A stretch of DNA of 64,000 bases. It comes from Butyrivibrio sp. MC2013. GTDB lineage: Bacteria; Bacillota; Clostridia; Lachnospirales; Lachnospiraceae. Both the position numbers and the translations under genes were made by a program. The stretch lies in NCBI RefSeq assembly GCF_000424585.1, contig NZ_AUKE01000006.1:62001-126000 (forward strand), written 5' to 3'. Of the stretch, positions 1 to 64,000 are shown piece by piece. Positions within the stretch are counted from its first letter, which is position 1; every line of letters begins with the position of its first letter. Below the pieces are notes generated by a model that saw only the letters and a program-made list of their open reading frames with translations, searched no databases and was not told where the DNA came from.

Positions 1-690
1 CAGGTGATACTCCGGTGACGGTATCAGTTCGTCTATCATAATGCATCTGAAATACTTGATGTAGACATAAACAGGATTGAGCAAAAAGAGTCTCTGGCCA
101 AGAGGACTGAACCTGTCAACTGTATAGAATATAGCAGACACATAGGTCAGAAGTGTCAGCAGTACATCATATAGATATCTGATATCTCTAAAGAATACAA
201 AGAGGGCAGATAGTATAAGGCCCACACCGATATTAAGCCCCAAAAGGCAGAGTATGGGAAAGACCAGCATGAACTGCCTGGGATGAAATCCTATGCCGTC
301 AAATATACAAAAGATAAAATATACGCCAAGGGTAAGTCCGAAATTCACCAGCGCAGATACATTCTTGGAAAAGAGGAACATATACTTTGGCACATTTATC
401 TTGGAGAATATCTTGGAATTGTTCAAAAGGCTGGTCATGCCATTCTTGGTGGATTCCTTGTAATAGGACAGCACCAGCTGACCACTGAACAGATAGATCA
501 CATAATGCTCCATCCTGCCTCCAAAGAGGTTGGAGAAGACCATATACATGACCAGCAAAGTGAGAAGGGGTGAGAGTATGCTCCAGCCCATTCCCAAAAT
601 GCTTCTCTTATACTTTTGTTTAAAATCTCTTTTGACCAGCTCCTCAAAGAGGAAGCTGTACTTCTGATAAGTATGGATTATTTTATTCAT
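1..690 (-). CDS. ABC-2 type permease for surface polysaccharide/teichoic acid export (partial)
   Basis: Integral membrane half of an exporter that moves undecaprenyl-linked polymer across the cytoplasmic membrane (TagG/RfbA type). The 230 codons present are open to the window edge. They begin with a soluble amphipathic stretch (MNKIIHTYQKY) and the family-typical LVKRDFKQKYKRSILG segment, followed by several hydrophobic helices and the FRDIRYLYDVLLTLLTYVS segment typical of ABC-2 O-antigen/teichoic acid permeases. The start ATG overlaps the stop of the preceding acyltransferase gene by 4 bp (ATGA), so translation is probably coupled. The C-terminus and the expected ATPase partner (TagH/RfbB type) lie outside the window. 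The family is clear; the exact polymer is inferred from the neighbouring genes. Confidence 0.85.
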   Translation of the reverse strand, partial: MNKIIHTYQKYSFLFEELVKRDFKQKYKRSILGMGWSILSPLLTLLVMYMVFSNLFGGRMEHYVIYLFSGQLVLSYYKESTKNGMTSLLNNSKIFSKINVPKYMFLFSKNVSALVNFGLTLGVYFIFCIFDGIGFHPRQFMLVFPILCLLGLNIGVGLILSALFVFFRDIRYLYDVLLTLLTYVSAIFYTVDRFSPLGQRLFLLNPVYVYIKYFRCIMIDELIPSPEYHL

Positions 691-1811
691 GATTCAACCT
701 GTTTGGCTCTGGATGTGTCTGCTGTAAAGAGAGCTCTTACTGACGGCCAAAGTCCGGAAAGCAAATGAGCTGCTGCTGCAGTAGCCAATGATACAGCTAT
801 ATATATGAGCATCCTGGGTATGCGCCTTATGTCATCACTCAGGATATGATCCAGATTCTGAGCATAGTATATGTGGCAGAAATACATGGCACTGCTAAAG
901 CTGCCAAGAGCAAAGGACGCCCTGTTATCCAGGATATCCGACAATATACCCTGCCCTGAAAAGGCAAGACCCACCAGCGCTGTCATTACTATTATGTAAA
1001 AGTAGTCTGCTTCGCCTACTCCGTTATTATACATATAAACTACAAGTGCGCCAAAGAGCGTAAACTCTGCTATCTCTATGACGATCCTGGCGGCTGTGGA
1101 CAGTGCTCTCTCTGAGAACTCCTTCACCCTGGGATACAGCCATATTCCTATGGAAAGCTCAGCCATGGCCCTGATATTGCCCTTGTAGATATATCCGTAA
1201 AGCTTGTAAGGATCCCTGGGATGGCCGCTGATCATATCAGTAATGCCCAGGAGTACTATAGCCATCAAAGGGCATATGACCCTCTGCATCATGGCATGAT
1301 GACTGCGAAGAAGTGGATAAAGGATAGCCATGCATATGAGCATGGAAGAGATATACCACACTACTCCGTCCAGGCTATCAGCATTAAAGCCTGCCATCTT
1401 GGTCAGGGTCCACTCGCCCACGGTCTCTCTGATAAGTGTGAGAGCCGCTGATACATCCAGCCTCCTGGCCCTTATCACAAATAAAAGACCTATGGTCCAG
1501 GATATGGGGAAAAGAGGCATCAGCGCCCTGATCTTGCCCTTTATAAAGCTTCCTGTTTCGCCAGCAAGATCATTTGCAGGACCTGTCCTTAACTTCTTCT
1601 CCATACTGGTAGCCATAAGATAGCCTGACACTATAAAGAAGAATTCCACAGCCAAAGATCCTCCCAGAAAAAAGCAATCATCATCGCCCAGAAGAAATCT
1701 TGAATGATGCAGTAGGACTATAAAAGCAAAGAGAAATCGCAGGATCTCGATCCTGCCATTTCTCCCCCTTTTACTGCGCCCATTCGTACTGACTGTATGA
1801 GCCGCCATCAT
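687..1811 (-). CDS. Acyltransferase 3 family membrane protein
   Basis: Multi-pass O-acyltransferase (Acyl_transf_3) expected to add acetyl or another acyl group to a surface glycan at the membrane. The 374 residues hold about ten hydrophobic helices. The N-terminal IEILRFLFAFIVLLHHSRF segment carries the family's conserved histidine and aromatic residues, and VEFFFIVSGYLMA is the second conserved block. The start ATG sits in an ATGA overlap with the upstream CDP-polyol transferase gene, and the stop overlaps the ABC permease start the same way, so all three are one translational chain. It could decorate the teichoic acid-like polymer made by the operon. The substrate cannot be read from sequence. 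Confidence 0.85.
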   Translation of the reverse strand: MMAAHTVSTNGRSKRGRNGRIEILRFLFAFIVLLHHSRFLLGDDDCFFLGGSLAVEFFFIVSGYLMATSMEKKLRTGPANDLAGETGSFIKGKIRALMPLFPISWTIGLLFVIRARRLDVSAALTLIRETVGEWTLTKMAGFNADSLDGVVWYISSMLICMAILYPLLRSHHAMMQRVICPLMAIVLLGITDMISGHPRDPYKLYGYIYKGNIRAMAELSIGIWLYPRVKEFSERALSTAARIVIEIAEFTLFGALVVYMYNNGVGEADYFYIIVMTALVGLAFSGQGILSDILDNRASFALGSFSSAMYFCHIYYAQNLDHILSDDIRRIPRMLIYIAVSLATAAAAHLLSGLWPSVRALFTADTSRAKQVES

Positions 1812-3076
1812 TTGAGCAGCTTCAAGAGATGATCCGCTATCCTTTCAGAAGCATGTCCGTCGTCGATACAGCCCTTATCTGACAGGAACTCTGATATTTT
1901 TTCTTCAAAAACATCTTTATCAAAGCTCAGGATATTCCTGATCATCTCATCATTGTCCCTTGCTACAGGGAAAGGAGTATCCTCAAGCTTGAAGTAAAAG
2001 CCTCTTTCGTTATTGTATAGATCTATATCCCTTGCGTATATAAAGCCGGGCTTTCTGGCAAGGATATAATCATATATCCAGGATGAATAGTCTGTGATAC
2101 CGCAGTCGATAAATGACAGCAGCTCCTGGATATCAGGAAGATCGGTCACGTCGATGACGCAGTCGCTCTTCAACTTGTTCTTGGTCTTCTCATTCTTCTT
2201 ATCATTGTCATGATAACGTACAAGCAGCTTCCACTCGCCGCCAAAACGTTCTGACAGGGCTGCCACTACCTTCTCTGCATTCAGGTCATACACTTCAAAA
2301 TTGTGTGTATCTCTGAAGGTAGGTGCATAAAGAGCCAGCTTTATATCAGGATCAAGGGCATACTTGTCATAAAAGTCTGCCTTCCATGCCTCGCGCTTGT
2401 CCTTATAGGTATCAAAGAAGATATCGTTTCTGGCATGTCCCAGCTTCAATATCCTGGTCTTTTGCCAGAAGGTCTCTCTGAATACATCATTTTCAAAATC
2501 CGAGTTGGATATGCAGTAATTGGTCAGCTTACCTGTCCTGACTGCAGCCTCGGGCCATGAGAGATTGGTATTGTAATGATCCAGGTCAAATCTCTTGATA
2601 CCCAGACTTCCGTGCCAGGTTTCAAATACTCTCTGCTCTCTCTTCACCGGGAAGGGATAGAACTTGTCTCCCAAAAGTGAATTGATAACGATGACCTTGG
2701 AGGATACAGCTGCCTGGAAATACTCATAGGAGTTCATCTTCACAACATGTACATTGGGAAGATCAGGCACATAGCCCTTGGTATTCATATTGGTAACGCC
2801 CCAGTAGATCTGAACATCGGCGTTTCTCTTTATCAGTTCCTCACAGATATACTTGGGATTGCAGGAATAGCTGTGATTAAAGGTGATGAACATGATCTGA
2901 TTGTTCACAACAGGTGTATTCTCAGAGAGGATCTTCCTGTTCTCATATCCGATCCTGCGGTCCACCCAGGTCTTGGTCTGCTTCCAGGCTACCCCTATTC
3001 TCTTAAAAAATCTGCCTTCTACAGCGGCAGGATACATTCTCTTGGCTTTACGCTGAATAATCTTTGCTACAGGCAT
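1808..3076 (-). CDS. CDP-glycerol/CDP-ribitol phosphotransferase family protein (TagF/TarL-like)
   Basis: Transfers a polyol phosphate from its CDP-activated form onto a lipid-linked or growing polymer (Glyphos_transf family), acting at the inner face of the membrane. The 422-residue protein has a short basic N-terminus. The first Rossmann-like half includes FITFNHSYSCNPKYI, then the highly conserved ETWHGSLGIKRF block with its catalytic histidine, and LYAPTFRD in the second half. DITDYSSWIYDY near the C-terminus is another family hallmark (the usual TDYSS). It follows the cytidylyltransferase gene by 24 bp, and the pairing implies that the cytidylyltransferase supplies its CDP-polyol. Whether it is a primase or a polymerase is not decidable here. 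Confidence 0.88.
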   Translation of the reverse strand: MPVAKIIQRKAKRMYPAAVEGRFFKRIGVAWKQTKTWVDRRIGYENRKILSENTPVVNNQIMFITFNHSYSCNPKYICEELIKRNADVQIYWGVTNMNTKGYVPDLPNVHVVKMNSYEYFQAAVSSKVIVINSLLGDKFYPFPVKREQRVFETWHGSLGIKRFDLDHYNTNLSWPEAAVRTGKLTNYCISNSDFENDVFRETFWQKTRILKLGHARNDIFFDTYKDKREAWKADFYDKYALDPDIKLALYAPTFRDTHNFEVYDLNAEKVVAALSERFGGEWKLLVRYHDNDKKNEKTKNKLKSDCVIDVTDLPDIQELLSFIDCGITDYSSWIYDYILARKPGFIYARDIDLYNNERGFYFKLEDTPFPVARDNDEMIRNILSFDKDVFEEKISEFLSDKGCIDDGHASERIADHLLKLLK

Positions 3077-3100
3077 ATTAGTCCTTTCATGTCTTTGGTA

Positions 3101-3823
3101 TTACAGACCGAATATCTGCTGGTTCTCACGAGCATCTATTATAGCTCTGAACATATAAAAGTCAACCGGAGTAGTGATCTTGATATTCTCAGCCTTGCCC
3201 TCAACTGTATAGAGGCGGTGGCCATAGTGCTTCATCATGCTGGCTGAATCTATAAAGCTGTCGATCTTCTCGCTCCTGGCCCTCTCATGGGCTGCAAGTA
3301 TATCTCCCAGATGGAAGCACTGAGGAGCCCTGGCCATGAGGCACTGCTTTCTGTCTATTATACGACCAACCTCGCCGTCCTGGCCATTGTCCAGGAAAAT
3401 AGTCTCTATAGCAGGTGTCACAGTGATGGCATTGCCGCTTTCCTGTGTGCATTTCACTGCAGCTGAGATAGTTCCGGGATCTACAAGGGGTCTTACGCCG
3501 TCATGTATGAGCACGATATCCTTCTCAGATCCTATAGAGGAAGCAGCCCTAAGGCCATTATATATTGACTCCTGTCCCGAAGCACCTCCGGGCACGATGG
3601 CCCTCACCTTCCTTATGTCATATTTCTCACAATAATTCTTCATCTGGGGAATCCAGGATTCCAGACAGGATATCACAATAGCATCAATATCGGGATGATT
3701 CTCAAACTTCTCCAGTGTATAGATGATAAGGGGCTTGCCATAGAGCATGAGGAACTGTTTGGGAACAGCCTTGGAATTCATCCTCTTGCCGGTACCGCCC
3801 GCAAATATTAGTGCAGTATTCAT
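3101..3823 (-). CDS. IspD/TarI family cytidylyltransferase (probably polyol-phosphate)
   Basis: Couples CTP to a sugar-alcohol phosphate. At 240 residues it has the normal family length. LIFAGGTGKRMNSKAVPKQF is the nucleotide-binding signature with the G-x-G-x-R-M and P-K-Q elements, and VLIHDGVRPLVDP holds the conserved metal-binding region. By sequence alone it could be IspD (methylerythritol pathway) or TarI (ribitol-5-phosphate). Its position directly upstream of a TagF/TarL-like transferase in a surface glycan operon favours the TarI role. A 45-bp hairpin lies upstream, between it and licD. No ribitol-5-phosphate reductase (TarJ) is seen in the window. Confidence 0.82.
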   Translation of the reverse strand: MNTALIFAGGTGKRMNSKAVPKQFLMLYGKPLIIYTLEKFENHPDIDAIVISCLESWIPQMKNYCEKYDIRKVRAIVPGGASGQESIYNGLRAASSIGSEKDIVLIHDGVRPLVDPGTISAAVKCTQESGNAITVTPAIETIFLDNGQDGEVGRIIDRKQCLMARAPQCFHLGDILAAHERARSEKIDSFIDSASMMKHYGHRLYTVEGKAENIKITTPVDFYMFRAIIDARENQQIFGL

Positions 3824-3991
3824 AGAGTCCTCCTTAATCTTGCTCTTCTATAAACAGAGCAGTCACAGGCCGCCCAAAAGAAAAGGCAGCATGCTACGAA
3901 TGTTAAACTCGCAAACGCTTCGCTTTTTGCTCGTTATAAAATCACTGCTGACGCAGTTCTACGGGTACGAGGCTTATACCCCCGCACCCGT

Positions 3992-4036
3992 AATCAAGAT
4001 ATTCCCACCACCAAAAGGTGGTGGGTTATCTTGATT
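3992..4036 (-). terminator. Long hairpin inside the surface glycan operon
   Basis: An almost perfect 45-bp inverted repeat. The outer arms are AATCAAGATA and TATCTTGATT, the inner arms CCCACCACC and GGTGGTGGG, and the loop is AAAA. It sits just after the licD stop and before the cytidylyltransferase gene. Neither strand has a long T-run directly after it, so it may be a partial terminator or processing site, or a short palindromic repeat, instead of a full stop signal. Confidence 0.55.
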
Positions 4037-4056
4037 ATTTTATATACTATACATGA

Positions 4057-4974
4057 TCAATGGCCCAGGTCAAAGGGCTCAAAGAAAACATGCTTTTCAA
4101 TCTCATCCGCACCGGGAATACGCATATAATCTCCGTATAAATTGCGAAGATACTTGTCCGTAGACGCAGGTACCTTGTAATCATGACCATCATAAAGCTC
4201 GGTCACAGTATCGCATATATCTTCCCTATTGTACATTTCACCCCAGAAAAATTTACGCCCTGTAGGTACAGTTACCAGAGCGGAACGATCGTTCCTGCAC
4301 AGACGGTTCCAGCGATCGCCTGCCCTGACCCAGCCGTCCATGGAAATGAGGCTGAGAAGACACCCTACGGCAATCTTGAACCTAAAGACCCGGGACAATG
4401 CCCTGTCCCCTGCTCTGTCTGCGACCATCATATAGCCCTTTCTGTCCCTGTAAAACTTGCGGCAGGAAACAGCAAAACCAAAGAAATAGCAGCCTATTCC
4501 ATGGATCGCACGAAGCAGCTTATTGTCAAAAGTATTCTCAATAACAAAAATATCTATAAAAGCTCCGGCCTCGGGATTATTAAAATCCTCCCTGGTGACC
4601 AGGCTGGTACCCTTCTTTCTTACTCTGGACAGGAGCAGATTGTAGCCCTTGGTGTCCCCGGGTGCATGAAGGTAATATTTATCTCCAAAGCGCTCTCTGA
4701 AAGCGTCCTTGAAAGCCTGAAAATCAGCTCTGGGAATATTGATATCTATATCATCATCCCAGGGGATAAAACCATGATGACGGACAGCCCCCAGGCAGGT
4801 GCCGCCTCCCAGTGTATAGGTCAGTCCCTTGTCATCACATACAGCCACGATATCCGCCAGGATCTCATTAAGAGTCTTCTGCAGATCGCGAAGCTGCTCA
4901 TCATCCAGTACCACAGTACCTGATGAACCTATATTCTTAAACGCACCTACTGTAGATAGTTTCAAATCAGTCAC
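4057..4974 (-). CDS. LicD family phosphotransferase
   Basis: LicD proteins place phosphocholine or related phospho-substituents on surface polymers, using a nucleotidyltransferase-like fold. The 305-residue protein shows the family core at about residues 30-110: LTYTLGGGTCLGAVRHHGF followed by IPWDDDIDINIPR, whose aspartates bind the catalytic metal. It is 51 bp downstream of the DUF4422 gene and is followed by a hairpin and the cytidylyltransferase, so it most likely modifies the same polymer. No choline kinase or CDP-choline gene is visible, so the transferred group is unknown. Confidence 0.88.
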   Translation of the reverse strand: MTDLKLSTVGAFKNIGSSGTVVLDDEQLRDLQKTLNEILADIVAVCDDKGLTYTLGGGTCLGAVRHHGFIPWDDDIDINIPRADFQAFKDAFRERFGDKYYLHAPGDTKGYNLLLSRVRKKGTSLVTREDFNNPEAGAFIDIFVIENTFDNKLLRAIHGIGCYFFGFAVSCRKFYRDRKGYMMVADRAGDRALSRVFRFKIAVGCLLSLISMDGWVRAGDRWNRLCRNDRSALVTVPTGRKFFWGEMYNREDICDTVTELYDGHDYKVPASTDKYLRNLYGDYMRIPGADEIEKHVFFEPFDLGH

Positions 4975-5025
4975 TCTTATCCGATCAGCTGCTGCCTGCT
5001 CAGATACTGCTCATTACAGCACAGA

Positions 5026-5847
5026 TCACACTTCATACTTCTCATGGAAGATCTTGGCTCTGAGGAATCTGCTGATCTTCTTGGGCCAGTCAGTCTTCTC
5101 CATATATACATAAGGCAGTACCTTGACCTCGTCCCTGCTGATCCTGCCTGTCTCGATCTGATAATCAAGCCATACATTAAAAATGATCTCACTCACGCGT
5201 CCGCAATAACGTCCCTGGAAATGAGACATATGCCTGGTATCGATCTTCTTCTCCAGCTCAAAAAGGATATTAAAGAGCCATGTGCAGTACTCATCAAGGA
5301 GCTCTCTGTCCATGATCATCATGTTGAACATGTGGCCGCTGGTCCGACGCAGCACCCTGTCGTATGTCTCGATATATTCGGGATACATCTGTGAGATGAT
5401 ACCCCTTGCTACATAGAGATGCTCTACATAGTGAGTATGCTGATAATGTGAATACAGAGACTCTATCACATAGTGTCTCTTGCTTGGTACAAATACCCTG
5501 TACTTGCCCAGCATGGGTTCCAGCTCACGCCTTAAAAGGATCCTGCCCATGGGATTACGGGAAGAACGGTATCCGCCAAAGTATCTGCGGTAGTGGCACA
5601 GACCTATATAGTCTGCATCCAGATTCTTCCATGCCCAATAAAGTCCTGTAAGCTCGCAAAAAAGAGGGTTCTTTTCGGATATATTCTCACCCTCGTCATC
5701 TCTCTGGTAACCCAACTCCAGAGGCTGTCCTGACTTGTTCTTGTCAAGGCAGGCGCCTACATGCATGGGGATATACATGTGGCTGTGGGGCATCCAGTAT
5801 TTCTTATGTGTATTAACTATTATCCTGACTGTCTGATGCTTTTTCAT
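5026..5847 (-). CDS. DUF4422 domain protein, putative glycosyltransferase
   Basis: First gene of the surface glycan operon. The 273 residues match DUF4422, a family found in capsule and exopolysaccharide clusters and considered glycosyltransferase-like. Visible blocks are an N-terminal VRIIVNTHKKYWMP strand, NPLFCELTGLYWAWKN, and YIGLCHYRRYFGG. There is no signal peptide or membrane segment, so it is cytoplasmic. The start is supported by GAAGGA about 8 nt upstream. Its promoter (5918-5946) and a terminator-like leader hairpin (5869-5895) lie directly upstream. The donor and acceptor sugars are unknown. Confidence 0.8.
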   Translation of the reverse strand: MKKHQTVRIIVNTHKKYWMPHSHMYIPMHVGACLDKNKSGQPLELGYQRDDEGENISEKNPLFCELTGLYWAWKNLDADYIGLCHYRRYFGGYRSSRNPMGRILLRRELEPMLGKYRVFVPSKRHYVIESLYSHYQHTHYVEHLYVARGIISQMYPEYIETYDRVLRRTSGHMFNMMIMDRELLDEYCTWLFNILFELEKKIDTRHMSHFQGRYCGRVSEIIFNVWLDYQIETGRISRDEVKVLPYVYMEKTDWPKKISRFLRAKIFHEKYEV

Positions 5848-5868
5848 AATAATCCTTCGCCGGGCAGG

Positions 5869-5895
5869 AAAAAAGGTACACTACCTTAGTGTACC
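5869..5895 (-). terminator. Leader terminator/attenuator before the surface glycan operon
   Basis: On the minus strand GGTACACT, a 5-nt loop and AGTGTACC are followed by TTTTTT, a textbook intrinsic terminator, with outer CCGGG/CCCGG arms that could form a longer alternative stem. It ends about 20 nt before the DUF4422 start codon and lies downstream of the promoter at 5918-5946. It therefore sits in the 5' leader and can act as an attenuator as well as a stop for read-through from the upstream regulator gene. Confidence 0.75.
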
Positions 5896-5917
5896 CTTGT
5901 TTCCCCGGTCAAAAGAT

Positions 5918-5946
5918 AATATAGCATATTAAAAAAGCCGTGTCAT
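5918..5946 (-). promoter_or_regulatory. Sigma-A promoter of the surface glycan operon
   Basis: Reading on the minus strand: ATGACA (-35, 5946-5941), exactly 17 bp, then TATATT (-10, 5923-5918) preceded by TGC, which gives an extended -10. The predicted start near 5911 leaves a leader of about 64 nt that includes the hairpin at 5869-5895. Confidence 0.65.
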
Positions 5947-6035
5947 TATCAATTCTCATAAAAGTAAATAAAATTTGATGAAATTTTCGTGACTTTTAAC
6001 ATTCTGTGAACAAAATATGAACACGCCCTGTTTCA

Positions 6036-7277
6036 TCATTCTCCCTGCTTTAATTCGCCGGGAAGCTCTGCAAGTGATACAACAGAGTATTTAAAGTCAG
6101 CTCTGGGGCCTGCTATTTCCTTGAGCTTCTTATTGATCCTGCGGTAGATGATATCGCAGTCCTCCTGACTGGTACCAACGAGGAGGATCAGATACTGGCT
6201 GTTGGAATACTTGGTGAAGGTATCGCCCTGCCTGAGCGTCATGTGGATAGCCTCCCAAAGGGCTCCGCTCCTGGCTCTGAGCTTATCCTGATTGCGGATC
6301 ATCTTGCCCTCGTAGTCCACCAGGGTGCACAGCATCATAAATACGGAATAGCCTGTCCTGGCCATATTCCTGGAGAGGATGTGATATGCGTCTATAAAGC
6401 TGGGATAGGTGCAGTCGTAAGCTCCATCATCTGCTCTCTCTACGCTCTTTCTGTCACTCTTCATCTCCGCCTGGATCTCGTGGATCTGTCCGGGAGCATT
6501 ATCTATCTTGGAGCTCATCCTGTGGTATACATCAAGGAGCTTGTCCGGAACAGGTAGTCCCAGCTCTCCTGTATAGTAAGCAACTGTATCGTCGTACACC
6601 TTAAGAGCACTCTTATAATCACCTTTATTGATAAGGGTCTCGATCTGGCCGGCCTGCCAGTCTCCTTCAGGATATATATCAGCAGCTCTTCCGTAAACGC
6701 GGAAGGCTTCGTCATATTTCTTACGAGCAGTGAGATACTCACCCAGCCACTGGACCAGCACATTGTATTTCTTACGAAGAGCCACGCTCTCCATAATGAC
6801 CCAGGTCTCGGTTGACAGAGCAGGCAATAGCTCACCCTGATACAGATCAAAGGCTTCGGTATAATACTTGCAGCGCTCATCATCTGACTGGGCACTCTGT
6901 CCCTTTTCAAAAGCTTCTTTGAAGGCAAGGGTATCCACCCATACAGGAACAGCAGGATCTGTCACAAAGATCTTCTTCTGCTTCCTGACGTAGCCCTCTG
7001 CAGGAAGGCCTGCTGCCACCATCTGTTTGCGCATCTGATACAGGAGATTGTTGAAGCTGTTGCTGACGTTAGAAGTCTCATCGTCACCATAAAGAGAAGA
7101 TACAAGCTCATCCTTTGAGACGCCCTTATCCCCCTGAAGCCAAACGATCTGAAGTAATTGAGTAAACTTAGAGGCGTTGTTTCTGCCGGGAGTAACCTCT
7201 TTCCCATCGTATGTCAGGGAAAACTTCCCAAGCATTCTGACATATAACACCTTTTCCTGGTCTAGTGTCTGCTCCAT
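6036..7277 (-). CDS. BTAD/SARP-type transcriptional regulator with degenerate GGDEF-like C-terminus
   Basis: A 413-residue cytoplasmic protein. Residues 10-105 form a winged-helix domain like SARP/OmpR regulators (VRMLGKFSLTYDGKEV, then GVSKDELVSSLYGDD). Residues 120-260 are a bacterial transcriptional activation domain of TPR-like helices (EAFDLYQGELLPAL). The last 120 residues look like a nucleotidyl-cyclase fold in which the expected R-Y-G-G-D-E-F loop reads KYSNSQYLILL, so no catalytic residues remain. A possible extended -10, TGATATACT, lies about 45 bp upstream of the start. It lies just upstream of the surface glycan operon, on the same strand but separated by the operon's own promoter and terminator, so it may regulate that operon. 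That link is inference. Confidence 0.78.
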   Translation of the reverse strand: MEQTLDQEKVLYVRMLGKFSLTYDGKEVTPGRNNASKFTQLLQIVWLQGDKGVSKDELVSSLYGDDETSNVSNSFNNLLYQMRKQMVAAGLPAEGYVRKQKKIFVTDPAVPVWVDTLAFKEAFEKGQSAQSDDERCKYYTEAFDLYQGELLPALSTETWVIMESVALRKKYNVLVQWLGEYLTARKKYDEAFRVYGRAADIYPEGDWQAGQIETLINKGDYKSALKVYDDTVAYYTGELGLPVPDKLLDVYHRMSSKIDNAPGQIHEIQAEMKSDRKSVERADDGAYDCTYPSFIDAYHILSRNMARTGYSVFMMLCTLVDYEGKMIRNQDKLRARSGALWEAIHMTLRQGDTFTKYSNSQYLILLVGTSQEDCDIIYRRINKKLKEIAGPRADFKYSVVSLAELPGELKQGE

Positions 7278-7428
7278 ATTACCCTGTCCCCTCTGAATAA
7301 TGAATTAAATACTGTTATTAGTATATCACAAATCAAATTAAAATCATATTTATTATAATCCGTTGTGATAAATCTCAAACCGATATGATTCAAATATTTT
7401 TTCAGAAACTATAGTTATATAATTCAAA

Positions 7429-7495
7429 ATGGTCCCTCAGGAGAGAATGGCAGATAAAGGAAACTCCCTTCCCGCCCGTCCCCCTGCGGGACCAT
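7429..7495 (-). terminator. Probable terminator of the protease-cohesin operon
   Basis: ATGGTCCC at 7429-7436 pairs with GGGACCAT at 7488-7495, and inner CAGG/CCTG arms continue the stem. On the minus strand the stem is followed by TTTTGAATT. It lies 54 bp after the stop of the cohesin-Fn3 gene. The T-run is weak, so this could also be a leader structure of the regulator gene. Confidence 0.45.
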
Positions 7496-7548
7496 AGTAC
7501 GGACTGATCTGCTAAGATCAGCTCATATCACCTTCATCATATTTATGA

Positions 7549-8340
7549 TCAGAAGATCATAAACTTTCTGACTTTTACTGACTTAACATCGGAATACTCA
7601 GAGTATACTCTTGATGAGCCGCTTCCTCTGTAAGACCTTACCTTATAATAGTAGGTCTGGTTATTCCATACCAAAAGGTCCAGATAATCAGTGAAGGATG
7701 TAAGGGCCACTCTGCTGTATTTGCCATCCCCAGATGTGCTGCGATATACTTCGTAGCCGTCAGCCTCTGCATCTCTTCCCCACTGTACATCTACGCCCAG
7801 AAGTGTCTGCTTGATAGCGCTGATAGCAGGCTTTGACAGTCCGCCTACACCTACTGTAGCGATGTCTTCAAGAGTGCTGTCTGCTACAACTGTAGTATCC
7901 TCATTGCAGAGTCCAAAGATATGAGTGGCGATCACGCTGTCCCTGCGACTAAGGCCTTTCTTTACAGAGAACTTCAGGCTCACAAGTGTGCCGCTTGTCT
8001 TCTTTGCACTATCATTTACAAATGCATATGCAATTCCCTTGCCTGTGCTATCTTCGTAGTCACAGTTCAGGTCTTCCATATCAAATTTGCCGCCTACGGA
8101 CTTGCTCTTAAGAACCAGAGCTTCAGTATCATAGGTTACAGCGATCCTTCCATCACTAACAAGGGTCTTATCAAGTGTGAGCTTATAGGTCAGCTCCATC
8201 TTGTCGCCCTTTCCTCTGCTTGTAAGAGCTGTATGGACAGGTGCTGCTTCTGCTGCCATAGCTTTTACTGCAGGGAAAGCTGTGAACATGATCAGGGTTG
8301 TCAGGGCGAGGACAACCAGTCTCTTTACTGTCTTATTCAT
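7549..8340 (-). CDS. Secreted cohesin-like domain plus fibronectin type III protein
   Basis: A 263-residue exported protein. The start at 8340 is preferred over a longer frame because GAGGAG lies 8 nt upstream and the ATG falls in an 8-bp overlap with the protease stop. The first 30 or so residues are a signal peptide (MNKTVKRLVVLALTTLIMF, likely cut after A-M-A). Residues about 33-150 have the cohesin strand pattern (MELTYKLTLDKT, VTYDTEALVL, GTLVSLKFSVKKG). Residues 160-260 are an Fn3 domain (DVQWGRDAEADGYEVYRS, TYYYKVRSY). It has no sortase, SLH or lipid anchor. The adjacent protease carries a dockerin, so this protein may be its docking partner. The cohesin assignment rests on pattern, not on a search. 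Confidence 0.75.
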   Translation of the reverse strand: MNKTVKRLVVLALTTLIMFTAFPAVKAMAAEAAPVHTALTSRGKGDKMELTYKLTLDKTLVSDGRIAVTYDTEALVLKSKSVGGKFDMEDLNCDYEDSTGKGIAYAFVNDSAKKTSGTLVSLKFSVKKGLSRRDSVIATHIFGLCNEDTTVVADSTLEDIATVGVGGLSKPAISAIKQTLLGVDVQWGRDAEADGYEVYRSTSGDGKYSRVALTSFTDYLDLLVWNNQTYYYKVRSYRGSGSSRVYSEYSDVKSVKVRKFMIF

Positions 8341-11300
8341 TTGTCTCTCCTCCCACAACGTCTTCTTCGATTAAGGCATCCGCAGCTTCTGCTTCTGCCC
8401 CGTCAGCTTCCTCATCTGCTGCCTTATCATCTTCGTCTTCAAGGGCTTCTTCCTCAGAGACATCATCTGTATCCTCTTCTTCAGGCCTAGGCTCTTCTAC
8501 TACAGGTTCCTCATCATCTGCAGGAGCCTGAGTATCTATGGCTGTATCCTCATCAGTATCAACAGCTTCCTCCTCTGCTGGCTCATTATAGAAGCGGTAT
8601 ATTGAAGCATTTCCTGCATAGTCATATACATATACATAGAAGATACCTTCAGGAGCAGCTATCTCAAGCTTCTGTGCAGCTCCCTTCTTGGTCTGATTAA
8701 CAGCATATCTTCCGGTAAGAGTAAGCTCTGAGTCGCGAACCAGCACTGCAGCTGTATAGCGATTATCATAAACTGTGATATCAAAGCTGCCCTTATCATT
8801 CTTATTAGCGCCGGCGATTGCAGGGCTGGTATTGTCGATAGCTATAGGAGTAGTCATGTAGAGACCCTTACCCTTGAGAGTACTGGGATCCTCTATATCA
8901 TCATAGTAGCTGGGCACTGCTTCAAGTGTGACATCCACTTCTGTTCCATCAGGAAGAGGATTGCCATCTGCATCTGTACCTGCCCAGAAGAGATCCTGCC
9001 ACTGGAGATAATTGGTCCAGCTTCCGTCGTATACAAAGGATGCATAGTTCTCAAGCTCTTCTGTTCTAAAATACTCTTCACCTGTATTTCTGTCTGTGAT
9101 GGTAGCTATTACCCTGTTAGCATTTCTGATCAGTGTGTAGTACTGAGAGCCCAGCACTGTTCCGTTTTCAGAGCTGATGGCATTTCTGTCTGCAATGTAT
9201 TCGTCATCATCAGCATACTGATTGGGCACATAGTAGAGCTCTTCTTCATCTCCATAGAGATATACGGACAGGAAGTTGGTAGCAGAGATTCCGCAATAGG
9301 TCTCACCGTCATAATTAGGATCATGCCAGTACTGCATGAAATCAAAAGGCTCGTACATGGATGAATCCATCCAGCTGCCATAGAATGCCAGGAAAGGAAC
9401 TGACATATTAACAGCACCGTTTACATAGATATATCCATCTACATAGATACCGTTTTCAAAGCCTGCCAGGTAATCTCTGTCTGCCTGGGACAGGTTGATG
9501 TTAACCTTGATATTGGTCTTCTTCTTAACCTCAACCACTCTGAGCTTAAAGTCAGCTACGGAAGCCTTGCCCTTAAGCTGTCTGCCAAAGAGATATACGT
9601 CACGGGTGTCTACCAGTCCATCGCTGTTAAAATCAAAATAGTCTTCATTGGTAGAGATCAGTGTCAGCTCCTTTGTGCCATTTACATACTGCAGGAATAA
9701 CTTCTTATCTTTATTGTCGATCCTGCAATCATCATTAAGGTCATATACCAGACGTGTATCGCCTGCTGTCATGGTCACTTCAGGATCAAGCTTGTGAGCA
9801 GAGCCTGCAAAATATGTTGCCCAGCCTGCATCATAGAGCTCCTCTGTCATTACAGAAGAATCCAGTACATAGAACTGAGGATCCTTGCTCATGTTGTAAA
9901 TATCAAAGGAGAAGCTGTAGTTGCCGCTTCTTGAAGGATCGTCTCCCAGTGTTACCTTTACCTTACCATCGTTGCCCTGCTTATCGCCTACCAGGATATA
10001 GGAAGGGGATGTAACAGCATCATATACATTGGCAAGACCTGCACCCTGAGCCCTGGGTGAATATTCGGGAGCTTCAGGATCATTATCCTCATGAAGAGGA
10101 GTAGCAGTACTCATAAGAAGAGACTGAGCCAGACTTCTTACAGAGATCTTATTGGCCTTTGCCAGTCCATTCTCCTTGATATATTGAGATACAAGCGCTG
10201 TCTGTCCGGAGATGGAGGGAGCAGCCATGGATGTTCCGCTCATATTGCCATAAGTGCCATTGTCACGGGTGGAATAGATATTGCCGCCGGGAGCTGTGAT
10301 CTCAGGCTTGAGATCCAGAGTACCGGGAACACCCCAGGACGAGAAATCACTCATGGTATATCCATCAGAAGCATTGGAGTTGGTAGCAACCTTGCCGTAT
10401 ACAGTGACAGTACCTTCATATACGCGGTCGGAAACCTGCTCTGCTGCGTCCTCTATAGCCATACCCTCAGCAAGAGTAATGGATACAGCGGGGATCACAG
10501 CTGTGCTGCCCTGAAGAGTCATGCTGATGGTACCTGAAGTGTTGTTGTAAATTACAACAGCCTTTGCACCTGCGGCTTCTGCATTCATCTGCTTCTCACC
10601 AAAGGTGATGGCACCACGCTGTACAAATACAATCTTGTCCTCTACATCCACACCCTCATAATCAGAAGGCTCACCCTTGCCGTCGATGAGCACGAAAGGA
10701 TATTCGGTGCCGCTCTGATCTGCGGAAGTATCAAGAGTCTCGAAGTTAGGAGCTAGGGTATCATTACCTGCTGTATAGAACACTCTTACACCGCTTGCTT
10801 CAAAATAGTTACCTGTAAAACCGCTGTTAACAGCACTGGCAACAGTAAATGCATTGGTGTAGGATCCGGGTGAACCTACTGTATCCTGGTTAACATCTCC
10901 GCTGAAGTTTACGCCGTAAGTAGAATCATCTGCCCAGCGTCCTGAATTACCTGCGGAAATGGATACAACAGTGCCTGTTCCTTCCAGCTTGTCAAATATC
11001 TCATTGATATATGTCTCTGAATCAGATGAATAACCTGCTGCTGATGAACCAAGGCTCAGGTTTACCACATCTGCATTCAGGAGCAGTGCATCCTCGATAG
11101 CTGCCATGTAGTCATCGGAGTATGCGCCGCCATTTGTACCAAATACCTTCATGGTAATGAGCTGTGCATCAGGAGCAACACCTACTACTCCCTGCTCCTG
11201 AGCAGCAAAGTTTCCGTCTGCTCCGGGAACATATGCATTTGCAGTGGCGATACCGGATACGTGTGTTCCGTGATCACCCTCTTCATCATTCTCATGAGTT

Positions 11301-12241
11301 ACGTCCAGATTCCTATCTACATAGTTAAATGCAAAGGGGATCTTCTCAGACAGATAGAGATCTGATGCTGTCAGGTCACTGTCCATTGTTGTAGCGTTAA
11401 GGAGAGGCAGTACCTTGGCGATCTCCTGTGTATCCAGAAGATTGTAGCTAGCTACAGATCTGCCGGCCTTCCCTGCAGTCTCCTTAAGGTGTGCATCAAA
11501 TGCAGCGCCGTCAAAAGAAGGATGGTCTGCATCAATACCTGTATCAATGACAGCAATCCTGCTGCCTGCACCTGTGTAGCCTGCTGCCCATGTTGTATAA
11601 CCACCGATCATATCACCGGCAGTGATAGTCTGAGGCTCAGCCTCTGTCATGGGTTCATACTTCTGAGCTACATATACAGCTTTAACACCCTCTACCTCTT
11701 TGATATTCTCAATGTCCTTGTAAGCAACATCTGCTGACATGGCATTGGTAAGCAGTGTAAAGTTGTAATTTACATCCAGGGACTCGCCGTCCAGCGCTTC
11801 CTCAGATATCTTTTGGGCTTCTGCCTCCTGATCACGGGTGATATCCTCTGCCATATCTATGGCTGCATCACTTTCAGCCACATCCTCTACACTGATACCC
11901 TGATCAAGGACTGCGTCGCCCTCCATTACTATGATTACCCTGGTCTGTTCCTCTGGATCAGGCTCAGATACGGGAATCTCTGCAGTTTCACCTTGAACTG
12001 CATCGCGAGGACTTACAAGATCCTCAGCTTCGGGATCAACTTCTTCGAAGAGCACAGATCCTGTATCCTGGCCATCTTCTGAAGTCTCATCCGCCGCTTC
12101 AGCGTCAGCATCTTCTGCTATCTCATTAGCAGAGATACTATCCGAACTCTCAGGACTAGCCAGAGCCGGGATATTCTGTGCGAGCACAAGTGATGCACTC
12201 AGAATACCGGCTATGACTCTTCCCGCTGCGTGGTTCTTCAT
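8333..12241 (-). CDS. Secreted S8 (subtilisin/lactocepin-like) protease with PA insert and internal dockerin
   Basis: A 1302-residue exported serine protease. The start at 12241 (MKNHAAGRV) has GGAGGAGG about 6 nt upstream; the longer frame's three Glu codons are that ribosome binding site. A signal peptide ending near A-L-A is followed by an acidic segment and an I9-like propeptide (TRVIIVMEGDAVLDQ to KAVYVAQKYEP). The catalytic triad is visible: AVIDTGID (about 231), GDHGTHVSG (about 325) and GTSMAAPS (about 668). A protease-associated insert lies before the serine (VQRGAITFGEKQMNAEAAGA). Two canonical dockerin loops, DLNDDCRIDNKD and DFNSDGLVDTRD, lie around 832-895. The last 90 residues are a highly acidic tail without LPXTG. 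It probably degrades extracellular protein. Its gene overlaps the cohesin gene by 8 bp. Confidence 0.93.
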   Translation of the reverse strand: MKNHAAGRVIAGILSASLVLAQNIPALASPESSDSISANEIAEDADAEAADETSEDGQDTGSVLFEEVDPEAEDLVSPRDAVQGETAEIPVSEPDPEEQTRVIIVMEGDAVLDQGISVEDVAESDAAIDMAEDITRDQEAEAQKISEEALDGESLDVNYNFTLLTNAMSADVAYKDIENIKEVEGVKAVYVAQKYEPMTEAEPQTITAGDMIGGYTTWAAGYTGAGSRIAVIDTGIDADHPSFDGAAFDAHLKETAGKAGRSVASYNLLDTQEIAKVLPLLNATTMDSDLTASDLYLSEKIPFAFNYVDRNLDVTHENDEEGDHGTHVSGIATANAYVPGADGNFAAQEQGVVGVAPDAQLITMKVFGTNGGAYSDDYMAAIEDALLLNADVVNLSLGSSAAGYSSDSETYINEIFDKLEGTGTVVSISAGNSGRWADDSTYGVNFSGDVNQDTVGSPGSYTNAFTVASAVNSGFTGNYFEASGVRVFYTAGNDTLAPNFETLDTSADQSGTEYPFVLIDGKGEPSDYEGVDVEDKIVFVQRGAITFGEKQMNAEAAGAKAVVIYNNTSGTISMTLQGSTAVIPAVSITLAEGMAIEDAAEQVSDRVYEGTVTVYGKVATNSNASDGYTMSDFSSWGVPGTLDLKPEITAPGGNIYSTRDNGTYGNMSGTSMAAPSISGQTALVSQYIKENGLAKANKISVRSLAQSLLMSTATPLHEDNDPEAPEYSPRAQGAGLANVYDAVTSPSYILVGDKQGNDGKVKVTLGDDPSRSGNYSFSFDIYNMSKDPQFYVLDSSVMTEELYDAGWATYFAGSAHKLDPEVTMTAGDTRLVYDLNDDCRIDNKDKKLFLQYVNGTKELTLISTNEDYFDFNSDGLVDTRDVYLFGRQLKGKASVADFKLRVVEVKKKTNIKVNINLSQADRDYLAGFENGIYVDGYIYVNGAVNMSVPFLAFYGSWMDSSMYEPFDFMQYWHDPNYDGETYCGISATNFLSVYLYGDEEELYYVPNQYADDDEYIADRNAISSENGTVLGSQYYTLIRNANRVIATITDRNTGEEYFRTEELENYASFVYDGSWTNYLQWQDLFWAGTDADGNPLPDGTEVDVTLEAVPSYYDDIEDPSTLKGKGLYMTTPIAIDNTSPAIAGANKNDKGSFDITVYDNRYTAAVLVRDSELTLTGRYAVNQTKKGAAQKLEIAAPEGIFYVYVYDYAGNASIYRFYNEPAEEEAVDTDEDTAIDTQAPADDEEPVVEEPRPEEEDTDDVSEEEALEDEDDKAADEEADGAEAEAADALIEEDVVGGETNE

Positions 12242-12372
12242 TTCTATCTCCTCCTCCATTTTTATTTATAAACAGCACTCTCCGACTCCCTCCCGCTTAA
12301 GGCGACGCCGGCTATGCATATTTATCATCAGTTCTCAGACAATTACTATTTTGATCATTTATATTCAGTTCA

Positions 12373-13050
12373 TTACTTACTCCTTGCCTTCAAATGAAGC
12401 CCGATAAGAGCTGCAGATAATAGCAGCAGAGCTATCAGAGCAGGGATCAATACTGTAAGCGATGATGAGATAGTCCCGTAAGCATCTGCATTTGCGGTCT
12501 CTTCCATTACAGTTTGATTCTCATGATCCTTTTCTATATCCTCTGTTTCTGATATATCTGAGTTTTCACATCCTTCTGCAGTCTCAGCTGATCCTGAAGT
12601 CTCTGCAGATCCTGAAGCCTCTGCATTTTCAGACTCCACTACAGCTTCTGATATATCTGAAATCTCTGCAGTTTCTGATATAGCTGCAGTTTCCGAGCCT
12701 TCAGCAGATAGTGCTATATCCTCAGCATTCACCTTTACTCTTTGCACTTCATCAAGGGCTTCTATCCTGTCCTTAAGAGTAACATCTGCCACTACGACTA
12801 TGCCATGACCGCTCTCATCACGCCTGACTATGCTCAGATTTGCATCCTCAGAGCGTAGCGCCTCCACAGCAGAAGTGCCATCTTCCATGCTCACATCGTC
12901 CCTGAATACTATATATAGATGTAATGGATTCTCTGTAAGATCCTCCCCACCAAAGGCCGGATCACTCTTATCTATCCTGTGATCTTGCCTGTCTCCGGCC
13001 CCGTTTACAAGAGCCGCGTCATCAAGCTTTTCAAATACTATTCCCGACAT
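12373..13050 (-). CDS. Tail-anchored protein with I9-like domain, upstream of the S8 protease
   Basis: A 225-residue protein of no firmly known family. Residues 43-112 (LHLYIVFRDDVS, GIVVVADVTLKDRIEAL, VQRVKVNAEDI) show the beta-alpha-beta-beta-alpha-beta order of the peptidase inhibitor I9/subtilisin propeptide fold and resemble the propeptide of the protease encoded 131 bp downstream. Residues 113-190 are a low-complexity Ser/Glu/Ala linker. Residues 196-219 are one membrane helix followed by HLKARSK. The start has GGGGGAG upstream, but no Sec signal peptide is visible. The N-terminus (FEKLDDAALVNGAGD) loosely resembles a double-glycine leader. It may act as an intermolecular chaperone or inhibitor of the protease; this is inference. 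Confidence 0.6.
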   Translation of the reverse strand: MSGIVFEKLDDAALVNGAGDRQDHRIDKSDPAFGGEDLTENPLHLYIVFRDDVSMEDGTSAVEALRSEDANLSIVRRDESGHGIVVVADVTLKDRIEALDEVQRVKVNAEDIALSAEGSETAAISETAEISDISEAVVESENAEASGSAETSGSAETAEGCENSDISETEDIEKDHENQTVMEETANADAYGTISSSLTVLIPALIALLLLSAALIGLHLKARSK

Positions 13051-13132
13051 ATTCTCCCCCGCCAGAAGGTGTTTGATTCGTCCCTTTAAAGCTTCGATTC
13101 GTTGACGCTTTTAATCGTTAAAGCGTCATTGA

Positions 13133-13170
13133 TAAAAAAACATCCAGTTTCGCAAACAAAACTAGATGTT
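13133..13170 (-). terminator. Intrinsic terminator upstream of the I9-like gene
   Basis: On the minus strand AACATCTAGTTT pairs with AAACTGGATGTT, followed by a run of seven T. It lies 83 bp upstream of the gene starting at 13050. It either closes transcripts coming from fbp and the repeat region or acts as an attenuator in the leader of the protease unit. Confidence 0.6.
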
Positions 13171-13260
13171 GAAAGTATAAATACGATAACAAATAATGTC
13201 AATAGTTTACATTAATTTGCCAAAATATAAACACTGTTATCATAATAGCAACAGGCATAC

Positions 13261-13288
13261 AGTGCATAAACGCTAGCGTTTATGCACT
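13261..13288. repeat. Perfect 28-bp palindrome
   Basis: AGTGCATAAACGCT is followed directly by its exact reverse complement, then TTTTG on the plus strand. The stem is long enough for a cruciform or a terminator; it may alternatively be an operator. It is not repeated elsewhere in the window as far as I can see. Confidence 0.7.
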
Positions 13289-13438
13289 TTTGTCAAATTA
13301 AATATCTTTAAACTAACACAGTATATCTTTTTTTGTATAATTATACATATCGATGCTATTTACCCAATCGTATATTCACTGTAGTTTACATAATGATCGT
13401 TCAATTCCTTTTCATTAAAAATATGTATTAGCTGACGC

Positions 13439-13734
13439 AATCTATACATTCTTGGATAAATAATCCAAGAATGTATGCAAATAGGCCATTTATAAGCAGC
13501 TAAAGCTGCTGGGCCTATTTGCCAGATTCATGTTCTCACGAAACACGCAGTAAATGCGTGTTTCTGAATGGTCATCTAATAATCTATACATTCTTGGATA
13601 AATAATCCAAGAATGTATGCAAATAGGCCATTTATAAGCAGCTAAAGCTGCTGGGCCTATTTGCCAGATTCATGTTCTCACGAAACACGCAGTAAATGCG
13701 TGTTTCTGAATGGTCATCTAATAATCTATACATT
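13439..13734. repeat. 142-bp unit in direct tandem, two full copies plus 12 bp of a third
   Basis: Copy 1 spans 13439-13580 and copy 2 13581-13722. They are essentially identical, and a third copy begins at 13723 before diverging. Each unit contains three hairpins: TACATTCTTGGAT/ATCCAAGAATGTA, AAATAGGCC/GGCCTATTT with an inner GCAGC/GCTGC, and GAAACACGC/GCGTGTTTC. Single modules recur at 28617-28650 and 60599-60650, so this is a dispersed intergenic repeat family that has duplicated here. Confidence 0.9.
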
Positions 13735-13755
13735 TTTAACAAACATTCCCTGCTT

Positions 13756-15771
13756 TTATGCTCTCTCAACTATGAGGCCTGTACGGTATGCATCAAGGAG
13801 AGCTTCCAGATCCCTTATATTCTCCTTGATAGATTTTCCTATATCAGTATCTGCCACAGTCTTGCGTTTCTTGACATGCTGTACCAGTATCGTATCGGAA
13901 TGGATATCACTGCCTGTCTCCACCGCATATTCCACTGACTTAAAGGGTTCATGAGCAGCCAAAAGAAAACCATAGGAATTGTAGGTAAGTGTATAGCCCG
14001 CTATTCCTGTCTTTGGCTGGTAAGCCTTGGAAAAGCCTCCGTCTATGATGATGAGCCTTCCTCCGCACTTGACCGGAGACTCGCCCTTTCTTGATTCCAC
14101 AGGGATATGACCGTTTATGATGCGGCTCTCCTTGATATCAAGGCCAAATTCCGTGAGTATCATATCGATGGTATCGTTATTGTTGATCCACTTATAATAT
14201 GGATTCTTGGGCTCTTCATGGAGCTTTTTATCCTCAAGGAAATAGCGCTCAAAGGTAGCCATCTTGTCCTTGCCAAATACAGGAGAATTCCTGCTTATCC
14301 AGGTATACCACAAAAGGTCCATGCCCTTTTTCTTTTCTGCAGGATCTATGGCATAATAGCCCTTTCTGAGATACTGCTCCAGAGCATCATATAGAGCCTT
14401 GCCCTTATATTTCTGACCATACAGCTCCACTTCCCTAAAGCTACCGTCTTCATCAAGGGGCACGCAACCGTGATAGAGCAGGTTATTATTATAAGTCTTA
14501 TACAAGGAGCCGTTTCTATAGAGGAACTGTACATGCTCCTGGAGCTTATCGCATTTGATAAAGGCTCTTCTAAGCTGCTCTATGAGCTTCTTTTCCTTGT
14601 CAGACAAGGCGTAGGGATCCCTGGGATCGATAGTGGGAAAATTGGTATCAAGGAGCCTGTACTCAACTCCATCTATGGTGATGGTCCCCTTTTCCAGATC
14701 CATCTTATCAAGGAGGAGCCTGTCTTCCATGCCAAACTCCGGATGGTCCTGGATCAGGCGCCCTTCCAGCTTGAACTGGATCACAGAGATAGCCTTGTGC
14801 ATCTTCCTGTCTGTCATGGCATTGGTCAGATCATACTCACCTTCCCTGTAATGGAGGCTGAAACATTCACAAGGATCATCCCTGTAGGTCTCCAGGGCAA
14901 ATTTGAACAGGGGCAGAAGATTGATACCATAGCCATCTTCAAGGATATCCAGATTGCCATATCTGGCCGAGAATCTCAGCACCGTAGCTATGCAGGCCAG
15001 GTGACCTGTAGCAGCTCCCATCCATACTACATCGTGATTGCCCCATTGGATATCCACACTGTGATACTTCATCAGTATATCCATGCAGATATGAGGGCCG
15101 GGCCCTCTGTCATAGAGGTCACCTACTATATGCAGATGGTCGATTATAAAGCGGCTGATGACTTCAGACAATGCTATGATCAGCTCCGGTGCCTTTCCGA
15201 TCCTGATCACAGTATCTATGATCTCATTGTAATAGGCTTCCTGATTGCTGATATCCCGCCTGCCTGTGATCAGCTCCTCTATCACATAGGCAAAATCCGG
15301 CGGCAGCGCTTTTCTAACCTTGGACCTTGTATATTTGGAGGCCGCATTTTTGCATACATTTATCAGACGATTGATCATCACCACATACCAATCGTCCATA
15401 TTTTCACCGGATTCACAAATAAGGCGCATTCTCTCTTCAGGATAATAGATCAGGCTTGCCAGCTCTTTCTTTTCCCTCTCGGACAATAGATTGCCAAATT
15501 CCTCATCGATCTTCCTCTTGACAGCACCGGAGCCGTTCTTGAGCACATGTGCAAACTGCTCATATTCACCGTGGATATCAGAGAGAAAATGCTCTGTAGC
15601 CTTGGGAAGGCTGAGAATAGACTGGAGATTGATGATCTCCGTAGCAGTTGTAGATACATTAGGAAACTGATTGGATAAGATACGCAGGCTCTTCTCATCG
15701 ATGGCAGATCTTGCATTTTCATCAGTTCTGCCGGGCAAATGTCCCCCACTTACCTTTTTGGTCTGTGTCAT
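13756..15771 (-). CDS. fbp: Fructose-1,6-bisphosphatase, class III
   Basis: Hydrolyses fructose-1,6-bisphosphate to fructose-6-phosphate in gluconeogenesis; cytoplasmic. The 671-residue length and sequence fit the class III (Firmicute, YydE-type) enzyme, unrelated to class I/II. Metallophosphatase motifs are visible: FLSDIHGEYEQF (the D-x-H), HIVGDLYDRGPGPH (G-D-x-x-D-R-G) and IQWGNHDVVWMGAA (G-N-H-D). NGHIPVESRKGESPVKCGGR is the conserved C-terminal metal-binding block. GGAGGGG precedes the start. It is a single gene; its 3' side is the repeat region. Confidence 0.97.
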   Translation of the reverse strand: MTQTKKVSGGHLPGRTDENARSAIDEKSLRILSNQFPNVSTTATEIINLQSILSLPKATEHFLSDIHGEYEQFAHVLKNGSGAVKRKIDEEFGNLLSEREKKELASLIYYPEERMRLICESGENMDDWYVVMINRLINVCKNAASKYTRSKVRKALPPDFAYVIEELITGRRDISNQEAYYNEIIDTVIRIGKAPELIIALSEVISRFIIDHLHIVGDLYDRGPGPHICMDILMKYHSVDIQWGNHDVVWMGAATGHLACIATVLRFSARYGNLDILEDGYGINLLPLFKFALETYRDDPCECFSLHYREGEYDLTNAMTDRKMHKAISVIQFKLEGRLIQDHPEFGMEDRLLLDKMDLEKGTITIDGVEYRLLDTNFPTIDPRDPYALSDKEKKLIEQLRRAFIKCDKLQEHVQFLYRNGSLYKTYNNNLLYHGCVPLDEDGSFREVELYGQKYKGKALYDALEQYLRKGYYAIDPAEKKKGMDLLWYTWISRNSPVFGKDKMATFERYFLEDKKLHEEPKNPYYKWINNNDTIDMILTEFGLDIKESRIINGHIPVESRKGESPVKCGGRLIIIDGGFSKAYQPKTGIAGYTLTYNSYGFLLAAHEPFKSVEYAVETGSDIHSDTILVQHVKKRKTVADTDIGKSIKENIRDLEALLDAYRTGLIVERA

Positions 15772-15904
15772 TACACTCCCCTCCTTAAACGCCCCGTAAC
15801 GACAGTAAACCTTTCCCTTTATTTTTGCCTGCTTCCCTTATAAAACCATTTTAACAAAAACAGCCGGAAATGTAACTGATGTGTTCCAAAACAGCAAATT
15901 TCCT

Positions 15905-17581
15905 TTACTTTCCTGCTGTCAAAATAGCCACCGAATATGCAGGGAGCGAGAGCACGCCTCCCTTAGACGCAGCCTCCGCGCTGCCGTCCGATGCGCAGGC
16001 ACTGTCTGCAAGCTTGTAGCCTGAAGGAATCTTAATACTATCCTCTGTATCCGATATATTCAGGATGATGGCCACAGTATCATCTTCCCAGCTTCTCTTG
16101 ATGGCTGATATGCTTTCCGTACAAAGGCTATTGCCCGCATCATCTGTCAGGCGCTCTGTCATACCCCTGGCAATTGCAGGATTGGCATTACGCATGCGGA
16201 TGATATGCTTTACAAAATTATAGATAGAATCAGGATCTGCCTTTTGCTCCTCAAGGCTCTGTACTGCGTTTTCCTGCTTGTCCATACCAAAAGGTCCGCT
16301 GCAGGTCCCTTCTGCAGACTCATCAGCTGACCAGGGCATAGGACCGCGCTTATTCTCATCCTTGCCGGCGCCCCTCATACCCAGTTCTTCGCCATAGTAT
16401 ATAAAGGCATTCCCCTGCATCAAAAGGTTCATGGCTTCTGCCATCTTGGTCATAGCCACAGCGTTGTCGCCTATATAATAGCCGGAGCTCCTGGGCATAT
16501 CATGATTGGTATAAAAGGGTGCATTGATATAATCAGGATTATAGGACTGATACAGAGTCTCTGCATTGATCTGCGCCTGGACAAAATCATCTGCAGTGCC
16601 CTGCCCCCTTAGCACCTTGGCAATATTGCCATCACTTCCTCCAAAGGAGAAGTCAAAAAAGCTGTCTGCCCCCGAAGAATAAAAAGGTGCATAATCCTTT
16701 CTGCCGGTCCAGGCTTCGCCTACTATGTATGCATCAGAGCTTTTGCTCTTGACCATGTCATTAAACCAGCTAAGCTCCTCTATTATATCCTCGCTCCTGC
16801 CTGTCTCATAGGAAGTAACAGCATCAAGCCTGAAGCCGTCCACCTTGTGATCCAGCCAAAAGCTAGTGATATCATCAAACTCAGCCCTTACCTTGTCGCT
16901 CTTAAGATTCAGATCCGGCATCCCTTTCCAGAAGCGGGCTTCATAATACCATTTCGTAGCAGGCAGTCTCTCATATCCATCTGACTTTTCCCTGGTAAAA
17001 TGATAGTAATCCACATAAGGACACTCTGAAAGATCAGGCTCTTCGCCCTCCGGCAGCATCCTCAGATAGGAGGCCGCCTCTTTAAACCAGGGATGCTCCG
17101 AGGAGGAATGGTTCATGACAAAATCGATTATTACATTGATGCCCCTCTTATGAGCCTCATCAATAAATCTGTCAAAGTCTTCTATGCTGCCGTAAGCGCT
17201 GTCGATATCCTTGTAATCTGTCACATCATATTTGTGATAAGTAGGTGAGGGAGATATGGGCATGAGCCATATCTCATTACAGCCCAGATCATCATCTGTC
17301 TTATCATTGCCGTCATTTATATAGTCCAGCTTCTCCGTCAGTCCATTAAGGTCTCCTATACCATCTCCATCACTATCATAAAAAGAGTATACAAAGACCT
17401 CATAACAGGTGCGGTACTTGTCATCTATGACATTCAGGGGCTGAGCGGCCTTTGAAGCACATCCCATAAGCGCCGCCGTACATATGGCCGGGATCATAGC
17501 GGCAGCCAGTCTCTTTGTGACTCTGTCTGATATGATGCTTTTGCGGGATCTCTTGTCAGCTTCTCTTATATTTCCTATCAT
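15905..17581 (-). CDS. Secreted lipoprotein alpha-glucan hydrolase, GH13
   Basis: Alpha-amylase family enzyme acting on alpha-glucans outside the membrane. Of 558 residues, the first 40 form a basic N-region and hydrophobic core ending in the lipobox A-L-M-G-C, so it is lipid-anchored. The (beta/alpha)8 barrel carries DSDGDGIGDLNGL, IIDFVMNHSSSEHPWF, GFRLDAVTSY (nucleophile Asp about 252), VGEAWTG (acid Glu about 288) and TNHDMPRS (Asp about 361). YYGEELGMRGAG is typical of the oligo-1,6-glucosidase/maltogenic branch. GGAGG lies 8 nt before the start. It follows pulA by about 90 bp and belongs to the alpha-glucan locus. Exact bond specificity is not determined. Confidence 0.93.
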   Translation of the reverse strand: MIGNIREADKRSRKSIISDRVTKRLAAAMIPAICTAALMGCASKAAQPLNVIDDKYRTCYEVFVYSFYDSDGDGIGDLNGLTEKLDYINDGNDKTDDDLGCNEIWLMPISPSPTYHKYDVTDYKDIDSAYGSIEDFDRFIDEAHKRGINVIIDFVMNHSSSEHPWFKEAASYLRMLPEGEEPDLSECPYVDYYHFTREKSDGYERLPATKWYYEARFWKGMPDLNLKSDKVRAEFDDITSFWLDHKVDGFRLDAVTSYETGRSEDIIEELSWFNDMVKSKSSDAYIVGEAWTGRKDYAPFYSSGADSFFDFSFGGSDGNIAKVLRGQGTADDFVQAQINAETLYQSYNPDYINAPFYTNHDMPRSSGYYIGDNAVAMTKMAEAMNLLMQGNAFIYYGEELGMRGAGKDENKRGPMPWSADESAEGTCSGPFGMDKQENAVQSLEEQKADPDSIYNFVKHIIRMRNANPAIARGMTERLTDDAGNSLCTESISAIKRSWEDDTVAIILNISDTEDSIKIPSGYKLADSACASDGSAEAASKGGVLSLPAYSVAILTAGK

Positions 17582-17672
17582 GTGGGTCCTCCATATAGTT
17601 TATTTTCAGCTCAGCGACCGAATCTATAAGTCCCAGGTTCAAGCATTACTGCATCCTATTTTCAAGATTATC

Positions 17673-19607
17673 CTAGCTGATCACAGCAAGATAAGAGCTG
17701 ATAGGAGCTATCTCTATCTCATTCCCCTTAGTAACAGACTTTGTGCAGATACCGTCAGCCTTTATAACACCCCCCTCAGCCAGCACCTTATAGCTGCCGC
17801 TTACAGGAGCCTTGATGACAGCCGGGCTATCCGAAGCATTATATACTACGAACAGATCCCCTGCTCTATAAGCCACCAGTTGCGGCTCATCCGGGCTATC
17901 CAGGAAGCTGATCTTATCTCTCACTTCTTCCGCAGCAACCATATGCAGAGAAGGCAATCTCTTTCTAAGCCTGATCAGCTCTTTGTAATAATCAAGCATT
18001 GCAGCCTGGTCATCCGTCAGGTCATATTTAATAGAATTCAGGCTAAGGGGCATATTAAAGCTGTTCTCGTTAAAGCCTTTAGACCTAAGTATCTCCTCTC
18101 CGTGAAGGAAGAAGGGGATGCCCTGGGAAGTAAAGACAATAAATGCTGCCAGCCTGTTCATCAAGAGCCTGTCCTCTAACGAAGCATCCTTCCTGGACAT
18201 GCAGATGCGGTCCCAAAGGGTCATGTTGTCATGGCAGGACACATAATTGATCACACGGCAGGGACTTGTTGCCCAGGCTTTTACCTTGCCCTCTTCTTCC
18301 CTCTCAGGGTCAGTCTCAGGGTGGCTGCAGGCAGCTACTACAGAGAAGCGTATATCTGCCTTGGAATCAAGGTCCCCCGTTGCAAAGCCGCATTCCGTAT
18401 TCTCAAATACATTTCCTCTGATGCCATCCCTTATGTCATCAGAGAAAGCACCTATCCCGTCTATCCCCCTTATCATAGCCTTTGTGGCTCTCTTGTTCAC
18501 AGGCAGCACTGACTCGCCTCCCAGCCAGCCCTCGCCATAGAGGAGGACATCAGGTCTGATGGCTCTGAGAACTCTGTTCACCTCAGCCATGGTATCCAGA
18601 TCAAGGCAGCCCATAAGATCAAATCTAAAGCCGTCTATATGATATTCCTCCATCCAATAGCGCAGGCAATCTATGATATATTTTCTGACCATGGGACGCT
18701 CAGAAGCCACTTCATTGCCGCAGGCACTGGCATCAGAATACTTATCCCCATCCTTGCGATAGAAATGATCGGGATAGACTCTCTGAAAAGATGAGTCCAG
18801 ATCATAGGTATGATTAAATACCACGTCCATGATGACGCCCAGCCCCTCCTCATGGAAGGCCTTTATCATCTCCTTGAACTCTCTTATCCTCACTCTCCCG
18901 TCATGGGGATCTGTGGCAAAAGAGCCCTCGGGGACCATATAGTTCACCGGGTCATAGCCCCAATTGTAATTATCCTCATTATCAATAGTGGAAACAGCTT
19001 CGTCGATACTGCCAAAGTCATAGACAGGCATGAGCTGCACATGGGTGACACCCAGAGCCTTAAAATGATCAAGTCCCGTAGGCAGACCTGCCCCGGTCTT
19101 AAGGCCCTTTTCTGCAAGTCCCAGATATTTTCCCCTGTGACAAGCATGCGAGGATATATCTCCCGTAGCATCCAGTATAGAAGTCTCACATATAATCGCA
19201 TCAACAGGGCTTGCAAGTGCAGGTCCCTTGTCACTGTCAAAGCCCTCAGGATCTGTGAGAGCAAGGTCTATGAGCATAGACCTTGCACCGTTGCAGCCTG
19301 TCGCCCTGCTGTAGGGATCCTGGCTCACACGTCCGTCTACTCTGTAGGTATAATAAGTTCCCTCAGCCATATCACCGCTATAGGTCCATGTGCCATCTTC
19401 GGAGACTGTCATGGTATGGGACTCGTATGCATCATCCGTATCATTATTGTAGAGCTCAAGGACTACGTTTTTCGCCTTTGGAGCCCAGAGGCGAAAACGG
19501 GCTCTTCCATTATCATAAAAAGCCCCAAGATCATCTCCCCTGTATATGAAGTCCTCTTCTATATTGCTGATGTTGTCACAACTTGCCATTTCTATATCGT
19601 CTGTCAT
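17673..19607 (-). CDS. pulA: Type I pullulanase, GH13_14
   Basis: Debranches alpha-1,6 linkages in pullulan, amylopectin and glycogen. In this 644-residue protein residues 15-110 form a CBM48-type beta domain (ARFRLWAPKAKNVVLELY). The type I pullulanase signature YNWGYDP is at about 215. Catalytic elements follow: VVFNHTYDL, DGFRFDLMG (nucleophile Asp about 327), YGEGW (Glu about 355) and VSCHDN (Asp about 459). There is no signal peptide, so it acts on imported maltodextrins or stored glycogen. Its start overlaps the stop of the LacI regulator gene by 4 bp (ATGA). Confidence 0.95.
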   Translation of the reverse strand: MTDDIEMASCDNISNIEEDFIYRGDDLGAFYDNGRARFRLWAPKAKNVVLELYNNDTDDAYESHTMTVSEDGTWTYSGDMAEGTYYTYRVDGRVSQDPYSRATGCNGARSMLIDLALTDPEGFDSDKGPALASPVDAIICETSILDATGDISSHACHRGKYLGLAEKGLKTGAGLPTGLDHFKALGVTHVQLMPVYDFGSIDEAVSTIDNEDNYNWGYDPVNYMVPEGSFATDPHDGRVRIREFKEMIKAFHEEGLGVIMDVVFNHTYDLDSSFQRVYPDHFYRKDGDKYSDASACGNEVASERPMVRKYIIDCLRYWMEEYHIDGFRFDLMGCLDLDTMAEVNRVLRAIRPDVLLYGEGWLGGESVLPVNKRATKAMIRGIDGIGAFSDDIRDGIRGNVFENTECGFATGDLDSKADIRFSVVAACSHPETDPEREEEGKVKAWATSPCRVINYVSCHDNMTLWDRICMSRKDASLEDRLLMNRLAAFIVFTSQGIPFFLHGEEILRSKGFNENSFNMPLSLNSIKYDLTDDQAAMLDYYKELIRLRKRLPSLHMVAAEEVRDKISFLDSPDEPQLVAYRAGDLFVVYNASDSPAVIKAPVSGSYKVLAEGGVIKADGICTKSVTKGNEIEIAPISSYLAVIS

Positions 19608-20689
19608 AATTGCCTCTCTTTCAGGGCTTCATCATAAAGCCTGGGATTGACATGCAGAACAGAATCCTTGGAATCATGGCGCCTCACCATAACTCTTGGT
19701 CTTGCTAAAGCTGTGGAGTGCCTCACTATAAGTGAGGGCCTAAGAAGGTTCTTGGACAGGGCCACTCCGTCCATGAGAGTGCGCAATATCATAAAAGAAC
19801 ACTTGCCTATCTCCAGGCGGTTCTGCCTCACGGTAGTAAGAGGCGGAACCATAGAAGCCGCAGCAGGTATATCATCAAAGCCTATCACACTGATATCTTC
19901 AGGAACCGAGTATCCCTCAGCCTTGCAGGAGGCGATCACTCCTTCTGCTATCTCATCATTGCCGCATACTATAGCCGTTACACCCATATCCAAAAATCCC
20001 GGTACATGGTAGTGAGCAGCATCTGCCACAAAATAGCCATATACTGCCATTGACGGATCCAGGGGCAGGTGGTGGTGGGATATACTCCTAAGATATGCTC
20101 TCATCCTCTGATCGGATATCATGGAATCCTTGGAGCCATCCAGAAAGGCTATCTTCTCATGGCCCAGAGCTACCAGGTGGGCAATGGCCATATCGATACC
20201 CTCTTCAGAGTCAGTACCTATATAGGAGATATTGGGATTGGACTTTATGAAATTGTCCAGGAGTATGGTAGGCACCGAAGTGCTGCCCAGCTGTGCCATC
20301 CAGGGATCTCCAAGGGCAAAGCCCACGAGAAAAGCAGCCTTGTAGCCCTTCTCCAATATATATGATTCATAGCGGTGAGCCGCCTGAAAATCAGGTCCAG
20401 TCTCTTCTATCTCTACGCTCATGCCTGCTCTGAAGGCAGCCTGCTTGTAGCCCAGGACTATATCATAACCAAAATCATCGGCCTTCTTGTAATCCATATT
20501 CTCTATGAAGATACAGACCTTATCATCTGACGCAGTCCTCATCTTCTTTTTGGTATATCCCAGCTCTACTGCAGTATCCAGGACCTGCTGCCTAAGGTTT
20601 TCACTGATGTCCTTGGCATCATTGAGCCCTTTGGATACGGTACTGACAGATATACCCAGTTTGTCTGCAATGTCTTTAATAGTTGCCAT
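19604..20689 (-). CDS. LacI family transcriptional regulator
   Basis: A 361-residue DNA-binding repressor. The N-terminal helix-turn-helix MATIKDIADKLGISVSTVSKG is classic LacI/GalR, followed by the hinge helix and a periplasmic-binding-protein-like sensor domain (FLVGFALGDPWMAQ, VCGNDEIAEGV, ISVIGFDDIPAA). It is co-transcribed with pulA (4-bp overlap) and divergent from the sugar ABC transporter genes, so it probably controls both directions in response to a maltodextrin-type ligand. A candidate palindrome, TGTGAAAACGCTTTCC, lies at 20857-20872. Confidence 0.93.
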   Translation of the reverse strand: MATIKDIADKLGISVSTVSKGLNDAKDISENLRQQVLDTAVELGYTKKKMRTASDDKVCIFIENMDYKKADDFGYDIVLGYKQAAFRAGMSVEIEETGPDFQAAHRYESYILEKGYKAAFLVGFALGDPWMAQLGSTSVPTILLDNFIKSNPNISYIGTDSEEGIDMAIAHLVALGHEKIAFLDGSKDSMISDQRMRAYLRSISHHHLPLDPSMAVYGYFVADAAHYHVPGFLDMGVTAIVCGNDEIAEGVIASCKAEGYSVPEDISVIGFDDIPAAASMVPPLTTVRQNRLEIGKCSFMILRTLMDGVALSKNLLRPSLIVRHSTALARPRVMVRRHDSKDSVLHVNPRLYDEALKERQL

Positions 20690-21012
20690 ATAAAACCTTT
20701 CACGAAAAAAAGCGAAAATACTATTTCGAGATTGTATTATAGCGCATAAAAAGCTTAACTACAACGAACGAAAACTAGCGAAAATCTATTTGGTTAATAA
20801 TACACAAAATGACAATATCCCATTTGTGAGAGATGACGAAAAATCAAAATCGCTATTGTGAAAACGCTTTCCGTGGACTATAGTAATATCAGATTCACGA
20901 AAACTTGCGAAAACTCATTGTTATTTTCCGTCATTACCACGGAAACACATGCGAAAATGAGCGAAACAAGGTAAAAACGGTCAAAACTTACAACGATCTA
21001 GGAGGAATGAAA
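20690..21012. promoter_or_regulatory. Divergent control region with CGAAAA direct-repeat pairs and a LacI-like operator
   Basis: The 323-bp spacer between the LacI gene and the binding-protein gene holds four copies of CGAAAA-N4-CGAAA(A/C): 20703-20718, 20769-20784, 20898-20913 and 20952-20967. The half-sites in each pair are exactly 10 bp apart. Two pairs lie on the pulA side and two on the transporter side. A separate palindrome, GAAAACGCTTTC, at 20860-20871 looks like a LacI/CcpA-type operator. Confidence 0.7.
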
Positions 21013-22311
21013 ATGAAAAAGAAAGTATTAGCAATGTTCCTGACAGGACTGATGACAGTATCTGCCCTTGCAGGCTGCGGCAGCAAGGAAGAGACAAAGC
21101 CCGCTGCTGAAGGTGCTACTGAGAGCGCATCCGAAGAGAGCGCATCCGAAGAGAGCGCACAGACACCTGCAGATGAGAAGATCACTGCTACTATCACAGT
21201 ATGGGGTCCTCAGGAAGATCAGGACGATGCAAACGGCAACTGGTTAAAAACAGAGTGCGAAGCTTTCGCAGCAGAGCACGCTGACTGGGACCTGACTTTT
21301 GAGTACGGCGTATGCTCCGAAGGTGATGCCAAGACTAACGTAGCTACTGACCCCACAGCAGCTGCTGACGTATACATGTTTGCCAACGACCAGATTCCGG
21401 ATCTCCTCGCTGCAGGCGGCATTGCTGAGCTGGGCGGCACAGCAGTTGAGAACATCAAGGCTTCCAACTCTGAGACCATGGTCAACACAGTGACCTATGA
21501 CGGCGGTGTATACGGTGTTCCTTTTACTTCCAATACCTGGTTTATGTACTATGACAAGAGTGTCTTTACTGAAGACGATGTTAAGAGCCTGGATACAATG
21601 CTGGAGAAGGGCGTTGTAGCATTCCCTCTTTCCAACAGCTGGTATATCGCTTCCTTCTATGTAGGTAACGGATGCACACTCTTTGGTGCTGACGGCACAG
21701 ACGAAGCAGCAGGCTTTGATTTCTCAGGTGACAAGGCTGTAGCAGTTACTGATTACCTTGTAGATCTGGCAGCTAATCCCAACTTCAGAAATGACGCTGA
21801 CGGACTGGGCATCGCAGGTCTTGGCGACGGCTCTGTAAGCGCTATATTCTCAGGTTCATGGGATTATGACGCTGTCAAGGAAGCTCTTGGCGACAACATG
21901 GGTATCGCAGCAGCTCCCACTTTCAAGGTAGGCGGCACTGATGCTCAGATGAAGGCATTTGCAGGCTCCAAGGCTATTGGTGTTAACCCCAACTCCAAGA
22001 ACCCTCAGGTAGCAGTTGCACTTGCAAGCTACCTTGGAAGCGCTGATGCTCAGAAGGCACACCTTGAGATGCGCAACATCCTTCCTACAGATTCTTCTAT
22101 CGATGTAGCAGGCAACGACCTGGCAACAGCAGTTCAGGACGTTCTGGCCAAGGCTTCCACAGTTCAGCCCCTTGTATCCACAATGGGTCAGTACTGGACA
22201 CCTGCTCAGTCAATGGGTGACGAAATTGTAAACGGCACAGTTACTCACGACAACGCAGCTGACAAGACAGAGGCAATGAACACAGCTATGAACTCCGCTT
22301 CTGTAGAATAA
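21013..22311 (+). CDS. Sugar ABC transporter substrate-binding lipoprotein (maltose/maltodextrin type)
   Basis: Extracellular solute receptor, family 1. I place the start at 21013, 7 nt after AGGAGG; this gives a 432-residue precursor. Its signal peptide MKKKVLAMFLTGLMTVSAL ends in the lipobox L-A-G-C. An acidic linker follows with a tandem S-A-S-E-E duplication encoded by a 15-bp minisatellite. The mature part resembles MalE (TITVWGPQEDQDDANGNWL, VYGVPFTSNTWFMYYDK, GIAAAPTFKVGG). It faces the pulA operon across a shared control region and precedes two permease genes. The ligand is inferred from this context to be a maltodextrin. Confidence 0.93.
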   Translation: MKKKVLAMFLTGLMTVSALAGCGSKEETKPAAEGATESASEESASEESAQTPADEKITATITVWGPQEDQDDANGNWLKTECEAFAAEHADWDLTFEYGVCSEGDAKTNVATDPTAAADVYMFANDQIPDLLAAGGIAELGGTAVENIKASNSETMVNTVTYDGGVYGVPFTSNTWFMYYDKSVFTEDDVKSLDTMLEKGVVAFPLSNSWYIASFYVGNGCTLFGADGTDEAAGFDFSGDKAVAVTDYLVDLAANPNFRNDADGLGIAGLGDGSVSAIFSGSWDYDAVKEALGDNMGIAAAPTFKVGGTDAQMKAFAGSKAIGVNPNSKNPQVAVALASYLGSADAQKAHLEMRNILPTDSSIDVAGNDLATAVQDVLAKASTVQPLVSTMGQYWTPAQSMGDEIVNGTVTHDNAADKTEAMNTAMNSASVE

Positions 22312-22346
22312 TAAGCAGTATTCCTATCGGCGACTTTAGGATATTA

Positions 22347-22388
22347 AAGAGGCCGCAGGCTGCTAATGGCGGCTTGCGACCTCTTTTT
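22347..22388 (+). terminator. Intercistronic terminator between binding protein and permeases
   Basis: AGAGGCCGCAGGC and GCTTGCGACCTCT form an imperfect stem followed by TTTTT. It lies 36 bp after the binding-protein stop and before the permease ribosome binding site. Such a hairpin commonly lowers permease expression relative to the binding protein. Confidence 0.75.
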
Positions 22389-22419
22389 CATCAGGCAAAA
22401 ACCCTTAAGGAAAAGGATT

Positions 22420-23778
22420 ATGAAAAATAAAAAAATAAAAGCAGATAATACTGTTCTTGCTGCACTTGCAGGCGGTGATATCTATACCAGGCTCTCAACT
22501 GTCATAATGGGTCTTGGCTGCGCCATGCACAAGCAGATCGTAAAAGGAATCCTCATCTTCTTTGTTGAAATAGCTTATATCTTCTTTATGATCACCAAGG
22601 GCATCAGCTGCCTGGCAGAGCTCCCGGGACTGGGCGAAGCAGAGCAGGGCAAGGTATGGAACGAAGCCAAGCAGATATATGAATATACCCAGGGCGACAA
22701 TTCACTGCTGATCCTCCTCTACGGCGTGGCAGTGCTCTTTGTCACATTCCTCTTTATAGTATTCTGGGCCATCCAGCTCAGGGAGTCCTACTATCTCCAG
22801 CGCAGGATCGAGCAGGGACACCCTGTCAATAATTTCAGAGAGGATATCAGGTCTCTGGCCAATCAGAACCTTCACATCTCTCTCATGGCCCTGCCTCTTA
22901 CAGGTATCATGGCCTTTACCGTAGTGCCTCTGATCTTCATGATAAGCATGGCCTTTACAGAGTATTCCAAGGAAAACAACCACCTGGCCCTCTTTGACTG
23001 GGTAGGCATGGTGAACTTCGGCAGGGTACTGAACCTGGCAGGCAACATTGGCCGCCAGTTCTGGGGCGTACTGACCTGGACTCTTATCTGGGCCGTATTT
23101 GCCACACTTCTCAACTATATCATGGGTATGATCCTGGCCATGATCATCAACAGGAAGGATACCAAATGGAAGGGCTTTTGGAGATTCTGCTTTGTACTCT
23201 CCATCGCAGTGCCTCAGTTTGTCAGCCTCATGATCATGCATATCATGCTCCAGCCCCAGGGTGCCATCAATGTCATCCTGAAGAATCTGGGACTGATAGA
23301 CTCCTCACTTCCCTTCATGACCAATGTGATGTGGGCCCGTGTTACCATTATCATCATTAATCTCTGGGTTGGTATACCCTACACCATGCTCCAGGTAACA
23401 GGCATCCTTCAGAATATACCTGTAGAACTCTATGAGGCAGCCAAGATAGACGGAGCAGGCCCTGTGACCATCTTTGCCAAGATCACACTGCCCTACATGC
23501 TCTTTGTCACCACTCCCTACCTCATTACCTCTTTTACAGGTAATATCAACAACTTCAATGTCATCTATCTCCTCTCCGGAGGCGGTCCTACAATGGTAGG
23601 TGACACAGCCGGCAAGACCGACCTTCTGGTCACCTGGCTCTACAAGCTGACTGTAGATCAGCAGTACTACAACATCGGAGCTGTCATCGGTATCTTTACA
23701 TTCATAGTATTGTCCATCGTGGCACTGGCCACCTACAGAAACTCCGGATCTTACAAGAATGAGGAGGAATTCATGTGA
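22420..23778 (+). CDS. Sugar ABC transporter permease, MalF-like
   Basis: Membrane component of the carbohydrate importer. The start at 22420 (MKNKKIKADN) has AAGGAAAAGGATT upstream; a longer frame would run into the terminator stem. The 452 residues have an extended N-terminal membrane/loop region before the binding-protein-dependent transport domain, as in MalF. The EAA loop that contacts the ATPase is EAAKIDGAGPVTIFAKI. Its stop overlaps the start region of the second permease. No ATP-binding subunit is encoded nearby, so it presumably uses a shared MsiK-type ATPase encoded elsewhere. Confidence 0.93.
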   Translation: MKNKKIKADNTVLAALAGGDIYTRLSTVIMGLGCAMHKQIVKGILIFFVEIAYIFFMITKGISCLAELPGLGEAEQGKVWNEAKQIYEYTQGDNSLLILLYGVAVLFVTFLFIVFWAIQLRESYYLQRRIEQGHPVNNFREDIRSLANQNLHISLMALPLTGIMAFTVVPLIFMISMAFTEYSKENNHLALFDWVGMVNFGRVLNLAGNIGRQFWGVLTWTLIWAVFATLLNYIMGMILAMIINRKDTKWKGFWRFCFVLSIAVPQFVSLMIMHIMLQPQGAINVILKNLGLIDSSLPFMTNVMWARVTIIIINLWVGIPYTMLQVTGILQNIPVELYEAAKIDGAGPVTIFAKITLPYMLFVTTPYLITSFTGNINNFNVIYLLSGGGPTMVGDTAGKTDLLVTWLYKLTVDQQYYNIGAVIGIFTFIVLSIVALATYRNSGSYKNEEEFM

Positions 23779-24629
23779 TGAGAAATCCCAGAAAAACCAT
23801 AATCAATATCTTAGTACATGCATTTCTTGCGGTCCTGGCCTTTATATGGCTCCTCCCCATCTTCTGGATCATACTGACCAGCTTTAGAAAGGAAAAAGGC
23901 TCCTATGTAAACTCCTTTTTCCCAAAGAGCTATACCTTTGACAACTATATCAAGCTCTTTACAAACAGGAATGTGCTGAACTTCCCTCAGATGTTTGCCA
24001 ACACCCTGATCATCGCAGTATGCACCTGCCTGATATCTACATTCTTTGTACTGTCAGTCTCCTACTGCATGTCCAGGCTCCGTTTCAGATTCCGCAAGAC
24101 CTATATGAATATGGCCATGATCCTCACTCTCTTCCCGGGCTTCATGTCCATGATCGCGGTCTACTACATACTCAAGGCCATCGGCTTATCCGAAGGTTCC
24201 ATGATCCGCGTGGCTCTGATCCTCATATACTCGGCAGGTTCGGGACTGGGCTTCTACATAGCCAAGGGCTTCTTTGATACCATACCCAAGTCCATAGACG
24301 AAGCAGCTATCATCGACGGTGCCACCAGGTGGCAGATCTTCACCAAGGTCACCATGCCCCTGTCAAAGCCCATCATCATCTACACTGTGCTGACTTCCTT
24401 CATAGGCCCCTGGGTTGACTTCATCTTTGCCAAGGTCATCTGCAGAGCCAACTCCAAATACTTCACCGTAGCCATCGGCCTTTGGAACATGCTCCAGAAA
24501 GAGTACATCCACGACTGGTACACCTGCTTCGCAGCCGGCGCCGTATGCGTATCCATACCCATCGCCGTCCTCTTCATCTTCATGCAGCGCTACTACGTCG
24601 AAGGCATGGCCGGCGCCGTCAAGGGCTAG
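23778..24629 (+). CDS. Sugar ABC transporter permease, MalG-like
   Basis: Second membrane component of the importer. Six helices are predicted, and the EAA loop is EAAIIDGATRWQIFTKVTMP. I place the start at the ATG at 23778, which overlaps the MalF-like stop (TGATG) and lies 10 nt after AGGAGG; a GTG at 23775 is an equally plausible start. The C-terminal GMAGAVKG is typical of MalG proteins. It is the last gene of the operon; a palindromic mobile element follows 51 bp later. Confidence 0.93.
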   Translation: MRNPRKTIINILVHAFLAVLAFIWLLPIFWIILTSFRKEKGSYVNSFFPKSYTFDNYIKLFTNRNVLNFPQMFANTLIIAVCTCLISTFFVLSVSYCMSRLRFRFRKTYMNMAMILTLFPGFMSMIAVYYILKAIGLSEGSMIRVALILIYSAGSGLGFYIAKGFFDTIPKSIDEAAIIDGATRWQIFTKVTMPLSKPIIIYTVLTSFIGPWVDFIFAKVICRANSKYFTVAIGLWNMLQKEYIHDWYTCFAAGAVCVSIPIAVLFIFMQRYYVEGMAGAVKG

Positions 24630-24680
24630 TGAGTCACGGGGACGTGACAGTTTGACTCATCGTTACAGTTCATACAAGCG

Positions 24681-24979
24681 CTGTTACAGAAGTTATTTTC
24701 CTCGTTCGCGCACTCCAAATGGTGTTTTGCTAAATTCTTCATCGCAGCCTTCTTGGTAATGCGCCTCACTCGAAAGAAACTCGCAGGGACGAAGGTGGAG
24801 TTTTTCAAAATAATGGTCATTTGGCGTCAAGACGCCAAATGACCATTAAGTATATATTTCCTTCTTCGCCCTGCTCAGACAACTTTCTCGTGGACGCTTT
24901 GAAGGCCGCTAATGAAGAATAAGCAAAACTACCATTTGAAGTGAATGCTCACTGCGGAAAATAATCTTCTGCATCAGCG
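24681..24979. mobile_element. MITE-like palindromic element, copy A (with nested hairpin)
   Basis: A 299-bp non-coding element. The terminal inverted repeats are GCTGTTACAGAAGTTATTTT at the left and the complement of GCTGATGCAGAAGATTATTTT's first 20 bases at the right. The inner arms are homologous to copy B at 56088-56310, including CAGACAACTTTCTCGTGG and the CCTCACTCGAAAGAA segment. The centre differs by an insertion holding a perfect hairpin, ATGGTCATTTGGCGTC/GACGCCAAATGACCAT (about 24813-24846). No transposase is encoded, so it is a non-autonomous element. Confidence 0.8.
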
Positions 24980-25125
24980 CGATTATTTCTGATGAACTAT
25001 CTCCCGATTACCATCTACAAAGCCAGCTCCTACAGCAGTAAGTTTCTCCTGTATTTCTTCTCTGTTACTAATCAAGTATTCGTCAAACAGTATCACATTT
25101 TTTCTTTTTATCCTCGTAACTCAGA
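24980..25125. other. Spacer after MITE copy A
   Basis: AT-rich spacer between the palindromic element and the end of the DUF4832 lipoprotein gene. I see no gene, and no clear terminator for that lipoprotein gene. Confidence 0.4.
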
Positions 25126-28100
25126 TTATTTATCCAAGAATCTATACGTCTGCATGGGCATCTGGAAGTCATCGTGGTTGGTAGAGTGTACCAGTACCCA
25201 GTTGTCATCCTTCAGTTCCATACCAATGCCAATGGTGGAGGCAAGTGCCTTGTCAGCTGTGCCAAGCTTTGACTTTGCTATCTTTAATTCCATCTTGTCT
25301 GCTGCCCAGGAGTAGTAAACAAGTCCGCCTGTCACGTCTTCAAGGGGAGCCCAGCTGGTGCTGTTAGTAGTCTGGCGCCTTAAGAGCCCAGATTCCACTA
25401 CATAATCAGAGCCGCTTGTGCCGGGCTTCCAGATCCAGTCCAGCTGGTAGCCTGTAGACGTGTCATTGTCAGTATTGAATTCTATAGCATAGTGAGGATA
25501 TGTATCTTCACTGACTCCGCTTACTCCCAGATAGAGATAATCACTGTCATCTGTTACAAAGAGGCTCATCACAGAGTCCATATAGAAGGGGCTCACACCA
25601 TCCCATACTCCCAGGCTTCCTTCAAAGGTCTCTGCGGGAGCATCCCCGCCTTCACCGGAGCCTGATCCGCTATCAGAGCCGCCGCCTGCCTGGCCGCCTC
25701 CGTTTCCGCTGGAAGCCATGTCATAGTAGAAGAGCTCTGCGCCGTTTGTAGATCCCAGCTCAGCCCAGTCGTCGTCTATATAGCGAAGGCCTGCGCCAAT
25801 AGTATTGCCAAGAAGCCTGTCCGCCTTATCCAGGGCCTCCTTTTTGATCCTGACTTCAATAGTATTATTGACTGTATCTACAAGCGCATTCATGGGATCG
25901 GCTACATAAGCTGTAAAATCCCATTCCCAGTCGCCGTTTGAATTAGCCTTATATGCCAGGTTTCCGCTGCCGGTATCGCCTTCTATCATGTAATCGATGC
26001 CGCCCGGGGCAAAAGGCCATGTACTGGTCATACCACTGTCTGTACTGCCATCAGTTTCCAGCATTACCTGCCAGTGAGACAGGCTGCTATATGTATGCTT
26101 TGCAGCAAGATAGATGTAGTCATCATCATCTGTCATCCATATGGTCTCTGCGGGACTAGTATACACAGCTTCCACATCTGACCAGTCTGCATAGCTTCCG
26201 CCCTCAAAATAGCCGCTGCCTTCGGGCGCTTCAGGTTCATCCGGCTCTTCTATCTCTGTATAGCCCTTGGTCAGCTTGATATAATCAAGGTCAGGTGCAT
26301 AGCCATTATCATTGTGAACTCTCAAGGTGTTAATGCCTTTTTTCAGATTCAGATTGGCAATGGTAGTACCAAGAGTAGTCCAGCCGCCCGTGGACTTAAA
26401 TACCACTTCCACACTCTCGCTCCCTGCTGCCTCGCCGCCGTTGACATCAATAGTCGCTGTCCTTTTTGCTTCTCCCAGTACATAAGCTATCTCGGCTGTA
26501 TAAGGGCCTTCTTCATCAACTTCGATATGGTCAAAATAAAGGCTTCCGCTCTCACCGTCTCCTGTTCCGATCCAGCCTACCATCATGCCGCCGGATGCCT
26601 TGTAATTATCAGACAATGTTGCCTTACCTTCCAGCTGCTGATTCTCGGCTTCATACTTGCCATCCACGCCGTCGGGTACAGGTTCGGGCTCTGCTACTGC
26701 GCCGGGTCCCAGATCATCATCTACAGGCTCATATGTCACTTCTCCTGCATTCTCTACTGTGAACTCTCCCAGTGTCAGCCAGCCGTCATCTCCCTGCCCT
26801 TCGTTGGCAAAAGAGAATAATACGCCGCCCCTTAAGGGATTGCGGACCTTGATACAGAGGCTGTATGTACCATCGCCCAGTCCATGCTCAACTATGACGC
26901 TGTCAAAACGCACTGCCTGCCCATCTGCAGCCACTTCATCCAGATCCCAGTCTGTGTAATACTTTTTAACCAGGGTGCCATTTTCTTTGACGCCTATCAT
27001 AACAGGCCAGGTCTCGTGATCGTAGTAGAAGGGCGCCACGCCATTGTTCTTCATTGTAACTGACAGAGGAAGAGATGTATCACCGCCTATCAGCTCGCTA
27101 TAATCAGCAGTGACTACCTGCAGGTCGTAGCCCAGTCCCTTGGAAGCTGCAATGGCATTGTCTCTGGTAGTGCCCTTATAGCCCTTGATCTGGTCGCACA
27201 TCAGCCAGCTGGCGTGAGTCTCATCCACGCAGGCCTGCCAGTTCTGGGTATCAGATGTGGGATTTCCTGTGAAAATAGTGCCCTGCAGGGGAGGATATAC
27301 CTCTCCGCCTACGCAGGCAAAGGTCCAATTGTCATTTACTCCCTGATTGATCAGCCTCTGCATGAAGCTCCAGTCCTGACCCCCCTTTGCTGCAGACAAG
27401 GTAGCGTAGGCAAAAGAGTCATCGTGATAGCCTGTAGCAAACGAAGGGTCATCCACTCCATCCTTGGGCTCTCTCACTATTAGACCCGTAGTCTTAAAAG
27501 CATCATTGTAAGCACTGTATACTTCTGAATATACCTCCGCAGGTATGCTCCAGTCAGGCTTGCCATCTGATGTATCCTCATCAAAGGGCCAGTTGTGCCA
27601 TTCGCCCCAAAAGCCCAGTAGTCCTTCCGTGATATAGCCTATCCTGGGATCACCGTCATACTCCGCGCCAAAGGCCGCTATAAAGTCCTGCATGGACTGT
27701 CTGAAAGCGCTGTTTGAATAGTCAGGGCAAAGACCGGCTCCGCCCAGATCAGAGGGCTCATTGTAGGGCCTCATAGTCAGACCGCCGTCTATAAGATACT
27801 GAGGCACACCAGTATCCTCTCCGGGATAATCGTAATAGAACCTGAGGACTGCCTGATGTCCTCTTCCTGCTATGGTATCCAGCCTGTTCTCCAGGGCCGT
27901 CCAGTCATATACTCCCTCTGCGGTCTCCACTTCATTGACAGCTATATAGAACCATTCCATAGAATGAGGAAAAGTGGACACACCCGAGAAGGGTATCAGT
28001 CCCTTAAGAGGATTGGTGTCAGCTGTATCTCCTGCTGCAATATCATGGGATCTGATATCAAGAGTCACTTCAGTCTCCTCTCCCTCTCCGGATCCTTCTG

Positions 28101-28482
28101 TCTCAGAACCAGTTCCAGAGCCTTCATTACCTCCTGTCTCAGAACCGCCTTCTTCTGATCCACTGCCCTCTCCTGAGCCGCCTCCCTCTCCGGAATCTCC
28201 CGTCTCAGAACCTGTCTCAGATCCTCCTTCTTCTGATCCGCTGCCGCCTTCTCCTGTTCCTTCTCCGCTTCCGTTTTCTCCTGATCCGGTTCCATTCCCC
28301 CCTTCATCATCACCGGTCTCCTCGCTATTTCCACCTTCTTCAGATCCGCCAGTGGGATCTTCATTTTGCTCTTCACCGCCGTTTCCGGGACAGTTCCCCG
28401 GATCATTTGCTTCCAGACCGCAGGCGCTCAGGCTGCTGGCCATGAGCACTGCCGCTGTGAGCATGCTTAATGTTTTCTTCAT
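25126..28482 (-). CDS. Large lipoprotein with DUF4832 domain, CBM35/CBM6-like module and two C-terminal beta modules
   Basis: A 1118-residue surface protein. The start at 28482 has GGAGGG 6 nt upstream. The signal peptide ends in the lipobox S-L-S-A-C-G. Residues about 22-140 are a Gly/Glu/Ser repeat linker. A DUF4832-like, glycoside hydrolase-like barrel follows (NPLKGLIPFSG, FYYDYPGE, GYITEGLLGFWGEWHNWP), then a beta domain. Next is a CBM35/CBM6-like module (DGKYEAENQQLEGKATLSD, INTLRVHNDNG). Two copies of an about 170-residue module end the protein (ETIWMTDDDDYIYLAAKH and SLFVTDDSDYLYLGVSG). The likely role is glycan binding or hydrolysis on the cell surface. It is convergent with the sugar transporter operon and divergent from the GH26 gene. 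Catalytic activity is not established. Confidence 0.82.
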   Translation of the reverse strand: MKKTLSMLTAAVLMASSLSACGLEANDPGNCPGNGGEEQNEDPTGGSEEGGNSEETGDDEGGNGTGSGENGSGEGTGEGGSGSEEGGSETGSETGDSGEGGGSGEGSGSEEGGSETGGNEGSGTGSETEGSGEGEETEVTLDIRSHDIAAGDTADTNPLKGLIPFSGVSTFPHSMEWFYIAVNEVETAEGVYDWTALENRLDTIAGRGHQAVLRFYYDYPGEDTGVPQYLIDGGLTMRPYNEPSDLGGAGLCPDYSNSAFRQSMQDFIAAFGAEYDGDPRIGYITEGLLGFWGEWHNWPFDEDTSDGKPDWSIPAEVYSEVYSAYNDAFKTTGLIVREPKDGVDDPSFATGYHDDSFAYATLSAAKGGQDWSFMQRLINQGVNDNWTFACVGGEVYPPLQGTIFTGNPTSDTQNWQACVDETHASWLMCDQIKGYKGTTRDNAIAASKGLGYDLQVVTADYSELIGGDTSLPLSVTMKNNGVAPFYYDHETWPVMIGVKENGTLVKKYYTDWDLDEVAADGQAVRFDSVIVEHGLGDGTYSLCIKVRNPLRGGVLFSFANEGQGDDGWLTLGEFTVENAGEVTYEPVDDDLGPGAVAEPEPVPDGVDGKYEAENQQLEGKATLSDNYKASGGMMVGWIGTGDGESGSLYFDHIEVDEEGPYTAEIAYVLGEAKRTATIDVNGGEAAGSESVEVVFKSTGGWTTLGTTIANLNLKKGINTLRVHNDNGYAPDLDYIKLTKGYTEIEEPDEPEAPEGSGYFEGGSYADWSDVEAVYTSPAETIWMTDDDDYIYLAAKHTYSSLSHWQVMLETDGSTDSGMTSTWPFAPGGIDYMIEGDTGSGNLAYKANSNGDWEWDFTAYVADPMNALVDTVNNTIEVRIKKEALDKADRLLGNTIGAGLRYIDDDWAELGSTNGAELFYYDMASSGNGGGQAGGGSDSGSGSGEGGDAPAETFEGSLGVWDGVSPFYMDSVMSLFVTDDSDYLYLGVSGVSEDTYPHYAIEFNTDNDTSTGYQLDWIWKPGTSGSDYVVESGLLRRQTTNSTSWAPLEDVTGGLVYYSWAADKMELKIAKSKLGTADKALASTIGIGMELKDDNWVLVHSTNHDDFQMPMQTYRFLDK

Positions 28483-28995
28483 TTTAACCCTCCAAATAAT
28501 GAAAAACATAAGTTACATATTGATATTACTAGTTTTGAAGACCATAAAAGAATAATGATATGTCATGTAAAACAGACAATTTGTGAGATTATTTTTGATA
28601 AAGATTCTAAAATTATATGCAAATAGGCCATTTGAAAGATTCCTATTCTCAGTATATACCATTATTTTAATAGTTATTGATTAGATATATATCATAATTT
28701 AAGGTGCCAAAAGATGATACACGGATTGTTCCGTGGGAACAGGCTTTTGACCCTGTATGCATCTTATTGGATTACTAAACATATTTACTGATTGCAATAC
28801 AAATTATTGGATACAAATACAAATTTCTGCATACGTATTCTACCTTAGACTGCGCTAAACTGTTAGCAGTCATTCGATAATGAGTTGCGAGGGTTACATA
28901 AGATTTTCAGACTACATGGATGCACATCAAAAAAAGGCCTGCAGGGAGCCTTCGGATGACGAGGGGTTACAACAAAGAGAAAGGAATGAAAGGGT
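28483..28995. other. Divergent spacer with repeat remnants
   Basis: 513 bp between the DUF4832 lipoprotein and mannanase genes. It holds a remnant of the 142-bp repeat (ATGCAAATAGGCCATTT at 28617-28633) and a nested palindrome at 28703-28753. The rest is AT-rich. It must contain the promoters of both flanking genes, but I could not identify a convincing -35/-10 pair. Confidence 0.6.
28703..28753. repeat. Nested palindromic element related to 51173-51350
   Basis: Outer arms GGTGCCAAAAG and CTTTTGACCC flank an inner hairpin CACGGA-TTGT-TCCGTG. Both parts reappear in opposite order and orientation at 51301-51350 (AACGGA-ACAA-TCCGTT and AGGTGTCAAAAG/CTTTTGACACCT). Confidence 0.6.
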
Positions 28996-30453
28996 ATGAA
29001 AACTATGCACAAAGTAACATGTAAACTGATCGCTGCAGGAACTGCGCTGGCGATCATGCTATCCGCCTTTGGTGCGCATCCGATCAAAGCACAGGCTGCG
29101 GAAAACATCGCTTATATGCGGACAGCAACAGCATCCAGCCAGGAAAGCTCTTCTTATTCTGCTGATAAGGCAGTGGATGCCAATGGCGAGACCAGATGGG
29201 CTTCATCCTTTGCAGATAACCAGAATCTGATCATAGACCTCTGGCAGGCTACAACAGTCTCCTCAGTGAAGATCGCCTGGGAAGCAGCTTATGCAGCATC
29301 CTATCAGATCCAGGTGTCCAATGACTATAACAGCTGGACCACAGTCTATTCCAATTATAACGGCACAGGCGGTACAGAGACTATAAACTTTGATCCCGTC
29401 TCTGCCAGATATGTGAAGCTCTATTGTATTCACAGAGCTACATCATGGGGGTTTTCGGTGTACGAATTTGAAATATACGGCAGCTCTGCGAGCAACAACA
29501 ATAATAATAATAATAATAATAATAACAGCGGCAACCATTCCTCAGCCTATTATGCAAAGCAGAATGTGCTGAATTACCTCTACAGCATCAAAGGCTCCAA
29601 GACCGTGATAGGTATCCACAACAGAGAGCCCAACTCCTATCCTGCCAAGCAGACTGATCAGGCTCATGCCATCACAGGCCAGTATGCGGGACTGTGGAGC
29701 GGAGACTTCCTGTATTCCTCAGATGATGTATCCAACAGATGGACCATGGTAAATGAAGCCAAGATTCAGTGGAACAACGGCTGCATCGTACAGCTGATGC
29801 TCCATGTCACACCTCCCACACAGGGAGAAACAGGTTCCTGGAACGGCGGAGTATGCTCCTCTCTCTCCGATTCTCAATGGAATGACCTGATCACTGACGG
29901 CGGATACTTAAACGGCATATGGAAACAGCGCCTTGATAATTACGCAGCTTACTTCCAGTATCTCAAGGACAATGGAGTACCCGTACTCTTCAGACCCTTC
30001 CACGAGATGAACCAGAGCCAGTTCTGGTGGGCAGGCCGCACAGGCTACAACGGCTCTGCAGCTCTGTATAGACTCACCAGAGACTATCTGGAAAATGTCA
30101 AGGGACTGGACAATATCATCTGGGTATGGGATATGCAGGATCTCTCCTACAACTGGAGTGACTACAATCCCGGCAGCTCCTACTGGGATATATTTGCTGT
30201 AGATATATACAACTCAGACCGATTTACCACTTACAAGTACAACCTGGCAAAGCAGGTAGCCGGCGACAAGCTCATCGCTATCGGCGAATGTGATAAGCTC
30301 CCCACAGCCTCCAAGCTCTCTGAGCAGCCCGAATGGGTATTCGTCATGAGCTGGGCCGAGCTGACCTTCTCATATAACAGCAACACAGAGATCCAGAACC
30401 TCTACTGGGCAGGCAACGTCCTGGTACGAGATGAATTACCGTCATTTAATTGA
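28996..30453 (+). CDS. Secreted endo-beta-1,4-mannanase, GH26, with N-terminal CBM32/F5-F8-like domain
   Basis: Cleaves beta-mannans outside the cell. The 485 residues comprise: signal peptide (about 1-35, ending A-Q-A-A); a discoidin/CBM32-like domain (NIAYMRTATASSQESSSYSA, ARYVKLYCIHRATSWGFSVY); a linker of 11 consecutive Asn; then the GH26 barrel from about 190. Catalytic motifs are RPFHEMNQSQFWW (acid/base Glu about 336) and IAIGECDKLP (nucleophile Glu about 430). AAGG and GGGT precede the start. No cell-wall anchor is visible. A strong terminator follows. It is the only mannan-specific enzyme in the window. Confidence 0.94.
   Translation: MKTMHKVTCKLIAAGTALAIMLSAFGAHPIKAQAAENIAYMRTATASSQESSSYSADKAVDANGETRWASSFADNQNLIIDLWQATTVSSVKIAWEAAYAASYQIQVSNDYNSWTTVYSNYNGTGGTETINFDPVSARYVKLYCIHRATSWGFSVYEFEIYGSSASNNNNNNNNNNNSGNHSSAYYAKQNVLNYLYSIKGSKTVIGIHNREPNSYPAKQTDQAHAITGQYAGLWSGDFLYSSDDVSNRWTMVNEAKIQWNNGCIVQLMLHVTPPTQGETGSWNGGVCSSLSDSQWNDLITDGGYLNGIWKQRLDNYAAYFQYLKDNGVPVLFRPFHEMNQSQFWWAGRTGYNGSAALYRLTRDYLENVKGLDNIIWVWDMQDLSYNWSDYNPGSSYWDIFAVDIYNSDRFTTYKYNLAKQVAGDKLIAIGECDKLPTASKLSEQPEWVFVMSWAELTFSYNSNTEIQNLYWAGNVLVRDELPSFN
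29493..29527 (+). repeat. AAC/AAT trinucleotide tract encoding poly-Asn linker
   Basis: About eleven consecutive AAC/AAT codons link the CBM32-like and GH26 domains. The homogeneous AAT part (from 29499) is a microsatellite in which slippage by whole codons would change only linker length. Confidence 0.85.
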
Positions 30454-30524
30454 TCACAGATCAGTCACTTTTCCGGTATAAGAAGAGGTTTTTTTCGAAC
30501 TCGTAGCCACCTTCAGCTTGATTG

Positions 30525-30563
30525 AACCAAGAAAACCGGCTTGCTTAGCAAGCCGGTTTTTTT
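30525..30563. terminator. Bidirectional terminator between mannanase and symporter genes
   Basis: AAAACCGGCTTGC, loop TTA and GCAAGCCGGTTTT are followed by further T on the plus strand, with outer AACCAA/TTGGTT arms. It closes the GH26 transcript and can also serve the convergent symporter gene ending at 30568. Confidence 0.9.
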
Positions 30564-30567
30564 GGTT

Positions 30568-32118
30568 TCAAGCCACTTCCTCGTCTGTGAGGGATGTGCT
30601 CTGGTGTACCTTAACCTCTTTGTTGTAGCAGGCAAACGCTTTGTCTACCAGCTCCTTGTCAGGCTTTGGAGTAAAAAGTGATACTACAGGTACGATTACC
30701 AGCCCTGCTATCATACAGAAGGCGCCTGCATTGATAGGTGACTGAAGAAGTGTAGGGAAGCTGGGTCTGAAGAACATATTAGCCAGCATCACTACTGTAG
30801 AGAATACAAAGCTGCACCATACAGCTGCCTTGCTCGTTCCCTTGAAGTAGAGACCATAGAGGAAGGGAGCCAGGAATGCTCCTGCAAGAGCGCCCCATGA
30901 CACGCCCATTAGCTGAGCTATGAAGGTGATGTTCTGCTTGTACTGAACGATAGCTATCACTACAGAGATAGCTACGAATACTACAATGAGTATTCTCATG
31001 ATCAGGAGCTGCTTCTTTTCATTCATGTCCTTGACCACATGATCCTTTAAGAGGTCCAGAGTCAGAGTAGAGCTGCTGGTGAGAACCAGAGAAGAGAGTG
31101 TTGACATGGAGGCTGACAGCACCAGGATCACTACCACAGCGATGAGGAAATCCGGAAGACCGGAGAGCATAGCAGGAATGATGGAATCATAGCCGCCTAC
31201 AGCTATATCCACTCTATCAGAGAAGAGTCTGCCAAAGCCGCCCAGGAAATAGCAGCCGCCTGCTACTACGAAAGCAAAGAATGTAGATACCATAGTACCC
31301 TTGGATATAGCTCTTTCGCTTCTGATAGCGTAGAACTTCTGTACCATCTGAGGCAGTCCCCAGGTACCAAGAGATGTCAGTATAACTACTCCCAGGAGAT
31401 TCAGAGGATCGGGGCCAAAGAATGAAGCAAAGACGCCGGGCTGAGATGATACTGTCTCATCACTGATCCTGGCAAGTCCATCAAGAGAAGCAAGGAAACC
31501 ACCCTGGCTGCCAAGTACAGAGAGTACTACTGCTGTGATTCCTATGAGCATGATGATACCCTGTATGAAATCATTGATGGCAGTAGCCATGTAACCACCG
31601 GCTATAACATAGATTCCTGTAAGCACAGCCATTACTACCACACATACAGAATAGTCGATATTAAAGGCCATGCCAAAGAGTCTTGAAAGTCCGTTATAGA
31701 GAGATGCTGTATAAGGGATCAGGAATATGAAGGTGATAATAGAAGCTGCGATTTTAAGAGACTTGCCGCCAAATCTCTCAGCAAAGAACTGAGGCATAGT
31801 AGCAGAGCCCAGATGCTGGGTCATGATCCTGGTCCTTCTGCCCAACACCACCCAAGCCAGGAGCGAGCCAAGGAGTGCATTGCCTATACCTACCCAGGTA
31901 GCGGCAATACCATATTTCCAGCCAAACTGTCCCGCATATCCTACGAATATTACTGCGGAAAAATAAGAAGTACCGTAAGCAAATGCTGTAACCCAGGGAC
32001 CTACAGACCGGCCGCCCAGTACAAAGCCGTTTACGTCAGTGGAGTTTTTCCTGCATTGAAATCCTATAAATAACATCACAGAGAAAAACAAAATAAGTAA
32101 TAGAACCTTGATTATCAT
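30568..32118 (-). CDS. Sodium:solute symporter family (SSS) transporter
   Basis: Sodium-coupled importer with about 13 helices in 516 residues. Characteristic SSS blocks are FVLGGRSVGPWVTAFAYGTS near the N-terminus, GIYVIAGGYMATAINDFIQG, and GLPQMVQKFYAIRSERAISKG. The family includes proline, pantothenate, sugar and carboxylate transporters, and the substrate cannot be assigned here. A well-formed promoter (TTGACT-17-TATAGT) lies 50-80 bp upstream, and GGGAGGG precedes the start. Confidence 0.92.
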   Translation of the reverse strand: MIIKVLLLILFFSVMLFIGFQCRKNSTDVNGFVLGGRSVGPWVTAFAYGTSYFSAVIFVGYAGQFGWKYGIAATWVGIGNALLGSLLAWVVLGRRTRIMTQHLGSATMPQFFAERFGGKSLKIAASIITFIFLIPYTASLYNGLSRLFGMAFNIDYSVCVVVMAVLTGIYVIAGGYMATAINDFIQGIIMLIGITAVVLSVLGSQGGFLASLDGLARISDETVSSQPGVFASFFGPDPLNLLGVVILTSLGTWGLPQMVQKFYAIRSERAISKGTMVSTFFAFVVAGGCYFLGGFGRLFSDRVDIAVGGYDSIIPAMLSGLPDFLIAVVVILVLSASMSTLSSLVLTSSSTLTLDLLKDHVVKDMNEKKQLLIMRILIVVFVAISVVIAIVQYKQNITFIAQLMGVSWGALAGAFLAPFLYGLYFKGTSKAAVWCSFVFSTVVMLANMFFRPSFPTLLQSPINAGAFCMIAGLVIVPVVSLFTPKPDKELVDKAFACYNKEVKVHQSTSLTDEEVA

Positions 32119-32166
32119 GATAACCCTCCCAAAGCTAAAATGAATTTTGACACGTTGACACTTTAA

Positions 32167-32195
32167 ACTATAGCGCTTTAAATCATTAAAGTCAA
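32167..32195 (-). promoter_or_regulatory. Sigma-A promoter of the SSS symporter gene
   Basis: On the minus strand TTGACT (32195-32190), 17 bp, then TATAGT (32172-32167). The direct repeat GTGTCAAC-GTGTCAAA follows in the transcribed leader. It recalls the GTGTCA half-sites upstream of the PAP2 gene and may be an operator. Confidence 0.7.
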
Positions 32196-32198
32196 CAA

Positions 32199-33065
32199 CT
32201 ATAATATAACTTCTGCCAGTCCTGTCTTATCCACTTCTATGGGGAGTTCCATGAGCTCGGGATTCTCTATTAACTTCTTGAGCATGCGCAGTGACCTTGC
32301 GTAGTAGAAGCCGTCGGATATCCTCTCATCAATAGTCACAGAGACCGCCAGCTCTCTTCTCATACTGGCAACGCCCTCAGGGCCGAAGTGAGCCCTTTTG
32401 GCCTTACTTCCCACTACGATAAATACCGAGTTGGTGCCCCAGTTCATAAGGTGGTGATAGCCTACGTTCATGCCTATAGAGCCCAGGTTGGTGAGTACCA
32501 CTGAGCACTGATATGGATCGGAAGCGATGACTGCACCGGGCATCATGCCGTGCCTGTCAAGGAACCTGGCTATAAGACCTATAAGGTGCTTGCCGGGGAT
32601 CTTCTGTATCACATTCATGGCCTTGGTAGATTCATCAACGCCTGTTTTGCACAGATGTATCTGCTGTGCGATCTTCTTTGACAGAGTCTCTATGGTATCT
32701 CCCTTATGAGCCTCTATCCTGGCCAGGGTCTCTTCACCATCATCTGCAAAGGTCTTCTTTACTGTAAAAGCCGCTGTTACATCATTTCTCTGATATATGT
32801 TCTTATTGGCTATAAAGCGGTTCATCTGAGGGCGGAGCCATATAGTCTTCAGCGCTGCGGCTATGACTATCTCAAATATGGTCAGCTTCCCCTCCCAGCT
32901 CTTGTTCCTGATATAGCTCTCAGCATTTTTCAGATCGACCTGCATAGTCATATATGCTTCATTGTCGCATCTGTTAGGATACATAAGCGGCATTACATAA
33001 TGCATGGAATCGATATTTCTGAGAAGTCTCCCGTCTCTGCGGTCGCCCCATCTTCTCCTTTTCAT
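32199..33065 (-). CDS. 2-oxoacid dehydrogenase E2/CAT-like acyltransferase fold protein lacking the catalytic His
   Basis: A stand-alone 288-residue protein with the chloramphenicol acetyltransferase/E2 catalytic-domain fold but no lipoyl or peripheral-binding domain. The family's active-site motif D-H-R-x-x-D-G reads IDERISDGFYYA here: the catalytic histidine is glutamate while the Asp-Gly is kept. Other E2-like parts are present (LTIFEIVIAAALKTIW, SVVLTNLGSIGMNVGYHHL, LRMLKKLIENPELM). It ends an operon with a YbaK-type deacylase, an acyltransferase and a PAP2 protein. It is unlikely to belong to a pyruvate dehydrogenase complex, because no E1 or E3 is nearby. A role in transfer to or from lipids is a guess from context. 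Confidence 0.82.
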   Translation of the reverse strand: MKRRRWGDRRDGRLLRNIDSMHYVMPLMYPNRCDNEAYMTMQVDLKNAESYIRNKSWEGKLTIFEIVIAAALKTIWLRPQMNRFIANKNIYQRNDVTAAFTVKKTFADDGEETLARIEAHKGDTIETLSKKIAQQIHLCKTGVDESTKAMNVIQKIPGKHLIGLIARFLDRHGMMPGAVIASDPYQCSVVLTNLGSIGMNVGYHHLMNWGTNSVFIVVGSKAKRAHFGPEGVASMRRELAVSVTIDERISDGFYYARSLRMLKKLIENPELMELPIEVDKTGLAEVIL

Positions 33066-33109
33066 ACTAATCCTCCATATCCTCCGATAGGCCCCTATTA
33101 TCAGCCTAT

Positions 33110-33859
33110 CTATCTTTCAATCGCAGTGAGATACTTTTTGCCCAGCTGCCTTTGGAATAGCAGCCATTCTATAAGCCCGCACATGATAAGTGCTGTCCAT
33201 ACGTCTGTAAAAGAGTGCTGCTTTACAAACATTACAGACAGGCTTATGAGTATGACCCATACGGTCAATACCAGTTTCCACGCTTTAGCTGCGTCCTCTT
33301 TTTTGACCCAGGCAGAGAGTATAGCCATAGAATAGCCCACATGCAGTGACGGACACACGCCTGTAGGTGTGTCTATACTGTATATCAACTGTACCAGAGA
33401 GGTACAGAAATTGTCATTTGCAAAAGTATGTGGCCTCATGGTCTGCACCGAAGGCCAGATAATATAGCATATGACTCCTATCACCTGCGTAGCTATGATA
33501 AAGGTCTGCAGATTAACAAAACTCTCAATGTCATAAAATGCAAAATAGCAGATAGAACCAACTAAAAGCAGATACCAGGAGCAGTAGATCAGGATAAAGT
33601 ACTCATTAAAGGGTACCATATCATCTACCACGCTATGTACCACGTGGCATTTCTCCACAGGTATAAAGCGTTCGGTGAGCACATACATGGTCAGATACCA
33701 GACCCAGCCCAGCATGAGCAGCAGGTGCCTGTACTGCGGCTCAAGGATATTTCCGGGACGCAGCTTTCTATAATCTACAACAGGTTTCTTCAGCTTAATT
33801 ACATTTTTAAATACGTTCTTCAATACACTACTCCATAAATCATATATATTCGACTTCAT
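33110..33859 (-). CDS. PAP2 superfamily membrane phosphatase/phosphotransferase
   Basis: A 249-residue membrane protein with about six helices. Motifs of the PAP2/inositol-phosphorylceramide-synthase-like branch are TMRPHTFAND, VCPSLHVGYSMA (the P-S-x-H) and FVKQHSFTDVWTA (second catalytic His and Asp). It should remove or transfer a phosphate on a lipid or isoprenoid substrate at the outer membrane face. No good ribosome binding site precedes the start at 33859. The start overlaps a TGACAC-N2-GTGTCA palindrome, and a second such site lies 46 bp upstream, so it may be regulated separately from the acyltransferase gene before it. Confidence 0.88.
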   Translation of the reverse strand: MKSNIYDLWSSVLKNVFKNVIKLKKPVVDYRKLRPGNILEPQYRHLLLMLGWVWYLTMYVLTERFIPVEKCHVVHSVVDDMVPFNEYFILIYCSWYLLLVGSICYFAFYDIESFVNLQTFIIATQVIGVICYIIWPSVQTMRPHTFANDNFCTSLVQLIYSIDTPTGVCPSLHVGYSMAILSAWVKKEDAAKAWKLVLTVWVILISLSVMFVKQHSFTDVWTALIMCGLIEWLLFQRQLGKKYLTAIER

Positions 33860-33918
33860 GACACGTGTGTCACAAACCGTTCTTTAGCCCATTGCTGCGC
33901 CTATTGACACTTATGTCA
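33859..33918. promoter_or_regulatory. Two TGACA-N4-TGTCA palindromes upstream of the PAP2 gene
   Basis: TGACACGTGTGTCA at 33859-33872 and TGACACTTATGTCA at 33905-33918 share the arms TGACA/TGTCA with a 4-bp spacer, 46 bp apart. One overlaps the PAP2 start codon and the other the stop of the upstream acyltransferase gene. This looks like a pair of operators for a dimeric repressor; the protein is unknown. Confidence 0.5.
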
Positions 33919-34717
33919 CATTATAGGGATACTGAGATTTTGGCACATTGGGATAGGGTACCACCCTATGCCTTGGCAGCTCAAGAGCCATATCAGATAT
34001 CCTGTCCATGAGCTCAGTAGTTATCCGCTCCTTTTCCTCTTTAAAGGGAATATCCCGGCTATATGTCACGGGCTTGCCAAAATATATCTTATGCAGCGCC
34101 GGGCATATATACATGGGCACGAAACTCAGCTCCCTGCCGGTCTTTCTGTAGTATGTCCTGGCCAGCTCTGCATATCCCGTCTGAAAGCGATGGACTATAT
34201 TATTATACTCGTCATAACACTCAGGGAAAATAATAACATTTCCTCCTGAGCAAATAAAGTCTGTGCTCTGACGAAATGTATCAAAGACCCTTTTATCCTT
34301 GTAAACAGGGATTGTGTCTGCATTATTAAAGACAAAATGCGCGATCGGTGCAATGAGATAGGATACGATCCTGAACAGCCACCTTATATACAAGGGCTTG
34401 GCAGACCAGAAATCCTGATAAGCATAGTCAGGCACCTCCCTCCAGTTCATCATCTGAGCTATGGTCCATATCTTGCAACTCCCCGGTACATAGAGCTCAC
34501 CTACTATGGGCCCGTGAGCCTGGGAATGATTGCCCACTATGACCGCGCCGCCTTCCGGTATATTCTCCGCCCCCACAACTTCCATTTTGATATAAAAAAA
34601 GCGCACTGTTTCCTTGATGGCCTTGTAAATAAAGGGATGCTTTCTCCTTACCCTGACAGTATCAGTGCCAGCAGATCTGCCTTCGTTTACAGGCTCTTTT
34701 ACCTTATCACTCTTCAT
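33911..34717 (-). CDS. Lysophospholipid acyltransferase (PlsC-like) family protein, motifs degenerate
   Basis: A 268-residue LPLAT-superfamily protein. The core at about residues 40-190 has GGAVIVGNHSQAHGP, where the family has N-H-x4-D, so the aspartate is replaced by Gly. FPECYDEYNNIVHRFQTGYAELA stands where F-P-E-G-T-R-S is usual. Hydrophobic segments around 100-120 (IVSYLIAPIAHFVF) suggest membrane association. It starts 1 bp after the YbaK-like gene ends, with GGGGAG upstream. Because both signature motifs deviate, substrate or even activity may differ from 1-acylglycerol-3-phosphate acyltransferase. Confidence 0.82.
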   Translation of the reverse strand: MKSDKVKEPVNEGRSAGTDTVRVRRKHPFIYKAIKETVRFFYIKMEVVGAENIPEGGAVIVGNHSQAHGPIVGELYVPGSCKIWTIAQMMNWREVPDYAYQDFWSAKPLYIRWLFRIVSYLIAPIAHFVFNNADTIPVYKDKRVFDTFRQSTDFICSGGNVIIFPECYDEYNNIVHRFQTGYAELARTYYRKTGRELSFVPMYICPALHKIYFGKPVTYSRDIPFKEEKERITTELMDRISDMALELPRHRVVPYPNVPKSQYPYNVT

Positions 34718-34718
34718 A

Positions 34719-35261
34719 TCACTCCCCGATCAGATGTACCACCTGCGCCTTATGCCCTAGTGCAGGCAGGAGCTTGTCCATAATGTCCCCGGTCTTTATC
34801 TTCAGACTGGACGTATTAACGCAGGGATGGCACCCTATATACTCTCCTTTTAGGATATCCTCATCCACCAGGAGCTTTACAGCATGGTCATGATCATTCA
34901 TAAGACCCATCACACTCACAGATCCCGGCTCTATATCCAGATAGCGCAGCATATCCTCTGCTTCTGCAAAAGAGAGCCTGGCTGAACCGATCTGACTTGA
35001 GAGCTCCTTTGTCTTGAACTTCTTGTCCCCGGGCATAAGAAGGAGATAAAAGGCAGTCTTTTGCCTGTTACACAAAAAGAGATTCTTGCACATCAGCATC
35101 CCCAACGCCCTGTCCACTGCCTGGCAGGCCTCCATAGTCATGGCAGCTTCATGATCTGCACGCACATACTCTATCCCCAGGCTGTCCAAAAGGTCATATA
35201 CCCTCATCTCCCTGGGGAGCCTGTCCTTGTCATTATCCGGTCTTCCATTATAAAGTTCCAC
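34719..35261 (-). CDS. YbaK/EbsC-type aminoacyl-tRNA deacylase (ProXp/PrdX-like)
   Basis: A 180-residue editing domain that in its family hydrolyses mischarged tRNA, often Ala-tRNAPro. Visible features are LGIEYVRADHEAAMTMEACQ at the N-terminus, the conserved Lys of MCKNLFLCNR, GSVSVMGLMNDHDHAVKLLVD and GCHPCVNTSSLKI, which match the PrdX/ProX arrangement. It starts at a GTG with GGAGGA 10 nt upstream. It is first in a four-gene minus-strand operon with the acyltransferase, PAP2 and E2-like genes; the functional link is not obvious. Confidence 0.85.
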   Translation of the reverse strand: MELYNGRPDNDKDRLPREMRVYDLLDSLGIEYVRADHEAAMTMEACQAVDRALGMLMCKNLFLCNRQKTAFYLLLMPGDKKFKTKELSSQIGSARLSFAEAEDMLRYLDIEPGSVSVMGLMNDHDHAVKLLVDEDILKGEYIGCHPCVNTSSLKIKTGDIMDKLLPALGHKAQVVHLIGE

Positions 35262-35297
35262 TTCTTCATGCTCCTCCCATGTTTTTTAAAAAAGCTG

Positions 35298-35326
35298 TTG
35301 ACAAACTAATAGTATTAGTATAGCGT
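35298..35326 (+). promoter_or_regulatory. Probable promoter of the attenuated ABC exporter operon
   Basis: Perfect -35 TTGACA at 35298-35303. The -10 is less certain: TATAGC with a 15-bp spacer, or TAGCGT with 17. The predicted RNA start is around 35332, about 40 nt before the leader peptide. Confidence 0.5.
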
Positions 35327-35370
35327 AAAGATGTAAACGCTAACAAGTCACAGGAAAGGAGGTAAACGTA

Positions 35371-35442
35371 ATGATCAGAATCAAAGTCAATTATGAAGTG
35401 AACAATAGCAGCACGGTTACCTCGCTTAAATCTGCGCATTAA
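35371..35442 (+). CDS. 23-residue leader peptide upstream of the ABC exporter
   Basis: The short frame MIRIKVNYEVNNSSTVTSLK (then S-A-H, stop) begins 7 nt after AGGAGGT, a far stronger ribosome binding site than its length would need. It is followed 17 nt later by an intrinsic terminator and then a second one. This is the layout of ribosome-mediated attenuation, as known for bmrB ahead of the B. subtilis bmrCD exporter. ACCTCGC near its 3' end could pair with GCGTGGT of the first terminator stem (one mismatch), which would give an antiterminator. The peptide is too short for annotation software to report reliably. Confidence 0.7.
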   Translation: MIRIKVNYEVNNSSTVTSLKSAH

Positions 35443-35459
35443 ATTACTTGCGTATATTC

Positions 35460-35494
35460 GGCGTGGTATCCGTATTGGAGACCACGCCTTTTTT
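35460..35494 (+). terminator. Leader terminator 1 of the ABC exporter operon
   Basis: GGCGTGGT-AT-CC and GG-AG-ACCACGCC form a stem with loop GTATT and six T after it. It lies between the leader peptide and the first exporter gene, so it must be bypassed for expression. Confidence 0.85.
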
Positions 35495-35561
35495 ATGCCA
35501 AGGACCCATGGGACAGATTGCTTCCTAGGATCCTGGCGGCACTGATCGGACCGGCATAGAG

Positions 35562-35617
35562 GCAGTGGGATCTCCATATCCTGCTGCTTTTTTGATGCTC
35601 CAAGATAGCAGTGGAGC
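35562..35617 (+). terminator. Leader terminator 2 and following hairpin
   Basis: GCAGTGGGAT, loop CTCCAT and ATCCTGCTGC form a 10-bp stem with two G-U pairs, followed by six T (ending 35593). Immediately after, ATGCTCCA and TGGAGCAT form another hairpin that overlaps the region before the exporter start. This makes a second obstacle to transcription in the leader. Confidence 0.7.
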
Positions 35618-35665
35618 ATAGACGACGTTAATCAGTTAGGCATTATAGGAAGGAATCAGATCAAG

Positions 35666-37402
35666 ATGAAAAAGTATGTGACCAGAAACTGGTGGCGCTA
35701 TACACTTGGAGGAATAGCGCTGATATGCAGCACTATCATAGACGTGCTGGTGCCCTTTATCACCCTGTCCATGGTGGATGATGTCATCGTGGCAAGGGAC
35801 ATGGCCATCTTCAAAAGAGATATCCTGCTATTTATAGGTGCAGGACTGGGAAGAGGCCTCTTTCAGTTTATCAAGGAATTTGCCTGCGACATGTCAGGCT
35901 GCCGGGTGGCATCCGGGCTTAGGAAGGATATGATGAAGCATATCTTCTCCCTTGATAAGAGCTATTTTGACAAGACCAATACCGGCGAGCTCATGGCCAG
36001 AGTCAAGGACGACTGCGGATCCGTATGGGATCTCACAGGCTTTGTAGGAATGCTCCTCACAGAGGCAGCCGTTTATTTTGCAGCAGTAGTCTTTTGTATG
36101 ATCAGACTCAACTGGAAGCTGAGCCTGGTGGCCCTGGTGTTTATGCCGCCTCTTGGATATTTTGCCCTGCATCTGGAAAAGAAGCTGAGCAAGGATTTTG
36201 ATGAGATCAGTGACAAGAATGCTGCTCTCACCAAGGTTGTAGAGGAGAATATCACAGGCGTAAGGACTGTCAAAGCATTCTCAGCTGAGAGCTCGGAGAT
36301 GAAAAAGTTTGATGAGAAAAACAAAGACTACGGCGATGCCAATAAGAAATTTGCCTTTGACCTGGCAGACACAGATCCTCTTCTGGCCTTTATCCCCAGG
36401 ATCATGCAGATCTGCGTAGTAGCTATTGGCGGCTATGCAGCCATAAACGGCAGCATCACCTATGGTACACTGGTAGCCTTTGTATCCTATTCCATCAACA
36501 TAGTATGGCCTATTGAGAACCTGGGCTGGATGCTCTCTCTCATATCCCAGGGCCTGGAAGGCTACAAGAAGATCGGCAAGGTCATGGAGACCAGTCCCGT
36601 GATCACAGACCCTGCTGCAGATAAGGCTGCAGATGAAGCTTCTGCTCGCGAGGGCGAGATATCCTTTGAAAATGTGTATTTTGAGATCGAGGGCAAAAAG
36701 ATCCTCTCTGATATCTCTTTTGCCATACCAAAGGGCAAGACCCTGGGCATCATGGGTGCCACAGGCGCAGGTAAGAGTACCATAGTCAATCTCATAGAGA
36801 GATTCTATGATGTCACAGACGGCCGCGTAACCATAAGCGGCAAGGATATCAGGAAGATGCCCCTTAGCGATATCAGGGCCTTCTCATCAGTTGTTACCCA
36901 GGATGTATTCCTCTTCTCTGATACCATCTCAGAGAACGTGAGGCTGGGCTTTAAGGACAGCATGGATGAGCGCACCGTCAGGGATGCCATAAAGAGCGCC
37001 CATGCCCAGGAATTTGTAGAGAAGATAACAGGCAGTTATGAAGCTATCATCGGCGAGAGGGGAATAGGCCTCTCAGGCGGTCAGAAGCAGAGGCTCTCCA
37101 TAGCCAGAGCCCTGGCAAAGAAGGCTGACCTCCTCATACTGGATGACTCCACATCTGCCCTGGATACAGAAACCGAGGCTGCCATTCAGAAAGAGATCAG
37201 TGCCAGAAATGATATGAGCAAGATCATCATCGGCCACAGGATATCCTCCGTAAAGGATGCAGATGAGATCATAGTACTGGAAAACGGCAAGGTCGCAGAA
37301 AGAGGTACCCACGCAGAGCTGATACAGCAAAAGGGCCTCTACTACAGCACCTACGAAGCCCAGTACGGCGACTATCACAAGGCCATGGCAGTAAATGAGT
37401 GA
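35666..37402 (+). CDS. ABC exporter subunit with degenerate nucleotide-binding site (BmrC-like)
   Basis: A 578-residue half-transporter with six N-terminal helices (about 1-300) and an ATPase domain. Walker A is GATGAGKST, the signature is LSGGQKQR, and the H-loop is GHRISS. The Walker B end reads LLILDDSTSALD, with Asp in place of the catalytic Glu, as in the non-hydrolysing half of heterodimeric multidrug exporters. The partner gene starts 66 bp downstream and has the canonical residue. The likely role is export of drugs or amphiphilic compounds. Expression is governed by the leader at 35332-35617. Confidence 0.92.
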   Translation: MKKYVTRNWWRYTLGGIALICSTIIDVLVPFITLSMVDDVIVARDMAIFKRDILLFIGAGLGRGLFQFIKEFACDMSGCRVASGLRKDMMKHIFSLDKSYFDKTNTGELMARVKDDCGSVWDLTGFVGMLLTEAAVYFAAVVFCMIRLNWKLSLVALVFMPPLGYFALHLEKKLSKDFDEISDKNAALTKVVEENITGVRTVKAFSAESSEMKKFDEKNKDYGDANKKFAFDLADTDPLLAFIPRIMQICVVAIGGYAAINGSITYGTLVAFVSYSINIVWPIENLGWMLSLISQGLEGYKKIGKVMETSPVITDPAADKAADEASAREGEISFENVYFEIEGKKILSDISFAIPKGKTLGIMGATGAGKSTIVNLIERFYDVTDGRVTISGKDIRKMPLSDIRAFSSVVTQDVFLFSDTISENVRLGFKDSMDERTVRDAIKSAHAQEFVEKITGSYEAIIGERGIGLSGGQKQRLSIARALAKKADLLILDDSTSALDTETEAAIQKEISARNDMSKIIIGHRISSVKDADEIIVLENGKVAERGTHAELIQQKGLYYSTYEAQYGDYHKAMAVNE

Positions 37403-37468
37403 TCCTTAAGCTAAGAGACCACTCATAATAAGAACGACATTTTACACGGACAATAAGTAGGAGGAAAC

Positions 37469-39253
37469 ATGGCTATAAACAGTACAAGAGAAGATGAAGA
37501 TCTCAAGGAGACCCTCAAAAGCGAGGTACTCATAAGGCTCCTTAAGAATCTCACAGAATACAGAGGAAAGATCGTCATAGTATCTCTGCTGATCTTCCTC
37601 ACAGTAGCAATATCAACCACCTATCCTCTCCTGATCGAGAAGATAATAGATGATGAAGTATATCACGGCAACAAGAAGGGACTCCTTGTCATGGCGCTTA
37701 TCATGACCGCACTTGCCGTTATCAGCTTCATAGCCACCAGGATATGGCGCAGGATGATGGCTGTCATTAGCAATGACATGATCCTGAATATCAGAAGGAA
37801 GCTCTATCTCCACATCCAGGAGCTGGGCGTAGACTTTTTTGACCAGAGGCCATCAGGCAAGATCCTGGCCAGAGTAACAGGCGATGTCAATTCCCTCAAG
37901 GACGTGCTCTCCAGCACTGTCACCACTCTGGCGCCGGAAGCTATAAGCCTCATAGTGATCCTGGTGATCATGCTGGTGAAGAGTCCTGCTCTGACCCTGT
38001 CAGCAGCAGTGGCTATCCCCATCATCGTGCTGGGCCTGTATTTCTGCGAGATCCTGGCCCACAAGAGATGGCAGAAGCTCAAAAAGAAGGACTCCAACAT
38101 GACAGCCTTTATCCACGAAGGCATCGAAGGCGTGTCTGTCATCCAGAGCTTTAATGCCCAGGCGGAATCTGCAAGGGAATTTGACGGCATTGTAGATGAG
38201 GTCATAAAGGCCTTCAGGTCTGCCGTTATCGTAGCAGATATCTACAGCCCTACCATAGAACTGGCCAGCGGACTTGGCACTGCCACCCTATACTATATAG
38301 CTGTCACAGGGCTTGGCGTGCAGCCGGAATCCATAGGTACCTTATCCGCCTTTGTGCTCTACCTTGGCATGTTCTTTAGCCCCATCAGAAACCTGGCAAA
38401 TTACTATAACAAGCTCATTACAAACATGTCTTCTGCTGAGCGTGTATACGAGATCATGGATATGGAGCCCCTGGTAAAGGACGGGGATGATGTGATAGAT
38501 ATGCCTGAAATAAAGGGCAATGTTGAATTTGATCACGTGACCTTTGCCTATCCCGACGAGCCTGACGTGGACATACTCCATGACGTGAGCTTCAAGGCCA
38601 GAAAGGGCGAGACCATCGCTCTGGTAGGACCCACAGGCGCAGGCAAGACCACCATAGTCAGTCTGATCAGCAGATTCTACAATACCAAGGCAGGCCGCGT
38701 GCTCATAGACGGTCACGATATCAGCAAGGTGACTATCCAGTCCCTTAGAAGCCAGCTGGGCATCATGACCCAAGACAACTATCTCTTCTCAGGCACCATC
38801 AGGGACAATATCAAGTACGGTAAGCCCGGCGCCACAGACGAAGAGATGATAGCAGCAGCAAAGGCTGTACATGCTGACGATTTTATCAGCAAGCTGGAAA
38901 AAGGCTATGATACTGAGATAACAGAAAGAGGCGGCGGTCTGTCCAACGGCCAGCGCCAGCTCATAGCCTTCGCCAGGACCCTGCTCACAGATCCCAGGAT
39001 ACTGATCCTGGATGAAGCCACTTCCAGCATAGATACCAGAACTGAGATCCTGGTACAAAGAGGTATAGAAGAACTCCTAAAGAAACGTACATCCTTTGTC
39101 GTAGCTCACAGACTCTCCACTATCAAAAACGCCGACAGGATCTTTGTCATAGACGATGGCGGCATCCTGGAATGGGGTAACCACGAGAGCCTGATGGCCA
39201 AAAAGGGCGCTTACTACGACCTCTATTCATCCCAGTTCGTCAGCGCATCCTAA
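37469..39253 (+). CDS. ABC exporter subunit, catalytically complete half (BmrD-like)
   Basis: A 594-residue partner of the preceding half-transporter. Six membrane helices are followed by an ATPase domain with Walker A GPTGAGKTT, Walker B RILILDEATSSID (catalytic Glu present) and H-loop AHRLST. The signature is LSNGQRQL, where Asn replaces the usual second-position Gly; altered signature motifs are usual in heterodimeric exporters. GGAGGAAAC precedes the start. The stop codon lies only a few base pairs before the end hairpin of an IS200-type element, which may have removed the original terminator. Confidence 0.93.
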   Translation: MAINSTREDEDLKETLKSEVLIRLLKNLTEYRGKIVIVSLLIFLTVAISTTYPLLIEKIIDDEVYHGNKKGLLVMALIMTALAVISFIATRIWRRMMAVISNDMILNIRRKLYLHIQELGVDFFDQRPSGKILARVTGDVNSLKDVLSSTVTTLAPEAISLIVILVIMLVKSPALTLSAAVAIPIIVLGLYFCEILAHKRWQKLKKKDSNMTAFIHEGIEGVSVIQSFNAQAESAREFDGIVDEVIKAFRSAVIVADIYSPTIELASGLGTATLYYIAVTGLGVQPESIGTLSAFVLYLGMFFSPIRNLANYYNKLITNMSSAERVYEIMDMEPLVKDGDDVIDMPEIKGNVEFDHVTFAYPDEPDVDILHDVSFKARKGETIALVGPTGAGKTTIVSLISRFYNTKAGRVLIDGHDISKVTIQSLRSQLGIMTQDNYLFSGTIRDNIKYGKPGATDEEMIAAAKAVHADDFISKLEKGYDTEITERGGGLSNGQRQLIAFARTLLTDPRILILDEATSSIDTRTEILVQRGIEELLKKRTSFVVAHRLSTIKNADRIFVIDDGGILEWGNHESLMAKKGAYYDLYSSQFVSAS

Positions 39254-39257
39254 GGAA

Positions 39258-39985
39258 TCAGAACCACCGGCTTAGCCGGTGGTTTGTTCTGGCCCTATAA
39301 GGGCCTGTTACCGGCACTGAGTCTAAAGACTCGTAGAATGGTTCGCCAGCCGCAACATCATTTTTCTACAGAGCCCCCTGGGCTCATCTTATTTGTTTTA
39401 CTTTACTGGCTCGCCCGTGAACGGGTCGATATACTCTTTTAGTGTCATTTGATCGTACTCTAAATCCTCTTTTAACTGATTCTTTATGTACTCCTCTATT
39501 TTCTTTGCATTTTTGCCAACTGTATCCACATAATATCCTCTACACCAAAAATGCCTGTTACCATACTTGTATTTGAGATTCGCATGCCTCTCAAATATCA
39601 TAAGCGTACTTTTTCCCTTCAAGTACCCTACGAAGCTAGATACACTTATGCTCGGAGGAATTCTTACCAACATGTGTATATGATCTGGGCAAACCTCCGC
39701 CTCTATGATCTCTACTCCTTTTCTCTTACATAATGTGCTGAGGATATTTGCTATATCCTGCTTAAGCTGACCATACGCAATCTTTCTTCTGAATTTAGGT
39801 GCAAATACTATATGATACTTACACTCCCATCTAGTGTGTGATAAACTGTTCATGTCCATTTTGGACTTCCTCCTGTGATTTTTACTGTGGTTGGCGAACC
39901 GTAAGTAATTCTATCACGGGAGGTTTTTTACTGTAAGCTAAAGCATATGTTGTCCCCCTGCATAGCAGGGGGTTTATTATGATTG
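39258..39985 (-). mobile_element. IS200/IS605-family insertion sequence (tnpA only)
   Basis: The element surrounds one minus-strand Y1 transposase gene. On one side lie the hairpins ACCACCGGC/GCCGGTGGT and GGCCC/GGGCC (39264-39311). On the other is CCCCCTGC/GCAGGGGG followed by TTT (39954-39972). Subterminal hairpins and no terminal inverted repeats are typical of this group. The outer limits are approximate. There is no tnpB. Confidence 0.75.
39398..39859 (-). CDS. tnpA: IS200/IS605 family transposase TnpA (Y1 HUH)
   Basis: Single-strand-DNA transposase of 153 residues, the usual family length, so probably intact. YHIVFAPKFRRKIAYG lies near the N-terminus. The HUH metal-binding motif is in CPDHIHMLVRIPP, followed by SSFVGYLKGKSTLMIFE. 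The catalytic Tyr region is WCRGYYVDTVG. It acts on hairpins at the element ends and shows a peel-and-paste life cycle in known relatives. Confidence 0.96.
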   Translation of the reverse strand: MDMNSLSHTRWECKYHIVFAPKFRRKIAYGQLKQDIANILSTLCKRKGVEIIEAEVCPDHIHMLVRIPPSISVSSFVGYLKGKSTLMIFERHANLKYKYGNRHFWCRGYYVDTVGKNAKKIEEYIKNQLKEDLEYDQMTLKEYIDPFTGEPVK

Positions 39986-40006
39986 TCACACAATTAAAAA
40001 GCGCAG

Positions 40007-40056
40007 CTGCAGAAGTTATTTTTTGAAAAATAAACTTCTGCAGCTGCGCTATATTA
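40007..40056. terminator. carB terminator, built from MITE-like end sequences
   Basis: AGCGCAGCTGCAGAAGTT and AACTTCTGCAGCTGCGCT form a perfect 18-bp stem. On the minus strand it is followed by TTTTT after the carB stop. The stem includes GCTGCAGAAGTTATTTT, closely matching the terminal repeats of the palindromic elements at 24681 and 56088, so this terminator may be a minimal deletion form of that element. Confidence 0.8.
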
Positions 40057-40062
40057 CACGCC

Positions 40063-43000
40063 TTACAGGCTCTCGTGGTATTCCTGCAGTGACTTGATAT
40101 TGCCGCTGCCGTTTGATAGTACCTCGTGGATGCCCTCAGCTGCTGCGCGGCCTGCTGCCACTGTAGTGATATAAGGTATGCGGGCTTTGATAGCAGCTTT
40201 TCTCAGATAGCCGTCATCATGCTCTGCGCCTCTGCCAATGGGTGAATTGATGATCAGCTGTACTTCTCCGTTCTTGATCACATCCTCCACATTTGGACGA
40301 CCGCCCTCATAATTCTTCATCACCTTCTTGGCATCTATGCCGGCCTCAGTGATAAGATCGTAAGTCTTACCTGTCGCAATTATCTCAAATCCGTCAGAAG
40401 CAAAGCTCTTTGCAAGCTCTGCTGCTGCAGCCTTATCCGAATCATTAAGTGATATGAGTACTGCACCATTAAGAGGCAGGGCCAGGCCTGTAGCTTCCTC
40501 AGCCTTAAAGAAGGCTTCTCCTGTAGACTTTGCAAGGCCCAGTACTTCACCTGTAGAACGCATCTCAGGTCCCAGTACAGGATCTACTTCAGGGAACATA
40601 TTAAAGGGGAATACCGCTTCCTTAACACCATAGTATGCAGGCTCTGCATCCTTTTTATTTGCCATCAGTTCAGGCACAGGTGACTTCCTGCCTGTAAGGG
40701 ATGCAGTAATAATATCTGTTGCCAGAGGTACCATCCTGATACCGCACACCTTGGATACCAGCGGTACTGTACGTGACGCTCTGGGATTGGCTTCCAGTAC
40801 ATATACAGTGTCATTTTCTATGGCATACTGCATATTCATCAGGCCCACTACGTTCATCTCTACAGCGATCTTTCTGGTGTACTCCTCAATAGTCCTAAGG
40901 TGCTTTTCAGAAATATGCTTTGAAGGAATGATACATGCTGAGTCACCGGAGTGGATACCTGCCAGCTCTATATGCTCCATAACAGCGGGTACAAATGCAT
41001 TTTCACCATCGCTGATAGCATCTGCCTCACACTCAAGAGCATTTTGAAGGAATCTGTCGATAAGGATAGGCCTGTCGGGAGTCACGCCTACTGCTGCTCT
41101 CATGTAGCCTTCCATGCTCTCCTCATCCCTTACTACTTCCATACCTCTGCCGCCCAGGACAAAGGAAGGACGTACCATAACAGGATAGCCTATACGGGCT
41201 GCTATCTTTTTGGCAGTCTCTACATCGGAGGCCATGCCTGCTTCTGCCATGGGTATACCCAGCTTCTCCATCATGAGTCTGAACTGATCTCTGTCTTCTG
41301 CCAGGTCTATAACTTCAGGAGTGGTGCCCAGGATGTTGACGCCCTCTTCCTTGAGCTTGGCTGCCAGGTTAAGAGGTGTCTGTCCGCCAAACTGTGCAAT
41401 GACGCCCAGGGGCTTTTCTTTCTTGTATATCTGCAGTACATCCTCCAGAGTCAGAGGCTCAAAATAGAGCTTGTCGGAGGTATCATAATCGGTGGACACT
41501 GTCTCAGGGTTGCAGTTGACGATGATAGTCTCAAAGCCCAGCTTCTTGAGCGCCATAGCTGCATGTACGCAGCAATAGTCAAACTCGATACCCTGTCCTA
41601 TCCTATTTGGACCGCCGCCCAGGATCATGATCTTATTATTTTCACTGGCATTAGATGCATTCTCTATATTTGCATCCTTCTGATAGGTGGAATAGTAATA
41701 TGCGCTGCCCTGAGTACCGTATACATGAACACCGTCCCAGCACTCTGTCAGACCTGCTTCTTCCCTGGCCTTTCTGATCTCATCTTCTGTCACAGAGAGG
41801 ATGCCTGCCAGGTATCTGTCTGCAAAGCCGTCCTCTTTGGCCTTTATCAGATCCTCAGAACCGGGTACTGCGCCCTTATATGTAGCAACCAGGCTCTTTT
41901 CCTCTTCTACCAGCTCTTTGATCTCATCGAGGAAGTAATGCTTTACCTTAGTGATCTCGTGGATCTCATCCACTGTCACACCCTTCTTCATAGCCTCATA
42001 TATCAGGAAATATCTCTCTGATGAAGCATCCTTTAAGAGGCAAAGGAGCTGCTCCTTGTCCATCTTTTCATACTTTGCGATATTGCCAAGGCCGTAGCGG
42101 TCCTTCTCCAGGGATCTGATAGCCTTCTGGAAGGCTTCCTTGAAGTTCTTGCCAATACTCATGACTTCGCCGACTGCACGCATCTGAGTGCCCAGCTTAT
42201 CTTCTACGCCATGGAATTTTTCAAAGGCCCAGCGTGCAAACTTCACTACCACATAATCGCCGTTTGGCACATACTTATCCAGAGTACCAAACTTGGAATC
42301 AGGAAGCTCTGCCAGAGTCAGTCCTGTTGCCAGCTTTGCAGATACCAGTGCGATGGGGAAGCCTGTAGCCTTGGAAGCCAGCGCTGATGACCTGGAGGTA
42401 CGGGGATTGATCTCTATGACGATGATCCTGCCACTCTTTGGATCATGAGCAAACTGCACATTGGTACCGCCTATAACGCCGATGTGCTCTACGATCTTAT
42501 AAGCCTGGCGCTGAAGCTCAGCCTGGAGCTCTTCATCTATGGTCAGCATGGGAGCTGTACAGAAGGAATCACCTGTATGTACACCTACGGGATCTACGTT
42601 TTCGATGAAGCAGACAGTGATCATGTTGTTGTCCTTGTCCCTGACTACTTCCAGCTCCAGCTCTTCCCAGCCCAGGATAGATTCCTCTACCAGTACCTGG
42701 TGGATGATGGATGCCTGCAGGCCTCTTGCACATACTGTCTGCAACTCTTCTTTGTTGTATACCAGGCCACCGCCTGCGCCGCCCATGGTATATGCAGGAC
42801 GAAGTACTACAGGATATCCCAGCTCATCAGCTTCTGCCAGAGCTTCCTCTATGCTGTAGCATGCCTTGGAACGAGCCATCTCAATGCCCAGCATGTCCAT
42901 AGTCTTCTTGAACTCAGTCCTGTCCTCGCCTCTCTCAATAGCATCTACCTGTACACCTATGACCTTAACGCCATATTTATCCAGTACACCTGCCTTATAG

Positions 43001-43305
43001 AGCTCTGAGCAAAGATTAAGACCTGACTGACCACCCAGATTAGGAAGAAGCGCATCCGGTCTTTCTTTCTCAATGACAGCTGTGACACGCTCCACATTCA
43101 GTGGCTCTATATATGTCCTGTCCGCCATCTCCGGATCTGTCATGATAGTAGCGGGATTTGAGTTGACCAGTACGATCTCATATCCCAGACTCCTGAGAGC
43201 CTTACATGCCTGTGTTCCCGAATAGTCAAATTCGCAGGCCTGTCCGATGACGATGGGTCCCGAACCGATTATCAGTACCTTGTGAATATCTGTTCTAGCT
43301 GCCAT
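40063..43305 (-). CDS. carB: Carbamoyl-phosphate synthase large subunit
   Basis: Makes carbamoyl phosphate from ammonia (delivered by CarA), bicarbonate and two ATP, for arginine and pyrimidine synthesis. At 1080 residues it is the full length, with two homologous ATP-grasp halves. The first has IGSGPIVIGQACEFDYSGTQ and RPAYTMGGAGGG, the second ILGGGPNRIGQGIEFDYCCV and RPSFVLGGRGMEVV. An oligomerisation domain lies between them, and a C-terminal MGS-like allosteric domain follows (AAELAKSFASDGFEII). GGGAGG precedes the start. carA and other pyr/arg genes are not adjacent, which is less common. Confidence 0.98.
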   Translation of the reverse strand: MAARTDIHKVLIIGSGPIVIGQACEFDYSGTQACKALRSLGYEIVLVNSNPATIMTDPEMADRTYIEPLNVERVTAVIEKERPDALLPNLGGQSGLNLCSELYKAGVLDKYGVKVIGVQVDAIERGEDRTEFKKTMDMLGIEMARSKACYSIEEALAEADELGYPVVLRPAYTMGGAGGGLVYNKEELQTVCARGLQASIIHQVLVEESILGWEELELEVVRDKDNNMITVCFIENVDPVGVHTGDSFCTAPMLTIDEELQAELQRQAYKIVEHIGVIGGTNVQFAHDPKSGRIIVIEINPRTSRSSALASKATGFPIALVSAKLATGLTLAELPDSKFGTLDKYVPNGDYVVVKFARWAFEKFHGVEDKLGTQMRAVGEVMSIGKNFKEAFQKAIRSLEKDRYGLGNIAKYEKMDKEQLLCLLKDASSERYFLIYEAMKKGVTVDEIHEITKVKHYFLDEIKELVEEEKSLVATYKGAVPGSEDLIKAKEDGFADRYLAGILSVTEDEIRKAREEAGLTECWDGVHVYGTQGSAYYYSTYQKDANIENASNASENNKIMILGGGPNRIGQGIEFDYCCVHAAMALKKLGFETIIVNCNPETVSTDYDTSDKLYFEPLTLEDVLQIYKKEKPLGVIAQFGGQTPLNLAAKLKEEGVNILGTTPEVIDLAEDRDQFRLMMEKLGIPMAEAGMASDVETAKKIAARIGYPVMVRPSFVLGGRGMEVVRDEESMEGYMRAAVGVTPDRPILIDRFLQNALECEADAISDGENAFVPAVMEHIELAGIHSGDSACIIPSKHISEKHLRTIEEYTRKIAVEMNVVGLMNMQYAIENDTVYVLEANPRASRTVPLVSKVCGIRMVPLATDIITASLTGRKSPVPELMANKKDAEPAYYGVKEAVFPFNMFPEVDPVLGPEMRSTGEVLGLAKSTGEAFFKAEEATGLALPLNGAVLISLNDSDKAAAAELAKSFASDGFEIIATGKTYDLITEAGIDAKKVMKNYEGGRPNVEDVIKNGEVQLIINSPIGRGAEHDDGYLRKAAIKARIPYITTVAAGRAAAEGIHEVLSNGSGNIKSLQEYHESL

Positions 43306-43381
43306 TAGATTCCTCCCTATTATGTTATTGCTTACTCGATAGCAATTACCCTATTTTGTATGCCCGATTTATATCTCTACC

Positions 43382-43410
43382 ATTTTAATGGACTAAAGTG
43401 ACTATATCAA
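43382..43410 (-). promoter_or_regulatory. Sigma-A promoter of carB
   Basis: On the minus strand TTGATA (43410-43405), 17 bp, then TAAAAT (43387-43382). It lies 77 bp upstream of the carB start. No PyrR-type or T-box leader was recognised in the intervening sequence. Confidence 0.6.
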
Positions 43411-43472
43411 GAAGGAATTTTATCTTTTGCAAAATGTTAGCTTTTATCGGAAATCTGCGCAATAGTTGTATC

Positions 43473-43520
43473 AAAAAAGTCCAAAAGCTTTCATGAGCAG
43501 CTGTAAGCTTTTGGACTTTT
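43473..43520 (-). terminator. Terminator after the truncated SmpA-like fragment
   Basis: On the minus strand AAAAGTCCAAAAGCTT pairs with AAGCTTTTGGACTTTT and ends in TTTTTT. It lies just after the stop at 43531. Confidence 0.85.
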
Positions 43521-43530
43521 ATCACATTTA

Positions 43531-43839
43531 TTATTTCATATTTATATGGATAGTTTCTATGATACCGCTATCCTTATAAGTAACAAATATATATTTGCAG
43601 TTATCAAATTCGTAGTAGTAATCAATAAGATCAGCGTCGTCTGTGTTTATTTCTTTTACTTCATCTGCTTCTCCAAACGCAGCTACGATATCCTCTCCTG
43701 TGGACACTCCGATCTGCAGGCCTCCCGCTACCTTCACAGGGATCTTGTCATCGCCGGAGGTAAAGCTGGTCAGATAGACATAAGTAAATGGCAAATACGT
43801 TAGCAGTGGTCTGAGCGATCTCATTGTAACCAGCAGCAA
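43531..43839 (-). CDS. Hypothetical protein, probable C-terminal remnant with SmpA/BLIP-like repeat
   Basis: A 102-residue frame with no convincing start. From about residue 45 it shows GVSTGEDIVAAFGEADEV and a hydrophobic beta tail, reminiscent of the G-x-S-x-x-d-V-x-x-x-f-G motif of SmpA/OmlA and small Lachnospiraceae lipoproteins. Signal peptide, lipobox and N-terminal half are missing. Its first 18 codons overlap, on the opposite strand, another truncated gene (43784-44044). It is most likely the tail of a disrupted lipoprotein gene, not a functional protein. Confidence 0.5.
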   Translation of the reverse strand: MLLVTMRSLRPLLTYLPFTYVYLTSFTSGDDKIPVKVAGGLQIGVSTGEDIVAAFGEADEVKEINTDDADLIDYYYEFDNCKYIFVTYKDSGIIETIHINMK

Positions 43840-44044
43840 TCCCTCTGTTGCTTCCGGTCAGTACGACCCTTATGATGGCCTCGTAGTCGTCTTTAACAAG
43901 AAAGGCTCCGCGACCATAACAATTAAGACAAAGGACGGATCCAATCAGAAGTGCTCCATATCATTTACTGTAAAAGCAGCTCCTAAAAATAAAAAAAGTA
44001 CATCCATCGAAAAGGGACTTGAAGAATACATAGTAGCTGACTAA
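43784..44044 (+). pseudogene. C-terminal remnant of an Ig-like (Big2-type) surface protein
   Basis: The plus-strand frame, open from 43784, reads as the end of a bacterial Ig-like domain (SSNPSVASGQ, GLVVVFNKKGSATITIKT, CSISFTVKAA) with a short basic tail and a stop at 44044. It has no start codon or ribosome binding site, and a stop lies immediately upstream. It abuts the minus-strand fragment head-to-head, so both lost their 5' parts at the same junction. A strong terminator follows. Confidence 0.65.
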
Positions 44045-44124
44045 AAAACACAGACGGCAAACGATAACAATATTTCCTGTTCTTAATACAGGAAGACAGT
44101 TATCAGACTTGCCGTCTGTTTTTT
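44045..44124. terminator. Bidirectional terminator after the Ig-like remnant
   Basis: ACAGACGGCAA pairs with TTGCCGTCTGT. Inside are a GATAAC/GTTATC continuation and a small CCTGT/ACAGG hairpin. The stem is flanked by a run of A on the left and seven T on the right. Confidence 0.85.
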
Positions 44125-44243
44125 TGCTTTAATTCACCAACTTTTCATATTAATATAAGGTCCCTATATCGTATTTTGGGCTTATAATGAGAGATGGCCT
44201 TGCTATAGAGGGCCTATCAGTATTAAAAAGGAGAATTATCAAT

Positions 44244-44486
44244 ATGAACATCAATCCCATGGCTCTTATGACGCTCAAGCAGAAATTTGCTACATTCAAC
44301 CAGGACCATCCCCGTGTGATCCCCTTCTTTAATGCTATCAGGATGAGCTCCATGGAGGTGGGCACTGTCATAGATATGAAGGTCACCACACCGGACGGCG
44401 CAGAAAAGCAGTGCAATATCAAGGTCACTCAAAACGACATTGATCTCTTCAATACAATAATGTCCATGAACAGCGATAATCAGTAA
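44244..44486 (+). CDS. Small conserved hypothetical protein (80 aa)
   Basis: The start at 44244 is chosen because AGGAG lies 10 nt upstream; the longer frame begins in untranslated sequence. The 80-residue protein (MNINPMALMTLKQKFATFNQ...) has a helical N-terminus, then a beta-rich part (TVIDMKVTTPDGAEKQCNIK) and a C-terminal helix. No signal peptide, membrane segment or motif is visible. Small proteins of this appearance are common in Lachnospiraceae, but I know of no function. It precedes the CmpB-family gene by 100 bp. Confidence 0.75.
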   Translation: MNINPMALMTLKQKFATFNQDHPRVIPFFNAIRMSSMEVGTVIDMKVTTPDGAEKQCNIKVTQNDIDLFNTIMSMNSDNQ

Positions 44487-44585
44487 TAGTTCGTCAACTG
44501 CCCACGGTCCACAAAAACACGGACTTAGGTATGAAGTCACAAAAAAGACTTCTATTCAGGCATTTCAAGCTACAGAAAGGCAGAT

Positions 44586-45431
44586 ATGATCATTGCACAG
44601 TATTTTGTCGAATTCATTTTTTACAGCTTTCTGGGCTGGATATGGGAATCCATATACTGCTCGGCCAAGGAACACAAATGGGCTGACAGGGGGTTCCTCT
44701 TTGGCCCGGTATGTCCTATATACGGCAGTGCAGTGGTACTGACCTCTGTTATTTTTGGCGGGATCAGCGCTCTCTCATCTCCCGATTTTCCCATTTGGGG
44801 GATATTTATCATCTGCTATATAGGCAGCGTTGTTTTGGAATTTGGCACCTCCTGGGTCCTGGAGAAAAGGTTTCATGCCAGGTGGTGGGATTACAGCTAT
44901 ATGCCTCTGAATATCCAGGGCAGGATATGTGTCCCTGTAAGCACAGCTTTTGGTATAGTTGGTGTATTTGTAGTCAGATATCTGATTCCTACAATTGAGG
45001 GTATGCACGAAGTCATCCCTACTATAATATATGAAGTCCTGGCCATTATCCTGGCCATGGCCTTTGGCGCAGATTATGCCCTTACAGAAGCCAGTCTCTC
45101 TGCCCTTTTAAAGAATGTGGAAGAGATGCACAGGGAATTCAATGAGCATGCCCAGACCAATTATGAAAAGCTGGCAGGAACTCCAAGACTGATAAAGGGC
45201 AAGCTCCGCGAAGAGAAAGACCTTATGGAGCTTAGATACGAAGCCTTTACCAAGGCCTATGCAGAGAGGATGTCCTTTAACCAAAGGCGTCTCCTACTTG
45301 CTATCCACAGCTTTACATCCAGAAGAGGAGACAGCATAGATACCATCGATCTCAAGAACAGGCTCTCAGAGCATCTGAAAGTAAGGGTTCGCGGACTTAG
45401 AAAAAAGCACGATAGAAAAGACAACAAATAA
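44586..45431 (+). CDS. CmpB-family (PF06541) putative membrane permease
   Basis: A 281-residue protein with five or so N-terminal helices. The conserved N-terminus FYSFLGWIWESIYCSAKEHKW, GFLFGPVCPIYG and the WWDYSYMPLNIQGRICVP block are hallmarks of the family annotated as a putative ABC transporter subunit (CmpB). The last 100 residues form a soluble basic helical tail. The biochemical role is unknown. It lies 19 bp before the MATE gene and is probably co-transcribed with it. Confidence 0.88.
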   Translation: MIIAQYFVEFIFYSFLGWIWESIYCSAKEHKWADRGFLFGPVCPIYGSAVVLTSVIFGGISALSSPDFPIWGIFIICYIGSVVLEFGTSWVLEKRFHARWWDYSYMPLNIQGRICVPVSTAFGIVGVFVVRYLIPTIEGMHEVIPTIIYEVLAIILAMAFGADYALTEASLSALLKNVEEMHREFNEHAQTNYEKLAGTPRLIKGKLREEKDLMELRYEAFTKAYAERMSFNQRRLLLAIHSFTSRRGDSIDTIDLKNRLSEHLKVRVRGLRKKHDRKDNK

Positions 45432-45450
45432 ACAGACACGGAGAATCAAT

Positions 45451-46812
45451 ATGCAGACATCCAAAGGGGATTTTGGTAAGGGATCTGTAGCAAGTCTCAT
45501 CATAGCCCAGGCGCTTCCCTTAACTTTAGCACAGCTGGTCCAGCTGATATATAACGTTATAGACAGGATATACCTGGGCCATATGCCGGGGGCTGCTGAC
45601 GGCGTTGCTCTCACAGGAGTAGGGCTCACCTTCCCTATTATCAGCCTCATAGCTGCTTTTACCAACCTCTTTGCCACAGGAGGCGCTCCGTTATGCGCTA
45701 TAGCCAGGGGCAAGCAAGATGATGAGAGAGCTCTCTCAATCGAGGTCACTACCCTGTCTATGCAGATCATAGGCGGTATAGTCTACCCCCTTATAATCTT
45801 CACTTTTCAAAAGCCCCTGCTCTATCTTCTTGGCGCCAGCGATACTACCTATTCCTATGCGTCAGCCTATCTGGGAATATATCTTCTGGGTACCATATTC
45901 GTTACTACAGGTACAGGCATGAGCGGCTTTATCAATCTCCAGGGCTATGCCTCCAAGGCCATGCTCTATATGATGGCAGGAGCTGTCATCAATATCATAC
46001 TGGACCCTATCTTTATATTTGTACTTAATATGGGAGTCGCCGGAGCCGCGCTGGCTTCAGTCATTGCTCAGGCCCTCTGCTGCAGTCTGGTGCTCTCTTT
46101 TCTATTTAGCAGCAAAGCTATACTACCCCTTAGGCCCTCTATGCTGCTAAGGGCAGACTATAGTCTCCTTAAGGATATCATCCCCCTGGGACTTGCAGGC
46201 TTTATCATGAGCGCTACCAACTGCCTGGTCCAGGCTGTATGCAACAAGACTCTGTCCATCCACGGCGGCGACATCTATGTAGGTATCATGACTATCATCA
46301 ATTCTGTAAGAGAGATGATAGGCCTGCCTATCAATGGAATAACAGCAGGTGCCCAGCCTGTCATTAGCTATAACTACGGTGCTAAATCTTATAAACGTGT
46401 CCGCAGGGGCATCCGCTTTATGTCCCTGACAGGTATCAGCTATACAGCCATCATGTGGGCACTGATACTCCTTATGCCCAGGTTTTTCCTCTCTATCTTC
46501 ACTTCAGAAGAAAAGCTTGTAGACACAGGCGTGACACCGCTGATGATCTATTTCTTTGGCTTCATATTTATGTCGCTGCAATTTGCCAGCCAGTCCACCT
46601 TTGTGGCCCTGGGCAAGGCCAGGCAGTCCATATTCTTCTCACTGTTTCGAAAGGTGATCATTGTGGTTCCGCTGACCCTGATACTCCCCGGCCTTTTTAA
46701 TCTTGGGGTAAAGGGCGTATTCCTGGCTGAGCCCATATCCAACCTTCTTGGCGGTATGGCCAGTTTCCTCACCATGTATTTTGGCACCTACAGAAAGATG
46801 CCCCGTGAATAA
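45451..46812 (+). CDS. MATE family efflux transporter
   Basis: A 453-residue, 12-helix cation/drug antiporter. Family features include LAQLVQLIYNVIDRIYLGHM at the N-terminus (the usual Q-x-x-N-x-x-D), GAPLCAIARGKQDDE in the first half, and NGITAGAQPVISYNYGAKSYKR in the second. GGAG precedes the start, and a terminator follows 30 bp after the stop. It is related at family level to the second MATE gene at 49784 but not a recent duplicate. The substrate is unknown. Confidence 0.94.
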   Translation: MQTSKGDFGKGSVASLIIAQALPLTLAQLVQLIYNVIDRIYLGHMPGAADGVALTGVGLTFPIISLIAAFTNLFATGGAPLCAIARGKQDDERALSIEVTTLSMQIIGGIVYPLIIFTFQKPLLYLLGASDTTYSYASAYLGIYLLGTIFVTTGTGMSGFINLQGYASKAMLYMMAGAVINIILDPIFIFVLNMGVAGAALASVIAQALCCSLVLSFLFSSKAILPLRPSMLLRADYSLLKDIIPLGLAGFIMSATNCLVQAVCNKTLSIHGGDIYVGIMTIINSVREMIGLPINGITAGAQPVISYNYGAKSYKRVRRGIRFMSLTGISYTAIMWALILLMPRFFLSIFTSEEKLVDTGVTPLMIYFFGFIFMSLQFASQSTFVALGKARQSIFFSLFRKVIIVVPLTLILPGLFNLGVKGVFLAEPISNLLGGMASFLTMYFGTYRKMPRE

Positions 46813-46841
46813 TTATTAACATAATAGTTTTCAAAGCTTCT

Positions 46842-46868
46842 CCCACCAGTTGCATATGGTGGGTTTTT
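46842..46868 (+). terminator. Terminator of the MATE gene
   Basis: CCCACCA, an 8-nt loop and TGGTGGG followed by TTTTT. Confidence 0.85.
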
Positions 46869-46906
46869 ATTTGCTTTATATATGACTATTCTTTTTTAAA
46901 ACAATG

Positions 46907-46927
46907 TATAATAATCGTATAAACGAT
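46907..46927 (+). promoter_or_regulatory. -10 element and ATCGT-N4-ACGAT palindrome upstream of the aquaporin gene
   Basis: A perfect TATAAT at 46907-46912 (with a weak -35) is directly followed by ATCGTATAAACGAT at 46914-46927, an inverted repeat placed over the likely transcription start, suggestive of an operator. Confidence 0.5.
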
Positions 46928-46954
46928 AATTTATCTTAAAGGAGGGGAACGTAA

Positions 46955-47641
46955 ATGAAAAAATATCTAGCTGAAGTAATCGGAACTTGTGTTCTGGTAA
47001 CAATGGGATGCGGAACAGCAATGCTGGTGGGATGCGCATCTGACGCAGGATCGGGATATCTCCTTACTGCGCTTGCTTTTGGCCTTTCAATTGTAGCCTG
47101 TGCCTATAGCATCGGCAACATCTCAGGCTGCCATATCAATCCGGCAGTATCTCTGGCTGTGTACCTTAGCGGCAAGCTCTCATTATCTGATCTCATCGGA
47201 TATGTGATCTCTCAGATTATCGGAGCATTTGTGGGAACAGGCATCCTGGCTCTGATCTTTTCCACAGGCGCTGTCACAGACATGACAGGCAGCTACGGTG
47301 CCAACACGCTGGGCGGCGTAAATGGAAGCTCTGTAGCCGGTCTTGTAGTTGAGATCGTTCTCACTTTTATCTTTGTCATGACCATCCTGGGAGTTACTTC
47401 TTCAAAGCACAGCCATGGCTCATTTGCGGGCCTTGTTATAGGTCTTACTCTCACATTTGTACATATCTTTGGAATCGGCCTGACAGGCACATCAGTAAAT
47501 CCTGCCAGAAGTATCGCTCCTGCTGTATTTGCCGCTATCGGTGGTGAAACAGCTCCTATCGCTGCCCTTTGGGTATTCATAGTAGGACCTCTTGTAGGTG
47601 CTGCCCTTGCAGCCTTCTGCTACAAGTTCCTTGAAGACTGA
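46955..47641 (+). CDS. Aquaporin (MIP family channel)
   Basis: A 228-residue, six-helix channel with both pore motifs: CHINPAVSLAVYL and SVNPARSIAPAVF. Ser in TSVNPARS and the overall shortness fit the AqpZ-like water channel branch better than glycerol facilitators, though this is not certain. AAAGGAGGGG precedes the start. It ends 9 bp before the convergent nitronate monooxygenase gene, and I see no terminator between them. Confidence 0.93.
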   Translation: MKKYLAEVIGTCVLVTMGCGTAMLVGCASDAGSGYLLTALAFGLSIVACAYSIGNISGCHINPAVSLAVYLSGKLSLSDLIGYVISQIIGAFVGTGILALIFSTGAVTDMTGSYGANTLGGVNGSSVAGLVVEIVLTFIFVMTILGVTSSKHSHGSFAGLVIGLTLTFVHIFGIGLTGTSVNPARSIAPAVFAAIGGETAPIAALWVFIVGPLVGAALAAFCYKFLED

Positions 47642-47650
47642 GCATAGATT

Positions 47651-48700
47651 TTATCCTATCAGCTCGCTTACCAATTCCTTTACTGACATGATGCGGTCCA
47701 CGCGGTGGGCATTCTCGCCGCAGAAGAAGAGGCCTTCATCAATATTGCCTTCTACTGCTGCTATCAGAGCCCTGCTGATACAATAGGGTGCTTTATCACC
47801 CTTGGGGCAGGCACTGAGGCAGTTATTGCAGACCTTTGCAGGATAATGGCCACCTGCATCCAGATCCTGAAGTAGCTTTGTGTATACGGCTCTGGCAGGC
47901 ATTCCCACAGGGCTTTTGATGATCCTGATATCGTCCTTATTGCAATTTACTATGACATTCTTGAGAACAGGATCCGCATCACATTCGTAGGTAGCTATAA
48001 ATCTGGTGCCTATCTGAACGCCGGCAGCTCCATTCTTTACAGCCATATCTATATCAGCCTTGTCATAGATACCGCCTGCCAGAAATACAGGAATCCTGCG
48101 TTCTGCTTCTTCTTCAAAGGGTCTGATACCTTCAAGGACCTCTGATAGTATCTCCAAATTATCCCGACAACTGTCAGCCTCCAGATCATCTGCTGAGAAT
48201 CCCAGATGTCCACCTGCCTTATGTCCCTCTATCACTATAAAATCAGGAAGGACTGCTGCTTTTTTGAGAAAGCTCTTACAGAGAAGGACTGCTGCCCTCT
48301 TACTGGATACAATAGGTGCAAAAAGAGTCCCTGTACCCTTGACCAGTTCAGCCAGATTAAGTGGAAGCCCCGCTCCTGATATGATGGCATCCGCACCAGC
48401 TTCTATAGCAGTTTTCACTGTTTCCTCATAATGGGTCACAGCTACCATGATATTGACTGCTATCAGCCCCCGTCCTCCAGCTATCTCCCTGGCCATCCTG
48501 ATATGCTTTTTCAGCGCCCTGATATTAGCCCCAAAGGGATCTGTCAGGAAATCTTCCTCCTTGTAGCCTATATTCACTGAGCTGATAACGCCCATGCAGC
48601 CTTCAGATGCTACTGCTCCTGCCAGGCCTGCCAGGGAAATACCTACTCCCATACCCCCCTGTATGATGCCATGTTCCAGATATTTATCACCGATCTTCAT
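47651..48700 (-). CDS. Nitronate monooxygenase/enoyl reductase-like FMN protein
   Basis: FMN-dependent TIM-barrel protein of the 2-nitropropane dioxygenase/FabK group, 349 residues from the start at 48700 (AAGGAG 7 nt upstream). Family blocks are HGIIQGGMGVGISLAGLAGA, FIVIEGHKAGGHLGF (active-site His), IPVFLAGGIYDKADI and GVQIGTRFIATYECD. Near the C-terminus, CNNCLSACPKGDKAPYC has four Cys that could bind a metal or cluster. The real substrate is open: it could oxidise nitronates, reduce enoyl-ACP, or do neither. A TATAGTTAAA direct repeat lies 40-65 bp upstream. Confidence 0.9.
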   Translation of the reverse strand: MKIGDKYLEHGIIQGGMGVGISLAGLAGAVASEGCMGVISSVNIGYKEEDFLTDPFGANIRALKKHIRMAREIAGGRGLIAVNIMVAVTHYEETVKTAIEAGADAIISGAGLPLNLAELVKGTGTLFAPIVSSKRAAVLLCKSFLKKAAVLPDFIVIEGHKAGGHLGFSADDLEADSCRDNLEILSEVLEGIRPFEEEAERRIPVFLAGGIYDKADIDMAVKNGAAGVQIGTRFIATYECDADPVLKNVIVNCNKDDIRIIKSPVGMPARAVYTKLLQDLDAGGHYPAKVCNNCLSACPKGDKAPYCISRALIAAVEGNIDEGLFFCGENAHRVDRIMSVKELVSELIG

Positions 48701-48739
48701 CTTCTGTCTCCTTAGTATCAGCAATATATTTCAGATTAT

Positions 48740-48764
48740 TATAGTTAAATACAATATAGTTAAA
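48740..48764. promoter_or_regulatory. Direct repeat TATAGTTAAA-N5-TATAGTTAAA
   Basis: Two identical 10-bp words, 15 bp apart, in the divergent spacer between the nitronate monooxygenase and DegV genes. They are candidate operator half-sites for either gene. Confidence 0.4.
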
Positions 48765-48867
48765 CATTATTGAGATTGTATATCATCCTCTCACAGCTTG
48801 TCAAACAGTAAAGTGATTTTTGTGCTAGAATAGTATTTGCGAATAAAAATAAGCGAGGTATGATTCT

Positions 48868-49731
48868 ATGTCTTTTGAAATATTTGTTGACGGCTGTGCC
48901 AATCTTCCCGGCAAAATGCTGGAGGGCATGAAATGTCTCCCCTGCGACTATCTGGTAAATGATGAGCCCAGGACCTATCTTGGAGATATAGACAGCTTCG
49001 ACGGCCATAGCTATTATGAAGGGTTAAAGAACGGAGATAAGATCCAGACCAGTCTGCTGAACACACAACTATTCCTCAGTCACTTCACTCCCACAATCAA
49101 AGAGGGCAAGGATATCATCTATATATCCATGAGTTCGGGGATCAGTGGAACCTATAATGCAGCTGTTGCAGCAGCTATAGAACTGATGGAGGAATATCCG
49201 GACAGATATATCCATATCGTAGATTCATTGGGATGCGGATTTGGCAACGGCCTTCTCGCACTTAAAGCCAAAGAGCTTAGAGATCAGGGCCTGAGCTGCA
49301 AAGAAGCGGGACGGCTCGTGGACGAGGCAGTTCCCCATGCCTGCCAGTATTTCACAGTAGATGATCTGAACTTCTTAAAGAGAACAGGACGTGTAAGCGG
49401 TGTCACCGCCAGCATAGGCAGTATCCTGAGCATCAAGCCCATCCTCTTTGGCGACAGCACAGGTCATATCATCTCCTGCGGCAAGGTCAGAGGCAGAAGG
49501 AAGGCTATATCAGAGCTTATCAGTATATACAAAGACAAAAAGATGGATTCTAACGACAAGACAGTATGCATCTCCCACGGCGACTGCCTGGAGGAAGCAG
49601 AGCTTCTGGCTTCTATGGTGGGGGAGATCAGCCCCGATGCCGACATTACCATATGTCAGCACGAGCCCTTCTCCGGCTCCCATGTAGGCCCAGGCATGCT
49701 GGCACTCTTCTTCTGGGGCAAAGAGCGATAA
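48868..49731 (+). CDS. DegV family fatty-acid-binding protein
   Basis: A 287-residue, two-domain protein. DegV/FakB proteins bind a fatty acid for phosphorylation by FakA in exogenous fatty acid incorporation. The N-terminal domain has FEIFVDGCANLPGKM, a TSLLN segment in the place of the usual T-S-x-P, and ISMSSGISGTYNA. The C-terminal domain has YFTVDDLNFLKRTGRVSG and GSILSIKPILFGDSTG. The lipid-contacting SxxSGTY-type motif is intact. It is divergent from the nitronate monooxygenase gene and followed by a bidirectional terminator. Confidence 0.93.
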   Translation: MSFEIFVDGCANLPGKMLEGMKCLPCDYLVNDEPRTYLGDIDSFDGHSYYEGLKNGDKIQTSLLNTQLFLSHFTPTIKEGKDIIYISMSSGISGTYNAAVAAAIELMEEYPDRYIHIVDSLGCGFGNGLLALKAKELRDQGLSCKEAGRLVDEAVPHACQYFTVDDLNFLKRTGRVSGVTASIGSILSIKPILFGDSTGHIISCGKVRGRRKAISELISIYKDKKMDSNDKTVCISHGDCLEEAELLASMVGEISPDADITICQHEPFSGSHVGPGMLALFFWGKER

Positions 49732-49740
49732 ATTATTAAA

Positions 49741-49779
49741 AGCCATTGTTCATAAGCCAAAAGCAAATGAACAATGGCT
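49741..49779. terminator. Bidirectional terminator between degV-like and MATE genes
   Basis: AGCCATTGTTCAT and ATGAACAATGGCT form a perfect 13-bp stem with AT-rich flanks between two convergent genes. Confidence 0.8.
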
Positions 49780-49783
49780 ATTA

Positions 49784-51142
49784 TTATGTTTCATCTCTGG
49801 TTATATTCTTGGCCCATTTGTGACTGTAGAAATGTCCAAGGACCCAGGGCCATTTTACAAATTCATCTGTACACAAGAGGAAATATACGACCTTTACAGG
49901 AAGCTTTAATACAAAAGCTGATATGAAGCCAAGGGGAACAGCGTAGCACCACATATCTATAGTGTCACATTTAAAGCCAAACTTGCTGTCTCCTCCCGCC
50001 CTGAACACACCTGCGATAAGGCAGGTATTTACGGATATTCCTGTAATATAATATGTGCTGATCATCAGCATGAACTTCAGATAATCATGAGCCACCAGTG
50101 TCAGTGAAGCCCGAGCCAGTGCAAAGGGCATGATCGCTGCTACTACCACGCCTCCCAGTATACCTGTGATAAAGGCTAGCCGCAGCATTCTATGTCCTGT
50201 TTTTATACCCTTTTCCCTGTCTCCCTCACCCAGGATCTGTCCTACTATGATACCTGCGGCCGCAGCAAAGCCGTAGCACATTACGCAGCCCATATTTCTG
50301 ACTACCATTACAATGGAATTAGCTGCTACAGCATCTGAGCTCAGATGCCCCAGTATCACAGAATACATAGAAAAGGCCACAGACCAGGACAGGTCATTGC
50401 CTATAGCAGGCAGTGCCATGGATACAAAGTCCTTTTGGAGGAGCTCATGCTTTTCAAACATAGTCCTGAGGGTCAGAGCCACACCGGGCTTTGTGGCAGA
50501 TACCACTATGCAGCCTATGAGCTGCAGGAAACGGCTGATGCTGGTAGCAACGGCTACGCCTATGACACCCAGTCTGGGAGCCCCAAAGAGGCCATAGATA
50601 AATACCGCATTAAGGATCACGTTGCAGACAAGGGCCATGGTCTCAAGTACCGTACCTGTGGATACCTTGCCTATACACCTGAGTATAGACATATATACCG
50701 CGCTCACAGACCAAAAGATAATACCGGGAGCCACAAATATCAGATAATCCTTACCAAGCTCTATCAGCGCACTGTCAGATGTATATATCTTCATCAGATA
50801 TCTTGGTATGGTAACAAAAGCAGCTGCCCCCAATAATCCCACTGCCATAGAGAATTTCAGACCAATGCCCTCTATTTTCTCTATTGTAGCCAGATCCCCC
50901 TTGCCATAATACTGGGCAGCCAGCATCGCAATACCGGTACCTATACCATATAGGAACATAAAAAAGATACTAAGCAGGCTGTTGGCCAATGATACCGAGC
51001 TTATTGCCTCCTGGCCCACAGAATTGAGCATTATGATATCAGCGCTGGATACAGCAGCATCTATTATATTCTGGAAAATTATTGGAAGAGCCACCAAACA
51101 TATATTTCTATAGCTTCCCCTGTCTATTGCTGCTGCAACCAT
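49784..51142 (-). CDS. MATE family efflux transporter
   Basis: A 452-residue, 12-helix MATE antiporter. ALPIIFQNIIDAAVSSADIIML at the N-terminus, AMLAAQYYGKGD, SLPAIGNDLSW-type segments (ALPAIGNDLSWSVAF) and AAGIIVGQILGEGDREKG are typical of the NorM/DinF-type clade. AAGGGG precedes the start. It is a single gene. Its upstream side is a repeat-rich spacer of nearly 500 bp. Confidence 0.93.
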   Translation of the reverse strand: MVAAAIDRGSYRNICLVALPIIFQNIIDAAVSSADIIMLNSVGQEAISSVSLANSLLSIFFMFLYGIGTGIAMLAAQYYGKGDLATIEKIEGIGLKFSMAVGLLGAAAFVTIPRYLMKIYTSDSALIELGKDYLIFVAPGIIFWSVSAVYMSILRCIGKVSTGTVLETMALVCNVILNAVFIYGLFGAPRLGVIGVAVATSISRFLQLIGCIVVSATKPGVALTLRTMFEKHELLQKDFVSMALPAIGNDLSWSVAFSMYSVILGHLSSDAVAANSIVMVVRNMGCVMCYGFAAAAGIIVGQILGEGDREKGIKTGHRMLRLAFITGILGGVVVAAIMPFALARASLTLVAHDYLKFMLMISTYYITGISVNTCLIAGVFRAGGDSKFGFKCDTIDMWCYAVPLGFISAFVLKLPVKVVYFLLCTDEFVKWPWVLGHFYSHKWAKNITRDET

Positions 51143-51627
51143 AAGTCATCCCCTTTTCCATTAATATGACGTAAGGGTCAAAAGTCATTTCGATTCGAGC
51201 TTGCTCGAAATCGAATATGAATTTATGACCCGCAAAACATGAGCAAAGTAGCACGTAGTGCGGATTTGCGAATGTTTTAGGATTGTGAGAGTTTCGAAGA
51301 AACGGAACAATCCGTTAGTCATAAGGTGTCAAAAGGAACTTTTGACACCTACCTCATTAATATATTTGATGATCAAAATACACGGATATCAATACTTAGC
51401 AGAACCCAGTATGGACTGGGCCATTTTCTCCCAAAACACCACTAATTCTACGATATATTATTTCATCTGATAAAACAATTCGTTATTCCATATTATTTTC
51501 TCTATATCTTATTATTTCCCATTTTAAAAAATCATTTCAGATGAAATTATTCTTTTTTATGCCGATATAAGATATACGAGAATAATGCGGCCATATTTAG
51601 TAACTATTGTTTGTCACAGGAGGAAAG
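51143..51627. other. Repeat-rich spacer without genes
   Basis: 485 bp between the MATE and EAL genes. The first half is a composite palindromic element (51173-51350). The rest is AT-rich and probably contains the EAL gene promoter. No credible coding frame was found. Confidence 0.6.
51173..51350. repeat. Composite palindromic element
   Basis: Arms GGGTCAAAAGTCAT and TTATGACCC enclose a TTCGA-rich hairpin (51187-51212). Then come AACGGA-ACAA-TCCGTT (51301-51316) and a perfect 12-bp stem AGGTGTCAAAAG/CTTTTGACACCT (51324-51350). Parts of it recur at 28703-28753, and the CAAAAGTCATT word also occurs at 57647-57691. Confidence 0.6.
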
Positions 51628-53550
51628 ATGATCTGGTCCCTGGATTTTGATATCAGCGCATTGGCAGTATGCCTCTTTTGCGTTTCATATTATTATCTTG
51701 GCAAGAACCTCCCTCTGCGCAGGAACCGTGTGTACCTGGGCCTTCTTGTGATACAGGCTTTTTTTACCACCTTTGATATTCTGGGATCTGTAACCGCTTC
51801 TTATCCTGAAGTATTTCCCGCCTGGCTTAATTACACAGTCAATATCACTTACTATGTCCTCTTTGCATTTTGCCCCATGTTTTTTTCACTATTTTGCTAC
51901 TACCTTATTTCAGATGGCCAAATACAGAGGATCTATTTCTGGATCCTACAGATCCCCAGCTGTATCATAGCCCTGCTATCTATCCTCTCACCTGTTATTC
52001 ATTATGTATTCTACCTGGATGAAGAGGGAGTCTTTCATTTTGGCCCCGGCAGGGTGCTCTTCTATTTTGAAGCCCTGCTCTATATGACTGTCACCGCATA
52101 TATGATCATACGTAATCCCAGGCACAATCTGCGCAGAAGGCACCCTTATGTGCTCCTGCTCTACATAATAGCCGCGCTGGTGACATATACCCTGCAGTTC
52201 TTCTTTGTCATTTACACTCAGACCATATCCTTTGGCATAGTAATAGGCATCGCAGCTACCTCTATGGCATTCCAGAATCCTGATTATTACAGAGAAAAGA
52301 GGACTGAGCTCTTTAATGTCCAAGGTCTTGAGCTCTATGCCAACGAAGGGCTCTATTACGGCATTAAGAGGCCATTTTTAGGCTTTGTTCTTTCGGGCTT
52401 TAATTATTATGAATATGCAGACAGCGATTACTATATCTCAAATATGCTCAGGCAAATTGGCTTCTTCCTCAAAAAAGTTTATAAAGACAATGTCATGTTC
52501 TATTTTGATAAAGGCGTCTTTATTATAGTATTCAAGGATAAGTCCGAGATCATGCCTGCAAGGGATCTGATCAGGCGACGCTTTAACAATCCCTTCGAGC
52601 TGGAAAACGGACCTATTCACCTGGACATCAGCTTCTTTTACTATGAAGAGGACATATCCTTCATGGACTATGATGACCTAAGAGGAACCCTGAATATAGC
52701 AATCAAGAGAGCCGCCAAGCTCTCCGGTGACAAGACCCTGCAGATTACAGAGGGAATGCATCAGGAAGCTATCCATATCAAAGAGATGGAAGAGACCCTT
52801 AAATATGCCCTCAACCATGACGAGCATGTACTGGTCTACTACCAGCCCATTTATTCCAATCTTGAAAAGAAGTTCGTATCTGCAGAAGCACTGGTCAGGC
52901 TCTATGATCCTGTTCATAAGAGGGTCGTCTTCCCCGACGATTTCATTCCCCTTGCAGAAAAAAACGGCAGTATCATGAAGCTGGGACTCATAGTCTTCCG
53001 CAAGACCTGCGAGATGATAAAGAAATATGACATAACAGCCTATGGTATCAGGCACATCGAGATCAACCTCTCGCCCAGGCAATGTATGTATAAAGGACTG
53101 GCCGAAGATCTCATCTCTATCATGGAAGAATATAAGATGGAGCCCGATATGATAGGCCTTGAGATCACCGAAAACGAATCTATAGACAAGCTTGATATAC
53201 GCAGGAATATCGACACCCTTACAGAATACGGCATCAGCTTTGCTCTGGATGACTACGGTACAGGTTATGCCAATCTGGTAAATATACTTAAAGGCAAATT
53301 TGATATTGTCAAGATAGATAAGTCCATCTGCTGGGATTACTTTAGAAGCGGCAATAAGCTCCTATTGGAAGTTATAGAACAATTCCTGGGCCGCGGCAAG
53401 ATGATAATCGTAGAAGGCGTAGAAGACAAGGAAATGGCAGATACACTGGCAGAGCTTGGCGTACAGATGCTCCAGGGCTTCTATTTTTCAAAGCCCCTGC
53501 CTCTGGATGAGTTTATAAGCTACGTTGAGAGCAAGAACTGCTGCTATTAA
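51628..53550 (+). CDS. Membrane EAL-domain c-di-GMP phosphodiesterase
   Basis: The start at 51628 has AGGAGG 4 nt upstream; the product is 640 residues. The first 230 residues are seven helices, like the 7TM sensor region of some histidine kinases. Residues about 240-395 look like a degenerate GGDEF domain without the GGDEF motif. The EAL domain follows with all key parts: AEALVRL (about 415), NLSPRQC, EITENES, FALDDYGTGYANL (about 540), IVKIDK, VEGVED and QGFYFSKP. It should therefore hydrolyse c-di-GMP. Its 3' end overlaps the convergent diguanylate cyclase gene by 38 bp. Confidence 0.93.
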   Translation: MIWSLDFDISALAVCLFCVSYYYLGKNLPLRRNRVYLGLLVIQAFFTTFDILGSVTASYPEVFPAWLNYTVNITYYVLFAFCPMFFSLFCYYLISDGQIQRIYFWILQIPSCIIALLSILSPVIHYVFYLDEEGVFHFGPGRVLFYFEALLYMTVTAYMIIRNPRHNLRRRHPYVLLLYIIAALVTYTLQFFFVIYTQTISFGIVIGIAATSMAFQNPDYYREKRTELFNVQGLELYANEGLYYGIKRPFLGFVLSGFNYYEYADSDYYISNMLRQIGFFLKKVYKDNVMFYFDKGVFIIVFKDKSEIMPARDLIRRRFNNPFELENGPIHLDISFFYYEEDISFMDYDDLRGTLNIAIKRAAKLSGDKTLQITEGMHQEAIHIKEMEETLKYALNHDEHVLVYYQPIYSNLEKKFVSAEALVRLYDPVHKRVVFPDDFIPLAEKNGSIMKLGLIVFRKTCEMIKKYDITAYGIRHIEINLSPRQCMYKGLAEDLISIMEEYKMEPDMIGLEITENESIDKLDIRRNIDTLTEYGISFALDDYGTGYANLVNILKGKFDIVKIDKSICWDYFRSGNKLLLEVIEQFLGRGKMIIVEGVEDKEMADTLAELGVQMLQGFYFSKPLPLDEFISYVESKNCCY

Positions 53551-54679
53551 CTTTCATATCAGCTTCCTTCTGCATAGTCTTTACCCTGTACATGTCATAA
53601 TCAATCTTTCTAAGGAAGCTATCCATATCATCATTCTTATTATCATATTTGCCATAGCCTATGGCAAATCCCAAGTGATAAGGCCTTTTGCCGCTGTCAT
53701 TAAAGTCTTCTGCCGCCCTGTACAGCTTGTCACTAAGGGCCTTGATCTCTTCCTCATCAGATGCCTTTGTCATGATGATGAATTCATCTCCAGCATAACG
53801 AAATACCGTAGACCTGGCATCCACTCCTGCGGCAAATATCCTGGCTGCATCAGTTAGAGCCCTGTCTCCAGCCGAATGCCCATATGTATCATTTATGGCT
53901 TTGAAACCGTTTAAATCTATCATCATTCCGTAATACGCAGCAGTACTGCTACTGATCTTGAATAGTATATGTGCCAGATACAGCCTGTTATAGAGGCCGG
54001 TAAGAGGATCCACATAGGCCTTTTGCTGCTGCAGACTCATATAGAGCGCCACGCTTCCTATGGCAAGGCCCAGCCAGGCCAGGGAAATACCATAGAATAT
54101 CATCTGCAATACACTGGATACCACTATGGGCACCAGAAACATATATATAGGAAAAAAGGCAGTCCTGCCATTCTTTAATCTGGCCTGATGATATATCACG
54201 AGGCTGTATGCCGAGCATATCATCAGATAAATATAAAATATATAAATCGTGGGTTTTCTGTGGTATACAAAATTCTCATCCACATAGAAATAGTATTTGA
54301 AGTAAAGATTACCTATAAGAGACAATAGCAATATCCCTACAGGGATAGCCACCCTGGAATATATTCTCTTTACTCTGTCAATATCATGATATAGCATCAG
54401 ATCCACATAGATCAGCCAAAAGAAGATACCGCTGCCATTTGCAAAATACAGATATGTATTACCAAGGAGATTCACATAATAACCCACGGCAGATGGGATA
54501 CCATCCACAGCAAAGGTGATGGGCTCCACAATAAGACCCACCATACCAAGATACATCATGGCATCAAAGGCCTTATCTTCCACTCCGCTCTTGGTCCTGG
54601 TGATAAAACGACTGAAATATAAAAAGAATATCAGAATAAATCCGGTAACATTTGCTACTATGATAGCCTGCAGATTCAT
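53513..54679 (-). CDS. Membrane GGDEF-domain diguanylate cyclase
   Basis: A 388-residue protein from the start at 54679 (AAGGA 7 nt upstream; an in-frame ATG 15 bp earlier lacks a ribosome binding site). About seven helices fill residues 1-210 and resemble the sensor part of the EAL protein opposite. The cyclase domain begins at DPLTGLYNRLYL; MIDLNGFKAINDTYGHSAGD carries the metal and guanine contacts, and the active loop is RYAGDEF, an accepted A-G-D-E-F variant. No RxxD inhibitory site is evident before the loop. It makes c-di-GMP, the substrate of the convergent, overlapping EAL gene product. Confidence 0.92.
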   Translation of the reverse strand: MNLQAIIVANVTGFILIFFLYFSRFITRTKSGVEDKAFDAMMYLGMVGLIVEPITFAVDGIPSAVGYYVNLLGNTYLYFANGSGIFFWLIYVDLMLYHDIDRVKRIYSRVAIPVGILLLSLIGNLYFKYYFYVDENFVYHRKPTIYIFYIYLMICSAYSLVIYHQARLKNGRTAFFPIYMFLVPIVVSSVLQMIFYGISLAWLGLAIGSVALYMSLQQQKAYVDPLTGLYNRLYLAHILFKISSSTAAYYGMMIDLNGFKAINDTYGHSAGDRALTDAARIFAAGVDARSTVFRYAGDEFIIMTKASDEEEIKALSDKLYRAAEDFNDSGKRPYHLGFAIGYGKYDNKNDDMDSFLRKIDYDMYRVKTMQKEADMKVNSSSSCSQRSL

Positions 54680-54787
54680 TTTCGGGTCCTTCATTTGTAA
54701 ATGTCATCTAGGTCCACATAGTATATCGGTATATGTATATATTAAATGAAGAGTATATATAGCGATCATATGTTCTTTATAGAAAGC

Positions 54788-54833
54788 AAAAACCCCGAAG
54801 CAGAATTGCTAATAAGCCAAATCCGCTCCGGGG
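54788..54833 (-). terminator. Terminator of the NifX-SlyD fusion gene
   Basis: On the minus strand CCCCGGAGC pairs with GCTTCGGGG and is followed by TTTTT, 69 bp after the stop. Confidence 0.75.
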
Positions 54834-54901
54834 AATCATATCTTAAATATGCACTTCTATGTCGTTTATACAAGGATGTATTCCGACATGATGTCGTATT
54901 T

Positions 54902-55855
54902 TCAATCCTCTACACTTACAAGCTCGATCTCGAAGTTCAGTGCCTTGCCTGCCAGCTCATGATTTGCATCCAGTGTGATGGACTCTGTAGTAAGAGCTGT
55001 TACAGTCACAGGGAAAGCTCCTCCCATTGTATTCTGAAGATATACATGATCGCCAAGAGCCAGGTTCTCAGCACCGGGAAGCTCACTGATCTTGAGGTTC
55101 AGGATTCTCTTCTCATCGTACTCGCCGTATGCTTCGCCAGGCTCAAGATGAATATTTACCTTCTGACCTACTTCCATATCTACAACAGCCTTATCAAATC
55201 CCTCTATCATCATGCCAGCGCCGCTGATGAATGCAAGAGGCTCGCCTCTGTCATAAGAAGAATCAAACTTGCTGCCATCATCCAGTGTACCGTTGTAATG
55301 TACCTTTACTGTCTTACCTGCATTCTTGCCTTCCAGGATGATCCTGGGAGCTCCGCAGCCACCGCAGCCGCCTCCGCAACCGCCGCAGCCTTCACTGTCG
55401 TCTCCGCCGCAGCAGCCACCGCAGCCTTCTTCATCATCAGATCCGCATCCTCCGCAGCTCTCAGCTTCTGCTGCGCAGCTTTCCTCTTCCTGATCATGAC
55501 AGCTGTGACCTTCCTCATGATGATCGTGATGGTCACAGGTCACACCCTTGGACTCAAGCTCACCTGCAAGATAAGCTCTGACTGCTCCATCAGCATCACC
55601 CTCGGCACCTGATATTACTTCAACACCTGCTTCTGCAAGGGCATTTTTGGCGCCCTCGCCCATTCCACCGCAGATGAGAAGTTCTATATCCTTGTCCTTT
55701 AACAGGCCTGCAAGAGCCTCATGTCCCAGGCCGTCATTGCCAATCACTTCGGCACATACAACCTTATTATCTTCTATCTCATACACCTTGAACTGCTCTG
55801 TCTTGCCAAAGTGCTGAAATACTTCTCCATTTGAATAAGTAACTGCAATCTTCAT
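54902..55855 (-). CDS. NifX/NifB-like metal-cofactor domain fused to SlyD-type FKBP prolyl isomerase
   Basis: A 317-residue cytoplasmic fusion. Residues 1-105 are a dinitrogenase iron-molybdenum cofactor-binding (NifX/YedF-like) domain (MKIAVTYSNGEVFQHFGKTE, LLICGGMGEGAKNAL). Residues 108-170 are a His/Cys/Gly/Glu-rich segment (HHDHHEEGHSCHDQ, then six or more C-G-G-C type clusters) likely to bind metal. Residues 175-317 are a SlyD-like FKBP with an insert-in-flap domain (VKVHYNGTLDDGSKFDSS, FISGAGMMIEGFDKAV, MGGAFPVTVTAL). The metal-binding tail normally at the SlyD C-terminus is here in the middle. It probably handles nickel, zinc or iron-sulfur cargo. GGAGG precedes the start, and a GATAA/TTATC palindrome lies 45-65 bp upstream. 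Confidence 0.9.
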   Translation of the reverse strand: MKIAVTYSNGEVFQHFGKTEQFKVYEIEDNKVVCAEVIGNDGLGHEALAGLLKDKDIELLICGGMGEGAKNALAEAGVEVISGAEGDADGAVRAYLAGELESKGVTCDHHDHHEEGHSCHDQEEESCAAEAESCGGCGSDDEEGCGGCCGGDDSEGCGGCGGGCGGCGAPRIILEGKNAGKTVKVHYNGTLDDGSKFDSSYDRGEPLAFISGAGMMIEGFDKAVVDMEVGQKVNIHLEPGEAYGEYDEKRILNLKISELPGAENLALGDHVYLQNTMGGAFPVTVTALTTESITLDANHELAGKALNFEIELVSVED

Positions 55856-55900
55856 CTAAACCTCCGGTATCGGATATCTGCTATCCACCCAATCCAATAA

Positions 55901-55920
55901 TACGATAATCCCTTATCGCA
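55901..55920. promoter_or_regulatory. Fur/metalloregulator-like palindrome upstream of the NifX-SlyD gene
   Basis: TACGATAA-TCCC-TTATCGCA is an inverted repeat containing GATAA/TTATC arms like those of Fur-family boxes. It sits in the expected promoter region of the metal-binding fusion gene. The regulator is not identified. Confidence 0.45.
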
Positions 55921-56087
55921 TATAACAAATAGCGCATGCCAAGTAAATATGACTCTCAGCGCGCAACTGAGCAACAGCTATTATTCTACAATGAAATCAT
56001 ATCCCTGTCAAAAAAACATCGCATAACCTTCCAGATTCCATCATACAGGCTGGCTTACTGTTCACTATCTGTCAATGATCAGCTAAT
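55921..56087. other. Spacer between the NifX-SlyD leader and MITE copy B
   Basis: I see nothing coding here. A 64-codon frame starts at 55936 but lacks a ribosome binding site and runs into the mobile element. Confidence 0.5.
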
Positions 56088-56310
56088 GCTGCAACAGAAG
56101 GCTATTTTCCGCAGTGAGCATTCACTATAAATGGTAGTTTTTACTAATTCTTCATACGCAGCCTTCAAAACGCCCACGAGAAAGTTGTCTGAACGGGCTG
56201 AAAGCCCGGAGTTCTTTCGAGTGAGGCGTTATAAAAAGAAGGCTGCAGAAGAATTTAGTAAAACACCATTTATAGTGTCGCGAGCGAGAAAAATAGCCTT
56301 CTGTTGTAGC
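56088..56310. mobile_element. MITE-like palindromic element, copy B
   Basis: A 223-bp non-coding element. The terminal inverted repeats are GCTGCAACAGAAGGCTATTT and its near-complement at 56290-56310 (GCTACAACAGAAGGCTATTT when read from the other strand). The inner arms are about 100 bp, imperfect and complementary, and the centre is a GGGCTGAAAGCCC hairpin. Both arms are homologous to copy A at 24681-24979. It lies 40 bp downstream of trmL. Confidence 0.8.
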
Positions 56311-56349
56311 TCTTTATGATCATATCAGCCAAGTGAGCAGCAAGCAGCC

Positions 56350-56838
56350 TCACCAGCTGAGCCTGTGGAGCTCACCTTCTTTGGTCAGGCCCTCAAAATC
56401 GTTCTGCCGAAGGGCTTCGTAGAGAATAATAGCAGCGCTGTTGCATAGATTGATGGAGCGTTCATCCGCATACATGGGGATCCTGATACATTCCTTTTCA
56501 TGCTCCACCAGGATCTCCTCAGGTATTCCCCTGCTCTCAGGCCCAAACATGATAAAGTCATCCATGCCATAGGTCACGTCAGAGTAGACCCTGTGAGCCT
56601 TTGTGGTTGCCATCCACACTTTGGGGTTATTATTCTTTTGCATAAAGTCTTCAAATGAAGGATATACACACAAATCCAGACGGGGCCAGTAATCCAGCCC
56701 CGCCCTCTTTATCTCTTTTTGTTCCAGGCTAAAACCAAGAGGCTCTATAAGATGGAGCCTGGTGCCTGTGGCAACACAGGTCCTGCCTATATTGCCGGTA
56801 TTGTAAGGTATTTCAGGTTCGTATAATACTATATTCAT
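56350..56838 (-). CDS. trmL: tRNA (cytidine(34)/uridine-2'-O)-methyltransferase TrmL
   Basis: SPOUT-class methyltransferase that 2'-O-methylates the wobble base of tRNALeu species with SAM. At 162 residues it has the normal length. The knot motifs are present: PYNTGNIGRTCVA at the N-terminus, FGPESRGIP (motif 2) and IPMYADERSINLCNSAAI (motif 3). It starts 14 bp after nagB ends and is probably co-transcribed with it. MITE copy B lies directly downstream. Confidence 0.96.
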   Translation of the reverse strand: MNIVLYEPEIPYNTGNIGRTCVATGTRLHLIEPLGFSLEQKEIKRAGLDYWPRLDLCVYPSFEDFMQKNNNPKVWMATTKAHRVYSDVTYGMDDFIMFGPESRGIPEEILVEHEKECIRIPMYADERSINLCNSAAIILYEALRQNDFEGLTKEGELHRLSW

Positions 56839-56852
56839 ATGACTCTTATCTG

Positions 56853-57605
56853 TTATTTATATTTCTCTACAACTGCATCAGGTATAGCCGCTGCATCGCC
56901 TACCAGTACTACATCAGGATGCAGCTGCAGGATAGAAGCGGGTACCTGGGGAGTTACAGGTCCGCAGAAGGCCTTCTCCACAATATCCCTCTTACTCTCA
57001 CCTGTTGCCATGATGATGATCTTTTTGGATCTCATGATAAAACCTATTCCCATGGTATAAGCCTGCCTTGGCACAGCGTCCAGATCACCGCCAAAGAAAA
57101 GTCTTGCGTTATCTTTGACTGTGGATTCCTCAAGGGTGATGCACTGGGTCTTTAAGTTAAAGTAGTCACAGGGCTCATTGAAGCCAATGTGTCCGTCACT
57201 TCCAATGCCCAGGAGCTGAATGTCAAATGCCCCTATCTTCTCATCCAGGAGCTTGTCATAATCACTGCAAGCTTTATCAGGATCCTCAATAGTCCCATCC
57301 GGTACATAAGTTCTGGACTTATCTATATTTACAAGGTTAAAAAGATGACTGTCCATGAAATACCTGTATGACTGTTCATGGCTTCCGTCCAGTCCCCTAT
57401 ACTCATCAAGGTTAGCTGTTGTTACCCTTGAAAAATCCAGCATACCGCTTTCATACTTCTTCACCAGTTCCTTGTAGCAGCCAACCGGTGTAGCCCCCGT
57501 TGCCAGACCGAGCTTTGCATCCCTCTTCATCAGGATAGCTGCAGCCAAAAGGTCTGCTGCAGCAGCCGATGCCTCATCGTATGTTTTCTTTGCTATGACC
57601 TGCAT
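56853..57605 (-). CDS. nagB: Glucosamine-6-phosphate deaminase
   Basis: Converts glucosamine-6-phosphate to fructose-6-phosphate and ammonia, the reverse direction of GlmS. I place the start at 57605 (MQVIAKKTYDEAS, AAGGAG 9 nt upstream) and not at a longer in-frame ATG; this gives 250 residues, slightly below the 240-270 norm's upper end. Family motifs are GLATGATPVG (phosphate loop), NLDEYRGL (general base Asp), GIGSDGHIGFNEP and TMGIGFIMRSKKI. It lies between glmS and trmL on the same strand. No nagA is present. Confidence 0.97.
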   Translation of the reverse strand: MQVIAKKTYDEASAAAADLLAAAILMKRDAKLGLATGATPVGCYKELVKKYESGMLDFSRVTTANLDEYRGLDGSHEQSYRYFMDSHLFNLVNIDKSRTYVPDGTIEDPDKACSDYDKLLDEKIGAFDIQLLGIGSDGHIGFNEPCDYFNLKTQCITLEESTVKDNARLFFGGDLDAVPRQAYTMGIGFIMRSKKIIIMATGESKRDIVEKAFCGPVTPQVPASILQLHPDVVLVGDAAAIPDAVVEKYK

Positions 57606-57646
57606 TTCTACACTCTCCTTTTCAACGTATAGTATTTGAAAACACG

Positions 57647-57691
57647 CCAAAAAGTCATTACAGGATATATTAATACCATAATGACTTTTGG
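57647..57691. terminator. Hairpin between glmS and nagB
   Basis: CCAAAAAGTCATTA pairs with TAATGACTTTTGG across an AT-rich loop. It probably ends the glmS transcript on the minus strand, although the T-run is interrupted. The stem word also appears in the composite repeat at 51173. Confidence 0.6.
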
Positions 57692-57772
57692 ACTACTTAA
57701 TTATTATATACGTTGAATCAAAGAGTTCCAATGTTAAATCTTGTGATTATCTGCCTTTTCTTGTCCGCAGCT

Positions 57773-59593
57773 TTATTCTACCGTAACAGACTTTGCAAGG
57801 TTCCTGGGCTGATCGGGATCGATACCCTTGCCTACTGATGTGTAGTAAGCCAGGATCTGCAGGATGATGATGGACTCAAATATTGTCAGCTCATCACTGA
57901 TATCCGGTATGGAGATATGCTCATCACATACTGTCTCATCTGTGATCTCCTTGTCCTTGCTGATCAGGAGCACATAAGCACCTCTGGCCTTAACCTCGCG
58001 GATGTTGGATATCACCTTGCTGTATACGTTCTGCTGTGTAGCAATAGCAATAACCGGTGTTCCGTCTGTGATAAGTGATATAGTGCCGTGCTTGAGCTCA
58101 CCTGCAGCATAGGCTTCGGAGTGGATATAGCTGATCTCCTTGAGCTTAAGAGCGCCTTCCATGGACAGAGTATAATCAAGTCCTCTTCCAATATAGAAAG
58201 CATCCTTGGTATTGACCATACGATTGGCCAGACCCTTGATCCTCTCCTCCATCTTGAGCACTTCCTCGATGAGAGAAGGGATATTCTTCAGTCCTGAGAT
58301 AAACTCTCTTACCTCAGCCTCAGTGGCCCTTCCAAGTACCAGTCCCAACTTGCAGCCGATGAGGTACATAGCAGCTACCTGAACTGAATATGCCTTGGTG
58401 CTGGCAACAGCGATCTCAGGGCCCGCATGGGTATAGAGCACATAGTTACTCTCTCTTGCGATAGATGAACCCTTTACGTTTACTACTGCCAGAGTCCTGT
58501 CTGTATACTTTCCTGCCAGTCTCAAAGCTTCAAGTGTATCGATTGTCTCACCTGACTGTGAGCATACGATCACCAGTGTATCTGAGCTGATAGTGGGACG
58601 CTCATATCTAAACTCTGAAGCAATGGCAATAGTCACAGGTATACCAAACTTATTCTGTATCAGAGTCCTGCCCACATTACCTGCATACATTGCAGTACCA
58701 CAGGCGATAACAGTGATATCCTTGACTCCTTCAAAGAGGCTGTCCGGGATACCGTCTTCTTCAAAATCAGGAAGCAGGTCTTTGATCCTGGGTCCCATAG
58801 TATCAGAGAGCGCCTGAGGCTGCTCGTGTATCTCCTTGATCATGAAGTGGGGATATCCACCCTTCTGAGCTGTAGATACGTCCCAGTCCACTGTCATGTA
58901 CTGGGGAGCTACATCATTGCCCTCCATATCTTCCAGCTTGATACCGCCGTCTGTCATTGTCATGATATGGTATTCGGGCACTACAAAATAGCTGTTTGAA
59001 TATTCGATAAATGCTGTAAGGTCCGATGCAATAAAGGAGCCGTGATCATCAGTATGTGTAGCAACCATAGGGCTGACATTACGTACTGCATAGATCTCAC
59101 CGGGGTGATTCTTGAAGAGGATACAGAATGCAAAAGATCCCTTGAGCTCAGAAACCGCTGCTCTGATAGCTGATACAGGATCACCTGAATAATTGCAGCT
59201 GATAACTGCTGCAGCTACCTCTGTATCGGTATCGGACTTCAGCTTACCCTTAAGGTCATACTTCTCAATAAGCTCGTGATAGTTCTCGATGATACCATTG
59301 TGGATCAGAGTAACCTCACCGAACTTGTGAGGGTGGGCATTGGCATTGGTAACACCGCCGTGTGTTGCCCATCTGGTGTGTCCTATGCCTGTGGAGGAAG
59401 TATTTTCCTCGTCGCATATAGCACGCAGATCGTTCACCTTTCCCGCAGTCTTTCTCACAGATACGTGGCCGCTGTTATCCTTAAAGAAAGCGATACCTGC
59501 ACTGTCATAGCCGCGATACTCGAGCCTCTGCAGTCCATCCAGAAGGATATCCTGCGCAGGCTTATAACCGGTAAATCCAATAATTCCGCACAT
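57773..59593 (-). CDS. glmS: Glutamine-fructose-6-phosphate aminotransferase (isomerizing)
   Basis: Makes glucosamine-6-phosphate from fructose-6-phosphate and glutamine, the first step to UDP-GlcNAc and peptidoglycan. It has a full 606 residues. The Ntn glutaminase begins with MCGIIGFTGYKPA (nucleophile Cys after Met removal) and has HTRWATHGGV and HNGIIENY. Two SIS sugar-isomerase domains follow (VIACGTAMYAG, VCSQSGETIDTLEAL, AYAAGELKHGTISLI). The C-terminal NLAKSVTVE is the conserved end. Expression is controlled by the ribozyme in its 5' leader. Confidence 0.98.
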   Translation of the reverse strand: MCGIIGFTGYKPAQDILLDGLQRLEYRGYDSAGIAFFKDNSGHVSVRKTAGKVNDLRAICDEENTSSTGIGHTRWATHGGVTNANAHPHKFGEVTLIHNGIIENYHELIEKYDLKGKLKSDTDTEVAAAVISCNYSGDPVSAIRAAVSELKGSFAFCILFKNHPGEIYAVRNVSPMVATHTDDHGSFIASDLTAFIEYSNSYFVVPEYHIMTMTDGGIKLEDMEGNDVAPQYMTVDWDVSTAQKGGYPHFMIKEIHEQPQALSDTMGPRIKDLLPDFEEDGIPDSLFEGVKDITVIACGTAMYAGNVGRTLIQNKFGIPVTIAIASEFRYERPTISSDTLVIVCSQSGETIDTLEALRLAGKYTDRTLAVVNVKGSSIARESNYVLYTHAGPEIAVASTKAYSVQVAAMYLIGCKLGLVLGRATEAEVREFISGLKNIPSLIEEVLKMEERIKGLANRMVNTKDAFYIGRGLDYTLSMEGALKLKEISYIHSEAYAAGELKHGTISLITDGTPVIAIATQQNVYSKVISNIREVKARGAYVLLISKDKEITDETVCDEHISIPDISDELTIFESIIILQILAYYTSVGKGIDPDQPRNLAKSVTVE

Positions 59594-59629
59594 ATTTAAT
59601 TTTTCCTTTCACTACTAACAACACTCCCG

Positions 59630-59832
59630 CATAGCAGCAGTCCCTTTGTTCACGGATCACTCCGCTGTTTACTGACTGCTTTCGCTCCTATGCAAGCGTC
59701 CGGGCACCCGCCGAATTATCGATAACCCGAAACCTCGTTGTCCCTGCACTCATCTCTGCAGCCGGCTGCATCTTCATCATATCCCGAAGTATGCGCGCAC
59801 CTGCAGCTGTCATGCGTGGCTCATGGCGCTAA
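59630..59832 (-). promoter_or_regulatory. glmS ribozyme (glucosamine-6-phosphate-activated)
   Basis: On the minus strand the leader of glmS shows the conserved order of the glmS ribozyme. AGCGCC carries the cleavage site (between 59830 and 59829), then come a P1/P2 region, ACGAGG, the pseudoknot core GGTTATCGATAATTCGGCGG and GTGCCCGG. The P4 block near the 3' end is GGAGTGATCCGTGAACAAAG, flanked by GCAGTC/GACTGC. This matches the known Firmicute class nearly base for base in the core. When glucosamine-6-phosphate is plentiful the mRNA cuts itself and is degraded, lowering GlmS. Confidence 0.95.
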
Positions 59833-59983
59833 AGTTTCTAAACTTTTCAAAATCCAGTTCCTCCAAAAACTGAACTGAGTCATGATATCACATTTTTTCC
59901 CAAAGGTCAAAGTGGGATTTGGTGCAGCAATTGATACTGATGTCAACATCCCGGTCACTGAACTTACTCTTTCCAAATACTTT
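59833..59983. other. Spacer upstream of the glmS ribozyme
   Basis: Expected to contain the glmS promoter and the end of bioY. A short inverted repeat, CAGTTC-N10-GAACTG, around 59855-59876 precedes the ribozyme by about 25 nt. Nothing else is recognised. Confidence 0.4.
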
Positions 59984-60571
59984 TCATATCCCTTTTATTA
60001 CCTTCTTTTTGGTATCTGGGGGAAGCATATATTTAATCGCCTTCTCCAGTGGCAGAGTAAGAAGACCTGCCATAGCCATCTTGAGGATATCGCCGGGAAT
60101 GAAGGGGATCAGACAGAGACTGATAGCTCCGGCAAGATCCATGCCTGTGACAAAGCAAAACCAGATAAGGCCGCCCACATACATCACTACGCTGGAAAGC
60201 AGCATTGCAGAGGCCATGATAACGTATCTGGAAATGTCTTTCTTGTTAGACGCAAACCTTTTATAGATATAGCCGGCTATAAATGCAGTAAAGGGCCACA
60301 TCAGAAGAAAGCCCCCGGTAGGGCCTGCTATTACAGATATGCCGGCACTCATACCTGCAAATACCGGAAGCCCAACTGCGCCAAGCATAAGGTATACCAG
60401 CATAGCCATAAAACCTGATACCGGTCCAAGGACCAGGCCTGCCAGGAGCACGCAGGCTGTCTGCAAGGTGACCGGCACTCCTCCCGGCAGAGGAACAGAT
60501 ATAGGTGATACTACGCAGCACAAAGCTGCAAAAAACGCTGTCATGACCATGTTTGTTAACTTATTATTCAT
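59984..60571 (-). CDS. bioY: Biotin transporter substrate-binding component BioY
   Basis: Membrane S-component of an ECF-type biotin importer, 195 residues with six helices. Typical blocks are ALCCVVSPISVPLPGGVPVTL, PVSGFMAMLVYLMLGAVGLP, the family hallmark GPTGGFLLMWPFTAFIAG, and PFIPGDILKMAMAG near the end. AAGGAG precedes the start. EcfA/EcfT are not encoded here, so it either uses a shared ECF module or works alone. No BirA box was recognised upstream; the spacer instead holds a repeat module (60599-60650). Confidence 0.96.
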   Translation of the reverse strand: MNNKLTNMVMTAFFAALCCVVSPISVPLPGGVPVTLQTACVLLAGLVLGPVSGFMAMLVYLMLGAVGLPVFAGMSAGISVIAGPTGGFLLMWPFTAFIAGYIYKRFASNKKDISRYVIMASAMLLSSVVMYVGGLIWFCFVTGMDLAGAISLCLIPFIPGDILKMAMAGLLTLPLEKAIKYMLPPDTKKKVIKGI

Positions 60572-60598
60572 ACTTATATCTCCTTAATCCAATCAAAA

Positions 60599-60650
60599 TG
60601 TTCTCACGAAACACGCAGTAAATGCGTGCTTCTGAAGGTACGTCTAATAA
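60599..60650. repeat. Single module of the 142-bp repeat family
   Basis: TGTTCTCACGAAACACGCAG and the following TAAATGCGTGCTTCTGAAGG match the end of the unit at 13439-13722 with a few changes. The GAAACACGC/GCGTG(C/T)TTC hairpin is retained. It lies between metF and bioY and could act as the metF terminator. Confidence 0.8.
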
Positions 60651-60659
60651 CATATGCTT

Positions 60660-61526
60660 TTACAATAATTTCATGAGGTTATCCAGAATGCCTGCTGCCA
60701 CATCAGGTTTATTCATGGAATATACATGGATATGCTTAATACCATTGGCCATAAGGTCAATGATCTGCTCTGAAGCATAGATGATGCCGGCCTGCTTCAT
60801 AGCTTCGTCACTAGTGCCAAAATGGTCCACAATGGCGCTGAACCTGGGTGGTACCATAGTGCCGGAGAGGGCAACACTCCTGCCCAGCTGTCTGGCTGCT
60901 GTGATGGGCATGATACCTGCCAGTACAGGTACTGTGATGCCTGCTTCTCTGGCCCTGTAGAGGAAATTATAGAAGGCATTATTATCAAAGAACATCTGAG
61001 TAGTCAGAAAGTCCACTCCGGCATCTACCTTCTCCTTGAGATATTTCAGATCCTCTTTCTTGTTTGCTGATTCCACATGTCCTTCAGGATAGCAAGCGCC
61101 GCCTACACTCAGATTCTTGCCGAATTCACCGGATCTGATATAAGCCACAAGATCACTGGCATATTTGAAATCATCCTTTACTATGCCGTCCTTTGGCGGA
61201 TCTCCTCTGAGAGCCATGATATTATTGATACCGGCTTCTTTCATACCGCTGAGCATATCATCCACGTCAGCCTTGGATGATGCGATAGATGTAAGATGAG
61301 GCAATACAGGAACTGCAGTATCATCCATGATCTTTTTGGCTACTTCCAGAGTGTATCCCCTTGTGGTGCCTGCTGCGCCATAGGTCACACTCATAAAAGC
61401 AGGCTTTAGCTCTGCGATCTTGCAGGCAGCAGCCTCCACGGATTCGAGATTATCTTCTTTCTTTGGGGGAAATACCTCCATTGATATGGTCACTTTATCT
61501 TCTTCAAGAATCTTTTTGATCTGCAT
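60660..61526 (-). CDS. metF: Methylenetetrahydrofolate reductase
   Basis: FAD-dependent TIM-barrel enzyme reducing methylene-THF to methyl-THF for methionine synthesis and, in some Clostridia, C1 metabolism. It has 288 residues, the usual bacterial length. Motifs: ISMEVFPPKKEDNLESV (catalytic Glu), SVTYGAAGTTRGYT, NIMALRGDPPKDG (the conserved R-G-D), DFLTTQMFFDN, and VLAGIMPITAARQL. AGGAGG precedes the start. No SAM or T-box riboswitch was recognised in the short leader. Confidence 0.97.
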   Translation of the reverse strand: MQIKKILEEDKVTISMEVFPPKKEDNLESVEAAACKIAELKPAFMSVTYGAAGTTRGYTLEVAKKIMDDTAVPVLPHLTSIASSKADVDDMLSGMKEAGINNIMALRGDPPKDGIVKDDFKYASDLVAYIRSGEFGKNLSVGGACYPEGHVESANKKEDLKYLKEKVDAGVDFLTTQMFFDNNAFYNFLYRAREAGITVPVLAGIMPITAARQLGRSVALSGTMVPPRFSAIVDHFGTSDEAMKQAGIIYASEQIIDLMANGIKHIHVYSMNKPDVAAGILDNLMKLL

Positions 61527-61668
61527 ATACTCCTCCTGATAAAAAAGTTATATCATGACTGCGTAGCATAAAAAGCTGAAACAATCTATTTAATCTGTAT
61601 TTTAACCCTTTCGACCTACTATACATCATATAGCTCCAAAAGTTAAGATATATTTAATAGTATTCCCG

Positions 61669-61696
61669 TTGACATCGTAATACAGTATGTTATATT
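61669..61696 (+). promoter_or_regulatory. Sigma-A promoter of clpB
   Basis: Perfect TTGACA at 61669-61674, 16 bp, then TATATT at 61691-61696, about 65 bp upstream of the clpB start. I do not recognise a CtsR or CIRCE element around it. Confidence 0.7.
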
Positions 61697-61761
61697 TGTT
61701 ATAGATGTAATAGAACAGTTTTTGTGATCACTTTTTTATCATATCCATAAGTGAGGTAATC

Positions 61762-64000
61762 ATGAATATACAGAAATTTACCCAAAGATCAATAGAAGCC
61801 ATCAATGGCTGTGAGAAGCTGGCATCAGATTATGGTAACCAGGAGATTGAACAAGAGCACCTGCTCCTCTCCCTGCTGGACATGGATGATAGCCTCCTTG
61901 CCAATCTCCTTGGCAAGATGGGCATAGATTCTAATACCTTCAGGAACAGAGTAGTAGCCCTCATAGAGAAGAGACCCAAGGTAATAGGAGGCAATGTCCA
62001 TCTGGGCGAGTACCTGAACAAGGCCCTTATAAATGCCGAGGATGAAGCCAAGGCCATGGGTGACTCCTATGTATCCGTAGAGCACCTGATCCTGTCAGTC
62101 ATCGCCCATCCAAACAAAGAGGTTAAGAGCCTCTTTAATGAATTTGGCATTATCAGGAACTCATTTCTCCAGGCCTTGTACCAGGTCAGGGGCGGACAGA
62201 CTGTCAACAGTGATAATCCCGAAGCCACCTATGATGCCTTGAGCAAATACGGCGATGAACTGGTAGAGAAGGCCAGGCTCCAGAAGCTGGATCCCGTAAT
62301 AGGCAGGGACACCGAGATTCGCACAGTCATCCAGATCCTCTCAAGAAAGACCAAGAATAATCCCGTCCTCATAGGCGAGCCCGGTGTCGGCAAGACCGCT
62401 GTAGTAGAGGCCTTGGCGCAAAGGATTGCCAATAATGACGTCCCCTCTTCTCTTAGAGACAAGAGGATCTTTAGTCTGGACATGGGATCCCTGGTGGCAG
62501 GAGCCAAGTACAGAGGTGAATTTGAAGAGAGGCTTAAGGCAGTCCTGGAAGACGTAGCCAGAAGCCAGGGCGAGATCATACTCTTTATAGATGAACTGCA
62601 TACAATAGTAGGCGCAGGCAAGACCGACGGCGCCCTTGATGCCGGCAATATGTTAAAGCCCCTCCTTGCAAGGGGCGAGCTCCATTGCATTGGCGCCACC
62701 ACTCTCAATGAATACAGACAGTACATCGAAAAGGATGCAGCTCTTGAACGCCGTTTCCAGCCGGTAATGGTGGACGAGCCCACAGTAGAGGATTCTATCA
62801 GCATTTTAAGGGGTATCAAGGAACGCTACGAAGACTTCCACAAGGTCAGGATCACGGATAATGCCCTGGTAAGCGCAGCAGTCCTTGCCAACAGGTACAT
62901 CTCAGACAGATTCCTGCCTGATAAGGCTATCGACCTGGTGGATGAAGCCTGCGCCCTTGTAAAGACCGAGATGGAATCCATGCCTGCCGAGATGGATGAG
63001 ATGAACCGCAAGATCAGGCAGCTGCAGATTGAAGAGACTGCCCTTAGCAAAGAGGACGATTCCCTCTCCCTTGAGCGCCTGTCCAATGTGAGAAAAGAAC
63101 TGGCTGAGCTCAATGAGGAATTCACCCAGCGCCAGGCCAAGTGGACCAATGAAAAAGATTCTGCAGAGCGCCTGGCTGATATCAGAAAAAAGATCAGCTC
63201 TGTCAACGCAGAGATAGAGGTAGCTACCAGAAACAGCGACTTTACCAAGGTCAGCGAACTTCAATATGGCACACTTCCAAAGCTCCAGGCAGAGCTTGAG
63301 GCTGCAGAAGAAGCTGCAGACTCTTCTGATGATGCTTCCAGACTGGTGCATGACAAGGTATCAGAGGATGAGATCGCAAGGATAGTATCCAAATGGACCG
63401 GAATCCCTGTATCCAAGCTCTCCGAAAGCGAGAGGAGCAAGACTCTGCACCTGGCAGATCATCTGCACAAGAGAGTCATAGGCCAGGATGAAGCTGTAAC
63501 AAAGGTTGCAGAAGCAATCATGCGCTCCAAGGCCGGTATCAAGGATCCGGGCAAACCCATAGGCTCTTTCCTCTTCCTGGGACCTACAGGCGTGGGCAAG
63601 ACAGAGCTTGCCAAATCCCTGGCTGCATCACTATTTGATGATGAGAATAATATAGTCAGGATAGATATGAGTGAATATATGGAGAAATTCAGTGTGTCCC
63701 GCCTGATCGGCGCGCCTCCCGGATATGTGGGCTATGAGGAAGGCGGTCAGCTTACAGAAGCTGTACGCAGAAAGCCCTTCTCAGTCATCCTTTTTGACGA
63801 GATAGAAAAGGCTCATCCCGATGTATTCAATGTCATGCTGCAGATACTGGACGATGGCCGCGTAACTGATTCCCAGGGACGTACTGTAGACTTCAAGAAT
63901 ACCATACTGATCATGACTTCAAACCTTGGAGCCCCTGCCCTTCTCTCAGGCATCAGATCAGACGGTTCCATATCAGATGAAGCCCAGGCCGAAGTTACAG
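61762..64000 (+). CDS. clpB: ATP-dependent chaperone ClpB (partial, 3' end beyond window)
   Basis: Hexameric disaggregase working with DnaK. The 746 codons present run open to the window edge. The order is: N-domain ([30 protein letters not shown]); AAA-1 with Walker [14 protein letters not shown] (about 204) and [14 protein letters not shown]; the long coiled-coil middle domain (about 410-530) that distinguishes ClpB from ClpC; then AAA-2 with [13 protein letters not shown] (about 609), the pore loop [13 protein letters not shown] and [21 protein letters not shown] precedes the start. Confidence 0.97.

Follow-up and report, generated by a model that had tools for sequence, protein, structure and literature searches.

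An S8 protease and a small cohesin-Fn3 protein, encoded by adjacent genes in Butyrivibrio sp. MC2013, probably (we put this at roughly 60%) form a dedicated dockerin-cohesin pair, in which one enzyme is tethered by one socket outside any cellulosome. The window analysed here is a stretch of 64,000 nucleotides. The tethering reading draws on how the genes are ordered, on their domains and conservation, on the co-occurrence of the pair and on the exchange of anchors among relatives, together with a published cell-bound activity that has been attributed to one orthologue. Both proteins would be exported via signal-peptide-like N-termini, the dockerin inserted in the protease would bind the cohesin in a calcium-dependent manner, as expected from the two families, and the cohesin protein would keep the protease, which has no anchor of its own, on the cell surface. 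In most Butyrivibrio this hold may be provided by the Fn3 module and the short C-terminal tail of the cohesin protein, in one orthologue (L035) by wall-binding repeats, and in some other genera by a C-terminal membrane or wall anchor on the cohesin. Cohesin and dockerin genes are usually read as signs of a cellulosome; in the present case, the only Pfam dockerin is followed directly by a cohesin gene that can escape Pfam. The pair is a testable answer to the question of how an anchorless protease becomes cell-bound, with possible weight for protein breakdown in the rumen, and a compact candidate for surface display.

Domain organization of the protease and the cohesin protein

The locus comprises three genes on the minus strand, namely an I9-like gene (13050-12373), the S8 protease gene (12259-8333) and the cohesin-Fn3 gene (8340-7549), as set out in the preliminary description, which had also recorded the 8-bp overlap found between the cohesin ATG at 8340 and the protease stop at 8333 (8333-8340, minus strand). 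The ribosome-binding-site-like GGGAGGAGAG of the cohesin gene (8345-8354, minus strand) lies within the protease gene. The true start of the protease is probably ATG 12241 rather than ATG 12259, because the latter leads directly into GGAGGAGGAG. Upstream of the cluster, a promoter-like TTGACA-17-TATACT (13174-13202, minus strand) agrees with 11 of 12 consensus positions, yet it is a weak candidate, since the region contains 15 such sites against a shuffle mean of 11.9. An Rfam search of window positions 5000-16000 gave no match.

The protease (8333-12259, minus strand, as the reading frame from ATG 12259) is of the C5a-peptidase/lactocepin type and contains an internal dockerin. Domain search places the S8 catalytic domain at aa 230-741 (10037-11572, minus strand), with a PA insert at aa 530-602, followed by Fn3-like domains. 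The same order of S8 and Fn3-like domains is seen in the streptococcal C5a peptidase and chemokine protease (PDB 7edd, 3eif), and the region after the catalytic domain can be aligned with 7edd over its full length (Z 15.1, 367 aligned residues, rmsd 4.1). Unlike the streptococcal C5a peptidase, the protease has a dockerin within its first Fn3-like domain and lacks LPxTG. Streptococcal enzymes of the C5a-peptidase family are anchored to the wall by LPxTG, which is typical, not universal, for proteases of the C5a-peptidase/lactocepin type. In an alignment of 30 protease rows from 29 assemblies (one assembly is split over two contigs), LPxTG is absent throughout, with two rows ending before the C-terminus, and the 28 rows that reach the C-terminus have no transmembrane-like stretch there. 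The protease ends in an acidic tail (aa 1226-1308; 8336-8584, minus strand), which is probably disordered and in which no anchor was seen. Its N-terminus is signal-peptide-like, and the protein is predicted to be exported. Profile comparison assigns it an I9-like propeptide of its own (aa 105-205; 11645-11947, minus strand); a profile built from it finds distant proteases, and in these PF05922 covers the same stretch (e.g. L130, L138, L139). In NCBIfam, the protease has no family above cut-off and the small cohesin protein no family at all.

The dockerin module occupies aa 838-899 (9563-9748, minus strand; profile and model) and contains the two canonical calcium loops that had been noticed earlier, DLNDDCRIDNKD (aa 840-851; 9707-9742, minus strand) and DFNSDGLVDTRD (aa 876-887; 9599-9634, minus strand). 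Both are 12-residue loops in duplicated loop-helix motifs, as in type I dockerins (PF00404), and they are kept across orthologues: the pattern D-x-[DN]-x-[DN]-x6-D is present at loop 1 in 30 of 30 rows and at loop 2 in all 29 rows reaching it, hence the loops are not due to chance. Helices are found at model residues 108-118, 125-134 and 144-154, and the block has a pLDDT of 88-95. Dockerin_1 has a single match in the whole genome, in the protease (29 bits versus a cut-off of 22.9 bits), whereas hmmscan of the full-length protease yields 22.1 bits, slightly below the 22.9-bit cut-off. A sequence search recovered PDB dockerins, the strongest at E 0.0035, and the 50 fold matches listed for the protease model included no dockerin chain, in a search that may miss single domains of long models.

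The small protein (263 aa; 7549-8340, minus strand) consists of a putative signal peptide (aa 1-30; 8251-8340, minus strand), which is hydrophobic and has pLDDT <50, a cohesin module (aa 32-165; 7846-8247, minus strand) and an Fn3 module supported by profile and fold (aa 168-258; 7567-7839, minus strand). It is likewise presumed to be exported, and it has no C-terminal transmembrane stretch. A cohesin profile match exists at the family level and not for the window protein alone, which matches 0 Pfam families, in a genome with 0 matches to PF00963 (Cohesin). At E<=1, PF00963 matches 20 of the 26 members of the family, with 7.7e-6 as the best value, and in the survey of genus genomes eight orthologues match at E<=0.001, five of them over cut-off. 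A PDB sequence search with the cohesin alignment returned no cohesin, the best match (E 0.61, haemagglutinins) being due to chance, and therefore a fold search was needed. In the AlphaFold model (pLDDT 84.7 for the whole protein), the best Foldseek PDB match is the cohesin-Fn3 structure 2w1n (E 1.8e-7; TM 0.34/0.38 and rmsd 9.5 when both modules are aligned together), and cohesin matches were also obtained to 6kgf (E 1.1e-4, TMt 0.62) and 4ums (Z 11.8, 136 aligned residues, rmsd 4.0). The family matches and the cohesin-Fn3 fold match uphold the earlier assignment of this fold, although numerous Fn3/Ig chains reach similar or better scores in the two fold lists, and a match shared with many Fn3/Ig pairs weighs against the tether. 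The 2w1n protein, Clostridium perfringens GH84C, has the same module order; there, cohesin-Fn3 is part of a glycoside hydrolase, whereas here it is a separate protein.

Conservation of the pair and of the upstream gene

Protease and cohesin co-occur. Among 145 relatives, a protease was found in 23 (threshold E<=1e-40), with close orthologues (55-100% identity) in 20 of them; it is these 20 genomes, and no others, that have the cohesin module (E 2e-30 or better). G083, G092 and G102 have distant proteases (32-39%) and no cohesin-module match, and their five protease loci lack the dockerin insert. The two genes are neighbours in 28 of the 29 assemblies, the contig ending in the remaining one, and all 26 complete pairs lie on one strand, with an overlap of 8 bp in 17, 1 bp in four and 11 bp in four, and a 13-bp gap in one. 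The cohesin gene of L037 and L049 is cut off by the contig end. Pfam dockerins occur in 17 genomes of the genus, one each, and all 17 are inside this protease, while Pfam cohesins occur in nine, eight of the matches being the partner of this protease. Gene adjacency and the matching presence and absence of orthologues thus support the partner relationship proposed before. One genome (G008) contains a remnant of the cohesin-Fn3 gene and no protease match at E<=1e-40, which looks like loss.

The I9-like gene (12373-13050, minus strand) is an optional member, and the three-gene unit of the preliminary description did not hold up, because just 13 of 28 assemblies were found to have the gene; it was dropped as a core member. 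The encoded protein, described earlier as a membrane protein, shows by its sequence no evident N-terminal signal peptide, only a hydrophobic C-terminal tail. Pfam I9 (PF05922) has no match in 12 I9-like members, and a PDB search with their alignment found nothing relevant. Their profile matches 21 of 30 protease rows above the HMMER inclusion line, with the window's own protease below it, and the top match is aa 157-212 of the L038 protease; hhalign of the I9-like against the propeptide profile gives a probability of 45%.

Proposed tethering and alternative explanations

Of the three roles suggested for the cohesin protein, i.e., tethering, stabilization or inhibition, tethering is the best supported. 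In four loci from other genera (L127, L128, L143 and L133), the cohesin is a separate protein ending in a hydrophobic stretch, and in L035, one of 26 orthologues, Choline_bind_3 repeats (E 1.4e-24) replace Fn3. However, no recognised anchor was found on the cohesin protein in any other orthologue, including those of the window and of B. proteoclasticus B316, so that in these orthologues the tether lacks its final link. Further points against the tether are that L126, in which dockerin, a weak cohesin match and a membrane-anchor-like C-terminus share one chain, would not need docking for anchoring, that L132 also seems to have its dockerin and weakly matched cohesin in cis, and that a nearby cohesin was detected in only five of nine relatives with the insert by the profile built here (Pfam agrees only for L127). 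In addition, a test of the mirror-tree type, with 276 usable pairs from 25 species, does not single out dockerin and cohesin, because partial correlations were 0.55-0.66 for every segment pair tried.

In cellulosomal enzymes the dockerin is usually at the chain end, unlike the internal insert here. Its position in an Fn3-like domain right after the catalytic domain, and the single chains of L126 and L132, the former with its anchor-like C-terminus, would suit a calcium-dependent structural clasp or activity switch, in which binding stabilises or gates the protease instead of anchoring it; we consider this unlikely, as the separate cohesins with hydrophobic C-terminal anchors and the wall-binding repeats of L035 fit tethering instead. 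A doubtful, broader proposal is that the inserted dockerin acts as a calcium-dependent latch in a wider Lachnospiraceae scheme, where cohesin binding next to the catalytic domain would hold the enzyme on the cell and also control how active it is, the trans form and the apparent cis forms (L126, L132) representing two states. If true, it would mean 'one enzyme, one socket' surface display from cellulosome parts without cellulosomes.

It is quite improbable that the cohesin protein escorts or silences the protease during export and has no part in localization: the gene overlap may indicate coupled synthesis and an I9-like gene, present upstream in 13 of 28 assemblies, may point to additional protease control at some loci, but the protease already has its own propeptide, and anchors on the cohesins of relatives would be superfluous for a chaperone. 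To our knowledge, no cohesin acts as an inhibitor, which also counts against this explanation. A different ligand for the cohesin, with the two genes being mere operon neighbours, would agree with cohesin-dockerin distance correlations no stronger than those of other segments of both proteins, but is very improbable given the matching presence and absence of orthologues in 145 genomes, the fact that none of the 17 genus genomes with a Pfam dockerin has another, and what look like cis fusions in two other genera.

In Butyrivibrio proteoclasticus, whose species name refers to proteolysis, the orthologue of strain B316 (genome G061) is Bpr_I2629, judging by its mass (153.31 kDa versus 153.3 kDa published; computed pI 4.05 versus 3.8) and by its being the only S8 match in that genome. 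The paper that ascribes cell-bound activity to it also describes B316 as having no cohesin components (PMC2914790), whereas we find a cohesin directly behind this only S8 match, in a genome that is not among the Pfam cohesin matches of the genus. Bpr_I2629 was published as seen in the 'cytosolic' fraction, which is no proof of a surface location.

Relation to known dockerin-cohesin systems

The preliminary description had noted no cellulase scaffold nearby, and no sign of a cellulosome was found in the whole genome either. No multi-cohesin scaffoldin was found, there being no Pfam cohesin in the genome (Pfam also misses the partner, which has one cohesin module), nor were several dockerin-bearing carbohydrate enzymes, as the only Pfam dockerin is in the protease. 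Cohesin-anchored dockerin proteases are already known from cellulosome producers; the present pair lies outside any cellulosome. According to the review PMC12484212, Clostridium thermocellum likewise has a dockerin-bearing S8 protease, in that case with a double dockerin (dDoc_0689) and in an organism with cellulosomes, in contrast to the one internal dockerin and one neighbouring cohesin described here. In Ruminococcus albus, a single cohesin likely anchors isolated dockerin enzymes, i.e., it is described as a probable surface anchor and not a scaffold, as proposed here, but it serves many dockerins instead of one encoded by an adjacent gene (PMC6118326). Single-cohesin proteins with a C-terminal helix, possibly cell-associated, are described in PMC11557425 for 'scaffoldin-containing' microbes such as Lachnoclostridium sp. 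MSJ-17, a presumably non-cellulolytic relative; there they are described in connection with up to 39 dockerin proteins and not in a one-to-one relationship with a protease. Neighbouring dockerin and cohesin genes were also observed with GH3 enzymes in three genomes and with a wall-hydrolase-like protein in one.

Pairing of the dockerin protease with the cohesin protein

The partnership between the S8 protease, which carries an internal dockerin, and the cohesin-Fn3 protein (P0001) encoded next to it is well supported by comparative genomics. In the window, the protease ORF (12259-8333) and the small secreted ORF of the cohesin protein (8340-7549), both on the minus strand, overlap by 8 bp, with a ribosome-binding-site-like sequence within the 3′ end of the protease gene. 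When each of the two proteins was searched separately in 145 relatives, the protease was found at E<=1e-40 in 23 and the small protein gave some match at E<=0.001 in 49, most of them to the Fn3 half only. Close protease orthologues occur in 20 genomes, and these coincide precisely with the 20 in which the cohesin module was matched, over nearly the full length in 19 and over the cohesin half in one (G076). The remaining genomes with a protease match (G083, G092 and G102) hold distant proteases only, at five loci where the spacing between catalytic and downstream domains is short (82-116 residues) and where neither a dockerin nor, within 1.5 kb, a cohesin was found.

All 26 complete protease-cohesin pairs are adjacent, whereas the I9-like gene (in the window 13050-12373, minus strand) lies at most 1.6 kb upstream, by profile, in only 13 of the 28 assemblies with upstream DNA; the three-gene association suggested in the preliminary description thus holds for the protease and the cohesin protein, with the I9-like gene as an inconstant neighbour. 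Counting two pairs that run off the contig, the cohesin gene is directly downstream in 28 of 29 assemblies, and in the 29th (L040) the contig ends before it could appear. Pfam finds a dockerin in 17 genus genomes, exactly one in each and always inside the protease, while three further genus genomes with the protease have a dockerin under the Pfam threshold. Pfam cohesins occur in nine genus genomes, eight of the matches being the protease's partner; the exception is an extra cohesin in a 713-codon frame (G077:C249:1796-2065), and Pfam detects no dockerin in that genome. The G008 genome, which gave no protease match, retains at L022 a short ORF covering just the Fn3 end of the cohesin gene, likely a remnant of its loss. 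The 21 named protease relatives from one scan bear the names Butyrivibrio, Pseudobutyrivibrio, "Lachnospiraceae bacterium" and one "Bacillota bacterium".

Probable cohesin fold and dockerin insert

A cohesin had been proposed for the small protein from its sequence; the window protein itself has no Pfam or NCBIfam match, but 20 of 26 family members (window included) match Pfam Cohesin at E<=1 (best 7.7e-6). The structural model (pLDDT 84.7) is consistent with a cohesin fold: its best PDB match is the cohesin-Fn3 double module 2w1n (E 1.8e-7), although generic Fn3 pairs score too, from E 7e-6, ahead of the other cohesins 3l8q and 6kgf at about 1e-4. VIA-align of the model places Fn3 domains in the top rows and the cohesin 4ums at Z 11.8. 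In one orthologue (L035), choline-binding repeats (E 1.4e-24) take the place of the Fn3 half. The last 10 residues of many P0001 orthologues form a short basic-hydrophobic motif, e.g., KVKKFFGLFG.

Pfam places Dockerin_1 at aa 839-894 of the protease and also identifies Peptidase_S8 (E 7e-47) and a PA insert; the protease's best relatives among solved structures are the streptococcal C5a peptidase and chemokine protease. In the alignment with 7edd, the first match stops at query residue 806 (chain 641) and a second, weak one (1.6 bits) begins at 911 (chain 669), so that the protease has ~77 extra residues relative to 7edd, and the dockerin falls within this stretch. AlphaFold modelling of aa 742-1226 from 28 rows (pLDDT 87.4) puts the dockerin helices between beta strands (block pLDDT 88-95), and 7edd can be aligned with the model as a whole (Z 15.1, 367 residues, rmsd 4.1). 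The C-terminal tail is acidic, and no anchor was seen on inspection of the protease sequence.

Distribution beyond the genus and possible role of the pair

Among 397 family-level genomes, the protease was detected at E<=1e-40 in 27 and a cohesin-profile match in 13, with six common to both. Thirty-three loci, namely the five of G083, G092 and G102 and 28 from the family search, were scanned with our own profiles: the spacing is long (150-172 residues) in 11, 199 in one, short (77-116) in 19 and not measurable in two, and a dockerin-like match, weak in several cases, was obtained at 10 of the 11 long-spacing loci and at none of the 19 short ones. The 199-residue spacing, in a distant protease (L103, G372), gave no dockerin match and perhaps holds another insert. 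Fourteen genes with longer flanks were then compared, nine with the insert and five without, excluding the contig-cut L135 and the fragment L143. Pfam Dockerin_1 is matched by six of the nine insert-bearing genes (four over cut-off), and our own cohesin profile finds a cohesin for five of the nine and for none of the five lacking the insert. This cohesin is encoded by the next gene at L127 and L128, by the preceding gene at L133, and in the same chain as the protease at L126 and L132; the matches are weak for the latter two (0.00058 and 0.002) and for L133 (9e-5), and among the five Pfam confirms only L127, as it also does L143. At L129, L130, L134 and the second L132 gene, the insert is present and a nearby cohesin was not found.

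The most economical function for the pair is tethering, whereby the cohesin protein would hold the protease on the cell; the last link is absent in Butyrivibrio itself. The separate cohesins of L127, L128, L133 and L143 have a C-terminal hydrophobic stretch (KD mean 2.1-2.4). At L136, L140 and L131, in three other genomes, a GH3 enzyme with a C-terminal dockerin adjoins two cohesin-like genes, one product being without an anchor and the other having a TGD motif (by eye) and a hydrophobic C-terminus. At L146 (G086), a C-terminal-dockerin protein, in its sequence resembling a peptidoglycan hydrolase, is followed by a gene with a Pfam cohesin match, whose product has a hydrophobic stretch close to where the available fragment stops. 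A serious rival to tethering is a latch, in which cohesin binding would stabilise or gate the protease, because dockerin and cohesin seem to share one chain at L126 and L132 and the dockerin is internal.

Dockerin-bearing S8 proteases as such are already known, and surface anchoring of one of them via cohesin has been proposed (PMC12484212); a description of the protease-cohesin pair was not found in the open-access literature searched, most subscription papers being outside this scope. The orthologue in Butyrivibrio proteoclasticus B316 (Bpr_I2629) is listed in PMC5217386 in the mid-log cytosolic proteome at 153.3 kDa and pI 3.8, 5.8-fold up on xylan; translated from an internal ATG, it computes to 153.31 kDa and pI 4.05. 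A cell-bound activity has been attributed to it in PMC2914790. It has one dockerin and an adjoining cohesin gene, hence the statement in PMC2914790 that B316 is without cohesins needs revision, if the fold assignment holds.

The I9-like gene and the flanks of the cluster

The I9-like proteins occur in a long form with a C-terminal hydrophobic stretch and a short form without it, and no signal peptide was evident in the rows examined. Pfam I9 does not match them; their profile gives weak matches to the proteases, the best in the propeptide region, and hhalign of this profile against that of the propeptide reaches only 45% probability. The I9-like protein may be a cytoplasm-facing guard against premature protease. 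Ahead of its ORF in the window, a promoter-like site is followed immediately by a terminator-like hairpin and T tail (13202-13139, minus strand), possibly a leader attenuator; Rfam has no match for this stretch, and counts of such sites are close to the shuffle mean. Directly downstream of the cluster, a BTAD/TPR protein is encoded at 6036-7277 (minus strand), a possible regulator.
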